Shown here in pieces: positions 1 through 64,000 of a DNA stretch of 64,000 bases; within the stretch, counting starts at the first letter, position 1; each line of letters begins with the position of its first letter. The translations under genes and the position numbers were made by a program. This stretch comes from Rubrobacter calidifluminis (lineage in GTDB: Bacteria; Actinomycetota; Rubrobacteria; Rubrobacterales; Rubrobacteraceae), in contig NZ_JAQKGV010000005.1 of assembly GCF_028617075.1 (NCBI RefSeq), forward strand, positions 1 through 64,000, given 5' to 3'. The notes under the pieces are model-generated. The model was not told the origin of the DNA, did not search any database, and saw nothing but the letters and a program-made list of their open reading frames with translations.

Positions 1-279
1 GAAGTATCGCCCGGGACCGTGTCTGCGGGCGGGGCGGTGTTCGATCCAGAGCACCGGCCGGGGGAGGGCGGGGAGGCTGTCCGGTCCGAGCTCCTCGAGA
101 ACCTCCGCGGCGAGGCATCCGGTATTTTCCGCGGCTTCGAAGCGCTGTTCGAGGGGCAAATCCTCGAAGAGGACCACCGGGGCGTCACCGGGATCTCCAC
201 GGTAGATGCGCACCAGGCAGCAGCCCGTCCCGAGGCGGTACCCCCGGCTCTGGTGGATGTACTCGCGGGTGAGGCTCAG
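1..279 (-). CDS. hypothetical protein, 3' part outside window
   Basis: Ninety-three codons run without a stop from position 279 to the window edge. The only plausible start is CTG at 279-277, placed 7 bases after a GGAGG ribosome binding site that overlaps the end of the upstream phosphoesterase gene. The predicted protein starts SLTREYIHQSRGYRLGTG and contains LVRIYRGDPGDAPVVLFEDL, which reads like a folded globular protein, but I do not recognise a family. It is the last visible member of the minus-strand series clpP - phosphoesterase - this gene. The rest of the gene lies beyond position 1. Confidence 0.5.
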   Translation of the reverse strand, partial: MSLTREYIHQSRGYRLGTGCCLVRIYRGDPGDAPVVLFEDLPLEQRFEAAENTGCLAAEVLEELGPDSLPALPRPVLWIEHRPARRHGPGRYF

Positions 280-283
280 GGTC

Positions 284-981
284 TTACCTCCAGAAGCTCG
301 AGTACCATCCGGCGTGTGGCATCACGCTATCGAGAGCGGCCCGCGCCACCTCATGGCCAAAGAGCGGCAGGTGGCGCAGAATCACCTCCATCCGACCGTC
401 GTCCCCGGAGGATACGATCGCATACTCTGCACCCGGAGGGTTGAGGCCGACGCTGCCCGGATTGAGTACGATCGCCTCGCGGTACCGACGCAGGAACTGC
501 TCGTGGGTGTGCCCGCCATCACGTCTGCGTGGTGGCCAGAGAACATCCGGGCCAGATCTTCCGCGGGTGTTTCGGGCGTTACGCCCTCGTCGAACGAGCG
601 CGGCGATCCGTGGAAGCACAGGAGCGTCCTCCCTCCCCGGAGCGTTACCTCCAGCGTCTGGTGGAACCCGCACACCCAGTCGAGCTGATCGGCCGAGAGC
701 CGCCCGGCGCACCACCGGTCTATCTCCGCGATCCGGCGCGAACCCTCGTCCTCCGGCAGGCCCCCCGGACGTAGCAGTTCGTCGTCGGCATTGCCCATGA
801 CGACCGGGCAATCGAGGGAGTGCAGGCGATCGACCGTCTCGCTGGGCCAGGGCTCGGTGGCGGCCACATCACCCAGGCATACGACGCCGTCCACACCCTC
901 GCGCTCGACGTCCTCCAGCACCATCTCGAGCGCGAGCAGGTTGCCGTGGATGTCCGAGATCAAAGCAACCCGCGAATACAT
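284..981 (-). pseudogene. YfcE-type metallophosphoesterase with apparent frameshift
   Basis: The N-terminal frame from ATG at 981 begins with the metal-binding motif SDIHGN (residues about 9-14), then CLGD and GNADDE, as in small calcineurin-like phosphodiesterases. About residue 155 the reading frame is lost. The neighbouring frame resumes with the expected GHTHEQF metal motif and NPGSVGLNP, and ends at 284. A single missing base near 512-517 in a C/G run restores one continuous protein of about 232 residues. The gene sits 15 bases downstream of clpP and is probably co-transcribed. The lesion is either a real mutation or a sequencing indel; everything else looks intact, which makes an indel plausible. 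Confidence 0.8.
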
Positions 982-996
982 CCGGATACGTCCCCC

Positions 997-1626
997 TCAC
1001 CCGGCAGGCGCCAACTTCTCCCGGGCGTAGATCACCCGGTCCACCACACCGTACTCACAGGCCTCCTCGGCCCCCATCCAGAAGTCGCGGTCGGTGTCGC
1101 GCTCTATCTTCTCGAAAGGCTGCCCCGTGACCCCGGCCAGGATCTCGTTGACCCGCCGCTTGCTGCGGACGAGCTCCCTGGCGTGGATCTCGATGTCCGA
1201 GACCTGCCCGCCGAGACCGTCCCCGTGTATGGCGCCCTGATGCAGCAGTACCCGCGTGTTCGGCAGCGCGGCACGCTTGCCCGGCGTCCCGGCCGCGAGC
1301 AGGAAAGCCCCGGCCGAGGCCGCAAGCCCTATTGCGGTCGTGGCGACATCACAGCTCACCTGCCGCATCGTGTCGTACATCGCGAGCATCGCCGTCGCAC
1401 TCCCTCCCGGAGAGTTTATGTACACGTTGATGTCCCTCTCCGGATCCTCAGCATCCAGATACAGAAGCTGCGCGATGATGGCATTCGCCACCTGATCGTC
1501 CACCGGCGTCCCGAGGAAGACGATCCTGTCCTTAAGAAGCCGCGAGTAGACGTCCATCGATCGCTCGCCCCACGGCCCCCGCTCCGTCACGTACGGTACC
1601 ACCAGCCCCGCCCCAGAACCCGCCAT
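997..1626 (-). CDS. clpP: ATP-dependent Clp protease proteolytic subunit
   Basis: A 209-residue ClpP serine peptidase, which would assemble as a barrel and degrade proteins unfolded by a Clp ATPase. The catalytic triad is visible: Ser104 in GLAASAGAFLL, His129 in RVLLHQ, and Asp181 in TDRDFWM. The substrate-strand motif INSPGGS is at 70-76. The open frame extends further upstream, but ATG at 1626 is the better start because GGAGG lies just before it and the protein then has the usual family length. No clpX or clpA is adjacent, and the Ala after the nucleophile (usually Met or Leu) hints at a ClpP paralogue. It is divergent from an XRE regulator; a short inverted repeat lies between them. Confidence 0.93.
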   Translation of the reverse strand: MAGSGAGLVVPYVTERGPWGERSMDVYSRLLKDRIVFLGTPVDDQVANAIIAQLLYLDAEDPERDINVYINSPGGSATAMLAMYDTMRQVSCDVATTAIGLAASAGAFLLAAGTPGKRAALPNTRVLLHQGAIHGDGLGGQVSDIEIHARELVRSKRRVNEILAGVTGQPFEKIERDTDRDFWMGAEEACEYGVVDRVIYAREKLAPAG

Positions 1627-1656
1627 GCCGCCAACCTCCTTCTCGTCCGCGTAATA

Positions 1657-1671
1657 TACTCCCGGAGAGTA
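1657..1671. promoter_or_regulatory. inverted repeat in clpP/XRE divergent region
   Basis: TACTC-CCGGA-GAGTA is a perfect 5+5 inverted repeat 31 bases before the clpP start and about 55 bases before the divergent XRE gene. It could be the binding site for that regulator. This is inferred from position and symmetry only. Confidence 0.4.
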
Positions 1672-1725
1672 ACATTGTTGTAGTGTTTTTGCAAGTTTTA
1701 TGTGGCATTCAGGGGGTGACGGGAT

Positions 1726-1998
1726 ATGGACCTTCCGCATCTGAGGGAGTTACGACGTCGGGCGGTGATGAGCCAGGAGCAGCTGGCGCAGAGGAGTGGG
1801 GTGGCGCGGGATACGATCTCGAAGCTGGAGAACGGGCAGAGGAGGGCGTATCCGAAGACGGTGCACAAGCTGGCGGCTGCGCTCAGCGTGGATCCGCGGG
1901 TGCTGGTCGGCGGCGTCGAGTATCTGGAGGAGTCCGGCGAGGAGACATCCGGGACGTCCAGCGAGAAGAAAGAGGAGAAGAAGAGGATCGGGTTCTAG
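1726..1998 (+). CDS. XRE-family transcriptional regulator
   Basis: A 90-residue protein made almost entirely of a Cro/CI helix-turn-helix domain: LRELRRRAVMSQEQLAQRSG followed by VARDTISKLENGQRRAYP (residues about 6-45) is the typical helix 2 - turn - recognition helix pattern. The C-terminal third is a charged Glu/Lys tail. ATG at 1726 follows AGGGGGTGAC at suitable spacing. It is transcribed away from clpP. XRE-family ClgR regulators control clp genes in other actinobacteria; whether this one does is inference from its position. Confidence 0.85.
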   Translation: MDLPHLRELRRRAVMSQEQLAQRSGVARDTISKLENGQRRAYPKTVHKLAAALSVDPRVLVGGVEYLEESGEETSGTSSEKKEEKKRIGF

Positions 1999-2055
1999 GC
2001 GGGGGTACCGCGCCGGTTTGGAGGCCCTCCCGTTTATGAGAGGGAAGGGGTGATC

Positions 2056-3618
2056 TCAGGGCGCGGTGGTTCCTCCGGCCGGGCTTCCCTGGGAGGAGAG
2101 TTCCGTCACGCTCTGGCTCTGACGGGAGGAGACGGTGTTGCTCCTCTGGGATGCGCCGCTCTCACGGATGATCTTCTTGACGTCCGGGAGATCGGGTAGC
2201 TGGATGTGTGGCGGCCGGGACGGCGTGGGAGTGGCTCTGGAAGAGGACGCCGGACCTGGGGTACCCGAGGCGGAACCGGGTGTGTCACCGGAGGCCGGAC
2301 TACCGGGTGCAGAGGATTGGCGCGCCGCGGACGAGGGTTGACGCTGCAGGGCGTCTGCGGCCGGTTGTGTAGTGGCGGAGGCACCCTGAGGTGGGGAGGC
2401 CGCGGACGTTGAGAGTGATTCACCACCGCTCTGCGACGTGGGGGCTGCAGTGGGCGCACCGAAGGACGACCGCGTCGCGGCCTCGGCCATCGGCGGGACG
2501 GACCTCCGTCCGGTCTTCCCACCGCTGCGGTGCTCCCCGGCGGAGCTCCTGATGGGTGCTATCGAGGGAGCGGACGGCTCCGCGGCCGCCCGGATACTGC
2601 CCGTGGCACCTCCTCGAGAAGAGCCCTCGAGGATCCACCAGCCGGCACAGGCAACGAGCGCCACGAGTGTCAGTATCGCCGCCGCACCGTTGCGCAGGCC
2701 GCGCCTGCCGGGATGTCCGGGTGCGCCGTGGCGCCTGCGGGAAACCGGCGCGCCTCCGGCCAGGATGCGGTGTCTGCGGCCCGCACGGCGCCCACCGGAG
2801 GCGATGAGATCCTCCAGGTCCGCGGCCAGGGCTCCAGCGTCGGGATGCCGCCCGGCGGGATCCTTGGAAAGGAGGCGTCCGAGGATCAGGTCGAGCCCCC
2901 TGGGAACCGAGGGGTTCTTCGAAGAGGGTGGGGCGATGTGTTCTCTGACATGCATCATCGCGACCGCTATCGGGTTTTCAGCCTCGAAGGGGACCTCTCC
3001 GGTGAGCATCTCGTAGAGCGTGACGCCGAGAGAGTAGAGGTCGCTCTTGGGACCCGTCTGTTCTCCGAGGGCCTGCTCCGGCGAGATGTAGTAGACCGAG
3101 CCCAGAATTGTCCCCGGCGCTGTCACCCGCGTGGCGTCTGCCGCCCGGGCGATACCGAAGTCCGCGAGCTTTGGTTCCCCGGAGGGGGTGAGCAGAACGT
3201 TCTGCGGCTTCACGTCGCGATGGACGACGCCCTGAGAATGGGCCGCATCGAGGGCCCGGGCTATCCCGGCGGCGATGCTGGCCGCTTCGCGCCATTCCAG
3301 GCGACCCCGGCGCAGGATGAGGTCCCTGAGCGTGCCTCCCTCCACGTACTCCATCACGATGCAGGGCAGCTCGCCTTCGCGGGGAGCATCGTATATCTCC
3401 ACCACCCCCGGATGCTCGAGCGACGCCGCGGCCAGGGCCTCCTGACGGAAACGGGCCACGAACCTGGGATCCCGCGCGTAGGGTTCCTTGAGCACCTTGA
3501 TCGCAACCTGACGGTTCAGAAGACGGTCACGAGCGGCGTAGACCTCGCCCATCCCGCCACCCCCGAGGTAGCGTTCAACCTCGTAACGCCCTGAAATCAG
3601 CGTCTTCTCCTCAAGCAA
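2056..3618 (-). CDS. membrane Ser/Thr protein kinase, PknB type without PASTA domains
   Basis: A 520-residue Hanks-type kinase. The cytoplasmic kinase domain (residues about 11-270) shows the glycine loop LGGGGMGEVY, the catalytic lysine in VAIKVLK (Lys41), HRDVKPQN (133-140), DFG (153-155) and the SPEQ activation-segment end. One transmembrane helix lies at about 311-330. The outside tail of about 190 residues is very rich in Ser, Thr, Pro, Ala and Gly and carries no PASTA repeats, so the signal it senses is unknown. The start is TTG at 3618, since no better start is near; GGAGGTAG lies 12 bases upstream. It is convergent with the XRE gene. Confidence 0.92.
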   Translation of the reverse strand: MLEEKTLISGRYEVERYLGGGGMGEVYAARDRLLNRQVAIKVLKEPYARDPRFVARFRQEALAAASLEHPGVVEIYDAPREGELPCIVMEYVEGGTLRDLILRRGRLEWREAASIAAGIARALDAAHSQGVVHRDVKPQNVLLTPSGEPKLADFGIARAADATRVTAPGTILGSVYYISPEQALGEQTGPKSDLYSLGVTLYEMLTGEVPFEAENPIAVAMMHVREHIAPPSSKNPSVPRGLDLILGRLLSKDPAGRHPDAGALAADLEDLIASGGRRAGRRHRILAGGAPVSRRRHGAPGHPGRRGLRNGAAAILTLVALVACAGWWILEGSSRGGATGSIRAAAEPSAPSIAPIRSSAGEHRSGGKTGRRSVPPMAEAATRSSFGAPTAAPTSQSGGESLSTSAASPPQGASATTQPAADALQRQPSSAARQSSAPGSPASGDTPGSASGTPGPASSSRATPTPSRPPHIQLPDLPDVKKIIRESGASQRSNTVSSRQSQSVTELSSQGSPAGGTTAP

Positions 3619-3678
3619 GATGCCCTGCTACCTCCTGTCGCACCCGCGGCCTTTCCGTAGAGAGGGTTCTTACACCCC

Positions 3679-3707
3679 TATATATCCCGTCCGGTGCCCA
3701 AGAGCAA
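3679..3707 (-). promoter_or_regulatory. probable promoter of the Ser/Thr kinase gene
   Basis: On the minus strand TTGCTC (3707-3702) and TATATA (3684-3679) are separated by 17 bases, about 60 bases before the kinase start. The spacing and -10 element fit a housekeeping sigma-factor promoter. Confidence 0.6.
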
Positions 3708-3764
3708 ACAACATACTCCGTTTATTCGAACGGTTGCAGGCGGCGTTCGGATCATCCCGCAGCC

Positions 3765-4361
3765 TCAGAACCCGCGGCGCCGACGGGCGAGCCGACGGAC
3801 GATGACCGAAGCTCCGAGGAGTGCGCTCATCCTGACCGCTCCCTGCAGCGCGGCTTCGGTGAGATCGTCCCTTATACCCCTCCTCTCCGGGATTCGCCGA
3901 TCTATGTAGCGGTTCACCGGCCGGCTGAGGCCCATGGCCAGCCCCAAAGCCAGTATGGTGACCAGCCTTCGCTGCATCTTGTCGCTCATACCGTGCACCT
4001 CCCCGGTCTCCGGACCTTTCTCTCCCCGCTGCCTCAGCACCTCTTCGATGCCTGGCGCGCCGAGCGTGTAGGCCTCACGGGAAGAATCCTCATCCCGCTT
4101 TATATACCCCTTGTCGAGCAGATACCTCACGGCGACGGCGCACGCCGGGGATGAAGGTTCGAGACCCGCACGGGTCGCCGCCCCCCTCTCCTGGGGCACC
4201 CCTTCCCCACCCAGTAGTACCGGCGCGTTCGGTCTTCCGCCCGCCAGATCGTAGATGGCGCCCAGGAGCCGGGAGGCATCACGCTCCACGCCGCTGGTCA
4301 CCGGGTCCCATCCAGCAGCACCCTCATCCCGGTAGATTCCGTCTCCGCCGTTCGAGCTCAT
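3765..4361 (-). CDS. unrecognised protein with winged-helix-like N-terminal part and membrane-like C-terminal part
   Basis: A 198-residue protein, family not recognised. Residues about 18-115 (SGVERDASRLLGAIYDLAG and AVAVRYLLDKGYIKRD) look like a small winged-helix or YjcQ-type fold. The C-terminal part has two hydrophobic stretches (LVTILALGLAMGLS and AVRMSALLGASVIV) separated by a basic segment, so it may sit at the membrane. The start overlaps the stop of the YihY gene by 4 bases (ATGA), so the two are translationally coupled. Confidence 0.7.
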   Translation of the reverse strand: MSSNGGDGIYRDEGAAGWDPVTSGVERDASRLLGAIYDLAGGRPNAPVLLGGEGVPQERGAATRAGLEPSSPACAVAVRYLLDKGYIKRDEDSSREAYTLGAPGIEEVLRQRGEKGPETGEVHGMSDKMQRRLVTILALGLAMGLSRPVNRYIDRRIPERRGIRDDLTEAALQGAVRMSALLGASVIVRRLARRRRGF

Positions 4362-5275
4362 ATCTTCTCCCCTTTTGGGTCGTTCGACTTCCCACCCTCA
4401 TCCTTTGGCTTGCGCTCCCCCTCGTCCTTGCCCTCGGGATGTCTCCATTCGATCACCTGGTTCAGCTCGGCTCCCACCAGGACGATCACCGTCGAGTAGT
4501 AGATGTAGAGCAGAAGGATGATGATCCCCGCGAAGGAGCCGTAGGTGGCGTTGTAGGATCCGAAGGTGGAGACATAGACGGAGAAGAGCAGCGAGAATCC
4601 CACCCAGAAAACCAGCGCCATCACCGATCCCGGACTGATCCAGCGCCACCTCTGCGTCACGGCCGGGGCATAATAGTAGACGAGCGCGAAAGCCAATAGC
4701 ACGAAACAGGCGAGGATCGGCCACTGGATCACGGACCAAACCGTCTGGAAGACCCCGTTCAGGCCGACCAGCCCCGCGAGCCCGCCCCCCACGGAGGCCC
4801 CGAAGACCACGATGCCGAGCGCCACCACCAGAAGGACGATCACGGCGAGCGAGATGAAGATCGAGATCCCGTACACCTTCCAGAAGGGGCGGTTCTCGTC
4901 CACCCCGTACATCACGTTCATCGCCTCCATCACCGAGCGAAAGGCGCCGGAGACGCCCCACAGGGCCAGAAGCACCGAGACAATGGCCCCGAAGGTGAAC
5001 GCCCCGCTCGCCTTGCTCTGCGCTATCGAGAGGAGCTGGGTCTTTATGAGCTGGGTCGCCGAGGCAGGCATCACCCCTGAGACGCTCCTGATCAGGGTGT
5101 TCACCAGATCCTCCGCCCCGAATATCCCGAGCAGGGAGAGCAGGAAGACGAAGAAGGGGAACAGCGCGAAGAAGATCCTGTAGGTCAGGTTGCCCGCGAA
5201 GGCCATCACATGGTCCTCGCCGACCTCCTTGATCGTCTGCTTGACGATCTCCAGCGTCTTCAGCCTGCCTGCCAC
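4358..5275 (-). CDS. YihY/UPF0761 family membrane protein
   Basis: An inner-membrane protein of about 305 residues with six hydrophobic segments. It has the family hallmarks: AFAGNLTYRIFFALFPF near the N terminus, ALWGVSGAFRSVMEAMN in the middle, YYYAPAV, and YGSFAGIIILLLYIYYS before GAELNQVIE at the end. The tail is charged and cytoplasmic (many Lys/Glu/Asp). Formerly called ribonuclease BN, the family has no settled function; transport is suspected. I chose GTG at 5275 because GGAGGTGAGAGAG lies directly before it; an in-frame ATG at 5329 is possible but lacks a good site. It is the first gene of a two-gene unit. Confidence 0.88.
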   Translation of the reverse strand: MAGRLKTLEIVKQTIKEVGEDHVMAFAGNLTYRIFFALFPFFVFLLSLLGIFGAEDLVNTLIRSVSGVMPASATQLIKTQLLSIAQSKASGAFTFGAIVSVLLALWGVSGAFRSVMEAMNVMYGVDENRPFWKVYGISIFISLAVIVLLVVALGIVVFGASVGGGLAGLVGLNGVFQTVWSVIQWPILACFVLLAFALVYYYAPAVTQRWRWISPGSVMALVFWVGFSLLFSVYVSTFGSYNATYGSFAGIIILLLYIYYSTVIVLVGAELNQVIEWRHPEGKDEGERKPKDEGGKSNDPKGEKI

Positions 5276-5486
5276 CTCTCTCACCTCCCGCGGCCACCGG
5301 CATCCGGAGACCTGTCCCCGGAGCCACACGCCGGAGCAGGCACGTTCCGCCGGTGATATGTTCGATCCTCAAGCAACACGGTAAACCATCCTCCATTCTC
5401 GTGCCCCACGCCCTGGTGCCATATGTGCTGTGCACCATACCCCGCCGGTGAGAAGAGCAAACAGCCCGCGGCGAACGCCCCCGCGC

Positions 5487-5516
5487 TTGGTCGCCACCGG
5501 TAGCCTGCGTTAAACT
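5487..5516 (+). promoter_or_regulatory. probable promoter of the polysaccharide export operon
   Basis: TTGGTC (5487-5492) and TAAACT (5511-5516) are 18 bases apart, about 43 bases before the permease start. Nothing else recognisable was seen in the 5276-5558 intergenic stretch. Confidence 0.5.
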
Positions 5517-5558
5517 AGCCGGGTTCAGAGGAAGGAAAGTCAGGACAGATAGATTGCG

Positions 5559-6407
5559 TTGTTTGTGGCGGAGACACTGAAAGACCCCCCCGGGATACTA
5601 GGCTCCACCCTCGAGGCCCTGCGCACGCTCTACGAGCGCCGCTGGCTGCTCTGGTACATGATCCAGCGCGACGTCTCCAAGTCCTACCAGGGTTCGGTGC
5701 TCGGGTTCGCCTGGGCCTTCCTTGGGCCGCTGCTCTTGATAGCGCTCTACACGATAGTCTTCTCGAAGATACTCGGGTTCCGCTTCCGGCAGGTGGCGGG
5801 AGACCCTTCGCTCAACTTCGGGCTATACCTCTACTGCGGGCTCATCCCCTACCAGATGTACGCCAGCACCCTCAACTCGGCCACGGGCATCATCCAGGGC
5901 AACTCGATGCTGGTGAAGAAGATGGTCTTCCCGACGGAGATACTGCCGTTCGTCTCGGCCACCTCGACGCTCGCCGAGCGCCTCTTCGAGCTGGTGGTGC
6001 TGCTCGCGCTCCTGGTCGCCTTCGGACACCCGCCGGGCTGGACGATAGTGCTGCTGCCAGCCATCTTCGTCATACAGCTCCTGTTCATCCTGGGACTGAG
6101 CTATCTGTTCTCGGTGATAGGGGCGTACCTGCCGGACATCAAGGAGACGGTGCGCTCGATCGTCAGGGCCTCGTTCTTCGTCACCCCGGTGATCTGGCCG
6201 GCAGACAGGGCCAAGGGCGTCTTTCACTACATAGTCTCCCTAAACCCGATAGCCTACTTCGTCGAGGCCTACCGGGACCTCATAATCTCCCGCACCCTCC
6301 CTGGTGCGATCTCGACGCTCGGGTTCACGGTGTTCTCGATCCTCCTCTTCGCCGGGGGCCTGATGCTCTTCGTCCGCACCAAGCATCGCTTCCCCGACCT
6401 GATATGA
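5559..6407 (+). CDS. polysaccharide ABC exporter, membrane subunit (Wzm/TagG-like)
   Basis: A 282-residue ABC-2 permease with six predicted membrane helices. Early motifs RRWLLWYMIQRDVSKSY and YQGSVLGFAWAFLGPLL are characteristic of the Wzm/RfbA/TagG family, which passes lipid-linked glycan across the cytoplasmic membrane. The next gene (4-base overlap) is its ATPase, and two glycosyltransferases follow. The start is TTG at 5559, with an in-frame GTG at 5565 as alternative; neither has a strong ribosome site. The nature of the glycan is not known, although the rhamnose genes nearby suggest it contains rhamnose. Confidence 0.9.
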   Translation: MFVAETLKDPPGILGSTLEALRTLYERRWLLWYMIQRDVSKSYQGSVLGFAWAFLGPLLLIALYTIVFSKILGFRFRQVAGDPSLNFGLYLYCGLIPYQMYASTLNSATGIIQGNSMLVKKMVFPTEILPFVSATSTLAERLFELVVLLALLVAFGHPPGWTIVLLPAIFVIQLLFILGLSYLFSVIGAYLPDIKETVRSIVRASFFVTPVIWPADRAKGVFHYIVSLNPIAYFVEAYRDLIISRTLPGAISTLGFTVFSILLFAGGLMLFVRTKHRFPDLI

Positions 6408-7708
6408 GCCTGGCGGTAAGACTCAGGAACGTCTCCAAGAGCTTCCGGATCTACCCGAGGCAGCGCGAGCGCATCCTCGAGGCGATCACCTTCGGCAGAC
6501 TCCGCTACAGCCGGGACTTCTGGGCGCTCAGGGATATAAACCTCGACGTGGAGGCGGGCACCTCTCTGGGCATCCTGGGGCGCAACGGAGCCGGCAAGAG
6601 CACGATGCTCGAGATCGTCGCCGGTATCCTGCAGCCGACCGCCGGCACGGTGGAAACAAACGGCCAGATAGTCCTTTTGCAGATAGGAGCCGGGATCAAC
6701 CCGCAGTTCACCGGCCGGGAGAACGTGATGCTCACCGGGCTCATCCTCGGCATAGACCGCAAGAAGATGCTCGAGCGCTTCGACGAGATCGAGGAGTTCG
6801 CCGACCTCGGAGATTTCATGGACCAGCCGGTGAAAAACTACTCGAGCGGCATGCGCTCGCGGCTGGGGTTCGCGGTAGCGGTCAACGTCGAGCCGGACAT
6901 CCTGATCGTCGACGAGAGCCTCTCGGTCGGCGACGCCCTCTTCAAAGCGAAGGGGCTGCAGAAGATGCGCGAGCTGCGCGACCGGGGGACGACCATCCTC
7001 TTCGTCTCGCACAGCACCTCCCAGATAAAGGACTTCTGCGAGAAGGGCGTGCTGCTGCACGAGGGCAGGATGATAGCCCACGGAGACGTCGCGGAGGTGG
7101 CCGATCGTTACCAGGCGCTCCTCGCGAGCATCCGGGCCTCGGAGAAGGGCGGGGCACAGGACGGCTACCGGCTGCAGGAAGAGGAGAACGACTTCGCCCC
7201 GAGCTTCAAGGAGAACCCGGATCTCGCCCGCCGGGCGAAGCGTCTGCGCCACGGCACGGGTGAGGCGAGGATCTCACACGTCGAGGTCCTGGACGAACAG
7301 GGCCGGCCTACGGAGGAGGTGAGCCCGGAGGAGCGGGTGACGGTCCGGGTGCACGTGGAGTACGAGCAGCCGGTGCCGGCGAGCGCGGTCGGGATCACGC
7401 TGCGCAACAACAGCGGCCTCGACGTCTTCTCGACCTCCACCGCGCTGGAGGGACGGAAGATCGGACCAAAAGCAAAGGGGGAGCGTCTCATCGCGGATTT
7501 CTCTTTCCAGCCTGCCCTGAGACCGGGGCTCTACAGCGTGGGCGCCTTCGTCTCCCCGCCTGCCGGGGGGCACGTCTTCCTGGACTGGGTGGACGTCGCG
7601 GCGGTCTTCGAGGTCGGGAAACCGCAGGAGCGACGTCAGATCCCGGGCCTCTTCCACCTGCCGACCGAGGTGGCCGTCCACAGCCTGGCCCGCCGCAGCG
7701 CCTCTTAG
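6404..7708 (+). CDS. polysaccharide ABC exporter, ATP-binding subunit with Wzt C-terminal domain
   Basis: A 434-residue protein. The ABC ATPase fills about residues 1-245: Walker A GRNGAGKST, signature YSSGMRSRL, Walker B ILIVDESLSVGD and the switch His in FVSHS. A linker of about 40 residues leads to a beta-rich C-terminal domain (about 290-420) of the Wzt type, which in E. coli O8/O9a recognises the modified end of the glycan chain. This domain implies that chain length is set by a terminal modification (family knowledge). It overlaps the permease by 4 bases. Confidence 0.92.
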   Translation: MSLAVRLRNVSKSFRIYPRQRERILEAITFGRLRYSRDFWALRDINLDVEAGTSLGILGRNGAGKSTMLEIVAGILQPTAGTVETNGQIVLLQIGAGINPQFTGRENVMLTGLILGIDRKKMLERFDEIEEFADLGDFMDQPVKNYSSGMRSRLGFAVAVNVEPDILIVDESLSVGDALFKAKGLQKMRELRDRGTTILFVSHSTSQIKDFCEKGVLLHEGRMIAHGDVAEVADRYQALLASIRASEKGGAQDGYRLQEEENDFAPSFKENPDLARRAKRLRHGTGEARISHVEVLDEQGRPTEEVSPEERVTVRVHVEYEQPVPASAVGITLRNNSGLDVFSTSTALEGRKIGPKAKGERLIADFSFQPALRPGLYSVGAFVSPPAGGHVFLDWVDVAAVFEVGKPQERRQIPGLFHLPTEVAVHSLARRSAS

Positions 7709-7714
7709 AGGACG

Positions 7715-8725
7715 ATGCCCAGGGTTTCGGTCGTCGTCCCGAGCTGGAACACCCGCGGCCTCCTGCAGGCTTGCCTGGCCTCGCTGCGCCGCCAGAGTTT
7801 CCGGGACTTCGAGGTGGTGGTCGTCGACAGCGGCTCAACCGACGGCTCGGTGGAGATGGTGGAGCAGGATTTCCCGGAGGCGCGGGTGGTGGCCCTCGGT
7901 GAGAACCGGGGGTTCTCCGGGGCGGCGAACGCCGGCATCGAGGCCACGGACTCGGAGCTCGTCGCCCTGCTCAACAGCGACACCGAGCAGGACGTCGGGT
8001 GGCTCTCGGCGCTCGTCGCAGCCTCCGACGCCCACCCGGAGGCGGGGATGTTCGCGAGCAGGATGCTCTCGCTCCACGACCGCCGCGTCCTCGACGGCGC
8101 GGGGGATGCGCTGCGCGCGAGCGGGCTCCCCTACCGCGTCGGCCACGGCGAGGTGGACCGCGGGCAGTACTCCGTAAAACGCTACGTCTTCGGGGCGTGC
8201 GCCGCCGCCGCCCTCTACCGCCGCAGGATGCTCGAGGAGGTCGGGCTCTTCGACGAGGACTTCTTCGCCTACTGTGAGGACGGGGACCTCTCGTTCCGGG
8301 CGCAGCTCGCCGGCTATCGCTGCCTCTACGTGCCGGACGCCGTGGTCTATCACGCCGGCGGGGCCTCGAGCGGCGGGGGACGCAGCCCGACCGCGACCCG
8401 CCTGGGCACCCGCAACAGCATCCTGCTGCTCGTGAAGGACCTGCCGGCACCGCTCGTCCCCGCGACGCTGCCCGCATTCCTCGCCGGGCAGATGCTCCGC
8501 CTCGCTACCTCCGCGGCCACGGGGACCCTGTCGGCGCACCTGGCCGGGCTCTCGGAGGTGCCCGCGATGGTCCCCGCGATGCTGCGCAAGCGCCGCAGGG
8601 TGCAGAAACTGCGCCGGGTGGAGGTGGAGTACGTGGAAAGGTTGCTCGAGGCGTCCTCGCGGGAGGCCCGCAGGAGCCTGCTGCGCCGGGCGAAGGACCG
8701 GGTGTTGTCGGGGATCGGCGGATGA
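7715..8725 (+). CDS. family 2 glycosyltransferase
   Basis: A 336-residue GT2 enzyme of the rhamnosyltransferase-like group. It begins with VVVPSWNTRGLLQACLASL, followed by VVDSGSTDGSVEM (nucleotide binding) and LLNSDTEQD (the DxD-like metal site, about residue 90). Then come FDEDFFAYCEDGDLSFRA (acceptor-side catalytic Asp region) and YHAGGASSG. A basic C-terminal tail may bind the membrane. It lies 6 bases after the exporter ATPase and overlaps the next glycosyltransferase by 4 bases, so it very likely builds the exported glycan. Confidence 0.9.
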   Translation: MPRVSVVVPSWNTRGLLQACLASLRRQSFRDFEVVVVDSGSTDGSVEMVEQDFPEARVVALGENRGFSGAANAGIEATDSELVALLNSDTEQDVGWLSALVAASDAHPEAGMFASRMLSLHDRRVLDGAGDALRASGLPYRVGHGEVDRGQYSVKRYVFGACAAAALYRRRMLEEVGLFDEDFFAYCEDGDLSFRAQLAGYRCLYVPDAVVYHAGGASSGGGRSPTATRLGTRNSILLLVKDLPAPLVPATLPAFLAGQMLRLATSAATGTLSAHLAGLSEVPAMVPAMLRKRRRVQKLRRVEVEYVERLLEASSREARRSLLRRAKDRVLSGIGG

Positions 8726-9561
8726 GGTTCTCGGCGGTGATCGTCAACTACGCCTCCTGGCTGCACACCCTGCGGTGCGTCGAGAGCCTGCTCGGGGCGG
8801 GGGACCCGGAGATCGTAGTGGTGGACAACGACCGCGAGGAGCCACCGGGGCTCCCGGAAGGGGTACGCCTCCTGCGAAACCCCGAGAACCTCGGCTTCGC
8901 CCGCGCCTGCAACCGGGGCCTCCGCACCTCGAGCGGCGAGATCGTGGTGTTCGTGAACCCCGACGTCATCGTCGAGCGGGACTTCTTCGAGCGCCTCGGT
9001 GAGTTCTTCCGCTGCGCCCCGCAGGCCGGGGTCGTGGGGCCCAGGATCGTCGACGGCACGGGCACCCTGCAGCTCTCGGCCCGCCGGGAGGTGAACCTCG
9101 CCTCCGGACTCCTCGGTCGCACCTCCCTCCTGACTCGCGCGTTTCCCAAAAGCCGCCTCGTGCGGCGGATGTTCCCGGCGGCCGGGGAGCCCGGGGCCCC
9201 GGTCGCGGTCGACTGGGTCTCCGGGGCCTGCCTGGCAGCGAGGCGGGAGGTGCTGGAGGAGCTGGGAGGCTTCGACGAACGGTTCTTCATGTACTTCGAG
9301 GACGCCGACCTCTGCCGCCGCGCCCGTCAGGCGGGCTGGAAGGTCTTCTACCTGCCCCGGGTGCAGGTCGTCCACCACACCGGGGCGAGCAGCGGCGACA
9401 GGACCCGCGCGATCCTGAGGCTGCACAAGAGCGCCTTTCTCTACCACCGCAAGCACGGCCCGCACGGTCCCTTCGGGATCTACGACCTGCTCGTCCTGCT
9501 CGGGCTGTGCGCCCGGGCGGGGGTGCGGCTGGCGGGTACGCTCCGGCCTCAGGGCGAGTAG
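8722..9561 (+). CDS. family 2 glycosyltransferase
   Basis: A 279-residue GT2 enzyme. Motifs are VIVNYASWLHTLRCVESLL at the N terminus, VVDND, FVNPDVIVERDFFERL (metal site) and FDERFFMYFEDADLCRRAR (catalytic Asp region). It is related to the preceding gene, and to WbbL-type rhamnosyltransferases by motif pattern. It is the last gene of the export operon and converges with rfbC, the two coding regions overlapping by 13 bases. Confidence 0.9.
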   Translation: MRFSAVIVNYASWLHTLRCVESLLGAGDPEIVVVDNDREEPPGLPEGVRLLRNPENLGFARACNRGLRTSSGEIVVFVNPDVIVERDFFERLGEFFRCAPQAGVVGPRIVDGTGTLQLSARREVNLASGLLGRTSLLTRAFPKSRLVRRMFPAAGEPGAPVAVDWVSGACLAARREVLEELGGFDERFFMYFEDADLCRRARQAGWKVFYLPRVQVVHHTGASSGDRTRAILRLHKSAFLYHRKHGPHGPFGIYDLLVLLGLCARAGVRLAGTLRPQGE

Positions 9562-10106
9562 ACGGGCAGCCTCCCCGCAGGAACCCCGGAGAGCGGCGGG
9601 GCAGCGGCGTCTTTCTCGGAGAGGATGGGGTCTTCGAGGGGCCAGTCTATCCCGATCTCCGGGTCGTTCCAGAGAACGGAGCCCTCGGCCTCCCGGTTGT
9701 AGGGTGCGGTGCACTTGTACGCGAAGAGCGCCGTCTCGCTCAGCACCACGAAACCGTGGGCGAAGCCCTCCGGCACCCAGAGCTGGCGCCTGTTCTCCGA
9801 GGAGAGCACCACCCCGGTCCAGCGCCCGAAGTAAGGCGAGCCCCGGCGGATGTCCACCGCCACGTCGAAAACCTCCCCGGCAAGGACGTAGACCAGCTTG
9901 CCCTGCTGGTCCGGGTTCTGGTAGTGCAGCCCGCGCAGCACGCCGCGGCGCGAGAAGGAGAGGTTGTCCTGGACGAAGACGCCCGGCAGGCCAGCCTCCT
10001 CGTAGCGGCGGCGGCTCCAGGTCTCCATGAAGAACCCGCGCTCGTCCCCGAAGACGTCTGGTTCGACTATCAACACGCCCGGAAGCGGCGTCTCCACGAC
10101 CCTCAC
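9549..10106 (-). CDS. rfbC: dTDP-4-dehydrorhamnose 3,5-epimerase
   Basis: A 185-residue RmlC cupin enzyme, third step of dTDP-L-rhamnose synthesis. Seen: [30 protein letters not shown] (the catalytic His in RGLHYQ), [18 protein letters not shown] and VPEGFAHGF. The longer open frame upstream is not real: GTG at 10106 follows GGGGAGGAACC, gives the family length, and overlaps the rfbA stop by 4 bases (GTGA). It is translationally coupled to rfbA. The companion genes rfbB and rfbD are not in this window. Confidence 0.94.
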
Positions 10107-10981
10107 GCGAGAGGTTCCTCCCCGGCTATGTCGAGCAGGTAGCGCCCGTAGCTGTTCTTCCTCATGGGTTCGGCCAGCCGGACGAGATCCTCCGCGGATA
10201 TGTACCCCATGCGGTAGGCCACCTCCTCCGGGCATCCGATCTTCAGCCCCTGCCGGTGCTCGATGGTCTCGATGAAGTTCGTCGCCTGCTGCAGCGTCTC
10301 GTGGGTGCCGGTATCCAGCCACGCCATCCCCCGCCCCAGAAGCTCGACCCTGAGCTGCCCGCGCCTGAGGTACTCGACGTTGACGTCGGTGATCTCAAGC
10401 TCCCCCCGCGCCGAGGGCTTCAGGTTCGCGGCGATGTCCAGGACCTGGTTGTCGTAGAAGTAGAGCCCGGTCACCGCGTAGTGCGAGCGGGGTCTCTCCG
10501 GCTTCTCCTCGATGCTCACCACCCGCCGCTCCTCGTCGAATTCGATCACCCCGTAGCGTTCCGGGTCGCGCACGTAGTAGCCGAAGACGGTCGCCCCCTC
10601 CTCCCTCGAGGCCGCCTCGCGCAGCGTGCTCCCGAAACCCTGCCCGTAGAAGATGTTGTCCCCGAGGATGAGCGCGACCGGCCCGTCCCCGACGAACCCG
10701 CGCCCGATGATGAACGCCTGCGCGAGCCCCTCCGGACGGGGCTGCTCGGCGTAGCTGAGCGTGATGCCCCACTGCGAGCCGTCCCCGAGGAGCTGGCGGA
10801 AGCGCGGCAGGTCCTGCGGGGTCGAGATCACGAGGATCTCCCTTATCCCTGCGAGCATCAGCGTACTGAGAGGGTAGTAGACGAGAGGCTTGTCGTAGAC
10901 CGGCAGAAGCTGCTTGCTGACGACGTGAGTCAGCGGGTAGAGCCTGGTCCCCGATCCCCCGGCCAGGATTATGCCTTTCAA
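10103..10981 (-). CDS. rfbA: glucose-1-phosphate thymidylyltransferase
   Basis: A 292-residue RmlA nucleotidyltransferase making dTDP-glucose, first step of dTDP-rhamnose synthesis. The nucleotide loop [13 protein letters not shown] is at residues about 6-18. Further family motifs are [31 protein letters not shown] and the late WLDTGTH. The start is TTG at 10981, six bases after GGAGGT, which gives the usual N terminus MKGIILAGG. It is divergent from thrC and forms a two-gene unit with rfbC. Confidence 0.95.
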
Positions 10982-11195
10982 CCGTACACCTCCATGGCCG
11001 CCCATGCTAGCGCACGGGCGGCTCTCTCGCAGCCCCGGCACACCTTGAAAGGGGTTCTCCCGGTATGCTACTTTCCCGGTCGTATGCTCCCCGTCCTCAA
11101 CCTGCGAACTACCACGGGCCCCGGACGATGTCCACTTGGGACACCCGGACGAGCGGCTGCGTGAGGTTTCATCATCTCGGAAAGGCGGGGAACAC

Positions 11196-12275
11196 TTGAG
11201 CATCGAGAGAGAATCCGGCAGAAGAGGCGGCGTGATCGCCGCGTGGCGCGGCTGGCTGCCGGAGATACCGGACGAGGCGGTGGTCACGCTGGGCGAGGGG
11301 GAGACCCCCCTGATCCCGGCGACGCGTCTCTCGGAGCGGGTCGGGGCTAAGGTCTACCTCAAGTTCGAGGGGACGAACCCGACGGGCTCGTTCAAGGACC
11401 GCGGGATGACCGTGGCGATGAGCCGGGCGAAGGCAGCCGGGAGAGAGGCCTGCGTCTGCGCCTCGACGGGCAACACGGCGGCCTCCGCGGCGGCCTACGC
11501 GGGGAGGGCGGGCATGGCGTGCTTCGTCGTCGTCCCGGCCGGGAAGATAGCCTCGGGCAAGTCCGTCCAGATCCTGGCGCACGGGGCACGGATCATCCAG
11601 ATCGAGGGGAACTTCGACGCGGCGCTCGCCATCTGCCGCCGCCTCGCGCAGGAGGTGGAGGAGATCGCGCTGGTCAACTCGGTGAACCCCGACCGCATCG
11701 AGGGTCAGAAGACGGCGGCCTTCGAGATCGCGCGGGCGCTGGGCCGGGTGCCGGACGCGCTCGCGCTTCCGGTCGGGAACGCAGGCAACATCACCGCCTA
11801 CTGGAAGGGCTTCGTCGAGTGGCGCGAGGCGGGCCGGTCGGAGAAGACCCCGAGGATGATCGGCTTCCAGGCTGCCGGAGCGGCCCCGCTCGTCCTGGGG
11901 CACGACGTTGAGAGCCCGGAGACGGTGGCGAGCGCGATCAGGATCGGCTCCCCAGCGAGCCGTGAGGGGGCGCTCGCGGCGGCGCGGGAGTCCGGAGGGG
12001 CGATCGAGAGCGTCACGGACGAGGAGATCCTCTCTGCCCAGAGCCTCGTCGCCCGCGAGGAGGGCGTCTTCTGCGAGCCGGCCTCGGCGGCGGGGGTGGC
12101 GGGCCTCCTCAAGCTGGCCCGCGAGGGACGCGCCCCGGAGGGGACCGTCGTCTGCGTGCTGACCGGCCACGGCCTCAAGGACCCGCAGGCGGTGGTCGAG
12201 CGGGCGCGGTTCCCGGAGCCCGTGGCGGCGAGCTTCGAGGCCGTCGTCCGGCGCGTGGGGAGGGTGCTCGCGTGA
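11196..12275 (+). CDS. thrC: threonine synthase
   Basis: A 359-residue PLP enzyme converting O-phosphohomoserine to threonine. The PLP lysine is in [10 protein letters not shown] (about residue 62), with the phosphate-binding [13 protein letters not shown], and [15 protein letters not shown] in the second half. It is the short class of threonine synthase. I prefer TTG at 11196 (after GGCGGGGAACAC) to an in-frame ATG 60 bases earlier, because homologous N termini begin near here. It overlaps thrB by 4 bases. The 214-base region before it, shared with rfbA, holds promoter elements too weak to assign. Confidence 0.93.
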
Positions 12276-13204
12276 TCTCGGTCCGGGTACCCGCGACCTC
12301 GGCCAACCTGGGCCCGGCCTTCGACGCGGTGGGGCTCGCGCTCTCTTTGGGCACCAGGATCAGCCTGGACATCTCCCCCGAGCCGGTCGTCGAGGTGCAC
12401 GGGGAGGGAGCGTGGATGATCCCGCAGGGCACCGAGCACCCGGCCTACCGCGCGGCCCGCTTCGTCGCCGAGATGGCCGACGAGGCCGAGCTGCACTTCC
12501 ACCTCGTACAGCACAACGACATCCCACCCTCGCGGGGGCTCGGCGGGAGCGCCGCGGCGCTCGTCGGTGGGGCGGTGGCGGCGAACGACCTGCTCGGGCG
12601 GGCGCTCGCCGCCCCGGACCTCCTGAACCTGGTCTGCGAGCTCGACGGCCACCCGGACAACGCCGCGCCCGCGCTGCTCGGCGGGCTCGTCATCGGCACC
12701 CTCACCGCCGAGGGGGTAAAGAGCGTCCGGCTCGAGCCCGAAGGCCTCCGGGCGGCCGTCGCGGTGCCGGATTTCACCGTCTCGACGACCGCCGCCCGCC
12801 GGGCCCTCCCGGAGATGGTCCCCCACCGCGACGCGGTCTTCAACGTCGGGCGCTCCGGGCTGCTGCTCGGGGCGCTCGCCACCGGAGAGTACCACCTGCT
12901 ACGGGTCGCGATGCAGGACCGGCTGCACCAGCCCTACCGCGCGCACCTCATCCCGGGGCTCGAGGAGGTCATCGAAGCCGCCCTCGAAGCCGGGGCCTAC
13001 GGCGCCTCCCTCTCCGGCTCGGGACCGACCGTCATAGCCTTCGTCGCGGAGGAGGTGGCCGCGCGGGTGGCCTCCGCGATGCGCGCGGCCTTCGGCAAAA
13101 GAGGCGTCGAAGCACGGGCGTGGGCGCTTGAGGTGGACCTCGCCGGAGCCCGGGTGGAACCCCCGGGCGAGGTAGGCTCCCCCGTGCTCGAACCCGTGCC
13201 GTAG
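12272..13204 (+). CDS. thrB: homoserine kinase
   Basis: A 310-residue GHMP kinase that phosphorylates homoserine for thrC. It shows PATSANLGPAFDAVGLAL at the N terminus, the ATP loop PPSRGLGGSAAALVGG (about residues 85-100) and the GHMP C-terminal motif GASLSGSGPTVIAF. GTG at 12272 overlaps the thrC stop (GTGA), indicating translational coupling. Confidence 0.95.
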   Translation: MISVRVPATSANLGPAFDAVGLALSLGTRISLDISPEPVVEVHGEGAWMIPQGTEHPAYRAARFVAEMADEAELHFHLVQHNDIPPSRGLGGSAAALVGGAVAANDLLGRALAAPDLLNLVCELDGHPDNAAPALLGGLVIGTLTAEGVKSVRLEPEGLRAAVAVPDFTVSTTAARRALPEMVPHRDAVFNVGRSGLLLGALATGEYHLLRVAMQDRLHQPYRAHLIPGLEEVIEAALEAGAYGASLSGSGPTVIAFVAEEVAARVASAMRAAFGKRGVEARAWALEVDLAGARVEPPGEVGSPVLEPVP

Positions 13205-13240
13205 AATGAGGGCTGTCCGGTAGATCACGAATTCCAGAAT

Positions 13241-13258
13241 ATCCCCCGGTCGGGGGAT
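13241..13258 (+). terminator. hairpin after thrB
   Basis: ATCCCCC-GGTC-GGGGGAT forms a perfect 7-bp stem with a 4-base loop, 36 bases after the thrB stop. There is no T-run after it, so it may be a weak or Rho-assisted terminator. Confidence 0.45.
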
Positions 13259-13360
13259 GTGAAAAGCCCCGCCACGCCGTAACATTACGCTCAGAAGGTG
13301 GCCGGGATGCTACCCTCCCCCGCCCGGCCATCTCTTCTTCTCCAGACACACCCCGGTCGC

Positions 13361-13389
13361 TTGACAAACTGCTACAAGCTGTTCTATCC
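13361..13389 (+). promoter_or_regulatory. promoter of the ilvBNCE operon
   Basis: Consensus TTGACA (13361-13366), a 17-base spacer, then CTATCC (13384-13389). This is among the best promoter matches in the window. Transcription from it would start near 13396, leaving a leader of about 300 bases before ilvB. Confidence 0.75.
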
Positions 13390-13433
13390 TTCGCACAGCT
13401 TACGAGAGTGTTGCAGGCGAGCGAAGGGATACC

Positions 13434-13598
13434 TTGAGCGAAACGACTCGAAGGTTGCAGGCGGCGGAGGGGCACAGGCCCGCCTCCGTCTTCTGGCTCG
13501 CCCCGCCCATCCATCCCCGAGTATCCACGGTGTCCGCTCCGTCCGCCCTACGACTAATTATCCGGGCGGGCCGGAGCGGTGTACTCCGGTCCGCCTAG
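13434..13598 (+). CDS. candidate ilv leader peptide
   Basis: An open frame of 54 codons (TTG 13434 to TAG 13596-13598) in the ilvB leader. Its last third contains CTA-CGA-CTA-ATT-ATC (13548-13562) and then GTA-CTC (13581-13586). These are clustered Leu, Ile and Val codons, including CTA, ATT and GTA, which are rare in this GC-rich sequence. Such clusters are the control codons of ribosome-mediated attenuators. A shorter version from GTG at 13530 (22 residues) is equally possible; neither start has a strong ribosome site, so the exact start is uncertain. Confidence 0.55.
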   Translation: MSETTRRLQAAEGHRPASVFWLAPPIHPRVSTVSAPSALRLIIRAGRSGVLRSA

Positions 13599-13634
13599 AG
13601 AGCCGGCGAGGAGCATCCCGCTCCAACTTCCGGC
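13534..13634 (+). promoter_or_regulatory. ilvB leader with mutually exclusive hairpins (attenuator candidate)
   Basis: Segment 13534-13548 can pair with 13564-13579 (6+8 bp around a small internal loop), placing the Leu/Ile codons in the loop. Alternatively 13565-13576 pairs with 13584-13595 as a 12-bp stem (one G-U) with a 7-base loop. A further hairpin spans 13602-13634. The first two cannot form together, which is the classic arrangement for ribosome-position control. No T-run follows, so a simple intrinsic terminator is not evident. Confidence 0.6.
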
Positions 13635-13693
13635 CGAAAGGTCCCCCAAAACCAACGAGCAAGGCCGAGAAAACGAAAGAGAACAGGAGCACC

Positions 13694-15409
13694 GTGGAGA
13701 ATACCGCCCATCAGATAGAGTACAGGCCTCGCACCGGCAGCGAGGCGATGTGTGAGGCGCTGCTCGACGAGGGGGTCGAGCATCTCTTCGGGTACCCGGG
13801 CGGGGCGATCATGCCGTTCTACGACGCGCTCCCTGAGTACCCGCTCAGGCACGTGCTGGTGCGTCACGAGCAGGCCGCCGCGCACGCTGCCGACGGCTAC
13901 GCGCGGGCGACGGGGAGGGTCGGGGTGTGCGTGGCGACCAGCGGCCCCGGAGCGACCAACCTGGTCACCGGGCTCGCGACGGCGCAGATGGACTCGGTGC
14001 CGGTGGTGGCGATAACCGGGCAGGTCGGCCGGGGGGCGATGGGCAAAGACTCCTTCCAGGAGACCAACGTGATGGGCATGGCGATGCCCTTCACCAAGCA
14101 CTGTTTTCTGGTCGAGGAACCCGAAGAGCTCTACGAGACGATCCGGCGGGCCTTCGCCATAGCCCGCTCCGGGCGGCCCGGGCCGGTCCTGGTCGACGTG
14201 CCGAAGGACGTGCAGCTCGCCACCTGCGGGGGCGGCAACTGGTACCGCCGGCTGCGGGAGGCGCCGCCGCCGATCACGGAGCCCGCACTCGAGGCCGCCG
14301 CGCTCCTGCTGCGCAACGCCCGCCGGCCGATCATCCTGGCCGGGCACGGCGTCATCCTCTCCGGGGCGGAGAGGGAGCTGATGCTGCTCGCCGAGCGCAC
14401 CGGCGCCCCGGTCGTGACGACCCTGCTCGGGATCAGCGCCATCCCCGAGGACCATCCGCTCTACATCGGGTGGCCCGGGATGCACGGGGCGGCGAGCGTC
14501 AACCGGGCGATAGACCGCGCGGATCTGCTGTTCGCGGTGGGGATGCGCTTCGACGACAGGATCACGGGCGACCCGAAGCGGTTCGCGCCGAACGCGAAGG
14601 TCGTCCACGTCGACATAGACCCTTCGGAGATGGGCAAGGTCATAAGGCCCACGGTGGGCATCACCGCCGACGCGAAGCTCGCGCTGCGCGGCGTCCTCTC
14701 GCACCTGCGCGAGATCCCCGACGAGAGGTTCCGCGAGCGGGCGCGCTGGCGCGAGGAGATAGAAGAGAGCCAGCGGCCGGAGAGGGCGCGGGAGGAGGAG
14801 GCCAGCGAAAAGTTCGGGCCGATCAGGATCCTGCGCGCCATAAAGCGGGCCGCCGGGGAGGAGGTGCGGCTCGTCACCGACGTGGGCCAGCACCAGATGT
14901 GGGCCGCCCGCTTCTTCGAGTTCACCCGACACAACAGCCACATAACGAGCGGGGGGCTCGGGACGATGGGGTTCGCGCTTCCGGCGGCGATGGGGGTGGC
15001 GCTCGGCTGCCCCGGCGAACCGGTGTGGGTCGTCGCCGGAGACGGCGGCTTCCAGATGAACCTGCAGGAGCTCGCGACCATCCGCGACCTCGGGCTCGAC
15101 ATCAAGGTCGCCATCATGAACAACGGCTACCTCGGCATGGTGCGCCAGTGGCAGGAGTTCTTCCACGACCGCCGCTACTCGGAGACCCCTATCACCGGCC
15201 CCGACTACGAGCACCTCGCCCGGGCCTACGGCATCGCCGGCAGGACGGTGCGCGAGGGGGACGACGTCGAGGAGGCCGTCCGGTGGGCGCAGGAACAGGA
15301 AGGTTGCGTGGTGCTCGACTTCCACATAGACCCCGAGGCCAACGTCTACCCGATGATCCCCGCCGGCATGAGCGTCGCCGAGATGATCGAGGAAGATGAC
15401 GCCTCCTGA
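13694..15409 (+). CDS. ilvB: acetolactate synthase, large (catalytic) subunit
   Basis: A 571-residue ThDP enzyme making acetolactate and acetohydroxybutyrate for Val, Leu and Ile. Seen: FGYPGGAIMPFYDAL with the following RHEQAAAHAADGYARATG (ThDP-activating Glu), the central domain with GRPGPVLVDVPKD, and the C-terminal ThDP/Mg motif GDGGFQMNLQELATI through NNGYLGMVRQWQ. The open frame continues upstream through the leader, but GTG at 13694 follows AGGAG by 4 bases and gives the family N terminus. It overlaps ilvN by 14 bases. Confidence 0.96.
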   Translation: MENTAHQIEYRPRTGSEAMCEALLDEGVEHLFGYPGGAIMPFYDALPEYPLRHVLVRHEQAAAHAADGYARATGRVGVCVATSGPGATNLVTGLATAQMDSVPVVAITGQVGRGAMGKDSFQETNVMGMAMPFTKHCFLVEEPEELYETIRRAFAIARSGRPGPVLVDVPKDVQLATCGGGNWYRRLREAPPPITEPALEAAALLLRNARRPIILAGHGVILSGAERELMLLAERTGAPVVTTLLGISAIPEDHPLYIGWPGMHGAASVNRAIDRADLLFAVGMRFDDRITGDPKRFAPNAKVVHVDIDPSEMGKVIRPTVGITADAKLALRGVLSHLREIPDERFRERARWREEIEESQRPERAREEEASEKFGPIRILRAIKRAAGEEVRLVTDVGQHQMWAARFFEFTRHNSHITSGGLGTMGFALPAAMGVALGCPGEPVWVVAGDGGFQMNLQELATIRDLGLDIKVAIMNNGYLGMVRQWQEFFHDRRYSETPITGPDYEHLARAYGIAGRTVREGDDVEEAVRWAQEQEGCVVLDFHIDPEANVYPMIPAGMSVAEMIEEDDAS

Positions 15410-15851
15410 GGAAGAGACCGTCCTCGAGGTCCGGCTCGCCGCCGGGGTCTACCCGATCTCGCGGCTTATCACGACGATAACCGGCAAGAGGATGCCGCTC
15501 AGAAGCCTCACCCTCGCCCGCGACGGGGAGGGCAGGACGCACGCCGCGCTCTCTTTGGGTTGCGGAGAGGAGGCGGCCCGTCGCTACGCCGTGCTGCTCT
15601 CGGGGCTCGAGGACGTCGAGGAGGCGACGGTAGCCGGGGAGACCGTGGAGGTGGTCGTGGCTTCCGGCGGGATCGGCCCCGCAGCGGAGGGCATAACCCA
15701 CACGAGTTGCGGGGAGCTGGTCCTCGCCTGCGGGACACCGCAGAGCGTCGAGTCCTGGCTCAAGGACAGGAAGAGTGGAGGAGAGGTCGTGTTGAGGGTC
15801 GGTCCGCTGGTCCGGCCGGGAGGAGGTACAGATGGCTCGCGTATACCGTGA
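15396..15851 (+). CDS. ilvN: acetolactate synthase, small (regulatory) subunit
   Basis: A 151-residue protein. The N-terminal ACT domain (about residues 8-80) matches the valine-binding regulatory subunit, with [18 protein letters not shown] in place of the common GVLSRVAGLFSRRGFNI-type segment. It is divergent and slightly short, so feedback behaviour may differ from well-studied enzymes (inference). It overlaps ilvB (14 bases) and ilvC (20 bases), which fits subunit coupling. Confidence 0.82.
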
Positions 15852-16842
15852 AGGGGACATCGGGGACGAGATAAGGCGCCGCCGCATCGCGGTCCTGGGC
15901 TACGGAAGCCAGGGGCATGCCCACGCGCTGAACCTCAAAGACTCTGGCTGCGAGGTGACCGTCGGGCTGTACGAGGGCTCTGGAAGCTGGAAGAAGGCCG
16001 AGGCCGACGGGCTCAAGGTGGCCTCCGTCGCCGAGGCGACCCGCTGGGCGGACGTCGTGATGATCCTGCTACCCGACGAGAAGCAGCCCAGGGTCTTCGA
16101 GAGCGAGGTCGCGCCGAACCTCGAAGAGGGGAACCTGATGCTCTTCGCCCACGGCTTCAACGTACACTTCAACCAGGTCTCGGTACCGCCCGAGGTGGAC
16201 CTCGGGCTCGTCGCGCCCAAAGGCCCCGGTCACGTCCTGAGGCAGCTCTACACCGAGGGCAAGGGCCTGCCGGCGCTCTTCGCCGTCGCCAACGACGCGA
16301 GCGGGACAGCACGCGATCTCGTACTCTCCTACGCCAAGGGCATCGGGTGCGCGCGGGCCGGGGTTTTGGAGACCACCTTCGCCGAGGAGACCGAGACCGA
16401 CCTCTTCGGGGAGCAGGCGGTGCTCTGCGGCGGGCTCTCGGCGCTACTCAAGGCCGGCTTCGAGACGCTGGTAGAGGCCGGCTACCAGCCCGAGCTCGCC
16501 TACTACGAGTGCGTCAACGAGCTCAAGCTCATCACCGACCTCATCTACGAGGGCGGGCTCGCCCGGATGCGCTATTCTATATCCAACACCGCCGAGTACG
16601 GCGACTACACCGCGGGGCCGAGGCTCATAGACGAGTCGGTGAAGGAGAGGATGCGCGAGATCCTCTCCGACATCCAGAGCGGGCGCTTCGCCAAGCAGTG
16701 GGTGCTCGAGAACCAGGCCGGCACCCCGAGCTTCCTCGCGATGCGCCGGCGGGAGGCGGCCTCGCAGGTCGAGAAGGTGGGGGCACAGTTGAGAGCGCTC
16801 GCCGCCGAAGGAACCGGGGCGCCGGGGGGTGAGAAGGGATGA
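15832..16842 (+). CDS. ilvC: ketol-acid reductoisomerase
   Basis: A 336-residue class I KARI, NAD(P)H- and Mg-dependent, second step of Val/Ile/Leu synthesis. It has the Rossmann motif [17 protein letters not shown] (about residues 23-39), [10 protein letters not shown], the metal-ligand region [16 protein letters not shown] and [18 protein letters not shown]. The specificity loop after GLYEGS is short. AGGAGG lies just before ATG at 15832. It overlaps ilvE by 4 bases. Confidence 0.97.
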
Positions 16843-17795
16843 GCAGGAAAGGGTTCGAGGTCTCGGACGAGCAGTGGATCTACCACGGCGGGGAGTTCGT
16901 GCGCCTGGGTGAAGTCCGGCTCTCCCCCGCCACCCACGCGCTCAACTACGGCACGGGGGTCTTCGAGGGCATCCGGGCTTACTGGAACGAGAGTCGGGGG
17001 ACGCTGCAGGTCCTCAAGCTGCGCGAGCACTACGAGCGCTTCCTCAACTCCTGCGAGCTGCTGCACATAGACTGCGGTCACACGGTAGAGGAGCTCTGCG
17101 AGATCACGCTCGAGATCCTGCGGCGCAACGCCCCGCGCGAGGACACCTACATAAGGCCGCTGGCGTACAAGGCGGCGGAGTCGATCGGGGTGAAGCTCGC
17201 GCTGCCATCGGAGCTCTCGATCTTCACGGCCCCGATGGCGAACTACGTCGAGCTCACCGGGCTCAGGTGCTGCGTCTCCTCCTGGAGGCGGGTCTCGGAC
17301 AACGCGATCCCGCCGCGCGCCAAGACCACCGGCTCGTACATCAACACGGCGCTCGCGGTGGACGCAGCCCACCGGGCGGGATACGACGAGGCGATCTTCC
17401 TCACCCAGAGCGGCTACGTCTCGGAGGCGAGCGCGGCGAACATCTTCCTCGTGCGCAAGGGGAACCTCATCACCCCGCCGCCCACCGCGGACATTCTGGA
17501 GGGGATAACGCGGGCGGCGGTGATGGAGCTCGCCGAGAAGGAGCTCGGGATGCCGGTCGTCGAGCGCGACGTCGGGCGCACCGAGCTCTACGCTGCGGAG
17601 GAGGTCTTCTTCACCGGCACCGGCTTCCAGATAGCCCCGGTCGTCGAGATAGACGACCACCCCATCGGGAGCGGACGGGTCGGCCCCGTGGTGGAGAGGC
17701 TGCAGGAGATGTACTTCCGGGCCGCCCGGGGCGAGTGGCCCGAGTACGAGGGCTGGACCGTGCCGGTCGAGGTCGTGCACGGGGCCGCCAGATGA
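16839..17795 (+). CDS. ilvE: branched-chain amino-acid aminotransferase
   Basis: A 318-residue fold-type IV PLP enzyme, last step for Val, Leu and Ile. Family motifs are the opening [28 protein letters not shown], the PLP lysine in [16 protein letters not shown] (about residue 165) and [15 protein letters not shown]. It overlaps ilvC by the ATGA arrangement and closes the ilvBNCE operon; the leu leader begins 26 bases further on. Confidence 0.96.
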
Positions 17796-17820
17796 GAGGC
17801 CACCGCTAGAGGGAGATTTC

Positions 17821-17895
17821 TTGGGCATCTCTTTCCACATCCTACGGCGACTAACCAGGGTGGCCGCCGGGCGAATTACCAGCCCCGGCTGCTAG
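17821..17895 (+). CDS. candidate leu leader peptide
   Basis: A 24-residue open frame starting with TTG at 17821, five bases after an AGGGAG ribosome site, and ending at TAG 17893-17895. It reads MGISFHILRRLTRVAAGR at its start. The two Leu codons in ILRRL are both CTA (17842-17844 and 17851-17853), rare in this genome. It lies between ilvE and leuA, directly in front of a large inverted repeat. The pattern matches leader peptides that sense charged tRNA-Leu. Confidence 0.7.
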   Translation: MGISFHILRRLTRVAAGRITSPGC

Positions 17896-17934
17896 GGCCG
17901 GGCACCCCGAAGAAGGGGGCGCAGGCGGCCACCC
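17858..17934 (+). promoter_or_regulatory. leuA leader with long inverted repeat (attenuator candidate)
   Basis: GGGTGGCCGCC (17858-17868) is perfectly complementary to GGCGGCCACCC (17924-17934), an 11-bp stem beginning 5 bases after the second CTA codon. Inside are smaller alternatives: GCCGGG/CCCGGC, and CCCC-N6-GGGG at 17905-17918. A ribosome paused at the CTA codons would cover the left arm and change the fold. No T-run follows, so the downstream effect (termination or other) is not settled. Confidence 0.6.
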
Positions 17935-17997
17935 TCCACCGACGAGCCCCCGACAGGAACCAAGGATGATCCAGCGAAAGAGCAGGAGGCGAAAGAG

Positions 17998-22126
<4,129 letters not shown>

Positions 22127-22130
22127 GGCG

Positions 22131-22195
22131 TTTGTGCCCCGCTCCCCGCCGGTGTAATCTGCTTCAATACGGTGGAGGGCCGCCAGGTCCTCCAC
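22131..22195 (+). promoter_or_regulatory. possible promoter and leader hairpin of the carrier-protein cassette
   Basis: TTTGTG (22131-22136), 18 bases, then TAATCT (22155-22160). A 7-bp stem GTGGAGG/CCTCCAC with a 10-base loop (22172-22195) lies in the resulting leader, before the acyl carrier protein. It suggests the cassette has its own transcript, separate from leu. Confidence 0.45.
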
Positions 22196-22227
22196 GGGCA
22201 CGAGCCGAAGCAGGAGGTAGGTTCATC

Positions 22228-22491
22228 TTGGCACAGGAGAAGCAGAGGCCGGATCGGGCCTGGATCGAGAAGAAGGTCCGCGAGGTGGTGGGGGTGAACC
22301 TGCAGGTCGCGGCCGACGAGGTCAAAGACGAGGACAACTTCGTCTACGACCTCGGGGCGGACTCGCTCGACCTCACCGAGCTCGCGGCCGCGCTCGAGGA
22401 GGAGTTCGGGATCGAGATCCCCGAGTCGGAGTTCAACCGGGTGATGACGGTCTCGCGGGTCGCGGACTACGTAGAGTCCCAGCTCCAGTAA
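22228..22491 (+). CDS. acyl carrier protein
   Basis: An 87-residue carrier protein. The phosphopantetheine attachment serine is in DLGADSLDLTELAAALEEE (about residue 47), followed by the typical FGIEIPESEF helix II-III segment. TTG at 22228 follows AGGAGGTAGG. It stands alone, away from fatty-acid synthase genes, and directly precedes an acyl-AMP ligase (23 bases), so it probably carries the intermediate made by this cassette rather than serving general fatty-acid synthesis. That role is inference. Confidence 0.92.
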   Translation: MAQEKQRPDRAWIEKKVREVVGVNLQVAADEVKDEDNFVYDLGADSLDLTELAAALEEEFGIEIPESEFNRVMTVSRVADYVESQLQ

Positions 22492-22514
22492 GGACGCAAG
22501 GGGGTGGTTTGCAG

Positions 22515-24164
22515 ATGGTAGAGCGCTTCCCCGGGATGGTCCTGACCGAGGAGAGGATCCGGGAGTACCAGAAAGCCGGGTACTGGACGGAGGAGACCTT
22601 CGCCGAGAAGATGGAGCGCAACGCGCGCGAGTACCCCGATCTCGTCCACCGCGACGAGTGGCGCACCCTCACCTACCGGGAGCTGTGGGAGGAGGCCGGG
22701 GCGGTCGCGGCGAAGCTGCTCGAGCTCGGGGTGCGAAAAGGCGACCGGGTCGCGCTGCAGCTGCCGACGAGCCTCGACTACGTCGTCGCGCTCTACGGGG
22801 CCGTCAGGATCGGGGCGGTCGGGGTGCAGCTGCAGGTGGACCTAAGCCGGGATGCCGTCGCCCAGAGCATCGAGAAGGCCGGGGCGAGGGTGCTCGTCGT
22901 CACCGAGAACTACCGCGGGGAGCCGACGGCCGAGAACGCCCGGGCGATCCGCGACGCCAGCCCCACGCTCGAACACGTCATCGTGCAGGGCGGAGAGGAC
23001 TACCCGAAGGACGTCCTCTCCTTCGAGGAGGTACGCCGCTCCGGCGAGCGGCCGCCGGAGGACGTCGAGCGGGCCAACCGGCCGGAGGCGCTCGACCCGT
23101 TCGTAATGGTCTTCACCTCCGGGACGACCGGCTCGCCGAAGGAGACGCTGCACCTGCACGCCAACTACATCTACGGCGACCGCTCCTACGAGAAGCTCTA
23201 CGGGCACAAAGCCGGTGAGGCGACGCTGTGTCTCGCCCCGATAAGCCACCAGACCGGGATGCTCGTCGGGGTGAACCTCCCGGTCTACACCGGGGGCAGG
23301 ATGCTCCTGATGGAGCACTTCGCAGCCTCGCGGGTGATGCGCTGGATGGAGGAGGAGAAGCCGACCTATCTCGTCGGGGCGCCGCCGCACGTCATCCACG
23401 TCGCCAACGCCCCGCGCCTCAAGGAGATAGACACCACGAACGCACGGCTGTTCATCTACGCCGGCGGGCCGGTGCCGAGCCCCATCCTGCGGCGTCTGCA
23501 GGAGGACTCCGGGATCACGGTGAGCTGCATGTTCGGCTGGACCGAAGGGCTCGGGATGTCCGTCACCCTCCCCGACGACCCGATAGAGGCGATAAGCAAG
23601 ACCGTCGGGCGGCCGCTGCCGGGGATGGAGGTGCGGCTGGTGGACGACGACGGCAACGAGGTGCCCGTCGGAGAGCCGGGCGAGATGCTCTGCCGCGGCC
23701 CCTCCTTCTGCGCCGGCTACTACAACAACCCGAAGGCCGCCGCCGAGCGGTGGGATTCGGAGGGCTGGTTCCACTCCGGGGATCTTTTGCGCAAGGACGA
23801 GGAGGGCCGCTACACCTTCATGGGCCGCGCGGACGACATCATCAACCGCGGCGGGACCAAGATAGACCCCAAGCAGATAGAGGACGTCCTCGGCGAGCAC
23901 GAGGCCATAGACCAGGCCGTCGTCGTCGGCGCGCCGGACCCCACGCTCGGGCAGCGCACGGTGGCGTGCGTGATCCTGAACGAGGGCGCGGAGGAGTTCT
24001 CGCTCGAGGAACTGCACGAGTTCCTGAGGGAACGGGGCCTAGCGCGCTTCCAGCTCCCCGACGGGCTCGTCTTCATGGAGGAGTTCCCCATGACCCACTC
24101 CGGCAAGACCAAACGCAAGGACCTCAGGCAGATGCCGCTCGTGGTGGAGGCGGGCAGCCGTTGA
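22515..24164 (+). CDS. acyl/aryl-AMP ligase (EntE-like adenylating enzyme)
   Basis: A 549-residue ANL-superfamily enzyme that activates a carboxylic acid as acyl-AMP and transfers it to a thiol. Motifs are the P-loop VFTSGTTGSPKETLHLH (about residue 200), FGWTEGLGMS, RPLPGMEVRLVDDDG, GWFHSGDLLRKDEEGRY and the late catalytic Lys in THSGKTKRKDL. The N terminus (ERFPG through YQKAGYWTEET) resembles 2,3-dihydroxybenzoate-AMP ligases, which favour cyclic acids. ATG at 22515 has a purine-rich site before it; TTG at 22509 is possible. The adjacent ACP is the obvious acceptor. The substrate is unknown. Confidence 0.88.
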   Translation: MVERFPGMVLTEERIREYQKAGYWTEETFAEKMERNAREYPDLVHRDEWRTLTYRELWEEAGAVAAKLLELGVRKGDRVALQLPTSLDYVVALYGAVRIGAVGVQLQVDLSRDAVAQSIEKAGARVLVVTENYRGEPTAENARAIRDASPTLEHVIVQGGEDYPKDVLSFEEVRRSGERPPEDVERANRPEALDPFVMVFTSGTTGSPKETLHLHANYIYGDRSYEKLYGHKAGEATLCLAPISHQTGMLVGVNLPVYTGGRMLLMEHFAASRVMRWMEEEKPTYLVGAPPHVIHVANAPRLKEIDTTNARLFIYAGGPVPSPILRRLQEDSGITVSCMFGWTEGLGMSVTLPDDPIEAISKTVGRPLPGMEVRLVDDDGNEVPVGEPGEMLCRGPSFCAGYYNNPKAAAERWDSEGWFHSGDLLRKDEEGRYTFMGRADDIINRGGTKIDPKQIEDVLGEHEAIDQAVVVGAPDPTLGQRTVACVILNEGAEEFSLEELHEFLRERGLARFQLPDGLVFMEEFPMTHSGKTKRKDLRQMPLVVEAGSR

Positions 24165-25339
24165 GCCAGGCGGCCACCGAAGACCTCGCCCGGCGGGCCG
24201 GGGAGCTGCGCGAGCGGGCCAGGGCCTTCCGGCTCGGGGAGGCCGAGGCGTGGGGCGAGGAGATAGAGCGCACCGGTGAGATCCCCGACGGGCTGTGGGA
24301 GAGGCTCAGGGAGCTTGGCTTCTTCAGCCTCACCCAGCCGCGGTGGGCCGGCGGGGAGGGGCTTCCGCTCTCGCTCTACTTCCCCATCCTGGAGGAGATC
24401 TCACGCTGCCACGGCGCGATCCGGATGGCCTGCCACGCGTTCAACAGCATCTGGCGCACGGTGGGCCAGGGCCGCGAGGAGCAGCGGCGAAAGTGGCTCC
24501 CGCAGATAGCCCGCGGCGAGAAGCTCGTCGCCTTCGCGCTCACCGAACCCGACGCCGGGACCGGGATAGACCTGAAGACGACCGCCACATACGAGAACGG
24601 CCGCTACGTCCTGCGGGGCAAAAAGCACCTCATCACCTTCGCCCGGCGTGCGAGCGTCTTCGCCGTCGTCGCGAAGACCGACGCCGAGGTCGGCAGGGCG
24701 GGTCTCACCGCCTTCCTCGTCCCCAGGGACCAGCCGGGGATGCGCATCGAGGAGATGCCCGAGATGATGGGCGACCACGGCTGCGACCACGCCGTGATCA
24801 CCTTCGAAGAGTGCGCCGTTCCGGAGGAGGCCGTCCTCGGCGAGGTCGGCGGCGGCTTCGAGGTCGCTGTCAGGGGCTTTCTGGACCAGAGCCGGGCGTG
24901 CATCGCCCAGAGCGCGGTCGGGCTCGCGCAGGAGGCGCTCGACCGGGCGGTCTCATACGCCCGCCGGCGCAGGACCTTCGGCAAGGCGATAGCGAGCCGG
25001 CAGGCGATCCAGATGCGCCTGGCGGAGATGGACGTCGCGGTCGCCGCCGGACGCCTCCTGTGCCTGGAGGCCGCCAGGAAGTTCGACGCGGGGGAGGAGA
25101 TAGCCCGGGAGGCCGCGCGGGCGAAGGCCTACGCGATAGAGATGGTCGGCAGGGTGACCGACGGCGCGCTCATGACCTTCGGCGGCGTGGGCTACCTCTC
25201 CGGCAGCCCGGTGGAGCGCCTCTACCGCGACGCCCGCTCGCTGTGGTTCGAGGAGGGGACGGCGGAGATGCAGAAGATGACGATCGCGGAGCGGCTCCTC
25301 GCCGAGGCGCGCCGCCGCGAGCGCGAAGAGAGCCGGTGA
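24161..25339 (+). CDS. acyl-CoA (or acyl-ACP) dehydrogenase
   Basis: A 392-residue flavoprotein dehydrogenase. FAD/substrate motifs are FALTEPDAGTGIDLKTTA (about residues 127-145) and ARRRRTFGKAIASRQAIQ, and the catalytic Glu is expected in FEEGTAEMQKMTIAERLL near the C terminus. The start is TTG at 24161, overlapping the ligase stop by TTGA. In the cyclohexanecarboxyl-CoA cassettes of Streptomyces a related dehydrogenase sits next to the ligase; that comparison rests on gene set, not on alignment. Confidence 0.9.
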   Translation: MSQAATEDLARRAGELRERARAFRLGEAEAWGEEIERTGEIPDGLWERLRELGFFSLTQPRWAGGEGLPLSLYFPILEEISRCHGAIRMACHAFNSIWRTVGQGREEQRRKWLPQIARGEKLVAFALTEPDAGTGIDLKTTATYENGRYVLRGKKHLITFARRASVFAVVAKTDAEVGRAGLTAFLVPRDQPGMRIEEMPEMMGDHGCDHAVITFEECAVPEEAVLGEVGGGFEVAVRGFLDQSRACIAQSAVGLAQEALDRAVSYARRRRTFGKAIASRQAIQMRLAEMDVAVAAGRLLCLEAARKFDAGEEIAREAARAKAYAIEMVGRVTDGALMTFGGVGYLSGSPVERLYRDARSLWFEEGTAEMQKMTIAERLLAEARRREREESR

Positions 25340-26358
25340 GGGCGGCCCTCTTCGACCCCGAGGGAGGATTCCGGCTCGGGGAGGTACCCGAACCCGAACC
25401 GGACGAGGGGGAAATCGTCGTCGAGGTCGCCGGCTGCGGGGTCTGCGGGTCGGACCGTCAGATCGCCGCCGGGGCGACGGCTCCTGCCGGGACCGTCTTC
25501 CCCGCGGTCTTCGGGCACGAGATCTCGGGATACGTCGACGGCAGGCCGGTCGCGGTCTTCCCGATCGTACCGTGCGGCTCCTGCCGGCTGTGCTCGTCCG
25601 GCCAGGAGAGCCTGTGCCTGGCGCAGCAGGTCATAGGCTACCACCGCCCTGGGGGCTACGCCGAGCGGGTCGCGGTGCCGGAGGACCGGGTGATCCCGCT
25701 GCCGCAGGACGTCCCGCTCCTCGTCGCCGGGCTCCTCATGGACGCGGTGGCGACCCCGTTTCACGCCCTGCGCTCGGTCGTGCACCTCGAGGCGGGCGAG
25801 AGCGTCGCCGTCGTCGGGGGCGGCGGGCTCGGGCTCGGTGCGCTCCTGGGCGCCCGGGCGATGGGGGCCGGGGCCACGGCCCTCGTCACCCGCAGGGAAC
25901 CGGATGGGGTCCTGCGCGGGCTCGCGGAACGCCTCGGGGCGCAGGAGCTGTGGAGCACCGCGGAGGGGACGGAGCGCTCTCTCGTACGCGAGGTCCGGCG
26001 GTGGTCCGGCGGCGGGGTGGACGTCGTCCTGGATACGGCCGGGAGCGTGCGGAGCGTCGGGCTCGCGATGGGGCTCCTGCGGCCGGGCGGGAGGCTCTGC
26101 GTCGTCGGGATGGAGGACGAGGGAGGAGGCCCCCTCCCCCCCATCTCGCACTGGGTGAGGCGGGGGATCGTGGTCGCCGGAAGCTACGCCGCGACCGTCG
26201 AGGACGCGAGGACGCTGGTCGGGTGGGCGGGCTCGGGGCGGATAGAGCCCGCCCTGCTGGAGGCGATGGTCGCGGAGGTGCGCCCGCTCGCGGAGATAGA
26301 GGAGGTCTTTCGCCAGCCGGGGCGCACGGGGCGCGTCGTGATCAGGCCGGAGGTGTAG
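25336..26358 (+). CDS. zinc-dependent alcohol dehydrogenase family protein
   Basis: A 340-residue medium-chain dehydrogenase. The catalytic zinc site is seen as CGVCGSD (about residues 35-41) and GHEISGYV. The structural zinc cluster is CGSCRLCSSGQESLC and the cofactor loop is VVGGGGLGLGALLGARA. It probably oxidises a ring or chain hydroxyl of the intermediate bound by the cassette. GTG at 25336 overlaps the dehydrogenase stop (GTGA). Confidence 0.88.
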   Translation: MRAALFDPEGGFRLGEVPEPEPDEGEIVVEVAGCGVCGSDRQIAAGATAPAGTVFPAVFGHEISGYVDGRPVAVFPIVPCGSCRLCSSGQESLCLAQQVIGYHRPGGYAERVAVPEDRVIPLPQDVPLLVAGLLMDAVATPFHALRSVVHLEAGESVAVVGGGGLGLGALLGARAMGAGATALVTRREPDGVLRGLAERLGAQELWSTAEGTERSLVREVRRWSGGGVDVVLDTAGSVRSVGLAMGLLRPGGRLCVVGMEDEGGGPLPPISHWVRRGIVVAGSYAATVEDARTLVGWAGSGRIEPALLEAMVAEVRPLAEIEEVFRQPGRTGRVVIRPEV

Positions 26359-26359
26359 A

Positions 26360-27118
26360 GTGGAGCGCTACGCTGGGAAGGTCGTCCTGGTTACGGGAAG
26401 CTCGCGCGGGATCGGGAGCCGGCTCGCCGTCCGGTTCGCCGGGGAGGGCGCGGACGTCGTCGTTCACTACTTCAGGAGCGCGAAGGAGGCCCGCGGGGTC
26501 GCCGCGGAGGTCGAGAGACTCGGTCGCAGGGCGCTGCTCGTGCGGGCGAACCTCTCCAGGGAAGAACAGATAGAGCATCTCTTCGAGCAGGTCGGGGAAG
26601 GTTTCGGCCGGCTCGACGTCTTCGTCCACAACGCCGCCTCCGGGCGCAACCGGCCCGTGAGCGAGATAGACGCCAAAGGCTTCGACTGGACGATGAACGT
26701 CAACACCCGGGCGCTCCTGCTCGGGGCCCAGCACGCCTCGAGGCTCATGCCCGAAGAGGGCGGGGCGATCCTGGCGCTCTCCTCCTTCGGCTCGGAGCGG
26801 GTCTTCCCGAACTACGGGAGCGTCGGGCCGAGCAAGGCGGCCGTGGAGTCGCTCGTGCGCTACCTCGCGGTCGAGCTCGCGGAGCGCAACATCAACGCGA
26901 ACGCCATCTCCGCCGGGGCGATAGCCACCGACGCCCACAAGCACTTCCCCGGTATAGAGGAGCAATGGGCCGAGATAGAGCGCCGGCTCCCCTACCACCG
27001 GATGCTCACCGCGGACGACGTGGCGAACCTGGCGCTCTTCCTCTGCTCGAAGGAGGCCGAGATGATCCGGGGCCAGACCATCCGCATCGACGGCGGCCTC
27101 ACCCTTCCGATACCCTGA
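26360..27118 (+). CDS. FabL/ChcA-like SDR enoyl reductase
   Basis: A 252-residue short-chain dehydrogenase. Cofactor motif VTGSSRGIGSRLA is at about residues 11-23, followed by HNAASG. The catalytic segment is LSSFGSERVFPNYGSVGPSK rather than the ordinary YxxSK. The pattern SSxGS...Y..VG.SKAA, AGAIATDAHKHFP and MIRGQTIRIDGG is that of Bacillus FabL (enoyl-ACP reductase III) and of Streptomyces ChcA (1-cyclohexenylcarbonyl-CoA reductase). It would therefore reduce an enoyl intermediate. GTG at 26360 follows GGAGGTGTAGA. It is the last gene of the cassette. Confidence 0.87.
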   Translation: MERYAGKVVLVTGSSRGIGSRLAVRFAGEGADVVVHYFRSAKEARGVAAEVERLGRRALLVRANLSREEQIEHLFEQVGEGFGRLDVFVHNAASGRNRPVSEIDAKGFDWTMNVNTRALLLGAQHASRLMPEEGGAILALSSFGSERVFPNYGSVGPSKAAVESLVRYLAVELAERNINANAISAGAIATDAHKHFPGIEEQWAEIERRLPYHRMLTADDVANLALFLCSKEAEMIRGQTIRIDGGLTLPIP

Positions 27119-27124
27119 ACGGCA

Positions 27125-28738
27125 TCAGTCCTCCGGGATCTCACTGTAGACCATGCTCATGTCTATCCCCTGCGAGCGGCGGTAGATGCGGAACCCCACG
27201 TAGAGCACGAGCGCGACGGCGTAGAGGATGAGCATGTAGATGATGGACGAGGTGCTGTTCACGGCGTAGACCGGTCGGACCACCCACTCGTAGAGGCAGA
27301 AGAGCAGGAAGACCGCGAACGCCGTGGCCGAGACCGTGATGAGGGGGATCCCGAAGATCCTGTAGCGGGCTATCGGGGAGGCGTTGTAGATCTCGGGTCT
27401 GCGCCAGGGCAAAATCGCCGCCGCGACCGCGGAGCCGAGGAAGGTTATGGAGATCACGAGCGTCGCGTCCAGGGTGTAGCCGGCGAAGTTCTTCCCGAAG
27501 GCGTAGAAGTAGCTCACCACGATCGAGGGGACGAGCATCAGCAGCAGCGCCACGTAGGGCACGCCGTTGCGCGAGGTCCTGGCGACCGCCTCCGGAAGCA
27601 ACCGGTCGAAAGCGGTGGCGAAGACGACGCGGGTCGAGGAGAGGAACACCGTCCCCACCCAGCCGAAGAACCACAGCGCCAGAAGCCCGACCAGGATAAA
27701 CTGCAACACCGGGTTGTCGAAGAAGAACGCCGCGAGCATCCCCGGGTAGGGCCAGTCGGAGACGGGCCCCTTGCCGGACCAGTAGGCGCTGTTGGCCGCG
27801 TAGTAGAAACCCCACCCGAAGGTCTTGGCGAACAGCAGGAGCAGCACGACCGCCGCGACCGTCGTCGCGAGCAGCGCCCCGCCCATAGCGTAGATGTTCT
27901 TGCGGAAGTCCGAGGCCCCGCGCACCTCGCCGTAGAGCGTCGCCCCCCAGTTGGACCAGAGGTTGAAAAAGGCAATCATCGGGATGAGGAGGAGCGTCGG
28001 GTAGAACGCCGAGCCGCCCGGCGAGGCCCCCGGCACCTTCCCGGCGGAAAGCGTCTTCTGGTAGGCGTCCCCGGAGGCCCCGTAGAGCTGCCTGGCCTGC
28101 GCGTTGAACGTCGAGACGAAGTCCGCGTGCGAGTGGAAGAGCAGGACGAGCATCATCACCGCGAGCCCGACGAGACCGCCGTAGAAGCAGTACTTCTGGA
28201 TGCGGGCGTAGGTGCGCATCCCGAGCGAGATGTAGAGCGAGGCGAGCGCGGCGACGATGAGCGAGGCCACGAAGAGCCCGGTCTTGGTGGCGAAGAACCC
28301 CGCGACCCCGCCGAGCCCGAGGATCGTCGAGAGCGGGATGAACACCTCGATGTTGAGGATGTTCGCGTAGATCGGCACCCAGTGCCAGAGGATGAACCAC
28401 CATCCCGTCACCGCGAGCACGAACCCGGGACCGCCCCCGAGGATGCGGCTCGTCCACACGTAGTCGCCGCCCGCCCGCGGCATCACCGCGATCAGCGAGG
28501 CGTAGGTTATCGCCTGGAACACCAGATAGAGACCCGAGAGTACTATCGCCCAGATCAAACCGCCCCCGGGGATGAACGGGGCCGAGGAGAAGATGTAGAG
28601 CCCGAGTGTGATCAGGTTGATCGAGAACGCCGAGTAGATGAACGCGTCCCACACGGACCAGCCGCGCAAAAGACCCGTGGCCCTCCGCTGGAAGAGATCG
28701 CCCGAGGTCTGCGGCTTGGCGGTGTCTTCGCTAGCCAT
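27125..28738 (-). CDS. APC superfamily amino-acid/amine permease
   Basis: A 537-residue membrane protein with about 12 hydrophobic segments. The N terminus (RRATGLLRGWSVWDAFIYS) and AVMPRAGGDYVWTSR are the APC-family helix 1 and helix 2-3 motifs that bind the substrate backbone. The later half contains GWVGTVFLSSTRVVFATAFDR. The substrate is unknown. It follows the phosphoesterase gene by 16 bases on the same strand and converges with the FabL-like gene. Confidence 0.9.
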   Translation of the reverse strand: MASEDTAKPQTSGDLFQRRATGLLRGWSVWDAFIYSAFSINLITLGLYIFSSAPFIPGGGLIWAIVLSGLYLVFQAITYASLIAVMPRAGGDYVWTSRILGGGPGFVLAVTGWWFILWHWVPIYANILNIEVFIPLSTILGLGGVAGFFATKTGLFVASLIVAALASLYISLGMRTYARIQKYCFYGGLVGLAVMMLVLLFHSHADFVSTFNAQARQLYGASGDAYQKTLSAGKVPGASPGGSAFYPTLLLIPMIAFFNLWSNWGATLYGEVRGASDFRKNIYAMGGALLATTVAAVVLLLLFAKTFGWGFYYAANSAYWSGKGPVSDWPYPGMLAAFFFDNPVLQFILVGLLALWFFGWVGTVFLSSTRVVFATAFDRLLPEAVARTSRNGVPYVALLLMLVPSIVVSYFYAFGKNFAGYTLDATLVISITFLGSAVAAAILPWRRPEIYNASPIARYRIFGIPLITVSATAFAVFLLFCLYEWVVRPVYAVNSTSSIIYMLILYAVALVLYVGFRIYRRSQGIDMSMVYSEIPED

Positions 28739-28754
28739 CTCTCAAGATCCTTTC

Positions 28755-29726
28755 TTATCCGCTGGTCAGCACGAACCGCTTTACTTTCTTCCCCCCGTCG
28801 AGGTCGACGACCGCGCCAAGGAGCTGCCCCTGCTCGTAGGAGCTGCCGGGGTTGATGCACAGCGTCCTCCCTATGCGGGTGTTACCCCGGGCCTCGTGAA
28901 TGTGCCCGTGCAGCGAGAGCGCGGGCTGCCCCTCTTCTATCGCCTCGCGCACCGCCCGCGATCCGACCGGCACCGTGGAGCGCCCGGCGTCTTTGGGCCT
29001 CATGTCTTCGGTGAGCTCCGGCGCGTCGTCGAGCCCCGAGTGATAGGGCGGGCAGTGGAAGTTGTAGATCGCCCTCTCCGGCGGCACCTCGAGTTGCGAG
29101 ATCATCTCGCGCAGCCTCTTCGCCAGAGCCTCCTCGTCCTCCTCGCGGTACGTGTCCCACGGCGTGCGGTTGGACCAGCCGGTCGAGACCATCTGAAAAT
29201 CCCCGAAATCGACCACCCTCCCCTCGGCCAGGTGGACCTTCTCCGCGGAAGCGATGATCTCGTCGACCTCGAACTGGTCGTCGTTGCCCGGACAGACGAA
29301 GCACTCCACGCCCTCCTGCGCGAGCCGCTCGTCGGCGAGGCGCATCCAGCGCTCGATCGTCCCGAGCATCTGCTCGTGGAACAGCCTCTCGCGCAGCGTG
29401 TCGTCGGCCTCGAGCCGGGCCACCTCCTCCGGGGTGGTGCGAAACGGGTAGTAGCCTCTCCTGCGCACCAGCCGCTCGAACTCTTCCACCTCTTCCTCGC
29501 TCTCGAACTCGCGTCTGTTCTCGAGCAGCGTGGCACGCCAGCGCCCGTCCTCCTGGACCACCGGAACGAGCGCCTTGCCGGTCATGTCTCCCCCCAGAAC
29601 CAGCACGTCGGCCTTGTAGTGCTTCGCCGCGTTGAGGAACTTCCTCCAGCATACCTCAGAGCCGTGGATGTCGGTGGCGAAGAAGATCCTGGTCGTCGGG
29701 TTCCTGGAAAACAACCTGGATATCAT
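28755..29726 (-). CDS. metallophosphoesterase
   Basis: A 323-residue calcineurin-like phosphoesterase. All metal motifs are visible: FFATDIHGSE (D and H), VLGGDMTGK, CPGNDDQ (in place of GNHD), NFHCPPYHSG and LHGHIHEARGNT. A charged insertion of about 80 residues follows the GGD motif. The substrate is unknown. It lies 6 bases after the nucleotidyltransferase-like gene and is probably translated with it. Confidence 0.88.
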   Translation of the reverse strand: MISRLFSRNPTTRIFFATDIHGSEVCWRKFLNAAKHYKADVLVLGGDMTGKALVPVVQEDGRWRATLLENRREFESEEEVEEFERLVRRRGYYPFRTTPEEVARLEADDTLRERLFHEQMLGTIERWMRLADERLAQEGVECFVCPGNDDQFEVDEIIASAEKVHLAEGRVVDFGDFQMVSTGWSNRTPWDTYREEDEEALAKRLREMISQLEVPPERAIYNFHCPPYHSGLDDAPELTEDMRPKDAGRSTVPVGSRAVREAIEEGQPALSLHGHIHEARGNTRIGRTLCINPGSSYEQGQLLGAVVDLDGGKKVKRFVLTSG

Positions 29727-29732
29727 CGTTTC

Positions 29733-30491
29733 TCAGGGGCCTCCTGCTACCTCTTCCGGAAGGTCATACCAGCGCTTGCGCTCCCCGATCCTGGCGCGCA
29801 TCCTCCAGCCGAGGGTCTTCGGCTCCTCTTCTATCCTCTCCTCGAGCCGCCGGATGCGCCGGACGATCCTCTCCTCGGCCTCTTCGGGGAGCCCGTAGCG
29901 CCCGAGATGGGTTCTGATCGCCTCGAGGTTGGCCGTGATGGTGCGCCAGAGCCCCCAGTCGGCGGCGCACAGCCGCGCCACCTGAGCACCGTTTATGGCA
30001 TCGCCGTCCTCGTCCTCCACCGGGTGCCCGAAGAGCAGCGCGAGCGCGTCCCGAACGTCCTTCTCGTTGAGCTCCACGATCTGGAGCTTGGTCAACAGGA
30101 GCTCGGCGAGCGGGATCGTCAAGGGCTCGAGCGTCATCCTCTCCCCGAGCGGGATCTCGTGACACATCCGGAACCTCCCGACGAGCACGTCCACCTGCCG
30201 CCCGTGCTCCTCGTCGAAGAACAACAGCCGCTCCTTGCCATAGATGGTGTTGAAGCGCCGCTGCGGCCTGTAGCCCTGCCCCTCGAAGAAACGTTGCGCC
30301 TCCGCAGAGGTCCCCTTCGGTACGATGAAGTCGAGATCCGCATACTCCCGCTCGAACGCCGCCGCAAACCCGTCTCGCGCCCGCAGCCTGACCGCCACCC
30401 CCCCGAGCACCCTGAGCTCCGGCCCCCCGCGCCCGGCCTCCTCGACCACGCGCAGCGCCTCCTCTACCACCCCGGCTCGGATCTCACCCAT
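29733..30491 (-). CDS. nucleotidyltransferase-like protein
   Basis: A 252-residue protein. RVLGGVAVRLRARDG (about residues 27-41) and YADLDFIVPKG (50-60) give the GG...D-x-D pattern of the MNT/AbiEii-type nucleotidyltransferase fold, and HGRQVDVLVGRF supplies a third acidic residue. TIPLAELLLTKLQIVELNEKDVRD is also typical of that group. The C-terminal half is helical and charged. Some relatives are toxins, others housekeeping enzymes; no antitoxin-like gene is adjacent. It heads a three-gene unit with the phosphoesterase and permease. Confidence 0.7.
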   Translation of the reverse strand: MGEIRAGVVEEALRVVEEAGRGGPELRVLGGVAVRLRARDGFAAAFEREYADLDFIVPKGTSAEAQRFFEGQGYRPQRRFNTIYGKERLLFFDEEHGRQVDVLVGRFRMCHEIPLGERMTLEPLTIPLAELLLTKLQIVELNEKDVRDALALLFGHPVEDEDGDAINGAQVARLCAADWGLWRTITANLEAIRTHLGRYGLPEEAEERIVRRIRRLEERIEEEPKTLGWRMRARIGERKRWYDLPEEVAGGP

Positions 30492-30539
30492 CTCCTCTCG
30501 CCTCTCGCAGCCAGCTCTCCATCAACAGGCATGCGACCC

Positions 30540-30557
30540 TTGTACTATACACTACAA
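30540..30557. promoter_or_regulatory. inverted repeat TTGTA-N8-TACAA
   Basis: Forty-eight bases upstream of the nucleotidyltransferase-like gene, TTGTA and TACAA flank a central TATAC. The core TGTACTATACA recurs, inverted, at 53533-53543. It may be an operator or part of a promoter. Confidence 0.35.
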
Positions 30558-30700
30558 CGGGTCTGAACAGCGTAACCACCTCACCATGCGTCGGGAATGC
30601 TTCCGCCGCAGTATACAGACAGGACAGCCCGACTTCAGAGCCCGTTTGCACCCCACCCGTATCTGTGCTATTTGTTTCATCATCAAGAAAGGATAGCGTA

Positions 30701-30988
30701 ATGCGCAACGAAGTGGCAAGGCGGGAGACGATCTGGGGGAGGATTCTCCGGGGGAGTCCGGAGCGTTTGGGGAGCCGGGCGGTCATCCGGTACGGTGAGG
30801 GCCGGGTTTCACCGGGCAGGCTGGTCTTCCGGCGCCGCTCTGCGCAGCAGACGATGCGTCTCTTTCTGCTCGGGCTGTTCGTCGGCCTTCTGTGGTGGTC
30901 TTTCGGAGCGCTCGGGAGCCGGGGGGAACTCGAAGGTGGCCAGTATCGTGCCGGACGTCGGGCGCCGCCCTCCGGGCGTGGATCCTGA
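30701..30988 (+). CDS. small hypothetical membrane protein
   Basis: A possible 95-residue protein from ATG at 30701 after AAGGAT. It is basic at the N terminus and has one hydrophobic helix (MRLFLLGLFVGLLWWSFGAL, about residues 63-82), then a short tail. I recognise no family. It lies 48 bases before the sulfatase-fold gene. Codon use is ordinary but the tail is Arg/Gly-rich, so this could be chance. Confidence 0.4.
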   Translation: MRNEVARRETIWGRILRGSPERLGSRAVIRYGEGRVSPGRLVFRRRSAQQTMRLFLLGLFVGLLWWSFGALGSRGELEGGQYRAGRRAPPSGRGS

Positions 30989-31036
30989 AAAACGCTTTGC
31001 AGGGAAACCCGAATTCAAGATCCGGAGGACGAAGCC

Positions 31037-32491
31037 ATGCAGGCCCATCCGAACATACTCGTGGTGGTCTCGGACACCTTCCGCAGGGACCATCTGGGCG
31101 CCTACGGCAACGCGTTCATCCGCACGCCGCACCTCGATGCCCTGGCGCGCTCGGGCGTGGTCTTCGAGAACCATCTGGTGGCCTCCTTCCCGACGATGCC
31201 GGCGCGGGCGGACATCCTGACCGGGACCTTTTCGTGCACGCACATGGGGTGGGAGCCGCTGCCGCATCACCTGCCGACGCTCCCGGAGGTGCTCTCGCGT
31301 GCCGGGTACACGACGATGGCGGTGGTCGACACGCCCTTCTTCATCCGGGGCGGCTACGGGTACGACCGGGGCTTCGACGACTTCATCTGGGTGCGGGGGC
31401 AGGGGGACGACACCCGACCCGAGGAGAGGGCCGACGCGCGCAGGACGTGGCGCCGCGAGTCGGACCGGATGGTGGCGCGCACGATTACCGAGGCCGAGCG
31501 GTGGCTGGAGCGGCATTACGAGGAGCCGTTCTTTTTGTACGTGGACACCTGGGACCCGCACGAGCCGTGGGACGCTCCGGAGTACTACACCCGGCTCTAC
31601 CGTCCGGGTTACGACGGGAAGAAGATCTACCCGGCCTACGGCAGGTGGCGCGAGGCCGGGCTGACAGAGGACGACGTCGCGCTCGCGCACGCCACCTACT
31701 GCGGCGAGGTCACGATGGTAGACAGGTGGGTGGGGTGGCTGCTCGAGAAGCTCGAGGTGCTGGGCATCGCGGAGAAGACGGTCGTCTTCTTCCTCTCCGA
31801 CCACGGCTTCTACTTCGGAGAGCACGGCTACTTCGGTAAGGCCGAGTGGGTGCACGCTCCGGAGGCCGAAGTCTCGGAGGGGGCAAGGCTTCCCGGCTGG
31901 CTCAGGGAGTCGTGGCTGCTCACGGTCGGCTGGTCGCCGCTCTACGGCGAGATCACGCGCATCCCGCTCATCGTGCGCATCCCCGGGGTCGAGCAGGGCA
32001 GGAGGAGCGCGCTCACCTGCGCCCCGGACCTCGCGCCGACCATCCTCGATCTCGTCGGCGTGGAGAAGCCATCCTCGATGCGGGGGCTCTCGTTCCTCGA
32101 CGTGATCGAGGGAGAAGAGGACGAGCACCGGCCATTCGTGGTGAGCTCGTGGCCGCTGTACTTCGCCGAAGGTGAGATCACAGTCGCCGTAGACTCGCGG
32201 CCCCGGCGCATCTCGAGCTACATGCCGCTCACCGTGACCACCCGGGAGCGCTCGCTCCTCGTCGGCGGCCCGCAGGAGACCCCGGAGCTCTACGACCTGG
32301 CGCAGGACCCGGCGGAGCGGCACAACATCTGGGAGACGAAGACCGGAGAGGGCACGCATCTCCTCGCCCGGGCGATAGAGTTCCTGGAGGAGCAGGGCAC
32401 CCCCGAGAAGCACCTCGCCCCCCGACGGGCGGTGCTCGAGAAGTACACCGGCGGCAGATACCCGGCAGTCATCAGCAAGGAGGCAGGATGA
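31037..32491 (+). CDS. sulfatase/alkaline-phosphatase superfamily hydrolase with Thr at the nucleophile site
   Basis: A 484-residue hydrolase of the sulfatase fold. Metal-binding segments are VVSDTFRRDHLGAYG at the N terminus and FFLSDHGFYFGEHGY in the second half. The sulfatase signature region reads FPTMPARADILTG: the position that is Cys or Ser (converted to formylglycine) in true sulfatases is Thr. Thr nucleophiles occur in phosphodiesterase members of the superfamily, so a phospho- or other ester is more likely than a sulfate ester. The following choline-oxidation-like genes suggest it may release choline from an ester. It overlaps the next gene by 4 bases. Confidence 0.88.
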   Translation: MQAHPNILVVVSDTFRRDHLGAYGNAFIRTPHLDALARSGVVFENHLVASFPTMPARADILTGTFSCTHMGWEPLPHHLPTLPEVLSRAGYTTMAVVDTPFFIRGGYGYDRGFDDFIWVRGQGDDTRPEERADARRTWRRESDRMVARTITEAERWLERHYEEPFFLYVDTWDPHEPWDAPEYYTRLYRPGYDGKKIYPAYGRWREAGLTEDDVALAHATYCGEVTMVDRWVGWLLEKLEVLGIAEKTVVFFLSDHGFYFGEHGYFGKAEWVHAPEAEVSEGARLPGWLRESWLLTVGWSPLYGEITRIPLIVRIPGVEQGRRSALTCAPDLAPTILDLVGVEKPSSMRGLSFLDVIEGEEDEHRPFVVSSWPLYFAEGEITVAVDSRPRRISSYMPLTVTTRERSLLVGGPQETPELYDLAQDPAERHNIWETKTGEGTHLLARAIEFLEEQGTPEKHLAPRRAVLEKYTGGRYPAVISKEAG

Positions 32492-33660
32492 GCGTAGAGG
32501 TAGGGCAGGTGAGGTCCGTGGAGGTGCCGACCAGGATCGTGCACGGCCCCGGGGCCATCGGAGAGCTCGGCGCGCTGGTGCGGGAGCTCGGGACGAGGCG
32601 ACCGATGCTCGTCACCGACCCCGGCGTCGTCTCGGCCGGGCTCGCCGAGAGGGCACTCGAGCACCTCCAGGATGCATTCCTCTTCGAGAGGGTAAGGGCG
32701 AACCCCGACGTGGAGCTCGTCGCGGAGGCGAGGGACGCCTTCCGGGAGGAAGGCTGCGACGGAATGGTCGCTCTGGGTGGCGGGAGTTCGATGGACACGG
32801 CGAAGGCCGCGGGCGTCCTGCTCGCCCACGGGGCAGACTCCATCCTCGACTACGAGTACGGCAGAAAACCAATCACCCGCCGCATCCCGCCGCTCGTCAC
32901 CGTCCCGACCACCGCCGGGACCGGGAGCGAGGTCACGCTGTGGGCGGTCATAACCGACCACAAGAGGAAGATAAAGTTCAACGTCGGAGGCACCCCGCTC
33001 ATCGGGGCGCACGTGGCGGTCGTCGACCCCGAGCTCACGCTCGGGCTCCCGCCCGCGATCACCGCGGCGACCGGGATGGATGCGCTCTCACACTGCATCG
33101 AGTGCTACACCTGCGACTACCACCAGCCCTTCACCGACTCTTTCTGCATCGCCGGGATCGAACTGTGCGCCCGCTGGCTGGAGAAAGCCTACCGTGAGGG
33201 AGAAGACCTCGAGGCCCGCACCGGGATGGCCTACGCGGCCAACTTCGGCGGGCTCGCCTACGGGACCGAGAGCGCCGGCGCCGCCCACGCGATGAGCCAG
33301 TCCGCGGGCGGCGTCCACGAGTGCCCGCACGGCGCGCTCACAGCCCGGGTGCTAGGACCCGTCTGCGAGTACAACGCCGAAGCCGCGCCCGGACGCTACG
33401 CCAGGATCGCCCGGGCGCTCGGCGTGAAGACGGACGGCCTCACCGAGGAAGAGGCCGCCCGCGCCGGGGTCGAGGAGATCTACCGGCTCACCGAGGCGGT
33501 GGGGATCCCCACACTGCAGCAGATGGGCTTCTCGGAGGACGAGATCCCGATGCTCGCGCAGATAGCCCACGAAGACCCCCAGACGATCGGCAACCCACGC
33601 GAGCTCGACGTCTCCGACTACGAGGAGATCTACCGCCGGGCGTTCTCCGGGAGGGAATGA
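32488..33660 (+). CDS. iron-containing alcohol dehydrogenase (choline dehydrogenase GbsB-like)
   Basis: A 390-residue type III alcohol dehydrogenase. It shows the cofactor motif GGGSSMDTAKAAGVLLAHG (about residues 92-110), VPTTAGTGSEVT, and iron ligands in MDALSHCIECYTCDYHQP and SAGGVHECPHG. It is followed, with a one-base overlap, by a betaine-aldehyde-dehydrogenase-like gene. Bacillus subtilis GbsB is a member of this family that oxidises choline to betaine aldehyde, so the same role is proposed by context. Other alcohols are possible. Confidence 0.88.
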   Translation: MSVEVGQVRSVEVPTRIVHGPGAIGELGALVRELGTRRPMLVTDPGVVSAGLAERALEHLQDAFLFERVRANPDVELVAEARDAFREEGCDGMVALGGGSSMDTAKAAGVLLAHGADSILDYEYGRKPITRRIPPLVTVPTTAGTGSEVTLWAVITDHKRKIKFNVGGTPLIGAHVAVVDPELTLGLPPAITAATGMDALSHCIECYTCDYHQPFTDSFCIAGIELCARWLEKAYREGEDLEARTGMAYAANFGGLAYGTESAGAAHAMSQSAGGVHECPHGALTARVLGPVCEYNAEAAPGRYARIARALGVKTDGLTEEEAARAGVEEIYRLTEAVGIPTLQQMGFSEDEIPMLAQIAHEDPQTIGNPRELDVSDYEEIYRRAFSGRE

Positions 33661-35117
33661 TGTACACCCAGCCGAAAGACTACCGGATGTACGTCGCGGG
33701 AGAGTGGACCGGCGGGGCCACCGAATCCCGCATCCCCGCCACGAGCCCCGCGACCGGCGAGGAGACAGGCACCGTCCCCGAGGGGACCCGCGAGGACGTG
33801 CGCCGGGCAGTCGAGGCGGCCCAAAAGGCGTGGCCCATCTGGGCCGCACGCTCCGCCTTCGAGCGGGCGCGGGCGATGGAGAGGATCGCAGATACCATCG
33901 AGGAGCGCCGGCAGGAGCTCGCCTATACACTCGCCCTCGACCAGGGCAAGCCGCTCGAGGCCGAGGCGTACGACGAGGTGGACGAGCTCGTCGTCTACTT
34001 CAGGATGGCCGCCGCGGACGCGACCCGGCTCGACGGCGCGATGCCACCCTCGGTCGACGGTAACAAGCGCATCTTCCTCTACCGCGTCCCGCGCGGGGTC
34101 GTCGGGACGATAACCCCCTGGAACTGGCCCTACACCATGCCCGCCGAGGTCATAGCCCCGGCCCTCGCCTCCGGCAACGCCGTCGTGTGGACCCCGGCCC
34201 CCTCCACGTCCATCTGCGCCGTCAGGCTCGCCGAATGCATCGTCGAGGCGGGGCTGCCGCCGGGGCTGTTCAACCTCGTGACCGGCTACGGCCCGGTCGT
34301 CGGCGACGAGGTCGCGGCGAACCCCGGCACCGACGCCGTCGCGTTCATCGGTTCGATCGCGACCGGCGAGCGGGTCGCGCGCCGCGCCGCCGGGAAGGCG
34401 CTGCTCCTGGAGATGGGTGGCAACGGTCCCGTCGTCGTGCTGGAGGACGCCGACCTCGAACGAGCCGCCCGGGAGAGCATCCTCTCGGCGTTCCTGTGCG
34501 CCGGGCAGAGCTGCACCGCCGGGGAGCTCTTCCTCGTCCACGAGCGGGTGCGCGAGGAGTTCCTGGAGAGGCTCGAAGCAGAGATCACACGAAAGGTCAG
34601 GCTCGGCGATCCGTTCGACCCGGCGACGACCATGGGCCCGCTCAACAACGAGTCCACCGCGCAGAAGACCGACCGTCACATCGCGGACGCGCTGGAGAAG
34701 GGCGCCCGGCTGCTCTGCGGCGGCGGCCGCGCCGAAGGGTTTCCGACACGGCTCTACTACCGGCCGACCGTGCTCGACGGCGTCACGCAAGAGATGCAGA
34801 TAGCCCGCGAGGAGACCTTCGGCCCGGTCGTCCCGGTCGCGACGATAACCCACGAGTCGGAGGCGCTCGACGTCGTCAACCGCTCGCCTTACGGGCTCCT
34901 CTCCTCGGTGTGGACCCGGGACCTCGCCCGGGGGCTGCGCTTCGCCGAGGCGGTGCGCACCGGCTGGGTCAACATCAATGCCTCCTCGAACCACTGGGAG
35001 AGCCACCTACCCTTCGGGGGGAGGTCCGGCTCGCGCTCGGGGATAGGGAGGGTGGGCGGACGCCACCCGATGGAGATCTTCACCGAGCTGAAGACGGTTG
35101 TGGCGGATATCGGGTAG
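33660..35117 (+). CDS. aldehyde dehydrogenase (betaine aldehyde dehydrogenase-like)
   Basis: A 485-residue NAD(P)-dependent aldehyde dehydrogenase. It has GTITPWNWPYTMPAEVIAPAL (the NAD-binding Asn/Trp region), catalytic Glu in LEMGGNGPVVVLEDAD and catalytic Cys in FLCAGQSCTAGELF. The C-terminal REETFGPVVPV and SHLPFGGRSGSRSG are typical. Two ATG codons lie in tandem; 33660 has the better spacing from GGGAGG. With the preceding iron dehydrogenase it would complete choline to glycine betaine, matching the betaine transporter on the other strand. Confidence 0.9.
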   Translation: MYTQPKDYRMYVAGEWTGGATESRIPATSPATGEETGTVPEGTREDVRRAVEAAQKAWPIWAARSAFERARAMERIADTIEERRQELAYTLALDQGKPLEAEAYDEVDELVVYFRMAAADATRLDGAMPPSVDGNKRIFLYRVPRGVVGTITPWNWPYTMPAEVIAPALASGNAVVWTPAPSTSICAVRLAECIVEAGLPPGLFNLVTGYGPVVGDEVAANPGTDAVAFIGSIATGERVARRAAGKALLLEMGGNGPVVVLEDADLERAARESILSAFLCAGQSCTAGELFLVHERVREEFLERLEAEITRKVRLGDPFDPATTMGPLNNESTAQKTDRHIADALEKGARLLCGGGRAEGFPTRLYYRPTVLDGVTQEMQIAREETFGPVVPVATITHESEALDVVNRSPYGLLSSVWTRDLARGLRFAEAVRTGWVNINASSNHWESHLPFGGRSGSRSGIGRVGGRHPMEIFTELKTVVADIG

Positions 35118-35136
35118 GGAGGGGTTCGCCCCTCCC
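35117..35136. terminator. bidirectional terminator hairpin
   Basis: GGGAGGGG-TTCG-CCCCTCCC: a perfect 8-bp stem closed by a stable UUCG tetraloop, between the convergent aldehyde dehydrogenase and betaine-binding-protein genes. No strong T-run on either side. Confidence 0.6.
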
Positions 35137-35140
35137 TCGC

Positions 35141-36058
35141 TCAGGAGCCCTTCCCGGCCTTCTTCGCCGCCTTCATCCAGGGGTCGACGACGCGGCGGTT
35201 GTCCTCGAGCCACGCTCTGACGCCCTTCGCCGGCGTGTTCCGGCCGTGCTTGCGGATGGAGAGCTCCAGCTTGCCTAGCTGTTCGGAAGAGAGCTTTATC
35301 GCGTCGAGCAACGCGTAGGCTTCTGGCTGGTCTTTATTCAGCCCCTTGCGGACTATCGTGTAGATGTGGTCCGGCTTCCCGAAAGCGTCCTTCGGGTCTT
35401 CCAGGTACCTTATCGGGAAGTCGGTGAAGGCCCAGTGCGGCTTCCAGAGGGTCACGACGATGGGCTTTTTGGCCGCTATGGCCTTCTTGAGCGCCGAGAG
35501 CATCGCGGGGGTACTCGAGGCCACGAGCCTGTAGTTCAGGCCGTAGGCGGGGATGACCCTGTTCTGCACGATGGACATCTCCCCCGCCCCGGACTCTATG
35601 CCGGTGATCCTGCCACCGAACCGGCTCCTGTATCTGTTCAGGTCGGCGATGCTCTTGGCCTCGACGTAATCCGGGACGGCGAGGCCGAGCGTGCCGGCCC
35701 CCTCGTACCAGGATTGGAGCCGGGTCACCTCATCGCCGAACTTCTTCCAGTAGCTGGCGTGGGTCTTCGGCAGCCACACATCCTGGAAGGTATCGAGGTC
35801 TCCGCCCGCGACCCCCTGAAACAGCGCCCCGGCTTCGAGCGTCTTCAGCGTCACCTCACCGTAGTTCAGGTGCTCCTGCAGCAGGATTCTGGTCAGGTTC
35901 GCGACCGCAACATCCTCGTCCCAGCCGATGTTGCCCACCTTGAGGGTCTTGCCGGCTCCACCGGAGGCCGCCCCGCAGCCCCCGAGGAGAACCGCCCCGG
36001 CTCCGGCCGTCCCGAGCCCGAGGAACTCCCGGCGGCTGAAGCTCTTCTCACCCACCAT
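35141..36058 (-). CDS. glycine betaine/choline-binding lipoprotein (OpuAC/ProX-like), copy 1
   Basis: A 305-residue substrate-binding protein. The N terminus SFSRREFLGLGTAG followed by VLLGGCG is a twin-arginine signal ending in a lipobox cysteine (about residue 28), so it is folded before export and anchored outside. The mature part has KVGNIGWDEDVAVANLT, FQDVWLPKTHASYW, a Trp-rich pocket (ITLWKPHW-type segment VVTLWKPHWAF) and EDNRRVVDPWMKAA, as in betaine binders with aromatic cages. It is separated from the rest of the transporter operon by a strong terminator. Confidence 0.9.
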   Translation of the reverse strand: MVGEKSFSRREFLGLGTAGAGAVLLGGCGAASGGAGKTLKVGNIGWDEDVAVANLTRILLQEHLNYGEVTLKTLEAGALFQGVAGGDLDTFQDVWLPKTHASYWKKFGDEVTRLQSWYEGAGTLGLAVPDYVEAKSIADLNRYRSRFGGRITGIESGAGEMSIVQNRVIPAYGLNYRLVASSTPAMLSALKKAIAAKKPIVVTLWKPHWAFTDFPIRYLEDPKDAFGKPDHIYTIVRKGLNKDQPEAYALLDAIKLSSEQLGKLELSIRKHGRNTPAKGVRAWLEDNRRVVDPWMKAAKKAGKGS

Positions 36059-36095
36059 GCACTACCCCCTCGTGTCCGCCTCCACGACGAGAAAA

Positions 36096-36125
36096 GGCGT
36101 CCGGGGATGATCATCCCCGGACGCC
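36096..36125 (-). terminator. 30-bp perfect palindrome with T-tract
   Basis: Positions 36096-36125 are a perfect palindrome (15-base arm GGCGTCCGGGGATGA and its complement). Read on the minus strand it is followed by TTTTCT. It lies 19 bases after the stop of binding-protein copy 2 and about 38 bases before the start of copy 1, and is a good intrinsic terminator separating the two. Confidence 0.8.
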
Positions 36126-36143
36126 CGCTGCGTGATCGCCGCT

Positions 36144-37142
36144 TCAGGACTGCCTGGAAGCCTTCCTTGCAGCCCTTATCCAGGGCTCGACGACATTGCG
36201 GTTACCCTCGAGCCAGTTGTTCACGCCCTTTACCGGGTTGTCCTCTCCGGCCTTGTTTATCTCCAGTTCGAGAGAGTTGACCTGATCCTCGGTGAGCTTT
36301 ATGGCCTTGAGGAAGGCGTAGGTCACGGGGTCGTCGTTCTTCAGGTTCTCACTGACGACCGTCTGCAGCTTCGAGGAGTTGCTGAAGGGCTTCTCCAGCC
36401 CTTTGGGATCCTTGAGGTACCAGAGGTCGTACTTCTTGTTCATCCAGTGCGGCGACCAGGCCGGGATCACGATCGGCTGCTTCGCGCTGTACTTCTTCTG
36501 CAGCTCGGCGAGCATCGCCGCGGTGCTCGAGGTGACGAGTTTCATGTGCAGGTTGTAGCCGGGGATCACCTTGTTCCGGATCACCGGCATGAAAGAGGCG
36601 CTCGGCTCGATACCGGTGATCACGTTCGTCCCCGCCCTGTTGAGGTCCGCGATGCTCACTATACCCTTCTTCTTCATGTACATGGGCACCGCGAGCCCGT
36701 ACTTGGTCTGCCCCTCGAACCAGGGCGGCAGAAGCTCGACCTTGGGCTTGACCTTGGCGCTGTTGAGATAGCTCTTGTTGTTCGGCATCCAGACGTCCTG
36801 GAACGCCGTCAGCTCCTCACCGGCCACACCGAGGAACAGCGGCCCCAACTCGAGCGGCCCCTTGATGTCCACACCACCGTAGCCGAGGTCCTTCTCCATC
36901 ACGACCTTGGAAAGGTTCGAGACCGCCACGTCCTCCGTCCAGCCTATACTACCGAAGGTGATCTTCTTGTCCTTGTTCGAACCCGACACCTGCCCCGCTC
37001 CGGCAGAACTCGACGCCTCCCCAGACGAACCCGCCCCACCGCAGCCACCAAGCAGGACGACCCCGACCCCCGCCGCACCAAGACCGAGCACCTCTCTGCG
37101 GCTCAACAGCCTATCCGAAAGCTTCCGGGTCACGCAGAACAC
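36144..37142 (-). CDS. glycine betaine/choline-binding lipoprotein (OpuAC/ProX-like), copy 2
   Basis: A 332-residue paralogue of the preceding binding protein. The signal SRREVLGLGAAGVG plus VVLLGGCG is again Tat-type with a lipobox. Binding motifs are FGSIGWTEDVAVSNLS, FQDVWMPNNKSYL, PAWSPHWMNKKYDLWYLK and EGNRNVVEPWIRAARK. Lys/Ser/Gly-rich linker follows the lipid Cys. It is the third gene of the minus-strand transporter unit (ATPase, permease, binding protein), 141 bases after the permease. Confidence 0.9.
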   Translation of the reverse strand: MFCVTRKLSDRLLSRREVLGLGAAGVGVVLLGGCGGAGSSGEASSSAGAGQVSGSNKDKKITFGSIGWTEDVAVSNLSKVVMEKDLGYGGVDIKGPLELGPLFLGVAGEELTAFQDVWMPNNKSYLNSAKVKPKVELLPPWFEGQTKYGLAVPMYMKKKGIVSIADLNRAGTNVITGIEPSASFMPVIRNKVIPGYNLHMKLVTSSTAAMLAELQKKYSAKQPIVIPAWSPHWMNKKYDLWYLKDPKGLEKPFSNSSKLQTVVSENLKNDDPVTYAFLKAIKLTEDQVNSLELEINKAGEDNPVKGVNNWLEGNRNVVEPWIRAARKASRQS

Positions 37143-37283
37143 CCCTTCCTTTGGACCACTACACCAGAGCGAGATTAACTCTACTCAAAACATAGACAAA
37201 TATACAATCCCGACTCCGTTTTGTCTGTACAGATCACGGGCGGGCGCCTCCGGGTTCTCCAGATCCTCCTGCAGACCTGCGCC

Positions 37284-38171
37284 TCAGGCGAGTCCGCCCT
37301 TGCCGCCGGGCTTCTGCCGCCCCCTCCCGATGTTCCGGGTGATGCGGTCGAGGATGATCGCTATTATCACGATTCCGAGCCCGCCCTCGAAGCTGGTGCC
37401 CACATCGAGCGTGCTCAGGCCCTTGTAGACCACGGTCCCGAGGCCCCCGGCCCCGATCAGGGCGGCTATCACGACCATCGAGAGCGCGAGCATGATCACC
37501 TGGTTGACCCCGGCCATGATCGTGGTGAACGCCTGTGGCAGCTCCACCTTCACCAGCGTCTGCCAGCGGGTCGAACCGAAAGCCTTCGCGGCCTCTATCG
37601 TCTCTTTCGGAACCTGCTGCAGCCCAAGCAGCGTGAGCCTCACCGCCGGCGGCATCGCGAAGATCACGACCGAGAGCAGCCCCGGCGCGTTGCCGAGACC
37701 GAGCAGGATGATCGCGGGCACCAGATAAACGAAGGCCGGCAGCGTCTGCATGAAGTCCAGGATCGGCCTGACTATGGTCTCAACGGTCCTGTACTGCGCC
37801 GAGAGTATCCCGACCGGGATGCCTATGAGCAGCGCCACGGCCGTCGACGCGATCACCAGCGCGAGCGTCGTCATCGCATCGTCCCAGAGGTTCATCCCGA
37901 GGATGAGCCCGAAACCAATGAGCGTCAGCAGCATCACCCGCCACCCGCCGAGCCACAGCGCGATGGCCATGAAGATGAGGACCATCGCCCAGGGCGGAAG
38001 GATGTTCAGGACGAAGTCGAAGGCGCCGACCAGCCCCCCGAGAATGGTGGAGAGCCCGTCGAAGAACCCGCTGAAGTTGTCGGTTATGTAGTTGACGAAG
38101 TCCGAGACCCAGCCGCCTATCGGGATGCGTGGCACGTAGTTGTGCACCCCCTGCTGCAGTAAGGCGATCAT
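37284..38171 (-). CDS. glycine betaine ABC transporter permease (OpuAB-like)
   Basis: A 295-residue permease with about six membrane helices. The N-terminal IPIGGWVSDFVNYITDNF is typical of OpuAB/ProW. The EAA loop that docks the ATPase is KETIEAAKAFGSTRWQTLVK, followed by VELPQAFTTIMAGVNQ. Its ATG shares one base with the ATPase stop (TGATG). Together with the neighbouring genes it forms an osmoprotectant importer. Confidence 0.93.
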   Translation of the reverse strand: MIALLQQGVHNYVPRIPIGGWVSDFVNYITDNFSGFFDGLSTILGGLVGAFDFVLNILPPWAMVLIFMAIALWLGGWRVMLLTLIGFGLILGMNLWDDAMTTLALVIASTAVALLIGIPVGILSAQYRTVETIVRPILDFMQTLPAFVYLVPAIILLGLGNAPGLLSVVIFAMPPAVRLTLLGLQQVPKETIEAAKAFGSTRWQTLVKVELPQAFTTIMAGVNQVIMLALSMVVIAALIGAGGLGTVVYKGLSTLDVGTSFEGGLGIVIIAIILDRITRNIGRGRQKPGGKGGLA

Positions 38172-39511
38172 CAGCGGGAAGCCCCCTCCTCGGCGGCCGC
38201 CGAAGACGAGAGCCCGGCAGAATCACCGCCCTCGGAAGCCACCTCTTCCTGAGCCTCCTCCACCTCGCTCTCGGTGGTGAGCGCGGCTATGAGGGAACCT
38301 TTGACCACCACGCCCACCAGGCGCTCCTGCCCGTCGGTGACCGCCACCGGCAGGTTGCCCCCGACGAACAGCGGCAGAACCTTGCGCAGCGGGGTGCCGA
38401 GCTCGACCCGGCAGACGTCCCGATCTATCGCGCTCTCCAGCGAACCCTCTCCCCTCTGCGCGAGCCTAGAGACCGCCTCCGCCTCGCACAATCCCACGAG
38501 CTTCCTCTCAGAATCCAGCACGAAGATCGTCGAGAGGCCCGCCTTCTGCATCCTCCTCAGTACCACCCGCGGCCCCTCGCTCCGGTAGGCGACCTCCTTG
38601 GGGTCGACCATCGCGACCTCCACCTTTCGCACCTTGGTGTAGTCCACGTCCTCTATGAAGCGCTCGACGTACTCGTTGGCCGGGTTGGTCAGGATCTCCT
38701 CGGGATTGCCCATCTGGACGATCTCCCCATCACGCATGATCGCAACCCGGTGCCCCAGTCTCAGCGCCTCGTCGAGATCGTGGGTCACGAAGACCACCGT
38801 GCGCTTTATCTCCCCCTGGATGTCCAGGAAGAGGTTCTGCATCTCCCGCCTTATCAGCGGGTCGAGCGCGCTGAAAGGCTCGTCCATCAACAGGATCTCC
38901 TGCTCGGTCGCGAGCGCCCGCGCGAGCCCCACCCGCTGCTGCATCCCGCCGGAGAGCTCGGTTATCCTCTTCTCTCCCTGCCCTTCGAGCCCGACCATCT
39001 CGAGGGCCTGCCTGCCACGCCTCTCCCTCTCCGACGCGGAGATCCCCTGCACTTCCAGCCCGAAGACCACGTTGCCCAGCACGCTGCGGTTCGGCAGAAG
39101 CCCGAAATGCTGGAAGACCATCCCCATCTTTTTGCGCCTGAGATCCCTTATCTGCCGGGCGCTCATCCGGGAGGTCGGCCTGCCGTCCAGATAGACCTCA
39201 CCTTCCGTCGGCTCTATGAGGCGGTTCAGCAGCCTCAGAAGCGTGGACTTCCCGCTACCCGAAAGCCCGATGATAACGAAGATCTCACCGGGATAAACCT
39301 CGAAATTCGCCTCCAGGACCCCGATCGTGGCCCCGGTAGCCTTCTCTATCTCCGCCTTGCTCCTGCCCTCCCGGCGCAGCCTCAGCGCCTCGGAAGCCCC
39401 ACGGCCGAAGACCTTGGTCAACCCCTCCGCCCGGATCACCGCCTCGTTTCCGGTTACGCTACCTTCCGTGGTCAGCTCCTTCGATAGCCGCCAGTTGCCT
39501 GCCGGGAGCAC
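38171..39511 (-). CDS. glycine betaine ABC transporter ATPase with CBS domains (OpuAA-like)
   Basis: A protein of up to 446 residues. The ABC domain has Walker A GLSGSGKSTLLRLLNR, signature LSGGMQQRVGLARAL, Walker B ILLMDEPFSALDPLIRREMQ and VFVTHDLDEA. The long helical insertion before Walker A (LRREGRSKAEIEKATGATI) is typical of OpuAA/ProV. The last 120 residues form two CBS domains, which in OpuA sense ionic strength or cyclic-di-AMP. The start is uncertain: GTG at 39511 lacks a clear ribosome site, and a start 20-25 codons later is possible. Confidence 0.92.
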   Translation of the reverse strand: MLPAGNWRLSKELTTEGSVTGNEAVIRAEGLTKVFGRGASEALRLRREGRSKAEIEKATGATIGVLEANFEVYPGEIFVIIGLSGSGKSTLLRLLNRLIEPTEGEVYLDGRPTSRMSARQIRDLRRKKMGMVFQHFGLLPNRSVLGNVVFGLEVQGISASERERRGRQALEMVGLEGQGEKRITELSGGMQQRVGLARALATEQEILLMDEPFSALDPLIRREMQNLFLDIQGEIKRTVVFVTHDLDEALRLGHRVAIMRDGEIVQMGNPEEILTNPANEYVERFIEDVDYTKVRKVEVAMVDPKEVAYRSEGPRVVLRRMQKAGLSTIFVLDSERKLVGLCEAEAVSRLAQRGEGSLESAIDRDVCRVELGTPLRKVLPLFVGGNLPVAVTDGQERLVGVVVKGSLIAALTTESEVEEAQEEVASEGGDSAGLSSSAAAEEGASR

Positions 39512-39612
39512 CCTCAGCCCACGGCATCCCGCCGGTCAGCCAGCCCTGCAGAACGAGAGAAGACCGCTCCCGGCGTGTATGAGTGGTTAATGGTACCGTC
39601 TCACCCACTCGA

Positions 39613-39642
39613 TTCAAGGAATTTTTAGTTAGGAAATATTAT
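39613..39642 (+). promoter_or_regulatory. AT-rich promoter region before PRC-barrel gene
   Basis: TTCAAG (39613-39618), 18 bases, TATTAT (39637-39642), within an unusually AT-rich island at about 39585-39665. The island also lies upstream of the divergent opuA-type genes and probably serves both. Confidence 0.4.
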
Positions 39643-39719
39643 TCGTTGCTATGTTTGCAAGGTTGCCGGAAGACGTCACCGGGCGTTAACCTTCGGGAAG
39701 AGAGCAGGGAAGGAGCGAC

Positions 39720-40103
39720 ATGTACGAAGAGGGCCGGCAGAAGAAGACGACGGAGCTGGGCAGGCTTAGCGTGGAGGAGGCCACGCTGAAGGATCCCTTC
39801 CGGGACGTCCGGGGACACAAGGTCTACGACAGGAGCGGAGAGCAGGTGGGAAAGGTAGAAGACCTCTACGTGGACCGGGAGGGAGAGGCGCGCTTTCTGA
39901 ACGTGAGCTCGGGTGGGGGGCTTCTGGGCTCACCGAAGCGCCACTTCATAATCCCCTTCGAGAAGATCAGCGACGTGAAGGGCAGCGAGGGCGTGGTCCT
40001 GGCGCTGGACTTCGAAAAGATAAAGAAATCCCCGCTCTTCGATCAGGCGGAGGCACCAGACGAGGCCCAGCAGCGTGCCATCTACGCCTACTACGAAGAG
40101 TAG
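39720..40103 (+). CDS. PRC-barrel domain protein
   Basis: A 127-residue protein. Residues about 26-100 (FRDVRGHKVYDRSGEQVGKV, EDLYVDREGEARFLNVSSGG and HFIIPFEKISDV) form a PRC-barrel, a small beta domain used in RNA processing and photosynthetic reaction-centre proteins. Actinobacteria have many stand-alone versions of unknown role, often stress-linked. AAGGAG lies close before ATG at 39720. Confidence 0.85.
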   Translation: MYEEGRQKKTTELGRLSVEEATLKDPFRDVRGHKVYDRSGEQVGKVEDLYVDREGEARFLNVSSGGGLLGSPKRHFIIPFEKISDVKGSEGVVLALDFEKIKKSPLFDQAEAPDEAQQRAIYAYYEE

Positions 40104-40116
40104 CGTACTCCCGGGG

Positions 40117-40144
40117 TTGCTCAGCCGCCAGCGTGGGGTAAAAT
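40117..40144 (+). promoter_or_regulatory. promoter of tRNA-Arg
   Basis: TTGCTC (40117-40122), 16 bases, TAAAAT (40139-40144), ending 28 bases before the tRNA. The -35 is the same as in the kinase promoter near 3.7 kb. Confidence 0.6.
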
Positions 40145-40172
40145 GCTTCGTCGGAGGGCGTTGGTTCGTCGT

Positions 40173-40245
40173 GCGCCTGTAGCTCAGGGGATAGAGCAGG
40201 GGTTTCCTAAACCCCGTGTCGGAGGTTCGAATCCTTCCAGGCGCA
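40173..40245 (+). tRNA. tRNA-Arg (anticodon CCT)
   Basis: A 73-base cloverleaf. The acceptor stem is GCGCCTG/CAGGCGC with discriminator A. The anticodon stem GGGGT/ACCCC encloses loop TTCCTAA, giving anticodon CCT at 40206-40208. The T-arm carries GGTTCGAATCC. CCA is not encoded. It reads AGG codons. Confidence 0.95.
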
Positions 40246-40320
40246 CTTTATTTTCTGGTGTTCCCTCCCGCGGCGGAGGTGGGGGATCGTCTTCTGTTTC
40301 GAAGAAGATCTGGAGATGAG

Positions 40321-41091
40321 ATGATCAGGGCAGTCTGTGTTCGGGGGGTGCGGATCGGGGAGGGGTCCCCAAAGGTCATCGTACCGCTCACCGACGGGAG
40401 CCCGGAGCGGCTTAAAGAACGGGCCGGTGCGCTTGGTGAACACCACGCGGACATCGTCGAGTGGCGGGTGGATTTCTTCGAAGGGCTCGGGGACCCCTCG
40501 CGGGTCGTCGCCACGGCCCGGGAGATCTCCGCGCTCGCGGGAGGGAGACCGCTGCTCTTCACCTGCCGGACGGAGGAAGAGGGTGGGGAGGCCGGGATCC
40601 CGGAGGAAGAGTACGTCCGTCTCAACGCCCGGATCATCGAGGCCGGTGCGGCGGACATGGTGGATCTCGAGTACCGGTTCGGTCCGGATGCCCTGGGGGT
40701 TTTGATCGGGTCGGCCCATTCGCGGGGAATACCGGTCGTGGTCTCCAGCCACGACTTCTCCGGGACGCCGGAGAAAGACGAGATCGTCTCCAGGCTGCGC
40801 CGGATGCAGGGTCTGGGGGCGGACGTCTGCAAGGTCGCCGTCATGCCGCGCTCCGCCCGAGACGTGCTCGTGCTGCTCGACGCCACGCTGACGATGCACG
40901 AGCGCTACGCCGACCGCCCCCTGATCACGATGGCGATGGGACGTCTCGGGCTGGCATCGAGGTTCTTCGGCGGCGTCTTCGGTTCTGCGGCCACCTTCGG
41001 CACTGCCGGTGCGGCCTCCGCGCCAGGTCAGCCAGACGCGGAGGAACTGCGCAGGATGCTCCGGCTGATACACCAGGGAGATCAGCCCTAA
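40321..41091 (+). CDS. aroD: 3-dehydroquinate dehydratase, type I
   Basis: A 256-residue class I dehydroquinase of the shikimate pathway. It has EWRVDFFEGL (about residues 43-52), the catalytic His in VVSSHDFSGTP, the Schiff-base Lys in VCKVAVMPRS and the late MGRLGLASRFFGGVFGSAATFGTA with the active-site Arg. The start ATG at 40321 follows GGAGATGAG; the frame is open further upstream through the tRNA, which is not coding. Type I enzymes are the less common kind in actinobacteria. It converges with birA, sharing 4 bases. Confidence 0.94.
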   Translation: MIRAVCVRGVRIGEGSPKVIVPLTDGSPERLKERAGALGEHHADIVEWRVDFFEGLGDPSRVVATAREISALAGGRPLLFTCRTEEEGGEAGIPEEEYVRLNARIIEAGAADMVDLEYRFGPDALGVLIGSAHSRGIPVVVSSHDFSGTPEKDEIVSRLRRMQGLGADVCKVAVMPRSARDVLVLLDATLTMHERYADRPLITMAMGRLGLASRFFGGVFGSAATFGTAGAASAPGQPDAEELRRMLRLIHQGDQP

Positions 41092-41870
41092 CGCAACCTC
41101 TCCACCTCCCCCTCGAAGAGCGCCACCCGTCCGTCGCCGGTCTCGAGCACGAGCTCCCCGTCCGGCCCGAGGTCCACCGCGAGCCCCTCAACCACGCCTC
41201 CGGCCCGACGCACCCTGACCCGCCGCCCGAGCGTGCAGCTCAGCGACCGCCAGTCGGAGGCTATGGCCTCGAAGTCGTTAAGGCGCGCCAGCTCCACCTC
41301 CAGCCCTCCGAGCATCGCGGCGAGGAGCCGTACGAGGTCCACCTCGCGGCCAAGCTCCGCCCGAAGCGAGGTTCCCCCCAGCCCCTCCACCGACGCCGGG
41401 TCCACGTTTGCGTTGATCCCGACGCCGAGCACCGCGAACTCGAGCTCCCCCGAACGCCCGAAACCGGCCTCGGCGAGTATCCCGCACACCTTCCTCCCGC
41501 CAACGAGCAGGTCGTTCGGCCACTTTATCTCCGCCTCCACCCCCATCTCTCGCAGCGCCTTCGCCACCCCGACCGCGGCGGCCAGCGTGATCCTGGGCGC
41601 GTGGGTGGCCGGGATCTCCGGCCGCAGGACCAACGACATCCACAGCCCGCCGGCGGGAGAGGACCAGGCCCGGCCCAGGCGTCCCCTGCCTCCCGTCTGC
41701 ACCCCGGCGACGACGAGCGTCCCGTGCGGCGCACCCTCTCGCGCGAGCTCCCGCGCCCGCTCCTGGGTCGAGGAAACCTCGGCGTAGAGTTCCACCCGCC
41801 GGGCGAGCGGGCTCCCCAGACGCTCCACCCGCTCCCGGTCGAGGCGGCTCGTTCGTCCTTCGCACTCCAT
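41088..41870 (-). CDS. birA: biotin--[acetyl-CoA carboxylase] ligase
   Basis: A 260-residue monofunctional BirA. The biotinoyl-AMP motif is GGRGRLGRAWSSPAGGLWMS (about residues 57-76), then IKWPNDLLVGGRKVCGIL and LGVGINANV. The C-terminal SH3-like domain has VEGLAVDLGPDGELVLE. There is no N-terminal DNA-binding domain, so it would not act as a repressor. ATG at 41870 is preceded by GGAGGCGAGC. Confidence 0.93.
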   Translation of the reverse strand: MECEGRTSRLDRERVERLGSPLARRVELYAEVSSTQERARELAREGAPHGTLVVAGVQTGGRGRLGRAWSSPAGGLWMSLVLRPEIPATHAPRITLAAAVGVAKALREMGVEAEIKWPNDLLVGGRKVCGILAEAGFGRSGELEFAVLGVGINANVDPASVEGLGGTSLRAELGREVDLVRLLAAMLGGLEVELARLNDFEAIASDWRSLSCTLGRRVRVRRAGGVVEGLAVDLGPDGELVLETGDGRVALFEGEVERLR

Positions 41871-41905
41871 GCTCGCCTCCGGGATTCTATATAATCTCCC
41901 GGCCC

Positions 41906-42472
41906 ATGGATACATACCTGCAGACCGAACGCCTGCTCCTGCGCCGCTTCACCCGGGACGACGTACAGAACCTCTTCGAGCTCGACTCGGACCCGGAGGT
42001 CGTGCGCTACGCCAACCCCGGCGGGAAGACGCGCACCCGCGAGGAGATCACGCGCGAGGTCCTCCCGCGCATCCTCTCCTGGTACGAGAGGACCAGCGGC
42101 AAATTCGGGTATTGGGCAGCCATAGAGAAGTCGAGCGGCGAATTTCTAGGGTGGTTCGAGTTCAGGCCGTTCGACGAGGACCCGGAGAAGACGGAGCTCG
42201 GCTACCGGCTCAAGAGGAGCGCCTGGGGAAAAGGATACGCCACGGAGGGTGCCCGGGCGCTCGTAGAGAAAGGCTTCACCGAACTCGGCGTCGAGCACGT
42301 CGTCGCGATAGCCCTGGTCGAGAACCCGGCCTCGGTGCGGGTCATGCAGAAGGCGGGGCTGCGATTCGAGCGGAGGGGCACCTACCCCATGTACCCCGGC
42401 AGGAAAGAGGTCGAGGAAGTCTGGTACGGGCTCCGCAGGGAGGACTTCCTGCGCTCGGAGCCGCCCGCGTGA
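41906..42472 (+). CDS. GNAT family N-acetyltransferase (RimJ/RimL type)
   Basis: A 188-residue acetyltransferase. It begins TERLLLRRFTRDDVQNLFEL. GYRLKRSAWGKGYATEGARAL (about residues 98-118) is the acetyl-CoA loop, and ALVENPASVRVMQKAGLRFE is the typical RimJ/L ending. The acceptor is unknown, either protein N termini or a small molecule. Divergent from birA. Confidence 0.88.
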   Translation: MDTYLQTERLLLRRFTRDDVQNLFELDSDPEVVRYANPGGKTRTREEITREVLPRILSWYERTSGKFGYWAAIEKSSGEFLGWFEFRPFDEDPEKTELGYRLKRSAWGKGYATEGARALVEKGFTELGVEHVVAIALVENPASVRVMQKAGLRFERRGTYPMYPGRKEVEEVWYGLRREDFLRSEPPA

Positions 42473-42487
42473 TATAACCTGCACTCG

Positions 42488-43144
42488 ATGCACCAGGTTC
42501 TGACCCTCATCCAGTCCATCCCGAGCTCCCCGCGAGGACTTCTCGAGCTCATCACCACCCTCATGGCCACCTACGGGTACCTGGTGGTCTTCGTGGGGGC
42601 GGCGCTGGACAACTTCGGGCTGCCGGCCTCCGGAGACGTGGTGCTCTTCGCGGGCGGTTGGATCTCGAACGAAGGCCGGATAAAGCTCCCCCTGGTGATG
42701 GCCTCGGGCTTCGGCGGCGCCCTCGTCTCGGACAACGCGATGTACTGGATCGGACGCGCCGGCGGCCGCCCGCTGGTCGAGCGCGCCTCGCGGGTGCGCC
42801 TCCTCGGGCTCATCATAAGCCAGAAGAACCTCTCGAAGGTCGAGAAGTTCTTCGCCGCCCACGGCGGCAAATCCGTCTTCATGGGCCGTTTCGGGCCCGG
42901 CCTGAGGAGCATGACGCCGCTCTTCTCCGGCGTAAGCCGTATGAGCTACCGCCGCTTCCTCCCGTACAATATGGCCGGCGTCGCCGTCTGGGCCGTCGCC
43001 TACACCCTCGTCGGTTACGCCTTCGGCGAGTACTGGAGCGTTCTGCTCTCCGTGGCGAAGTCCGCCGGCTACGTCTTCGTCGCCCTCGTCCTGATCGTCC
43101 TCGCCCTCTACGTCTACCGCCGCAGGAGACATCGGGAAGGGTAG
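42488..43144 (+). CDS. DedA/SNARE-associated family membrane protein
   Basis: A 218-residue membrane protein. GYLVVFVGAALDNFGLPASGD (about residues 29-49) and MGRFGPGLRSMTPLFSG are DedA-family motifs: an acidic reentrant helix and the conserved FGRFxPG-type arginine region. The family flips undecaprenyl-phosphate or phospholipids. It has a basic C-terminal tail. It starts 15 bases after the GNAT gene. Confidence 0.9.
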   Translation: MHQVLTLIQSIPSSPRGLLELITTLMATYGYLVVFVGAALDNFGLPASGDVVLFAGGWISNEGRIKLPLVMASGFGGALVSDNAMYWIGRAGGRPLVERASRVRLLGLIISQKNLSKVEKFFAAHGGKSVFMGRFGPGLRSMTPLFSGVSRMSYRRFLPYNMAGVAVWAVAYTLVGYAFGEYWSVLLSVAKSAGYVFVALVLIVLALYVYRRRRHREG

Positions 43145-43152
43145 CAGGCTGC

Positions 43153-43180
43153 TACACTCTCCTCCGCGAAGGAGGGTGTG
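43153..43180 (+). promoter_or_regulatory. hairpin covering the histidine-kinase ribosome binding site
   Basis: TACACTCTCCT (43153-43163) pairs with AGGAGGGTGTG (43170-43180) over 11 bp including two G-U pairs, with a 6-base loop. The right arm contains the AGGAGG site directly before ATG at 43181. It could lower translation of the kinase or end the dedA transcript. Confidence 0.45.
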
Positions 43181-44356
43181 ATGCCGGAAGAGAAGCAGAG
43201 TACGACCGAAGGACTCGAACGCCGCAACCACGAGCTCTCGGTCCTCAACGCCACCGCCCGCGAGCTCAACCGCTCGGTGCGGCTGGACGAGGCGCTGGAG
43301 TTCACCCTCTCGCAGGTTGCAGAGCTCCTCGAACTCGAGACCGGCTGGATCTGGCTCCTCGACGAACCCTCCGGCGAGCCCTACCTCGCCGCGACCCGCA
43401 GCCTCCCTCCCGGCCTCGCCGCGGACCCGCGCCGCATGGACGGATCGAGCTACTGCTACTGCCTGGACACCTACCGCCGCGGCGACCTCGACGGCGCGGC
43501 GAACGTGAACGTTTTGGCCTGCAGCCGGCTCGCAGACCTCGTCGGCGGCACCGGCGGCCTCAGATACCACGCCTCGATCCCGCTGTACGCCGGGCCGAAG
43601 AAACTCGGGGTGATGAACCTGGCGAGCCCCGGCTGGAGGAGCCTCTCGGGGGAGGAGCTGCGGCTGCTCTACACCATCGGGGACCTGCTAGCCATCGCGA
43701 TCGAGCGCTCCCGTCTCTTCGACCGCAGCGCGCACCTCGGCATGATGGAAGAACGCAACCGCCTCGCCCGCGAGATACACGACACCATCGCCCAGACCCT
43801 CTCCGCCACCGCCCTGCAGCTCGAATCCGCCGAGGCGCTGCTGGAGGACTCTCGCCCGGAGGCGGCCCGCGAGGCCCTCGGCCGCGCCCTCTCCCTCACC
43901 CGCCAGAACCTCGAGGAAGCCCGCCGCTCGGTGCAGGACCTGCGTGCCACGCCGCTCGAAGGGCGCCCGCTCGCACAGGCCCTGCGGGTGCTCGTGGACC
44001 GCTGGGAGGAGGAGAGCGGGATGGCCGCCCGCCTCAAGACGGTGAACGGGGCGAGCCCCCTCCCCCCACGCGTGGAGGTCGCGCTCTACCGCATCTGCCA
44101 GGAGGCGCTCTCCAACGTCGCCCGCCACGCCCGGGCGGACCGCGCGACCGTCCGGCTGACGGTCACGCCGGAGCGGGCGCTCCTCTCGGTCGAGGACGAC
44201 GGGGTGGGCTTCGATCCCTGCCGCGTCCCGGAGGGTCACTACGGCATCACGGGGATGCGCGAGCGCGCCGCCTCGGTCGGTGGCACGCTGGAGATAGAGA
44301 GCGCGAGAGGCCGGGGTACGACCGTGAGGGCGGGCGTCCCGCTGAAGGAGGGCTGA
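43181..44356 (+). CDS. sensor histidine kinase, GAF - HisKA_3 - HATPase (NarL-type pair)
   Basis: A 391-residue cytoplasmic kinase with no membrane helices. A GAF domain spans about residues 30-175 (LDEALEFTLSQVAELLELET). The phospho-acceptor helix is EERNRLAREIHDTIAQTLSA (His about 198). The ATPase domain has YRICQEALSNVARHARA and VEDDGVGFDP. The GAF segment holds SYCYCLDTYRRGD and a later Cys, so redox or metal sensing is possible but unproven. It pairs with the following response regulator. Confidence 0.92.
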   Translation: MPEEKQSTTEGLERRNHELSVLNATARELNRSVRLDEALEFTLSQVAELLELETGWIWLLDEPSGEPYLAATRSLPPGLAADPRRMDGSSYCYCLDTYRRGDLDGAANVNVLACSRLADLVGGTGGLRYHASIPLYAGPKKLGVMNLASPGWRSLSGEELRLLYTIGDLLAIAIERSRLFDRSAHLGMMEERNRLAREIHDTIAQTLSATALQLESAEALLEDSRPEAAREALGRALSLTRQNLEEARRSVQDLRATPLEGRPLAQALRVLVDRWEEESGMAARLKTVNGASPLPPRVEVALYRICQEALSNVARHARADRATVRLTVTPERALLSVEDDGVGFDPCRVPEGHYGITGMRERAASVGGTLEIESARGRGTTVRAGVPLKEG

Positions 44357-44358
44357 GG

Positions 44359-44991
44359 TTGGAGAAGATCCGCATCCTCGTCGCCGACGATCACCCGATG
44401 CTGCGCGAGGGGCTCATCGCCGTGCTCTCCACCCGCCCGGAGTTCGAGGTCGTCGGCGAGGCACAGGACGGCGAGGAGACGCTGCGCCAGGCGCAGCGTC
44501 TCCGACCGGACATCGTCCTGCTCGACCTCGAGATGCCAAAGCTGGACGGGGTGGCCGTGCTGCGCACCCTAAAGGAGCGCAACCCCGGCACCCGGGCTCT
44601 CGTCTTCACCGCCTATGACACGGACGAGCGCATCGCCGGCGCTCTCAGGGCCGGGGCTGGGGGCTACCTGCTCAAAGGCGCCTCCCGGCAGGAGATCTTC
44701 GACGCCGTCCGCACCGTACACGCGGGCGGTACCCTGCTCGGTCCGGAGGCAGCCAGGTTCGTCCTGGAACGCGGCGGCCCGGGCGAAGCCGAAGGGCTCA
44801 CCCCGCGCGAGCTTGAGGTGCTGGGGCTCCTGGCCAGGGGCCTCTCGAACGCCGGGATCGCACAAGAACTCTACATCAGCGAGCGCACCGTCAAGTTCCA
44901 CGTCTCCTCCATCCTCTCCAAGCTCGGCGCCCGAAACCGCACCGAGGCTGCCAGGATCGCAGCCCGGCGCGGTCTGATCTCCTCTCCCTGA
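44359..44991 (+). CDS. LuxR/NarL-family response regulator
   Basis: A 210-residue regulator. The receiver domain (about 1-118) has VADDHP, phospho-acceptor Asp in IVLLDLEMPKLDG (about residue 53), FTAYD and LLKGAS. The DNA-binding domain is LTPRELEVLGLLARGLSN plus SERTVKFHVSSILSKLG. TTG at 44359 lies 2 bases after the kinase stop with GAAGGAGGG before it. The target genes are not known. Confidence 0.93.
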   Translation: MEKIRILVADDHPMLREGLIAVLSTRPEFEVVGEAQDGEETLRQAQRLRPDIVLLDLEMPKLDGVAVLRTLKERNPGTRALVFTAYDTDERIAGALRAGAGGYLLKGASRQEIFDAVRTVHAGGTLLGPEAARFVLERGGPGEAEGLTPRELEVLGLLARGLSNAGIAQELYISERTVKFHVSSILSKLGARNRTEAARIAARRGLISSP

Positions 44992-45107
44992 CGCCGGGAA
45001 CCCGTACTCTCGTACAGATCGGGAAACCGTCCCACCGCACGATGGCAGATCCCCCCCGAGGAGGCACCATACCCTCCGAGAGGAAGACGTCCCGAGAAGG
45101 GAGTGCC

Positions 45108-45359
45108 ATGTACGACATCCACTACGAGATCTATCGCCAGCGCCACGCGGAGATGCTCGCGGAGGCGGAGACGTACCGACCGGCGAGGGAGCAAAAAGAG
45201 CACCGTCAACGGTGGATGCTCCAGACCCTCCACCGGGAGGCGCGGCGGTCCGCGGGCCGCCTGATCGAGCACCCGAAAAAGCATGAAGGAGGAGATCATG
45301 CCCAGAACGGCTCTCATCACCGGGGCCTCTCGCGGCCTCGGGTTCGCGCTCGCCCGTGA
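45108..45359 (+). CDS. small hypothetical protein overlapping the SDR gene
   Basis: An 83-residue frame from ATG at 45108, after GGGAG. The first 55 residues (MYDIHYEIYRQRHAEMLAEA then RPAREQKEHRQRW) look like small soluble actinobacterial proteins found next to regulators. The last 21 codons overlap the SDR gene out of frame. I do not recognise a function. The overlap is long for this genome, so the 3' end may be doubtful. Confidence 0.5.
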   Translation: MYDIHYEIYRQRHAEMLAEAETYRPAREQKEHRQRWMLQTLHREARRSAGRLIEHPKKHEGGDHAQNGSHHRGLSRPRVRARP

Positions 45360-46008
45360 GCTCGCCGGAAGCGGCTGGTCGCTCGTCGTGGACGCCCGTG
45401 AACCAGAGGCCCTCCGGGAAGCCCGGGAGGAGCTCTCGGCGCTGACGCAGGAGGGGGTCGTCGCCCTCGCGGGCGACGTCTCGGACCCGGAGCACCGCCG
45501 GGCGCTCGCCGCTGCGGCCCGAGAACTTGGAGGGCTGGACGCCCTCGTCAACAACGCGAGCATCCTCGGCCCGAGCCCGCAGCCGTCGCTCCTGAACTAT
45601 CCGCTGGCGGTGCTGGAGGAGGTCTACCGGGTGAACGTCATCGCCCCGCTCGGGCTCATCCAGGCCGCGCGGGACACCCTGAAGCCGGGGTCCAGGATAG
45701 TGAACGTCACCAGCGACGCGGCCCGCGAGCCCTACCCCGGCTGGGGAGGCTACGGCTCGAGCAAGGCGGCCCTGGAACAGCTCACGAACATCCTCGCCGC
45801 CGAGAACCCCTCCCTGCGCATCTACCTGCTGGACCCGGGGGACATGCGCACCCGGATGCACCAGGAGGCCTTCCCGGAGGAGGACATAAGCGACCGGCCG
45901 CTCCCGGAAGAGGTCGCGCCGGCGCTGGTCGAGCTCCTGGAGGGCGACCACCCGGGCGGCCGCTACGAGGCCCGCACGCTGCTCCCCTCAGGAAGGGAGA
46001 AGGGATGA
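45298..46008 (+). CDS. short-chain dehydrogenase/reductase
   Basis: A 236-residue SDR. It shows the cofactor motif LITGASRGLGFALARELAG (about residues 5-23), NNAS, catalytic VTSDAAREPYPGWGGYGSSK (Tyr and Lys of YxxxK) and a truncated C terminus after LLDPGDMRTRMHQEAF. ATG at 45298 is chosen for AAGGAGGAG just before it. Substrate unknown. It overlaps the QueA-like gene by 4 bases. Confidence 0.88.
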   Translation: MPRTALITGASRGLGFALARELAGSGWSLVVDAREPEALREAREELSALTQEGVVALAGDVSDPEHRRALAAAARELGGLDALVNNASILGPSPQPSLLNYPLAVLEEVYRVNVIAPLGLIQAARDTLKPGSRIVNVTSDAAREPYPGWGGYGSSKAALEQLTNILAAENPSLRIYLLDPGDMRTRMHQEAFPEEDISDRPLPEEVAPALVELLEGDHPGGRYEARTLLPSGREKG

Positions 46009-47081
46009 ACCCCCACACCACACGCTCTTCGACACCGGCAATGCTCCCTCACCCGCTCGACTTCGAGCTGCCGCGAAAGCTCGAGGCCGCAGAGCCGCCC
46101 GAAGCGCGGGGCCTCTCGCGCGACGAGGTGCGGCTGCTCGTCTCCCGTCGCCCGGACGGCCGCATCGTCCACGCCCGCTTCCGGGAACTGCCGCGCTTCC
46201 TCCGGTCAGGAGACGTGCTCGCCATAAACACCAGCGGCACCATGAACGCCGCGCTCGCCGCAAAACGCGCCGACGGCGCGCCCCTGGTGCTCCACCTCTC
46301 GACCCGCCTGCCCGCGAACCTGTGGACCGTCGAGCTGCGCCGCCCCGACGGGGTCGCCACGGAACCCTTCCGGGGAGGTGAGCCGGGAGAGCACCTGGCT
46401 CTCCCCGAAGGGGGAGAGGCCACCCTGCACGCCCGCTATCCCGGAAGCCCGCGGCTGTGGGTCGCGACCCTGGACCTCCCCCGCCCGCTCGAGGAGTACC
46501 TCGATGAGAATGGAGCCCCGATCCGCTACCGCCACGTCCCAGAGAGCTGGCCGTCCGGCTGCTACCAGACCATCTACGCCACCGAGAAAGGCAGCGCCGA
46601 GATGCCCTCGGCGGGGAGAGCCTTCACCCCCCGGCTCATAACGCACCTCGTCTCCCGCGGGGTGCAGTTCGCGCCGCTCCTCCTCCACACCGGCGTCTCC
46701 AGCCCGGAGGACGGCGAGCCACCCTGCGAGGAGTACTACCGTATCCCGCCCGAGAGCGCCCGGCTGGTGAACGCGGCGAGGAGAGCCGGACGTCGTGTGG
46801 TCGCGGTCGGAACCACCGTCGTGCGGGCGCTCGAGACGGTCGCGGAGGAAGACGGAACGGTCTACCCGGGCGAGGGATGGACCGGGCTGGTGGTGACGCC
46901 CGAGCGCCCCATCCGGGCCGCGGACGCCATGATCACCGGCTGGCACGAGCCCCGCTCCTCGCACCTGGCGATGCTCGAGGCCCTGGCGGGCAGGGAGCAC
47001 CTCGAGGCAGCCTACGCCGCGGCGCTCGCGGAAGGCTACCTCTGGCACGAGTTCGGCGACCTGCATCTGATCCTGACCTGA
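46005..47081 (+). CDS. S-adenosylmethionine:tRNA ribosyltransferase-isomerase (QueA-like)
   Basis: A 358-residue QueA-family protein. It has DFELPRKL at the N terminus, DVLAINTSGTMNAAL (for the family's VVNDTRVIPARL), IRYRHVPESW..YQTIYA, FTPRLITHLVSRGVQFAPLLLHTG and GTTVVRALETVA. The core motifs are recognisable but altered (NTSGT instead of NDTRV), so it may be a QueA paralogue acting outside queuosine synthesis. No tgt is adjacent. Confidence 0.85.
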   Translation: MNPHTTRSSTPAMLPHPLDFELPRKLEAAEPPEARGLSRDEVRLLVSRRPDGRIVHARFRELPRFLRSGDVLAINTSGTMNAALAAKRADGAPLVLHLSTRLPANLWTVELRRPDGVATEPFRGGEPGEHLALPEGGEATLHARYPGSPRLWVATLDLPRPLEEYLDENGAPIRYRHVPESWPSGCYQTIYATEKGSAEMPSAGRAFTPRLITHLVSRGVQFAPLLLHTGVSSPEDGEPPCEEYYRIPPESARLVNAARRAGRRVVAVGTTVVRALETVAEEDGTVYPGEGWTGLVVTPERPIRAADAMITGWHEPRSSHLAMLEALAGREHLEAAYAAALAEGYLWHEFGDLHLILT

Positions 47082-47107
47082 AGACACCGGGCTCCCGGGG
47101 AGGATCT

Positions 47108-47572
47108 TCACGGCACCCGGCGGGCAGCCGCGAAGGCCATCTCCACCGCCTCCTCGGGCGAGGCGGCATGCAGGGTGTGCTCCCCGAGGTCCCAGCTCCC
47201 CAGCGAGACGACCCGGCGACCCACCTTGCGGGCGAGCCCCATCTCCGAGAGCGTCCCGTACCCGCCGCCGACCGCGATCACCGCGTCCCCCGCGCAGACC
47301 ACCGCCAGGTTGCGGGCCTGCCCCATCCCCGTGGGAATCGCGTACGAGAGGTAGGGGTTCGCCCGCCCGCGGTCCTCGTCCGGCAGAAGCCCGATCGCCA
47401 CCCCACCCGACTCCACAGCCCCGCGTGCGGCTGCCTCCATCACCCCGCCGAGCCCGCCGCAGATTACCACCCCGCCGCGCCGCGCGACGAGCGCTCCGAC
47501 CCTGCGCGCCCGCTCGTAGAGCTCGCCGCGGGCGTCTCCCGCACCGATCACCGCTATGTAAGGCCCCCTCAC
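47108..47572 (-). CDS. TIGR00725/LOG-like nucleotide-binding protein
   Basis: A 154-residue protein with a Rossmann-like fold. It begins YIAVIGAGDARGELYERA. VVICGGLGGVMEAAARGAVE (about residues 38-57) and VIAVGGGYGTLSEMGLA are the family motifs shared with lysine-decarboxylase-like (LOG) proteins; the PGGxGT of true LOG enzymes reads GGGYGT. GTG at 47572 overlaps the helicase stop (GTGA). Function unknown. Confidence 0.82.
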   Translation of the reverse strand: MRGPYIAVIGAGDARGELYERARRVGALVARRGGVVICGGLGGVMEAAARGAVESGGVAIGLLPDEDRGRANPYLSYAIPTGMGQARNLAVVCAGDAVIAVGGGYGTLSEMGLARKVGRRVVSLGSWDLGEHTLHAASPEEAVEMAFAAARRVP

Positions 47573-49857
47573 AGCGCAGGGTGCTGGTCTATCTGCCCGA
47601 GCAGGTAGCGCAGCAGCGCGACGGCCCCCTCCTTGTTCAGCGGCTCGTTCCAGTTGCCGCACTTCGGGGACTGGATGCACGCCGGGCACCCCCGCTCGCA
47701 GGGGCAGCGCACGATCACGCCCAACGTGTCGCGCGCGAGCGAGGCGAACGCCTCGTAGCCGCGTTCGGAGATCCCCACGCCGCCGGGGTATCCGTCGTAG
47801 ACGAAGATGGTGGGCAGATGCGTCTGTCGGTGCACCGGCGTAGAGAGCCCCCCGAGATCGGCCCGGTCGCACATCGCGAAGAGCGGCAAAAGCCCGATCA
47901 TGCCGTGCTCGGCCGCGTGCAGCGCGCCCCCGAAGCGCTCGAAGCTCGGCTTCGCCCCCTCCGGGGGAGGCGGCAGCGTCACCCAGAAGGCCTGCGTCTC
48001 GAGCACAACCTCCGGCAGGTCGAGCGGGTATACGCCGACCTCCCGATCGTCCGCGACCCGCACCTTCTTGTAGTGGGTGACCCTCTCGCTCGTCCTCACC
48101 CGTCCCCGGTGCAGCGTGGCACCGTTCGCGAGAGGCCGGCTGCCGGCCTCCTCGATCACCTCGACGTCGGTCTCGACGCGCGGTCTGGTGTAGTAGCGGT
48201 CCGGGACCCGGCGTACGACAGCCCTGCGGGCGGCGAGGTCGAGCTCCTCCACCTCGTAGGCCCGGCCGCGGTGCAGGTAGGTCGCGCCGGGATGGAGCTC
48301 CCCCGGCGCGCGGGTCGCCTCGGAGCTCCCTATCACCTCGCCGTCCGCATCGACGACCGCGACCCGCTCCGCGGAGGCCGAGCGCAACGAGATGTCCTGC
48401 GCCGGATGCCCTCCCCCCGTGTAGAGCAGTCGCCCTCCGCTCCTCCTCAGCGCTCCCTCCTCCGCCAGCTCCCCCGCGACCCGGCGGAACGCCGGGCCGA
48501 AGAACTCTTCGTCGGACTCCTCGAGCGGGCTCTCGTGGGCCGCGGCCAGCAGGTGTGGGGCGAGGATGTAGGGGTTCTCGACCGTCACCCGGGCCGCCTC
48601 GACCCGGCGTCCGAGCACCCTCTTCGGGTTCTCGAAGATGAACTGGTCGAGCGCGTCGCGCCCGGCGATGTAGACCGAGAGCGCGGGCCTCTCCCCCCGT
48701 CCCGCCCGGCCCCACTGCTGCCAGATCGAGGCGATGCTCCCCGGATACCCGCAGCAGACCACCGCGTCGAGCTCCCCGACGTCCACCCCGAGCTCGAGCG
48801 CGTTGGTCGATACCACCCCGAGCAGCTCCCCGCGGAAGAGCCGTCCCTCTATCTCGCGCCGCTCGCGCGCGGTATAACCCGCCCGGTAGGGCGAGATGCG
48901 CCGGGCTGTCTCGATCCCCAACCGGTCGGCGGCGTAGCGGTAGACGAGTTCCGCCCCCCTGCGGGTCTTGGCGAAGGCGATCGTCCTCACCCCTCTGGAG
49001 ACGAGCCCGGCGAAGACCAGAGCCCCCTCGACGAGCAGGCTCCTGCGCTCCCCTCGGCTCTCGTCCAGAAGCGGCGGGTTGCGGAAGACCACGCGCCTGC
49101 CGCCGGAGGATGCCCCGTCCTCGTCCACGAGCGAGAACGGCAGCCCGGTGAGGCTCTCGGCGAGCTCCTGCGGGTTGGCGACGGTGGCGCTGGTGAGCAC
49201 GAAGCGGGGATCGGCCCCGTGCAGCGCAGCCACCCGCCTGAGCCGCCTCAGGACCATCGCCGCGTGCGAGCCGAAGACCCCGCGCAGCACGTGCGCCTCG
49301 TCCACCGCCACCAGCCGCAAGTTCCGGAAGAAGTGCCCCCACCCGTCGTGGTGCGGCAGGATCCCGACGCTCAGCATGTCCGGGTTGGTGAGCACTATGT
49401 TCGCCCGGCGCCGGACGTCGGCGCGCAACGCCTGCGGGGTGTCGCCGTCGTAGGTCGCGGCCCGCACCCCGCGCAGGGCGAACTCTCCTATCTTGCCGAG
49501 CTGGTCCTGGGCGAGCGCCTTCGTCGGGTAGAGGAAGAGCGCCCGGCTCGAAGGGTCGGTGAGGGCGTTCTCGAACGCCGGGATCTCGTAGCAGAGAGAC
49601 TTGCCGCTCGCGGTGGCGGTGGAGACGATGACGTTCTCGCCGCGCAAGAGCCCGTCGTAGGCCTCCCGCTGGTGCGAATAGAGTGCGCTCACCCCGAGCC
49701 TCCCGAGCGCCTCCTCGAGCTCAGGAGGAAGGGAGGGCATCCCGGCGAAGCTGGGCCTGCGCGGCGGGAGCGAGGCGACGACGGTCCCCAGGGACTCCGC
49801 CAGGCGCAGATCCTCCGCGCCCGGCGCCTCCCGCAGCCTGCTCCTCCTAGATCTCAC
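47569..49857 (-). CDS. DEAD/DEAH-box helicase with C-terminal four-cysteine domain (MrfA/YprA-like)
   Basis: A 762-residue superfamily 2 helicase. It has SHQREAYDGLLRGENVIVST with Walker A ATASGKS (about residue 80), LYPTKALAQDQL, DEAH in LVAVDEAHVLRGVFG, and helicase motifs in CCGYPGSIASIWQQWGRAGR. The C-terminal DUF1998 region ends with CPCERGCPACIQSPKC, a four-cysteine metal site. B. subtilis MrfA, of this type, repairs mitomycin C damage. GTG at 49857 overlaps recR by 11 bases; a CTG at 49836, six bases after AGGAGG, may be the true start. No mrfB-like exonuclease is adjacent. Confidence 0.9.
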   Translation of the reverse strand: MRSRRSRLREAPGAEDLRLAESLGTVVASLPPRRPSFAGMPSLPPELEEALGRLGVSALYSHQREAYDGLLRGENVIVSTATASGKSLCYEIPAFENALTDPSSRALFLYPTKALAQDQLGKIGEFALRGVRAATYDGDTPQALRADVRRRANIVLTNPDMLSVGILPHHDGWGHFFRNLRLVAVDEAHVLRGVFGSHAAMVLRRLRRVAALHGADPRFVLTSATVANPQELAESLTGLPFSLVDEDGASSGGRRVVFRNPPLLDESRGERRSLLVEGALVFAGLVSRGVRTIAFAKTRRGAELVYRYAADRLGIETARRISPYRAGYTARERREIEGRLFRGELLGVVSTNALELGVDVGELDAVVCCGYPGSIASIWQQWGRAGRGERPALSVYIAGRDALDQFIFENPKRVLGRRVEAARVTVENPYILAPHLLAAAHESPLEESDEEFFGPAFRRVAGELAEEGALRRSGGRLLYTGGGHPAQDISLRSASAERVAVVDADGEVIGSSEATRAPGELHPGATYLHRGRAYEVEELDLAARRAVVRRVPDRYYTRPRVETDVEVIEEAGSRPLANGATLHRGRVRTSERVTHYKKVRVADDREVGVYPLDLPEVVLETQAFWVTLPPPPEGAKPSFERFGGALHAAEHGMIGLLPLFAMCDRADLGGLSTPVHRQTHLPTIFVYDGYPGGVGISERGYEAFASLARDTLGVIVRCPCERGCPACIQSPKCGNWNEPLNKEGAVALLRYLLGQIDQHPAL

Positions 49858-50446
49858 GCCGCCCGGCGAACGCCCTCCCGAGCGTCACCTCGTCGGCGTA
49901 CTCCAGATCCCCGCCGACCGGGAGCCCGCTCGCGAGCGCCGTCACCCGCACCGGCAGCCCCTCCACCTCCTGCGCTATGTAGAGGGCCGTGGCCTCCCCG
50001 GTCGTGTTCGGGTTGGTCGCCAGGATAAGCTCCTTCGTCCCCTCACGCCTGACCCTCTCGACGAGCTCCGATATGCGCAGATCCTCCGGCTCCACGCCGT
50101 CCAGCGGGGAGAGCGCCCCGCCGAGGACGTGGTAGAGCCCCCGGTATTCGCCGGTGCGCTCTATGGGGCCGATGTCGTAGGGATCCTCGACCACGCAGAT
50201 CACCGAGGCGTCCCGCCGGGGATCGCGGCAGATCTCACACTCCTCCTCCTCGGCGAGGTTGAAGCACCGGCGGCAGGGCTTTATGCGCTCCCTGACCTCC
50301 CTTATGGCGCCGGCCAGCGCCAGGGCATCTTCCCTGCGCTCCCTGATGATATGGAAGGCGATGCGCTGGGCGCTCCTGGGACCGATGGAGGGGAGCTTCG
50401 AGAGCTCCGAGATGAGCCGCTCGACGGGGCGCGCGTAGCTCGCCAG
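49847..50446 (-). CDS. recR: recombination mediator protein RecR
   Basis: A 199-residue RecR. It has the helix-hairpin-helix LSKLPSIGPRSAQRIAFHII (about residues 12-31), the zinc finger CRRCFNLAEEEECEIC (about 56-71), and the Toprim domain with VVEDPYDIGPIERTGEYRG and ILATNPNTTGEATALYI. No ATG, GTG or TTG exists between the in-frame TAG at 50456-50458 and residue 82, so a normal start would remove the whole DNA-binding half. CTG at 50446, five bases after GGGGG, gives the exact family length. It follows ybaB directly. Confidence 0.93.
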   Translation of the reverse strand: MASYARPVERLISELSKLPSIGPRSAQRIAFHIIRERREDALALAGAIREVRERIKPCRRCFNLAEEEECEICRDPRRDASVICVVEDPYDIGPIERTGEYRGLYHVLGGALSPLDGVEPEDLRISELVERVRREGTKELILATNPNTTGEATALYIAQEVEGLPVRVTALASGLPVGGDLEYADEVTLGRAFAGRREI

Positions 50447-50455
50447 GGCAGCCCC

Positions 50456-50788
50456 CTACAGTCCCGGCAGACCCAGCCCGAGGTCGCCGAGCCCGCCGGT
50501 GATCCCGCCGAGCTTCTTCGAAGCCATCTCCTGCGCGCTGTTTAGCGCCTCGTTCACGGCCGCGACCACCATGTCCTGCAGCATCTCGATATCCTCGGGG
50601 TCCACGACGCCGGGGTCTATCTCGACCGAGACGACCTCAAGCCCCCCCGTGACCGTGGCCTTGACGGCACCTCCCCCGGCCGAGGCGGTCACGGTCTCCT
50701 TCTTGAGGTCCTCCTGGACCTGCTGCATCTCCTGCTGCATCTTCTGGACCTGCTGCATCATCTTGTTCACGTTGCGGCGTTTGCTCAA
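50456..50788 (-). CDS. YbaB/EbfC nucleoid-associated protein
   Basis: A 110-residue DNA-binding protein. An N-terminal helix rich in Gln, Met and Lys ([20 protein letters not shown]) is followed by the beta segment [20 protein letters not shown] and the helix [20 protein letters not shown], ending in Gly/Leu-rich repeats. TTG at 50788 is taken as start; the in-frame ATGs come 9 codons later. It sits between dnaX and recR as in most bacteria. Confidence 0.92.
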
Positions 50789-50792
50789 CTCC

Positions 50793-52538
50793 CTAGCTCC
50801 CTCCGTCGTGATCCTGCCGTCCGAAATACTCCCGCGCCAGCTCGAAGACTTCCTGCTCGCTGCGGATTCTACCATCCCCCCCTGCCCCTTCCGAAGCCTC
50901 ACCGACGGAGCGGGGAGCGGGGCTTTCGGGCTCCTCCGGAGCCCCCCCGGCAGGAGGTGGGACCTCATCGTCCCCTCTTTTCCCCCCGACCCGGGCCTCG
51001 AGACGCGGCCGCCTCCCGAAGCGGCCTTCTATCGCCTCCAGCAGAGGTTCGAGGTTTTTCTTCTTCGTAGCCTCGCCGACGAAGAAGCGCTCCGGGAAGG
51101 AGAGCTCGAGAACCTCCCCGTCGAAACGCTCGACGCGAGCGTTCTCGTAGACCGCCGCGGCGAGAGCCTTGCGCTTCGCCTTGAGCTCCTGCACCATCCC
51201 GGGCCACGCGGAGGCGATCTTAGCCCCGAGATCGTCCGAGGTATCCCCGAGATCGTCCGAGGCATCCTCCTGCACGGGCTCCTCTTCAACCTCGTCCTCT
51301 TCGGGAGGTGAAACCTCCGGGGGATTTTCCTCCATCCTCTCCTTGGCCCCCTCCGGCGAAGCACCCCGGGACGATGCCACCGCCCCCTTCGAGATCGCCT
51401 TCTCCAGGCGTTCGATTCGGGCCATGAGATCGTCGAGGTCGGGCTCGGCGTAGCCGCGCGAGAGCCGGACGAAGGCGAGCTCCAGCTCGAGCCGGGCGTC
51501 GGAACCGCGTCGGATGCGGCCGCGCGTCTGGCCGATCTCCTCTATCATCCGCAGGAGTTCCGCGCCGGGGATCTCGTCGGCCTGCTCCTCGAGCGGCTCG
51601 CGCTCCTGATCGCCTATCTCGGAGAGGGCGACCTCCGGAGCATTCTGCAGCAGCAGGAGCGTCCTGAGGTGTACAGTGAGCTCCTCGGCGAGCTGCCCGA
51701 GATCCTTGCCCTCGTTCGCGAGACGGTCGAGCGCCCGCAGGGCGTCCGCCGCCCTCCCGCCACACAGGGAGCTGCAGATCTCCCGCAACACCTCCGAACC
51801 GACGCTCCCGAGGAGCTCGCGCACCATCGCCGTGGTGATGGGGCCCTCGGCAAAGGAGGAGAGCTGGTCGAGCAGGCCCTCGGCGTCCCTGAAAGATCCC
51901 CCGGCCCGGCGCGCGAGGAGCATGAGCGCCTCCGGTTCGGCCTCTATGCCTTCGGCGGCCGCGATCTCCTCGAGCTTACGCGCGAGCATCCTCACGCCTG
52001 GCCTGCGGAACTCGAAGCTCTGACAGCGGCTCACTATCGTCGGCAGGACCCTGTGCTTCTCGGTGGTCGCCAGGACGAAGACTACGTGGGAGGGAGGTTC
52101 CTCGAGCATCTTCAGGAGAGCGTTGAATGCCTCCGCAGTGAGCATGTGGACCTCGTCTATGATGTAGACCTTCATCCGCCCCTGCGCGGGTGAGAGGTTA
52201 ACCCGGTCCCGGAGGTCCCGGATCTCGTCTATCCCCCGGTTGGAGGCCGCGTCCATCTCGACCACGTCGAGCGAGGAACCCTCGATGATCCCCCGGCAGC
52301 TCTCGCACCCGCCGCACGGCTCGGGCGTCGGCCCGTGGACGCAGTTGAGCCCCATGGCGAGCACCTTGGCCGTCGAGGTCTTCCCCGTCCCGCGCGGGCC
52401 GGAGAAGAGATAGGCGTGCGCGACCCTGTCGGTCTCTATCGCGCGTACCAGCGTGCGGACCACCGGCTCCTGCCCGGCGATCTCGCTGAAACGACGCGGG
52501 CGCCACCTGCGATATAGTGCGGCCCGGCTCACCGGCAA
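50793..52538 (-). CDS. dnaX: DNA polymerase III subunits gamma and tau
   Basis: A 581-residue clamp-loader ATPase. It has the N-terminal [16 protein letters not shown], Walker [15 protein letters not shown] (about residues 45-58), a zinc module ([16 protein letters not shown]), Walker B IIDEVHML and sensor 1 [12 protein letters not shown]. The tail from about residue 370 is acidic and disordered and contains a duplicated DDLGDTS-type unit, then a tau C-terminal domain with [16 protein letters not shown]. No slippery A-run for a frameshifted gamma form was seen. TTG at 52538 is used; GTG two codons later is possible. Confidence 0.95.
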
Positions 52539-52570
52539 GAAGCCTCGAAGAAGGATTCCTCCATGCTCCT

Positions 52571-52597
52571 AGTATATAAGGAGGTGTGCCCCCGCAA
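52571..52597 (-). promoter_or_regulatory. probable dnaX promoter
   Basis: On the minus strand TTGCGG (52597-52592), 15 bases, TATACT (52576-52571), about 33 bases before the dnaX start and just after the SRP RNA terminator. Confidence 0.5.
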
Positions 52598-52611
52598 GAG
52601 GGCAAAATAAA

Positions 52612-52883
52612 ATGCCGCGCACCCCGCCGTCGACGGACTCAGACCCGGCGAGCATCCGGCCGCTGGCTCCGGTCGGGCCGCCCCGTAGCACATGAGGTTA
52701 CCCGCTTAGTGCTGCTGCCTCCCGGCCCTGACACGGTTCACGGGGCCTCATTGCCCGGGACCCGGCCATCGACGCCGCAGTCACCGGCCTCCACCGAACC
52801 CGGGCCGCCTCGGGCGGGGATCTAGGCCCTGCTAAGGCGATCGCAGGTACAGGGCATCGCCAGCTCCCCGCTTAGCGCGGCCA
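52612..52883 (-). ncRNA. ffs: signal recognition particle RNA
   Basis: A roughly 270-base RNA, ends approximate. The universal domain IV is seen on the minus strand: GTCAGGGCCGGGAGGCAGCA, with a GGGA tetraloop, followed by ACTAAGCGGGTAACC. The 5' GCCGCGC (52881-52875) pairs with 3' GCGCGGC (52620-52614), closing a long rod as in large, Alu-containing bacterial SRP RNAs. Reading on, ATTTTATTTT provides a terminator T-run. The position between tRNA-Ser and dnaX is common in bacteria. Confidence 0.9.
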
Positions 52884-52953
52884 TTTAAGTTTAGCAGACG
52901 AACTCCGCCCATCACCAAAATTTCTCGACTCAGAAAGGCAGCCAGGAAAGAAG

Positions 52954-53044
52954 CGGAGAGGGAGGGATTCGAACCCTCGAGGCGGCTCTACACCGCCTAC
53001 GCGATTTCCAGTCGCGCTCCTTAGGCCAACTCGGACACCTCTCC
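52954..53044 (-). tRNA. tRNA-Ser (anticodon GGA)
   Basis: A 91-base class II tRNA. The acceptor stem is GGAGAGG/CCTCTCC with discriminator G. The anticodon stem GCGA/TCGC holds loop CTGGAAA (anticodon GGA at 53009-53007). The long variable arm is TAGGCGGTGTAGAGCCGCCT, and the T-arm has GGTTCGAATCC. CCA is not encoded. Confidence 0.95.
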
Positions 53045-53086
53045 GTCAGGGATGAGTTTACCAGAACCTGCTCTGGCCGTTGACTC

Positions 53087-53407
53087 TCAGCCGCCGCGCT
53101 CGAGCGGGTAGCCGGCTTCGACCCAGTCCTGCTTGCCCCCCTCGTAGTCGTAGACGTTGGTGTAGCCCATGGCCGCCAGCTCCCGGGCGATCCTCGTCGA
53201 GGCGTGTCAGTTGTAGTTCGAGCAGTAGGCCACGACGAGGGTCTCTTTGTCGGGGATCACGTCCCGGGCTTCCTTCGCATCCTGAAACCTTATGGCCCCA
53301 GGCAGATGCCCCTGCCTGTACGCCTGCTCGCCCAGAACCTCGAGGAGCACCATCTCCTCTCCCCGATCCATCTTCTCTTTCAACCGCTCCCTGTCTATCG
53401 TCTTCAT
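53087..53407 (-). CDS. rhodanese-like protein with in-frame TGA (possible selenocysteine)
   Basis: A single-domain rhodanese of 106 residues if TGA at 53209-53207 is read through. Before it: MVLLEVLGEQAYRQGHLPGA and VVAYCSNYN, where the Cys is the expected catalytic residue. After it: HASTRIARELAAMGYTNVYD and YEGGKQDWVEAG, the conserved C-terminal part, with no frameshift or other stop until the true end at 53087. In relatives the position filled by TGA is, to my recollection, a second cysteine of the active loop (CxxxxC). So selenocysteine, or a single TGC-to-TGA change, is likely. A convincing SECIS hairpin was not established. Confidence 0.75.
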
Positions 53408-53532
53408 CTCTCACCACCCTGCAAGAGTCGACTCTCAACCTTTTTTCTTATACCCGACTACCGGGACCGCGTAAATCCACGTCAAACTCGCAGCCTGCAA
53501 TCCCCCGCCCTTGAATCTCCATCCGTTCTGAA

Positions 53533-53543
53533 TGTATAGTACA
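53533..53543. promoter_or_regulatory. TGTATAGTACA motif between rhodanese and HAD genes
   Basis: This 11-base motif is the exact reverse complement of the one at 30541-30551 and has TGTA/TACA arms. A near match, TGTACTATCA, lies at 55549-55558. It may be a shared regulator site. The surrounding 53408-53636 is AT-rich and otherwise holds nothing I recognise. Confidence 0.35.
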
Positions 53544-53636
53544 TCTAAGTGTTTTTAGAATATAGTTTGAGAGGGTGTTTCCGGGAGGGGGCTGGAGGAA
53601 TAGTGAGAGGTTGTTGTGTAGAAGGAGGGAGCGTAT

Positions 53637-54320
53637 TTGCGAGCACTGATCTTCGACCTCGACGGCACGCTGGTCGACACGGTGTATGCTCACGTCTTCG
53701 CCTGGCAGCGGGCGTTTGCGGAGGTGGGGATCGCGATCGACGGGTGGCGCATACACCGCCGGATAGGGATGAGCGGCGGGCTCTTCACGCGGGCGGTGGC
53801 GCGGGAGATAGGGCGCAGGATGAGCCCCGAGGAGGTGGAGGCGCTGCAGCGGCGTCACGGGGAGCTCTTCGAGGAGTTTTTGCCCGAGAGGAGGCCGCTA
53901 CCCGGTGCTGTCGAGCTGCTGAGGCACCTGAGGGAGAACGGGGTGGTGCACGGCATTGCCACCTCCGGGCGCCATCCTGAGATCGACGCGAGCCTCGAGG
54001 CCCTCGAGGTTGGGCCGGAGACGGTGGTCGTGCACAGCGGGGACGTCAGAAGAGCAAAGCCGGAGCCGGACCTCTTCCTCGCCTGCCAGAAGCGGCTCGG
54101 GGTCGAGAGCGCAGAGTGCTACGTGGTCGGAGACGCCGTGTGGGACCTGCTAGCGGCGAGGAGGGCCGGGATGCTCGGCATCGGGCTCCTGAGCGGCGGT
54201 TACGGCGAGGACGAGCTCATCCGGGCCGGGGCGTTCCGGGTCTGCCGAGACCCTGAGGATCTGCGCTGGGTGCTCGACGAACTCGGGGTGCTCGTCGGGG
54301 ACATCCCGACTGGAGACTGA
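53637..54320 (+). CDS. HAD-superfamily phosphatase (PGP/GPH-like)
   Basis: A 227-residue HAD hydrolase. Motif I is IFDLDGTLVDTVYAHV (nucleophile Asp7), motif II in HGIATSGRH, motif III Lys in RRAKPEPDLFLACQKRL, and motif IV VVGDAVWDLLAARRAGM. The helical cap lies between motifs I and II. Substrate unknown. TTG at 53637 gives the standard N terminus. Confidence 0.9.
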   Translation: MRALIFDLDGTLVDTVYAHVFAWQRAFAEVGIAIDGWRIHRRIGMSGGLFTRAVAREIGRRMSPEEVEALQRRHGELFEEFLPERRPLPGAVELLRHLRENGVVHGIATSGRHPEIDASLEALEVGPETVVVHSGDVRRAKPEPDLFLACQKRLGVESAECYVVGDAVWDLLAARRAGMLGIGLLSGGYGEDELIRAGAFRVCRDPEDLRWVLDELGVLVGDIPTGD

Positions 54321-54322
54321 TC

Positions 54323-54517
54323 CGCAGCTACATCACCTTCGACGCCCGCGGTGAGCGGGCCATGAGCGGCGGGGCAAAGGAGCTGGCGGGGTTGCTCGAA
54401 CATCTGCACATCAGAAAGACACACGTCCTGAAGACCCAGCTCGGAGGTTTCGTCGCGCAGAGGCTCGCGCTAGAGAGGCCGGAGCCGGCCGGGCGGCTGA
54501 TGCTCGTGAAATTCTGA
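54323..54517 (+). pseudogene. alpha/beta-hydrolase remnant
   Basis: A frame of 64 codons keeps the family's middle: YITFDARGERAMSGGA, ELAGLLEHLHIRKTHVL and QLGGFVAQRLALERPEP. The nucleophile elbow GxSxG has become KTQLGG, with no serine, and both ends are missing. It directly follows the HAD gene and abuts another remnant, so this is decayed DNA. Confidence 0.75.
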
Positions 54518-54801
54518 CGCACGGTCCAGCGCTGGATCGCGCCGTCTGCGTCTTCTGCCGCGGGAGCATAGGCATCACACAGAAGGCTCTGGCGCGGGGG
54601 GTGACCGTCTGCGTCGTACCGTTCGGACGAGACCAGCTCGAGGTCGCCCGGCACGTCGAGGTCGCGGGCGCCGGGAGTAGGCTACCCGCTTCCCGGTTGC
54701 GGCCAGACCGACTGCGGCAGGCGGTGAAAGGGCTGTACGGCCGGCGGTCGATGAAAGCGCTGATCGAGCGGAGGCTAACCGGGGACACCAGGAGGCCATA
54801 A
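54514..54801 (+). pseudogene. UGT/MGT-type glycosyltransferase C-terminal remnant
   Basis: A 95-codon frame without a proper start: LTHGPALDRAVCVFCRGS, GITQKALARGVTVCVVPFGR, DQLEVARHVEVAGAG and RLRPDRLRQAVKGLYGR. This is the donor-binding C-terminal third of a macrolide-type glycosyltransferase. The usual HGG of the sugar-nucleotide site reads CRG. The N-terminal two thirds are absent, so it is broken. Confidence 0.75.
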
Positions 54802-54886
54802 GATCCAGACGATCAGATAGGTAGTTGTTATGTTTTATGGTTCTATAGATACTCTACGTCTCGGCGCGAGAAAGACCGCTACAGAG

Positions 54887-55480
54887 TCAATCATTCATCA
54901 GGCATCGCACCATGCCCGCCATGACCTCCACCGCCTGTTCGTCATCGAGCCCCTGCTGGCGCACGAGCGAGTACCAGGTCTGGAAGTCAAGCGCGTGAGC
55001 TATGGCGGCGAGTAGCAGTTGTCTCCGCTTGCCCTGCGCACCCCATCCGACGGAGAGAACGTCGCGCATCCTCTCCCAGTGCTGGAAGTACGGTTCGCTG
55101 AACTCGCGCGTTAGAGGATGTACCTGCCGGTCACGGATCACCCTGGCTATCATCCGTTCGGTGCGGCTGTGATAGGCGTATACCTCGGCCAGTGCGCTCC
55201 TCAACCGCTCTCCAGGATCCGCAACTCGGGTCCACGGTGAGGGATCGGGCAGTGGGTTGTCGGCGATCCAATGCTCCGTGCAGGCAGTGAAAAGCGCTCG
55301 CTCGTCCGGGAAGTGCCGGTAGACCGTGAGCCGCTCCACCCCCGCCTTCTCCGCGATCGCGCTGATGGTCGTCTGAGCCGGTCCGAGCGTCTCGTGTAAC
55401 TCGACGGTCGCCTTGGTGATCCGCCGCCGAGTCTCCTCCTGCTTCTCCGCCCGCCGCTTTAGCTCGTATTTACGCGTCAT
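54887..55480 (-). CDS. TetR/AcrR-family transcriptional regulator
   Basis: A 197-residue repressor. The DNA-binding helices are TRRRITKATVELHETLG, TTISAIAEKAGVERLTVYRH and FPDERALFTACTEHW (residues about 16-65). The ligand domain is helical and unassigned. ATG at 55480 is chosen; TTG at 55492 is possible, neither having a clear ribosome site. It is divergent from a cupin gene, with paired inverted repeats between them. Confidence 0.9.
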   Translation of the reverse strand: MTRKYELKRRAEKQEETRRRITKATVELHETLGPAQTTISAIAEKAGVERLTVYRHFPDERALFTACTEHWIADNPLPDPSPWTRVADPGERLRSALAEVYAYHSRTERMIARVIRDRQVHPLTREFSEPYFQHWERMRDVLSVGWGAQGKRRQLLLAAIAHALDFQTWYSLVRQQGLDDEQAVEVMAGMVRCLMND

Positions 55481-55500
55481 CTCCGAGTCCAACGATTCAG

Positions 55501-55580
55501 TAAACAGGCTCGTATTTTGCCTTGACAGACGCTTCCAGTCAGGTTATTGTACTATCAAAATAAGTAAACAGTATCGTTTA
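55501..55580. promoter_or_regulatory. TetR/cupin divergent control region: promoter flanked by two operator-like repeats
   Basis: TAAAC-N6-GTTTA is perfect at 55565-55580; a degenerate copy, TAAAC-N6-GTATT, lies at 55501-55516. The longer word AGTAAACAG is shared by both. Between them is a strong promoter toward the cupin: TTGACA (55522-55527), 17 bases, TATTGT (55545-55550). This is the layout expected for repression of the cupin gene by the adjacent TetR protein. Confidence 0.65.
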
Positions 55581-55672
55581 ATGAATTGGAGCTGTTTGGG
55601 TAGAGAAAAAACGAAGCGGAGCTTGCGGAGCTAGAGATCCATATTGGTGGGCCAGAGGGAAAGGAGTGGCGG

Positions 55673-56125
55673 ATGATCGCCGAAAAGATTAGCGAGTTGG
55701 AGTTGATGGAGGTCTGGTACGAGGACGATCCGACGATGCGGATCAAGGTCACCTTCCCCTTCTTCCTGGGGAATGGGACCAAGAGCACAGCGGTCGTCTA
55801 CTTCGAGATCAAGCCCGGATGCAGGCTCGGGACCCACACCGACAGCGCGGAGGAGATAATCCTGGTTCTGGAGGGAACGGCAGAGGTCTCTTTAGGAGAT
55901 GAGCGGGGTCGGCTCTCTGCGGGCGAGATGGCGCTCGTGCCGGCCATGGTGCCGCACGGCTTGGGTAATGCGGGAGACGAGACGGTCCGGGTCGTCGGGT
56001 TCTTCTCCAGCAACGTGGTGGTGAGCACGTTCGACAGGCCGATGATGCCCTTCGGCCAACGGGTCGTCGGGACGCCGCCCGTCCTCGAAGAGGACCAGGT
56101 CGCCTCTGGGAACACCGGAGCCTAG
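55673..56125 (+). CDS. cupin-domain protein
   Basis: A 150-residue single cupin. Motif 1 is in GCRLGTHTDSAEEIILVLEG (metal-binding His, Glu), motif 2 in GEMALVPAMVPHGLGNAG (His). It belongs to the small-molecule oxygenase/isomerase-like cupins, function unknown. AAGGAG lies before ATG at 55673. The decayed AhpD-like gene follows after 12 bases. Confidence 0.85.
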   Translation: MIAEKISELELMEVWYEDDPTMRIKVTFPFFLGNGTKSTAVVYFEIKPGCRLGTHTDSAEEIILVLEGTAEVSLGDERGRLSAGEMALVPAMVPHGLGNAGDETVRVVGFFSSNVVVSTFDRPMMPFGQRVVGTPPVLEEDQVASGNTGA

Positions 56126-56137
56126 AAGGAAGCGAAC

Positions 56138-56722
56138 ATGGCCCGCATAATGATCGTTCCCGCCGAAGAGGCCTGGGGGCTGCGCGGGCTCATCGCATGG
56201 ATGGTCAAGCGCCAGTACGGCGGGGTGATCCTGGGGGCTTTGAGGTCTTGATGCCGGACCTCCGGTTGCTCCTTCCCGCCGGCTGGCTCTACAACCACCT
56301 CCACATGCGCAAATCCTCGCCCATGACCCGCCTGCAGCGCGAGATACTCTCGCCACGGTGGTCAACGGCCTCGTCGGCGGCGCTCCCTGACTGGGCCTGC
56401 ACACGGCGGCCGTGCGCCGTCTGACGAAAGACGAACACCTGGGCATGGAATTCGCTACCACCTGGCCCACCTACGACCTGGATGAGAAACCCGGGCTCTG
56501 CTGGGCCACGCTAAGAAGCTCACCCAGAAGCCGGACATGGTAGAAGACGCCGACATCGAAGCCCTGCGGGGAGCAGGAGGGGACGAGGACGGCATCTACG
56601 AAGCGACGGCCCTGATCTCGCTGTTCAACTTCAGCGGGTGGATGGAGGCGGCTTCGGGCCTGCTACCTGATGAGATCCCGGAAGGCGTCCGTATGCCCGA
56701 AGCCATCCCTGAGAAGCACTGA
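56138..56722 (+). pseudogene. AhpD-like/carboxymuconolactone decarboxylase-family protein, broken
   Basis: Three frameshifts are needed to read one protein of about 195 residues: one base lost near 56238-56241, two bases gained near 56350-56351, one base lost near 56487-56492. Corrected text includes RIMIVPAEEAWGLRGLIAWM, LYNHLHMRKSSPMTRLQRE, NGLVGGAP-(TGA)-LGLHTAAV, EFATTWPTYDLDEK and YEATALISLFNFSGWMEAAS. This is the helical peroxidase-related fold. The in-frame TGA at 56388-56390 occupies the position of the cysteine in the family's C-L-x-x-H motif. Confidence 0.75.
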
Positions 56723-56771
56723 GAATTGCCGCCGGTGAGTGATGGGGAAGGAAAGAGCCGAACCTGTTCTA

Positions 56772-57926
56772 CTATCCAGACAGCGACGGGCAGAGGTTGT
56801 CCAGGAAGAGGCGCCTGACGAGCTCTCCGCGGCTCCGTACCCCCACCTTCTCGCAGGCGTTGGAGACGTGGTTCTGCACGGTGTACTCGGAGATGAAAAG
56901 CATCCGGGATATCTGGCGGGTGGAGAGGCCGCGCACGACGAGCTTGGCCACCTCCTCTTCGCGGGGGCTGAGGCCGTAGGCGGCTGCGTCGATCCAGGCC
57001 ACCTCTTCGGGTCTGGACGGTGCGATGACGATCACCGTCTGCGCGGGCTGGCCGGGGACCGGTTCGGAGAGGGAACCGTAGAGCGTCAGCCAGTGTCCCG
57101 AGCGCGCCCGGATGCGGAGGCGCGGAACACCAGCCTTCTCCCGAGCGTTTTCGGGTCCTAGCGAGCGCTTCAGCGCGCCCACAATCATCCAGACCGCCGC
57201 TGGAAGCCCATCGCCTTCTCGCCAGTCGGGGCCGAGATCCTCGACTTCCCGCAGCCAGCGCTCCGCCGCCGGGGTATGCTGCACTACCTGCCCCTCGCGG
57301 TTGAGGGTCAGGACGCCCGGCACACCGTCTCCGTCTGGTTCGGCGGCGGCACGCAACCGGAGCATCGCGGCTTTCAGACCGGCCCCCAGGTGTGGAGAGA
57401 TCCGGCGGAGGAGTACGACCTCGCGAGGGTCGAAGTCCGGGCGGTCACGTTCCCGAAAAAGGTCCATACCGCCCCAAATCTCGCGGCCCACGGTGCTGTC
57501 AAGGCTAACCTGGTAGCCCAGTCCCAGTGGACCAGTCACCTCCTGGTATCGTATAGAGCGTTCGAGTCTGCCCCCGGTGACCTCAGAGAGCAGAGACACC
57601 GGGTCTCTGCTCCTCGCCAGCCGGTTGTACCCGCTTGCGTAATCTTCGAAGTAGATGTTCTCGAAGAAGAGCCGCGCCTCCTTTTTACCCCCTATCCCCT
57701 TCTGTGCACCCTGCGTGATCAGCCTGCTCGGAGGATCGATTTTGTACATGCAGTAGGCATCGATCGGGATGGCCCGCCGCAAAGCCTCGGCCGTCGTGCG
57801 CAGCAACGTCATCCCATCCAGCCCGGCGCAGCAGAGACGCTTTACCTCGGTGAAGACCTGCTCTTCGAGGGTTGCCCTGGTACTCATGAGGCCCGGTTCT
57901 CCTGGTCGCTCGCTCCACAGCAGCAT
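56772..57926 (-). CDS. LuxR-family transcriptional regulator with N-terminal sensory domain
   Basis: A 384-residue regulator. The C-terminal DNA-binding domain is GLSPREEEVAKLVVRGLSTR then ISEYTVQNHVSNACEKVGVR. The N-terminal part (about 30-190) looks like a GAF domain, and a PAS-like segment (GVLTLNREGQVVQHTPAAER) precedes the HTH. No receiver domain. ATG at 57926, after GGGAGGTGATA, is much better supported than the open frame's first codon. It is divergent from the cupin-VOC pair, its probable target. Confidence 0.88.
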   Translation of the reverse strand: MLLWSERPGEPGLMSTRATLEEQVFTEVKRLCCAGLDGMTLLRTTAEALRRAIPIDAYCMYKIDPPSRLITQGAQKGIGGKKEARLFFENIYFEDYASGYNRLARSRDPVSLLSEVTGGRLERSIRYQEVTGPLGLGYQVSLDSTVGREIWGGMDLFRERDRPDFDPREVVLLRRISPHLGAGLKAAMLRLRAAAEPDGDGVPGVLTLNREGQVVQHTPAAERWLREVEDLGPDWREGDGLPAAVWMIVGALKRSLGPENAREKAGVPRLRIRARSGHWLTLYGSLSEPVPGQPAQTVIVIAPSRPEEVAWIDAAAYGLSPREEEVAKLVVRGLSTRQISRMLFISEYTVQNHVSNACEKVGVRSRGELVRRLFLDNLCPSLSG

Positions 57927-58039
57927 TATCACCTCCCTGCCCGCTACGGGGAATAGCAGATTTATGGGATATGCCTCTACCAAAAGCGGGGCTATGCTTC
58001 CCTGCAGGAGGCAGACGGATCCGCAGAGAGGAGATCGAG

Positions 58040-58513
58040 TTGTCCGCGAACGTCAAGTACCTGCCCGCCAACGGTGGTCGTGCCTTCGCCCACCTCGGCA
58101 CCTCGCTCGTCTTCAAGGACGAGCCGGAGGAAAACGGCGACGCGTTGCTTTTGTTCGAGTGCCGGATGCCGGCGACAAACGGCGTGCCCCCGCATACCGA
58201 GCGCAACAACGAAGCCTTCTACGTACTGGAGGGGACGCTCGAGATCGAGGCCGACGGCGAGCGCTACCGGCTCGGCCCCGGCGACTTCCTCAGCATCCGC
58301 CCCGGCGTCCTGCATGCCCTGCACAATCCGGGACCCGGCTGGCTGCGGGCGCTGATGCTGACCTCGCCCGGAAGCCAGCATGTCCGCTTCTTCACAACCC
58401 TCGGCGAGCCGATCGACGACCCGCTCAACCCGCCGCAGCCGAGCGGGCCGCCCGACTTCGAGGAGCTGGCCGCGGTCGCCCGCGAGTGCGGGATGGAGTT
58501 CGTGCGGCCATGA
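58040..58513 (+). CDS. cupin-domain protein
   Basis: A 157-residue cupin. Metal motif 1 is PPHTERNNEAFYVLEG, motif 2 GPGDFLSIRPGVLHALHNPG. The C-terminal extension (FFTTLGEPIDDPLNPPQPS) is the kind found in quercetin-dioxygenase-like cupins. TTG at 58040, six bases after GGAG, is preferred to an in-frame ATG at 57971. It overlaps the VOC gene by 4 bases, so both are made together. Confidence 0.85.
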   Translation: MSANVKYLPANGGRAFAHLGTSLVFKDEPEENGDALLLFECRMPATNGVPPHTERNNEAFYVLEGTLEIEADGERYRLGPGDFLSIRPGVLHALHNPGPGWLRALMLTSPGSQHVRFFTTLGEPIDDPLNPPQPSGPPDFEELAAVARECGMEFVRP

Positions 58514-58935
58514 GGCAGATCTACGCAAAGCTCCCGGCGCGCGACGTCGAGCGAGCGCGCGCCTTCTACGCGGACAGGCTGGGCCTGACGCCGTCCGGCG
58601 AGCACAACAACCACCTTCACTACGAAGTCGGAGGATCATACTTCATCGTCAACCCGAGCAGCGGGGCCGCGTCCGGCACTCATGACCAGCTCGGCTTCGT
58701 GGTCGAGAACATCGAGGCGACGGTCGCGAGGCTGCGCTCGAACGGTGTGGTCTTCGAGGAGTACGAGCCGCCGGGCGCGACCGTGACCGGCGAGATCGTA
58801 GACCTCGGAGGCGTCAAGGCCGCCTGGTTCAAGGACAGCGAAGGCAACCTGCTCAGCATCACGGAGTTCGCCGGCGGATCTCCTTTCGCGGCGCGCTCGG
58901 AAGGCGGGCCGGATACGAGAAGGACCGAAGCCTGA
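58510..58935 (+). CDS. VOC-family protein (glyoxalase/dioxygenase fold)
   Basis: A 141-residue single-chain VOC protein. It begins QIYAKLPARDVERARAFYAD; HDQLGFVVENIEATVARL supplies a metal-type His and KDSEGNLLSITEF the late Glu. It probably acts on a small substrate or as an antibiotic-resistance-like binder; unknown. ATG at 58510 overlaps the cupin stop. Confidence 0.86.
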   Translation: MRQIYAKLPARDVERARAFYADRLGLTPSGEHNNHLHYEVGGSYFIVNPSSGAASGTHDQLGFVVENIEATVARLRSNGVVFEEYEPPGATVTGEIVDLGGVKAAWFKDSEGNLLSITEFAGGSPFAARSEGGPDTRRTEA

Positions 58936-59106
58936 CAACCCTGTAGTGTACGGAACCCCCAAAACCCTGGTTTTCTCGGGTATGCACCGCCGATGGGTGG
59001 GTCCAGGCTTCGCTTCGTAAAGTCCCGAAAGAAGAGGTAGGGGGTCGCGATACTCGGACCGCCTCCGGGTCATCAAGGCCGAGGGATCAGACCGGTGAGA
59101 ACGAGG

Positions 59107-59138
59107 CAGGGTCGAGCTATTCAGGCAGCTCGACCCTG
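59107..59138 (-). terminator. hairpin spanning the DUF192 gene end
   Basis: CAGGGTCGAGCT and AGCTCGACCCTG (12-bp perfect stem, 8-base loop) overlap the stop codon of the minus-strand DUF192 gene. The RNA after it is not T-rich. The flanking 58936-59106 holds nothing I recognise. Confidence 0.5.
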
Positions 59139-59593
59139 TCGCCCACCTCGATGTGGTGCTTTCGGAAGAAGCCCTGGTTCATCTCCAGCGCGTACCGGGC
59201 CGGTTTCTTGGAGGAGTGGACCGTCTCCGTCCGGGGCTCCATGCTCTGGATGTCCACGATCCTGCCCTTCGAGTCGATGAAGGCCACCGAGAGCGGGATC
59301 AGGGTGTTCTTCATCCAGAAGCGGAGCACGGCCGGATGGTCGAAGACGAAGAGCATCCCGTGGTTCTCGGGCATGGAGGTGCGATACATCAGCCCCTTCT
59401 CCCGCTCCGGCCCGGTGTCGGCGATCTCGGCCTTTACTCTGACCTTCCTGCCGTCGGAGGCGTATATGGTGAGCGTTTTGGTCGCGAGGTGCTGCGCCCG
59501 GGCATGGGAGGTCGAGGATGATCCGGAGACACCACCCGTACATCCCGTGACGAGGATGAATAAGGCGAGCAGAGCGGCCGCGGGCGCTCTCAT
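59117..59593 (-). CDS. DUF192 lipoprotein
   Basis: A 158-residue protein. ALLALFILVTGCTGG is a lipoprotein signal with Cys at about residue 18. A Ser/Gly linker follows, then the DUF192 domain: EREKGLMYRTSMPENHGMLF, LRFWMKNTLIPLSVAFID and RYALEMNQGFF. Function unknown. ATG at 59593 overlaps the stop of the AlaX-like gene (ATGA). Confidence 0.9.
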   Translation of the reverse strand: MRAPAAALLALFILVTGCTGGVSGSSSTSHARAQHLATKTLTIYASDGRKVRVKAEIADTGPEREKGLMYRTSMPENHGMLFVFDHPAVLRFWMKNTLIPLSVAFIDSKGRIVDIQSMEPRTETVHSSKKPARYALEMNQGFFRKHHIEVGDRVELPE

Positions 59594-60231
59594 CGCAGGA
59601 CGAACTCCAGCCGCCCGCGTCGGGCTCCCCTGTTCCTGCACGACGTGATCTCAACCCTCCCGACCTCGCGGGTGCTCGCGACGTGGGTCCCACCATCGGC
59701 CCGCGCGCCGAACCCCTCTACCTCGACCATGCGTGTCACGCCACCCCGCCGGAGCCAGCGAACCCTGACCGGGCGGTCCTCAGCGAGCACCTCGTTGGCC
59801 CTCTCCTCCACCATCTCCACCGTCCACCGACCGCGAGGCGAGAAATCGAGGCGGGCCCATCCCGCGCGTATCCTCCCGCCCTCGATCCGGGCTTCGAATT
59901 CCCGCGAGAGCACGGCCGAGAGAACGTACAGCGCGGTCCGGTAGCGCATGTGCGAGTAACGGCGCTCCCAGTCGAGCTCGCCGCGCAACTCGCGGACGGT
60001 CCGGGGGATGGCCATATCGAGGACGTGCACGATCTCATTGCCCTCGCGCCGCACGTCGACCACGGAGGCCCGCACGGGCCCGATACCGAGCATGCCTCTG
60101 TCCGGGGGCTGCCCCTCACCACCGGGGTAGAATGCGGTGCGGTCCAGCACGACCTCCCTGCCCCGCAGGGCCACCACCCGGGCCTCGAACTCCTTCAGGT
60201 AAGCATCCCGCAGGAAGAGCTCCCCGGTCAC
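59590..60231 (-). CDS. AlaX-like alanyl-tRNA editing domain protein, zinc site altered
   Basis: A 213-residue protein of the threonyl/alanyl-tRNA second additional domain family. Seen are VLDRTAFYPGGEGQPPDRG, RYSHMRYRTALYVLSAVL and DGGTHVASTREVGRVEI. In active AlaX the second segment reads HTALH, giving two zinc ligands; here it is RTALY. The Cys of the usual CGGTHV is Asp. Only one of the usual ligands remains, so classical editing activity is doubtful. GTG at 60231 overlaps the PHP stop (GTGA). Confidence 0.85.
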   Translation of the reverse strand: MTGELFLRDAYLKEFEARVVALRGREVVLDRTAFYPGGEGQPPDRGMLGIGPVRASVVDVRREGNEIVHVLDMAIPRTVRELRGELDWERRYSHMRYRTALYVLSAVLSREFEARIEGGRIRAGWARLDFSPRGRWTVEMVEERANEVLAEDRPVRVRWLRRGGVTRMVEVEGFGARADGGTHVASTREVGRVEITSCRNRGARRGRLEFVLR

Positions 60232-60989
60232 GGAAGGGCGAGCGAACCCCGTTCGCGATCCTTGAACGTGATCACCTCCCTGTATCCGACCTCGCGCACG
60301 AGCGCGAGGCTCCTGTCGTATCCCGCGGCGACCTCCTCCGGAGAATGCGCGTCGGAAGAGAGGACTATCGGGACGCCCCGCCGGAAGAACATCTCCAGAA
60401 AACGCCTCGAGGGGTATATCTCGCCGATCGGCTTGCGCAGCCCCGCAGCGTTCACGTCGACCGCGACCCCGGCTTCGGCTATCGCGTCGGCGGTCTCCTC
60501 GAGCATCGGCGTGATGTCGCGCTCCGGGCGGCACCCGAAGATCTTCACCAGGTCCGGGTGGCCTATGACGTCGAAGCGTCCGGAGAGGGCGGCCTTGCGG
60601 ACGTTCTCGAAGTAGCGCTCGTAGAGCTCGTATGGCTCGTACTCGTCGTAGACCTCGCGGTGGTCGGGGTGGTCCACGTCCTTGCCGTCGACCTTGTGTA
60701 CGCTGCCGATGACGTAGTCGTAGGGGAGGGCGCGCGCGACCCGGTCCATCTCCTCCTCCGTCCCGGGCACGAAATCTACCTCTATGCCGAGCCTCAGCTC
60801 GAGCCCGTCCACCTCCTCGCGCGCCCTCTGGAAGGCCGCGAGGTCTACGTCATCCAGATACCGGTCGTGCTCGGTTATGCCCATCTGGACGAGCCCCCGC
60901 TCCCTTGCGACCTCGCAGTAGCGGAGGATGTTTTCGGTGGTCATCGGGCGGTCTCCGTGGGCAACGACGTGCAGATGGTAGTCGATCAC
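60228..60989 (-). CDS. PHP-domain phosphatase (histidinol-phosphatase-like)
   Basis: A 253-residue PHP hydrolase. Metal motifs are DYHLHVVAHGD, GITEHDRYL, GIEVDFVPG, GSVHKVDGKDVDHPD, VIGHPDL and SSDAHSPEEV. These match the K-type histidinol-phosphate phosphatase family, but no his genes are nearby, so other phosphate substrates are possible. GTG at 60989 is preferred; the open frame upstream lacks family similarity. Confidence 0.85.
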   Translation of the reverse strand: MIDYHLHVVAHGDRPMTTENILRYCEVARERGLVQMGITEHDRYLDDVDLAAFQRAREEVDGLELRLGIEVDFVPGTEEEMDRVARALPYDYVIGSVHKVDGKDVDHPDHREVYDEYEPYELYERYFENVRKAALSGRFDVIGHPDLVKIFGCRPERDITPMLEETADAIAEAGVAVDVNAAGLRKPIGEIYPSRRFLEMFFRRGVPIVLSSDAHSPEEVAAGYDRSLALVREVGYREVITFKDRERGSLALP

Positions 60990-61083
60990 CGCGGGGCTTT
61001 TCTCCTCTCGTTTACAGACGACAGCGGCCCATATCTTATAAGATGCTGGGGCGAGGATCACCCGAAAGAAAGGAGCGCCCGCC

Positions 61084-62124
61084 CTGCGCACCCTGGCCTA
61101 CATCGCTACCGGCCTGCTCTCCGCCGCAGCGGTCGCGACAGAGTTCACAGATGCCCCGACCATCCTCGTCTTCATCCTGAGCGCGCTCGCGCTCATCGGG
61201 CTCGCCTGGGTGCTGGGACAGGCGACCGACAGCCTGGGCGCGCACGCCGGCCCGCGCATCGGCGGCATCCTGAACGCCACCTTCGGCAACGCAGCGGAGC
61301 TGATCATCACGATCTTCGCCCTCTCGGCCGGGCTCACCACCGTGGTGAAGGCCTCGATCATCGGCTCGGTCATAGGGAACGTGCTACTCGTCCTGGGCAT
61401 GAGCGTGCTCTTCGGAGGACTCAAGAACGGCCCCCAGAAGTTCTCCCAGACCGTGGCCGGGGCGAACAGCGCGATGCTCGTCATCGTCGCCATAGGTCTC
61501 TCCATCCCCACCATCTTCGCGAACACCGGACCCCGGGAGGGTAACCTGGCGACCGAATACCTGAGCATCGGCGTCGCGGTGGTGCTCGTCGTCCTCTACA
61601 TCCTGAGCCTCGTCTTCTACTTCACAGAACCGGAGGCCCCCTCCGGAACCGAAGAACCCCCGGCCTTCGGCCCCAGAGCCTCCGCCGGGCTCCTCGCTCT
61701 CTCAACGGGGGCGGTCTCCTGGATCTCGGAGATCTTCGTCGGCGCAATAGAACCCCTGGTCAAGGAGATCGGCATCTCAGAGCTCTTCATCGGCGTGATC
61801 CTGGTCCCGATCATCGGCAACGTGGCCGAACACGTCGTCGGCGTGAAGCTGGCCTACGAGAACAAGATAGAGTTCTCGATGTTCACCTCGGTCGGCTCCT
61901 CCCTGCAGGTGGCGCTGCTCGTCACCCCCGTGCTGGTCTTCCTGGGGCCCCTGCTCGGCCACCCACTGCACCTGACCTTCAGCGCCCTCGAACTAGGGTC
62001 CCTCGCCGCAGCCGCGATAGTCGCCGCCATCATCTCCCTCGACGGTCGCTCCAACTGGCTCGAAGGCGCCATGCTCTGCGGCGTCTACGCCGTGGTCGCC
62101 CTCGCTTTCTTCTTCTCCGGCTGA
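61084..62124 (+). CDS. calcium/cation:proton antiporter, CaCA (CAX) family
   Basis: A 346-residue membrane antiporter. Each half carries the ion-binding alpha repeat: GGILNATFGNAAELIITIFA (about residues 60-80) and VPIIGNVAEHVVGVKLAYEN (about 240-260). The first ATG/GTG/TTG in this frame (GTG at 61210) would cut off the first membrane helix. CTG at 61084, eight bases after AAAGGAG, restores LRTLAYIATGLLSAAA and FILSALALIGLAWVLG. There is no standard start between the in-frame TAA at 61039 and this CTG. Confidence 0.9.
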   Translation: MRTLAYIATGLLSAAAVATEFTDAPTILVFILSALALIGLAWVLGQATDSLGAHAGPRIGGILNATFGNAAELIITIFALSAGLTTVVKASIIGSVIGNVLLVLGMSVLFGGLKNGPQKFSQTVAGANSAMLVIVAIGLSIPTIFANTGPREGNLATEYLSIGVAVVLVVLYILSLVFYFTEPEAPSGTEEPPAFGPRASAGLLALSTGAVSWISEIFVGAIEPLVKEIGISELFIGVILVPIIGNVAEHVVGVKLAYENKIEFSMFTSVGSSLQVALLVTPVLVFLGPLLGHPLHLTFSALELGSLAAAAIVAAIISLDGRSNWLEGAMLCGVYAVVALAFFFSG

Positions 62125-62203
62125 AAACCGGCCACCCGGCCCATCACCCACAAAATACCTGCACAACCCAAGAAACAACGCCGGAATCCGCCGGATGCCC
62201 CAC

Positions 62204-62232
62204 TTGACAGGTGCCCGAGCAGGCGGTATCGT
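62204..62232 (+). promoter_or_regulatory. promoter of the TauE/SafE permease gene
   Basis: Consensus TTGACA (62204-62209), 17 bases, TATCGT (62227-62232), 84 bases before the start codon. Confidence 0.7.
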
Positions 62233-62316
62233 TCTGCGATATGTTTACCAAAGCAATAGACAAATCAGCCTTCCGGAGCCGGGATCGGGGGGCCGGAGAA
62301 AAGCGGGGTTGTTGAT

Positions 62317-63111
62317 TTGGTTGAGCTGGCGCTCTTCGGTCTTCTGGTAGGGTTTCTGGTCGGGCTCACGGGGGTGGGCGGCGGTTCTCTGATGAGCCCG
62401 TTTCTGCTTTCGGTGGGCATACCGGCGCCGACGGCGGTCGGCACGGACCTGGCGTACGCGACGATCACGAAGCTCTTCGGCTCGGCGCAGCACCGCAGGC
62501 AGCGTTCGGTAAACCTGCAGGTGGTGGCGTACCTCGCGCTCGGGAGCGTCCCGGCGGGGCTGCTCGGGGTGTACACGGTGGACCGGCTGGAGAAGATCTA
62601 CAGCGCCCGGAGCGTGGACAGCATACTCGGCACTGCGATCGCGGCGGTAGTGATCCTGGCCGGCCTCTCGCTCATCGCCCGGCACTTCATCCCGGAGAAG
62701 CCCGGCAGGAAGGGCAGGGTCGGCGGATGGGACGGGCAGAGCCCGATGAGCCTGCGCAGGAAGGCTCTCACCACGGCGCTGGGTGCGCTCGGCGGGTATC
62801 TCGTCGGCCTGACCTCGATCGGGTCGGGGACCATGATCGCGATAATCCTGCTGCTCGTCTACCCCCTCAGCTCGGTCGAGGTCGTCGGCACCGACGTGGC
62901 GCACGCGACGATACTGTCGTTCACCGTCGGGCTCGCGCATGCGATAAGCGGCAACGTCAGCTTCGAGATCACCGGCATACTGCTGCTCGGTGGCATCCCG
63001 GGCGTCCTCGTCGGCAGCCGCCTGGCCAAGGTGATCCCGGGCCGTCCACTGCGGCTCCTGCTCGCGGCGATGCTCATCTTCGTCGGCGTCAGGATGATCC
63101 TCTCGGGCTAG
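62317..63111 (+). CDS. sulfite exporter TauE/SafE family permease
   Basis: A 264-residue membrane protein with about seven helices in two related halves: GLLVGFLVGLTGVGGGSLMS (near residue 10) and GALGGYLVGLTSIGSGTMIA (near residue 155). This is the TSUP family signature. Substrates range from sulfite and sulfoacetate to other anions; not resolved here. TTG at 62317. It converges with the methyltransferase, sharing 4 bases. Confidence 0.9.
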   Translation: MVELALFGLLVGFLVGLTGVGGGSLMSPFLLSVGIPAPTAVGTDLAYATITKLFGSAQHRRQRSVNLQVVAYLALGSVPAGLLGVYTVDRLEKIYSARSVDSILGTAIAAVVILAGLSLIARHFIPEKPGRKGRVGGWDGQSPMSLRRKALTTALGALGGYLVGLTSIGSGTMIAIILLLVYPLSSVEVVGTDVAHATILSFTVGLAHAISGNVSFEITGILLLGGIPGVLVGSRLAKVIPGRPLRLLLAAMLIFVGVRMILSG

Positions 63112-63968
63112 GCCTTCTCCGCCCGGAGCCCGTACATGAGCGGCACCTCCGGTACGTCATCCGGGGGGATCATGCGCCGTCCCGGAAGCTCGCGCATCCT
63201 CTCGAAGTGTCGCTCTCCGTTCGAGTAGGGGTATTCCCTGAGCTCCCGGACGAACAAACCGGCCCCGGCCAGGGCCGTGATCACCTCCCCGAGCCCCCAG
63301 CGGAACAGCACCGCCCGGTGCGGGTTCGAGAAGCCCTCCATCCCGGGCTCGAATCCCGCCGGGGTGAGTCCCCCTCCCGACTGGCCCACGTAGTCTCCGA
63401 CCCCTTCCTCGAGCTCCTCGGGCACCCCGCCCGCGGGATAAGACCGGGAGTGCGACCAGTCGGCGGCGAACATGTCCGCCGCCGGGTGGAACTCGACGAG
63501 CACGAAGCACCCGCTGGGGGCGAGGATGCCCGAGATGGCGCGCGCCCAGCGACCGAGGTCCGGGATCCAGCAGACCACCCCGTAGGAGGCGAATGCTGCA
63601 TCGAATCTCCTGCCGCCTTCCGCGGCCCGCTCCATCCAACCGCAGATCTCGGCCCGCTCGAAGTGGACCTCCACCCCGACCCTCTCGGCGAGGCTGCGGG
63701 CAGCGGCCACGGCCTCGTCGCTCATGTCCACCCCGGTAACCTCGGCCCCGAGGAGTGCCAGGCTCACGGAGTCCGGTCCGGCTCCCGACTGCAGGTGCAA
63801 AACCCTCTTCCCCGCGACGTCCCCGAGGAGCGAACGTTCCTCCGGGAAGAGCGCGCTCCCGCCCTCCCGCAGGAAGCCTGCCAGGGCCCCGCGGTGGCTC
63901 TCGTGCGCCTCGGCGGCGGCATTCCACGAACGGCGGTTCTCCTCCAGGAAGTCCTCTCCGAGACGCAT
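63108..63968 (-). CDS. class I SAM-dependent methyltransferase
   Basis: A 286-residue methyltransferase. Motif I is VLHLQSGAGPDSVSLALLGA (the usual LDLGCGxG becomes HLQSGAG), motif II EVTGVDMSDEAV, and FASYGVVCWIPDLGRWAR follows. This is the UbiE/Coq5-like fold acting on an unknown small molecule. ATG at 63968 has AGGAGG eight bases before. Its promoter lies at or beyond the window edge. Confidence 0.87.
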   Translation of the reverse strand: MRLGEDFLEENRRSWNAAAEAHESHRGALAGFLREGGSALFPEERSLLGDVAGKRVLHLQSGAGPDSVSLALLGAEVTGVDMSDEAVAAARSLAERVGVEVHFERAEICGWMERAAEGGRRFDAAFASYGVVCWIPDLGRWARAISGILAPSGCFVLVEFHPAADMFAADWSHSRSYPAGGVPEELEEGVGDYVGQSGGGLTPAGFEPGMEGFSNPHRAVLFRWGLGEVITALAGAGLFVRELREYPYSNGERHFERMRELPGRRMIPPDDVPEVPLMYGLRAEKA

Positions 63969-64000
63969 CCCCACGGCCTCCTGAAGCACCTCTAAGAACC

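Follow-up and report, generated by a model that had tools for sequence, protein, structure and literature searches.

A five-gene carrier-protein cassette of Rubrobacter calidifluminis as a candidate second module of omega-cyclohexyl starter synthesis

Organisation of the cassette

The window analysed here is the whole 64,000-nucleotide stretch of Rubrobacter calidifluminis DNA, to which all positions refer unless another contig is named. An operon-like block of five genes occupies positions 22228-27118 of the + strand. All five closely spaced or overlapping genes of the original prediction were recovered at the coordinates given there, and its family assignments for the ACP, the ligase, the flavoprotein, the zinc alcohol dehydrogenase (ADH) and the SDR held when domain scores, solved relatives and motifs were compared. 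The first gene encodes a free-standing ACP of 87 aa (22228..22491, +; PF00550, 61.9 bits; TIGR00517, 81 bits), the phosphopantetheine site of which is Ser46 in the motif DLGADSL (codon 22363-22365). It is followed after 17 nt by an acyl/aryl-AMP ligase of ~550 aa (22509..24164, +; AMP-binding, 270 bits), starting at either TTG 22509 or ATG 22515, and, with a 4-nt overlap, by an acyl-CoA-dehydrogenase-fold flavoprotein (24161..25339, +) that is a paralogue of the AnsL-type protein L. A further 4-nt overlap leads into the gene of a zinc-dependent medium-chain ADH (25336..26358, +), and 1 nt separates this from a FabL/ChcA-type SDR with the Y-x6-K enoyl-reductase motif (26360..27118, +).

A stable stem-loop is predicted in the leader that separates cimA from the ACP gene (22127..22227, +; z = -2.45) and was considered a possible, weak candidate for a control element of the cassette; the hairpin is not kept in genome G001, whose leader differs. 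GC and GC3 of the cassette are the same as those of the flanking genes, giving no compositional sign of recent transfer. The genome encodes a second ACP within a FabH-FabD-FabZ-FabG-ACP-FabF operon on contig C18, and the cassette ACP is distinct from, and additional to, this fab-operon ACP.

A paralogous locus on a second contig

The original prediction had noted the lack of an EPSP-synthase-like member. This holds for the window, where the block alone is without the gene J of an ans/plm cassette, but not for the genome, since J was located at G000:C15:63932-65248 (G000 being the source genome), outside the window contig. The J protein encoded there is without typical EPSP-synthase residues, and the locus comprises J, K (ligase), L (flavoprotein) and A (ChcA-like SDR), with its own copy of each. 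Its proteins share 49-57% identity and the same gene order with loci of Lentzea, Kitasatospora and Streptomyces (J-K-L-A(-M), L074-L079), which we regard as the cyclohexanecarboxyl-CoA cassette of the ans/plm/asu type (Cropp et al. 2000, Nat Biotechnol 18:980). Judged by sequence comparison, the recognisable cyclohexanecarboxyl-CoA cassette of this genome is the C15 locus and not the window block, and the latter forms a second, paralogous set beside J-K-L-A, with identities of 32%, 45% and 40% between the window ligase, flavoprotein and SDR and K, L and A, respectively. The two loci are unlinked in every genome seen. A nickel-pincer isomerase encoded upstream of J was rejected as a conserved pathway member, as it is absent beside J in G001.

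The window block resembles the J-K-L-A(-M) loci of Lentzea, Kitasatospora and Streptomyces in possessing a ligase, an acyl-CoA-dehydrogenase-like flavoprotein and a FabL/ChcA-type Y-x6-K SDR. However, it has neither an EPSP-synthase-like gene nor M, it adds a zinc ADH and, as the first gene of the operon, an ACP, its ligase and SDR share only about 30-45% identity with their counterparts, and the genome has a separate J-K-L-A locus beside it.

Relationships of the individual enzymes

Among solved proteins, the ligase is closest to salicylate- and 2,3-dihydroxybenzoate-AMP ligases, and in this, as in its presumed action with a small carrier, it is like the siderophore systems for aryl-acid activation (EntE/DhbE/PchD plus carrier protein). 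However, the acid pocket reads AHN in those enzymes and SHQTG in the window ligase, and the window block is without an NRPS and has reductive enzymes following the ligase. The HQTG motif is common to the window ligase and K, and the two were grouped weakly in the tree (SH-aLRT 72), with the window ligase on a separate long branch; at 32% identity and with this weak grouping, it was not classed as a K-type ligase. Relatives encoded on plasmids were discarded, the matches being about 32% or less and of the ordinary CoA-ligase type.

The flavoprotein was placed as sister to the L clade with support of 100/100 in a tree with limited outgroup sampling, and its identity is 43-46% to L versus 40% or less to other homologues, over an alignment spanning the EGT catalytic-glutamate motif. 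The window block therefore does contain an L-type flavoprotein as found in the ans/plm cassette. The zinc ADH, for which the J-K-L-A locus offers no equivalent, was aligned with a solved zinc ADH over both the catalytic (C, HE) and the structural (four Cys) zinc motifs.

The SDR had been described as FabL/ChcA-like in the original prediction, and it falls inside the Y-x6-K FabL/ChcA clade (support 100/99), the Y-x6-K motif being common to the window SDR, FabL, FabI and ChcA. Within this clade the best tree puts it nearer FabL than ChcA (86/77), although grouping with ChcA was not rejected (p-AU 0.144). Its closest solved relative is FabL of Bacillus subtilis (3OIC, 244.8 bits), likewise a Y-x6-K enzyme, and its score of 343 bits passes the FabL equivalog cut-off of 328. 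However, FabL of B. subtilis is a lone housekeeping gene, whereas the window SDR is part of a five-gene block that was found in two genomic contexts.

Distribution across genomes

A sample of 396 Actinomycetota genomes, including 39 Rubrobacteraceae, was searched. The five genes were found in the same order in three genomes besides the source genome, one of which belongs to another genus, with 69/80/83/66/81% identity and different flanks; because of this shared content and order, the block is not a chance assembly. The window ligase and J occur in the identical four genomes (4/396 Actinomycetota; 4/39 Rubrobacteraceae), and none of the 392 sampled genomes that lack the cassette ligase has J. 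Three of the four Rubrobacteraceae with both genes belong to one genus, and the co-occurrence spans only about three lineages.

Among 400 Chloroflexota genomes, a window-type ligase was found in one, G396, a J-bearing genome that had been located by J alone. G396 encodes the ligase (72% identity) and the ACP (52%); only these two were found in this fragmented genome, and no window-type flavoprotein was detected there. Ligase orthologues in G026, G027, G001 and G396 are 72-99% identical, the ACP-ligase pair is retained in both G001 and G396, and its adjacency is conserved across three genomic contexts. Since the cassette genes lie elsewhere in G001 and G396, the leu/ilv neighbourhood, which had been put forward as functional support, is incidental. 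M is present in all four Lentzea, Kitasatospora and Streptomyces genomes tested and was not detected at E<=1e-30 in G000, G026, G027, G001 or G396, which are the five genomes with a window-type ligase; the genomes compared in this way lie outside Alicyclobacillus, the classic maker of omega-cyclohexyl fatty acids.

Proposed two-locus pathway

The original reading of the block as a source of a cyclohexanecarboxyl starter gains a link from the co-occurrence of its ligase with J, from the sister position of its flavoprotein to L and from the C19 omega-cyclohexyl fatty acids reported for Rubrobacter species (PMC13412118, citing doi 10.1016/j.syapm.2023.126404); however, the block itself is not the ans/plm-type cassette, which sits on C15. 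Because the cassette is restricted to relatives that also carry J-K-L-A, it probably completes the cyclohexane-head pathway. Gene content and order, paralogy, co-occurrence with J and the absence of M were all obtained by computation, and we infer the substrate, the order of steps, the use of the ACP and the end product as follows. The C15 locus (J, K, L and the ChcA-like SDR) would take a shikimate-derived acid through the shared steps, and the window cassette would act as a second, carrier-protein-based module. Its ligase would activate a partly reduced ring acid as the adenylate and load it onto the adjacent ACP of the cassette. Reduction and dehydration would then be completed by the second L-like flavoprotein, by the zinc ADH, with a hydroxyl or keto group of the ring as its target, and by the FabL-like enoyl reductase, giving the cyclohexanecarboxyl starter from which omega-cyclohexyl fatty acids would be built. 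The module would replace M, a flavin dienoyl-reductase-like enzyme encoded alongside J-K-L-A in clusters of Lentzea and Streptomyces.

This two-locus model, in which an ACP-based module stands in for M and finishes the reduction of the ring, is considered somewhat more probable than all other readings together. A wider claim is advanced more tentatively, namely that makers of omega-cyclohexyl lipids without M may finish the conversion of shikimate to cyclohexane on a dedicated ACP, with an additional ligase, a further flavoprotein of the L type, a zinc ADH and a FabL-like enoyl reductase, as a branch not previously described.

To our knowledge, no complete set of enzymes has been assigned to the steps from shikimate to cyclohexanecarboxyl-CoA. 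Sinninghe Damste and colleagues reportedly described, in 2023, a putative and 'almost complete' cyclohexanecarboxyl-CoA operon in Rubrobacter calidifluminis and R. naiadicus, in the same family and with the same proposed end product as the window cassette; this operon, which we take to be most likely the J-K-L-A locus on C15, is not known to have been described together with an ACP-ligase-flavoprotein-ADH-SDR module. The end product, omega-cyclohexyl fatty acids, is already known from Rubrobacter, and the module itself appears undescribed. If correct, the two-locus model would explain how the 'almost complete' operon could work and would render testable, gene by gene, a pathway whose job is split between two loci and in which one conserved enzyme is replaced by an ACP-based set. 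J and the ACP-ligase pair would then constitute a genomic marker pair by which makers of omega-cyclohexyl lipids could be predicted in metagenomes.

Alternative explanations

The cassette could instead produce a different starter acyl group on ACP, or a small molecule, and co-occur with J-K-L-A through acquisition by the same few lineages. The loci being unlinked, G396 keeping the ACP and ligase only and the independent lineages being few are consistent with this, and the same points were counted against the two-locus model, as were the weak grouping of the ligase and the possible role of the SDR as a general enoyl-ACP reductase. However, the flavoprotein is specifically sister to L, no sampled genome without the cassette ligase has J, and the lack of M coincides exactly with the presence of the cassette, so that a different product is judged rather unlikely. 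A lower probability was given to the cassette being a functional duplicate of K-L-A that performs the same ring reductions with ACP in place of CoA as the carrier, either for dosage or for direct hand-over of the ring to the fatty acid synthase. Its ligase, flavoprotein and SDR do match K, L and A one to one and a dedicated ACP adjoins the ligase, but the two sets are deeply divergent and both are kept wherever five-gene cassettes were seen, the zinc ADH is unmatched on C15, and the missing M leaves a gap to be filled.

The combination of ligase, acyl-CoA dehydrogenase and SDR also resembles the aliA-aliB-badH genes of cyclohexanecarboxylate degradation, as described in PMC9795900, and would suit a catabolic block of the ali/bad type for this or another ring acid. 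Such a role is very improbable: all NCBIfam ali/bad equivalog cut-offs were missed, neither a hydratase of the badK type nor a ring hydrolase of the badI type is encoded in the block, the ali/bad pathway has no use for a carrier protein, and the SDR bears the Y-x6-K motif of enoyl reductases. Hardly more probable is that the SDR serves as the FabL enoyl-ACP reductase of the cell and that its neighbours in the block are incidental. In keeping with this, the SDR scores above the FabL equivalog cut-off, the fab genes on C18 are without an enoyl reductase, and ChcA is the only other Y-x6-K SDR seen among the similar SDRs of the source genome. However, the genome could encode an enoyl reductase of another type such as FabK or FabV, relatives without the cassette also need an enoyl reductase, and in another genus the SDR gene stays with the other four genes at a new location.

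Gene content and the J-K-L-A locus

The cassette comprises five forward-strand genes at 22228-27118 of the window (contig C5, bases 1-64000; the genome, G000, spans 3.09 Mb in 54 contigs), encoding an ACP, an AMP ligase, an acyl-CoA-dehydrogenase-fold flavoprotein, a zinc ADH and an SDR, with intergenic spacings of 17, -4, -4 and 1 nt in that order. Superfamily-level family calls were clear for the cassette proteins; the SDR reached the FabL NCBIfam equivalog cut-off (343 versus 328 bits) and the ACP a general one, while none of the remaining proteins reached an NCBIfam equivalog cut-off.

The EPSP-synthase family (PF00275) was searched across G000, its congeners G026 and G027, G001 from another Rubrobacteraceae genus, and nine cassette-less relatives. 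The nine relatives had two such genes, matching the expected AroA-MurA pair, and the other four genomes had one more, G001 giving four matches of which two look like a single gene split over contig ends. The extra gene of G000 (J) lies on contig C15 and is followed by a ligase (K), an acyl-CoA-dehydrogenase-like gene (L) and a ChcA/FabL-like SDR gene (A). K scored 558 bits against the cyclohexanecarboxylate-CoA ligase model TIGR03208, under its equivalog cut-off, and conserved AroA positions are changed in J (SKS to SKY; GNAGT to GSCGS/GSSGT; SSQF to LSQW; C-terminal TKT to RIS) in a manner that would fit a new function. The recognisable cyclohexanecarboxyl cassette is that of C15, in the same genome, and not the window block likened to it in the original prediction, whose statement that an EPSP-synthase-like member is absent holds for the window but not for the genome. 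A nickel-pincer-cofactor isomerase family gene (L067:8472-9773; NCBIfam group 22, 522 bits) lies immediately upstream of J on C15; it is retained in G026 and was not found beside J in G001.

Searching public genomes with J showed that Lentzea, Kitasatospora and Streptomyces share the J-K-L-A order, at 49-57% identity; we take these loci to be the probable ans/plm/asu cassette. KAS III-like genes and an ACP precede J-K-L-A in Lentzea (locus L074) and Kitasatospora, and an old-yellow-enzyme/dienoyl-reductase-like gene (M) follows it in Lentzea and Streptomyces, these neighbours being recognised by eye from the sequence and not by family search. J and K appear to share one continuous frame of 963-994 aa at L074:10001-12892, L075:9971-12925 and L077:9998-12982 (Lentzea, Kitasatospora), apparently a J-K fusion.

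Conservation and co-occurrence

The five-gene cassette is a unit. Two congeners have the identical order at 97-99% identity, with the leu/ilv flanks likewise conserved, and G001 has the five genes in matching order (69, 80, 83, 66 and 81% identity) between unrelated flanks, a full-length KAS II-like gene (L031:13171-14439) on the 3' side converging on the SDR gene with a 4-nt overlap and followed by PhaC/PhaE-like genes. The Chloroflexi genome G396 carries adjacent ACP (52%) and ligase (72%) genes in a third context; the flavoprotein, ADH and SDR genes are not beside this pair, its best full-length match to the window flavoprotein is only 38% identical, and its best SDR match is FabL-like (45%). 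Because the cassette genes occupy other contexts in G001 and G396, the leu/ilv location, originally offered as a functional clue, is incidental.

Among 39 Rubrobacteraceae, the window-type ligase (at least 80%) and J (at least 73%) were found in the identical four genomes, beyond which the J query gave either no match or just ordinary AroA at 29-34%. Across 396 evenly drawn Actinomycetota both genes were present in the same four and neither in 392 at the thresholds used. By genus within the family both occurred in 2 of 13 (chance about 0.013); by genomes the chance is far smaller, but three of the four are congeners, and the independent lineages behind the co-occurrence are few. G396 was found via J and then seen to carry the window-type ligase, being the only one of 400 Chloroflexota to do so (next match 35%). 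The J-bearing Lentzea, Kitasatospora and Streptomyces lacked the window-type ligase (best match 34%) and had M-like proteins (47-100%), that of Kitasatospora (47%) located away from J; no M was detected at E<=1e-30 in the five genomes with the window-type ligase.

Both R. calidifluminis and R. naiadicus reportedly contain abundant omega-cyclohexyl fatty acids, and Sinninghe Damste and colleagues are reported to have described a nearly complete operon for making the cyclohexanecarboxyl-CoA thioester. If so, neither the end product nor the C15 locus is new; what the operon lacks may be M, a gap for which the window cassette is the candidate. A passage in PMC13412118 (citing Sinninghe Damste et al. 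2023) attributes C19 omega-cyclohexyl fatty acids to Rubrobacter species.

Paralogy and proposed role

Where genomes with the L gene were compared, L was the closest homologue of the window flavoprotein after its own orthologue (43-46%; other full-length homologues at most 40%), and a maximum-likelihood tree with outgroups from eight genomes only placed the two as sisters (support 100/100). The window SDR shares a Y-x6-K motif with ChcA, FabL and FabI, other sampled SDRs having Y-x3-K-type spacing. In the comparison with ChcA and FabL proposed originally, the Y-x6-K proteins formed one clade (100/99); within it the best tree placed the window SDR nearer FabL (86/77), the grouping with ChcA not being rejected (p-AU 0.144). 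An HQTG pocket motif is common to the window ligase and K, their grouping in the tree being weak (72). Since the best solved relatives of both ligases are aryl-acid AMP ligases, this kinship alone does not tell whether the acceptor is ACP or CoA.

On the most economical reading, J-K-L-A requires an added reductase set, which would be M in natural-product actinomycetes and, instead of M, the window cassette with its own ACP in the lineages described here. In a scheme whose order of steps and substrate we infer, the window ligase would load the ring acid onto the adjacent ACP, as suggested by the conserved ACP-ligase adjacency; the ADH, which aligns with solved alcohol dehydrogenases across their two zinc motifs, would act at a ring hydroxyl or ketone, and the SDR motif points to a putative enoyl reduction. 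The cassette ACP is not the one encoded in the FabH-FabD-FabZ-FabG-ACP-FabF operon on contig C18 (L194:722-5235), where the genes besides ACP were recognised by eye, but a second. The window SDR might also serve as the cell's enoyl-ACP reductase: no enoyl reductase was seen among the C18 fab genes, and ChcA was the sole further Y-x6-K protein seen among the G000 SDRs similar to it.

Other features of the window

The leader separating the ACP gene from cimA (22127-22227) is predicted to form a stable stem-loop (z = -2.45), which is not evident in the G001 leader. A type I 3-dehydroquinate dehydratase of the shikimate pathway, probably housekeeping, is encoded at 40348-41091, 13 kb from the cassette. 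Within 35141-36989, a glycine-betaine-type binding protein gene (OpuAC, PF04069; 35141-36058) adjoins a similar-looking gene at 36144-36989, the profile scan covering only the OpuAC gene and the permease gene near this pair at 37284-38171.
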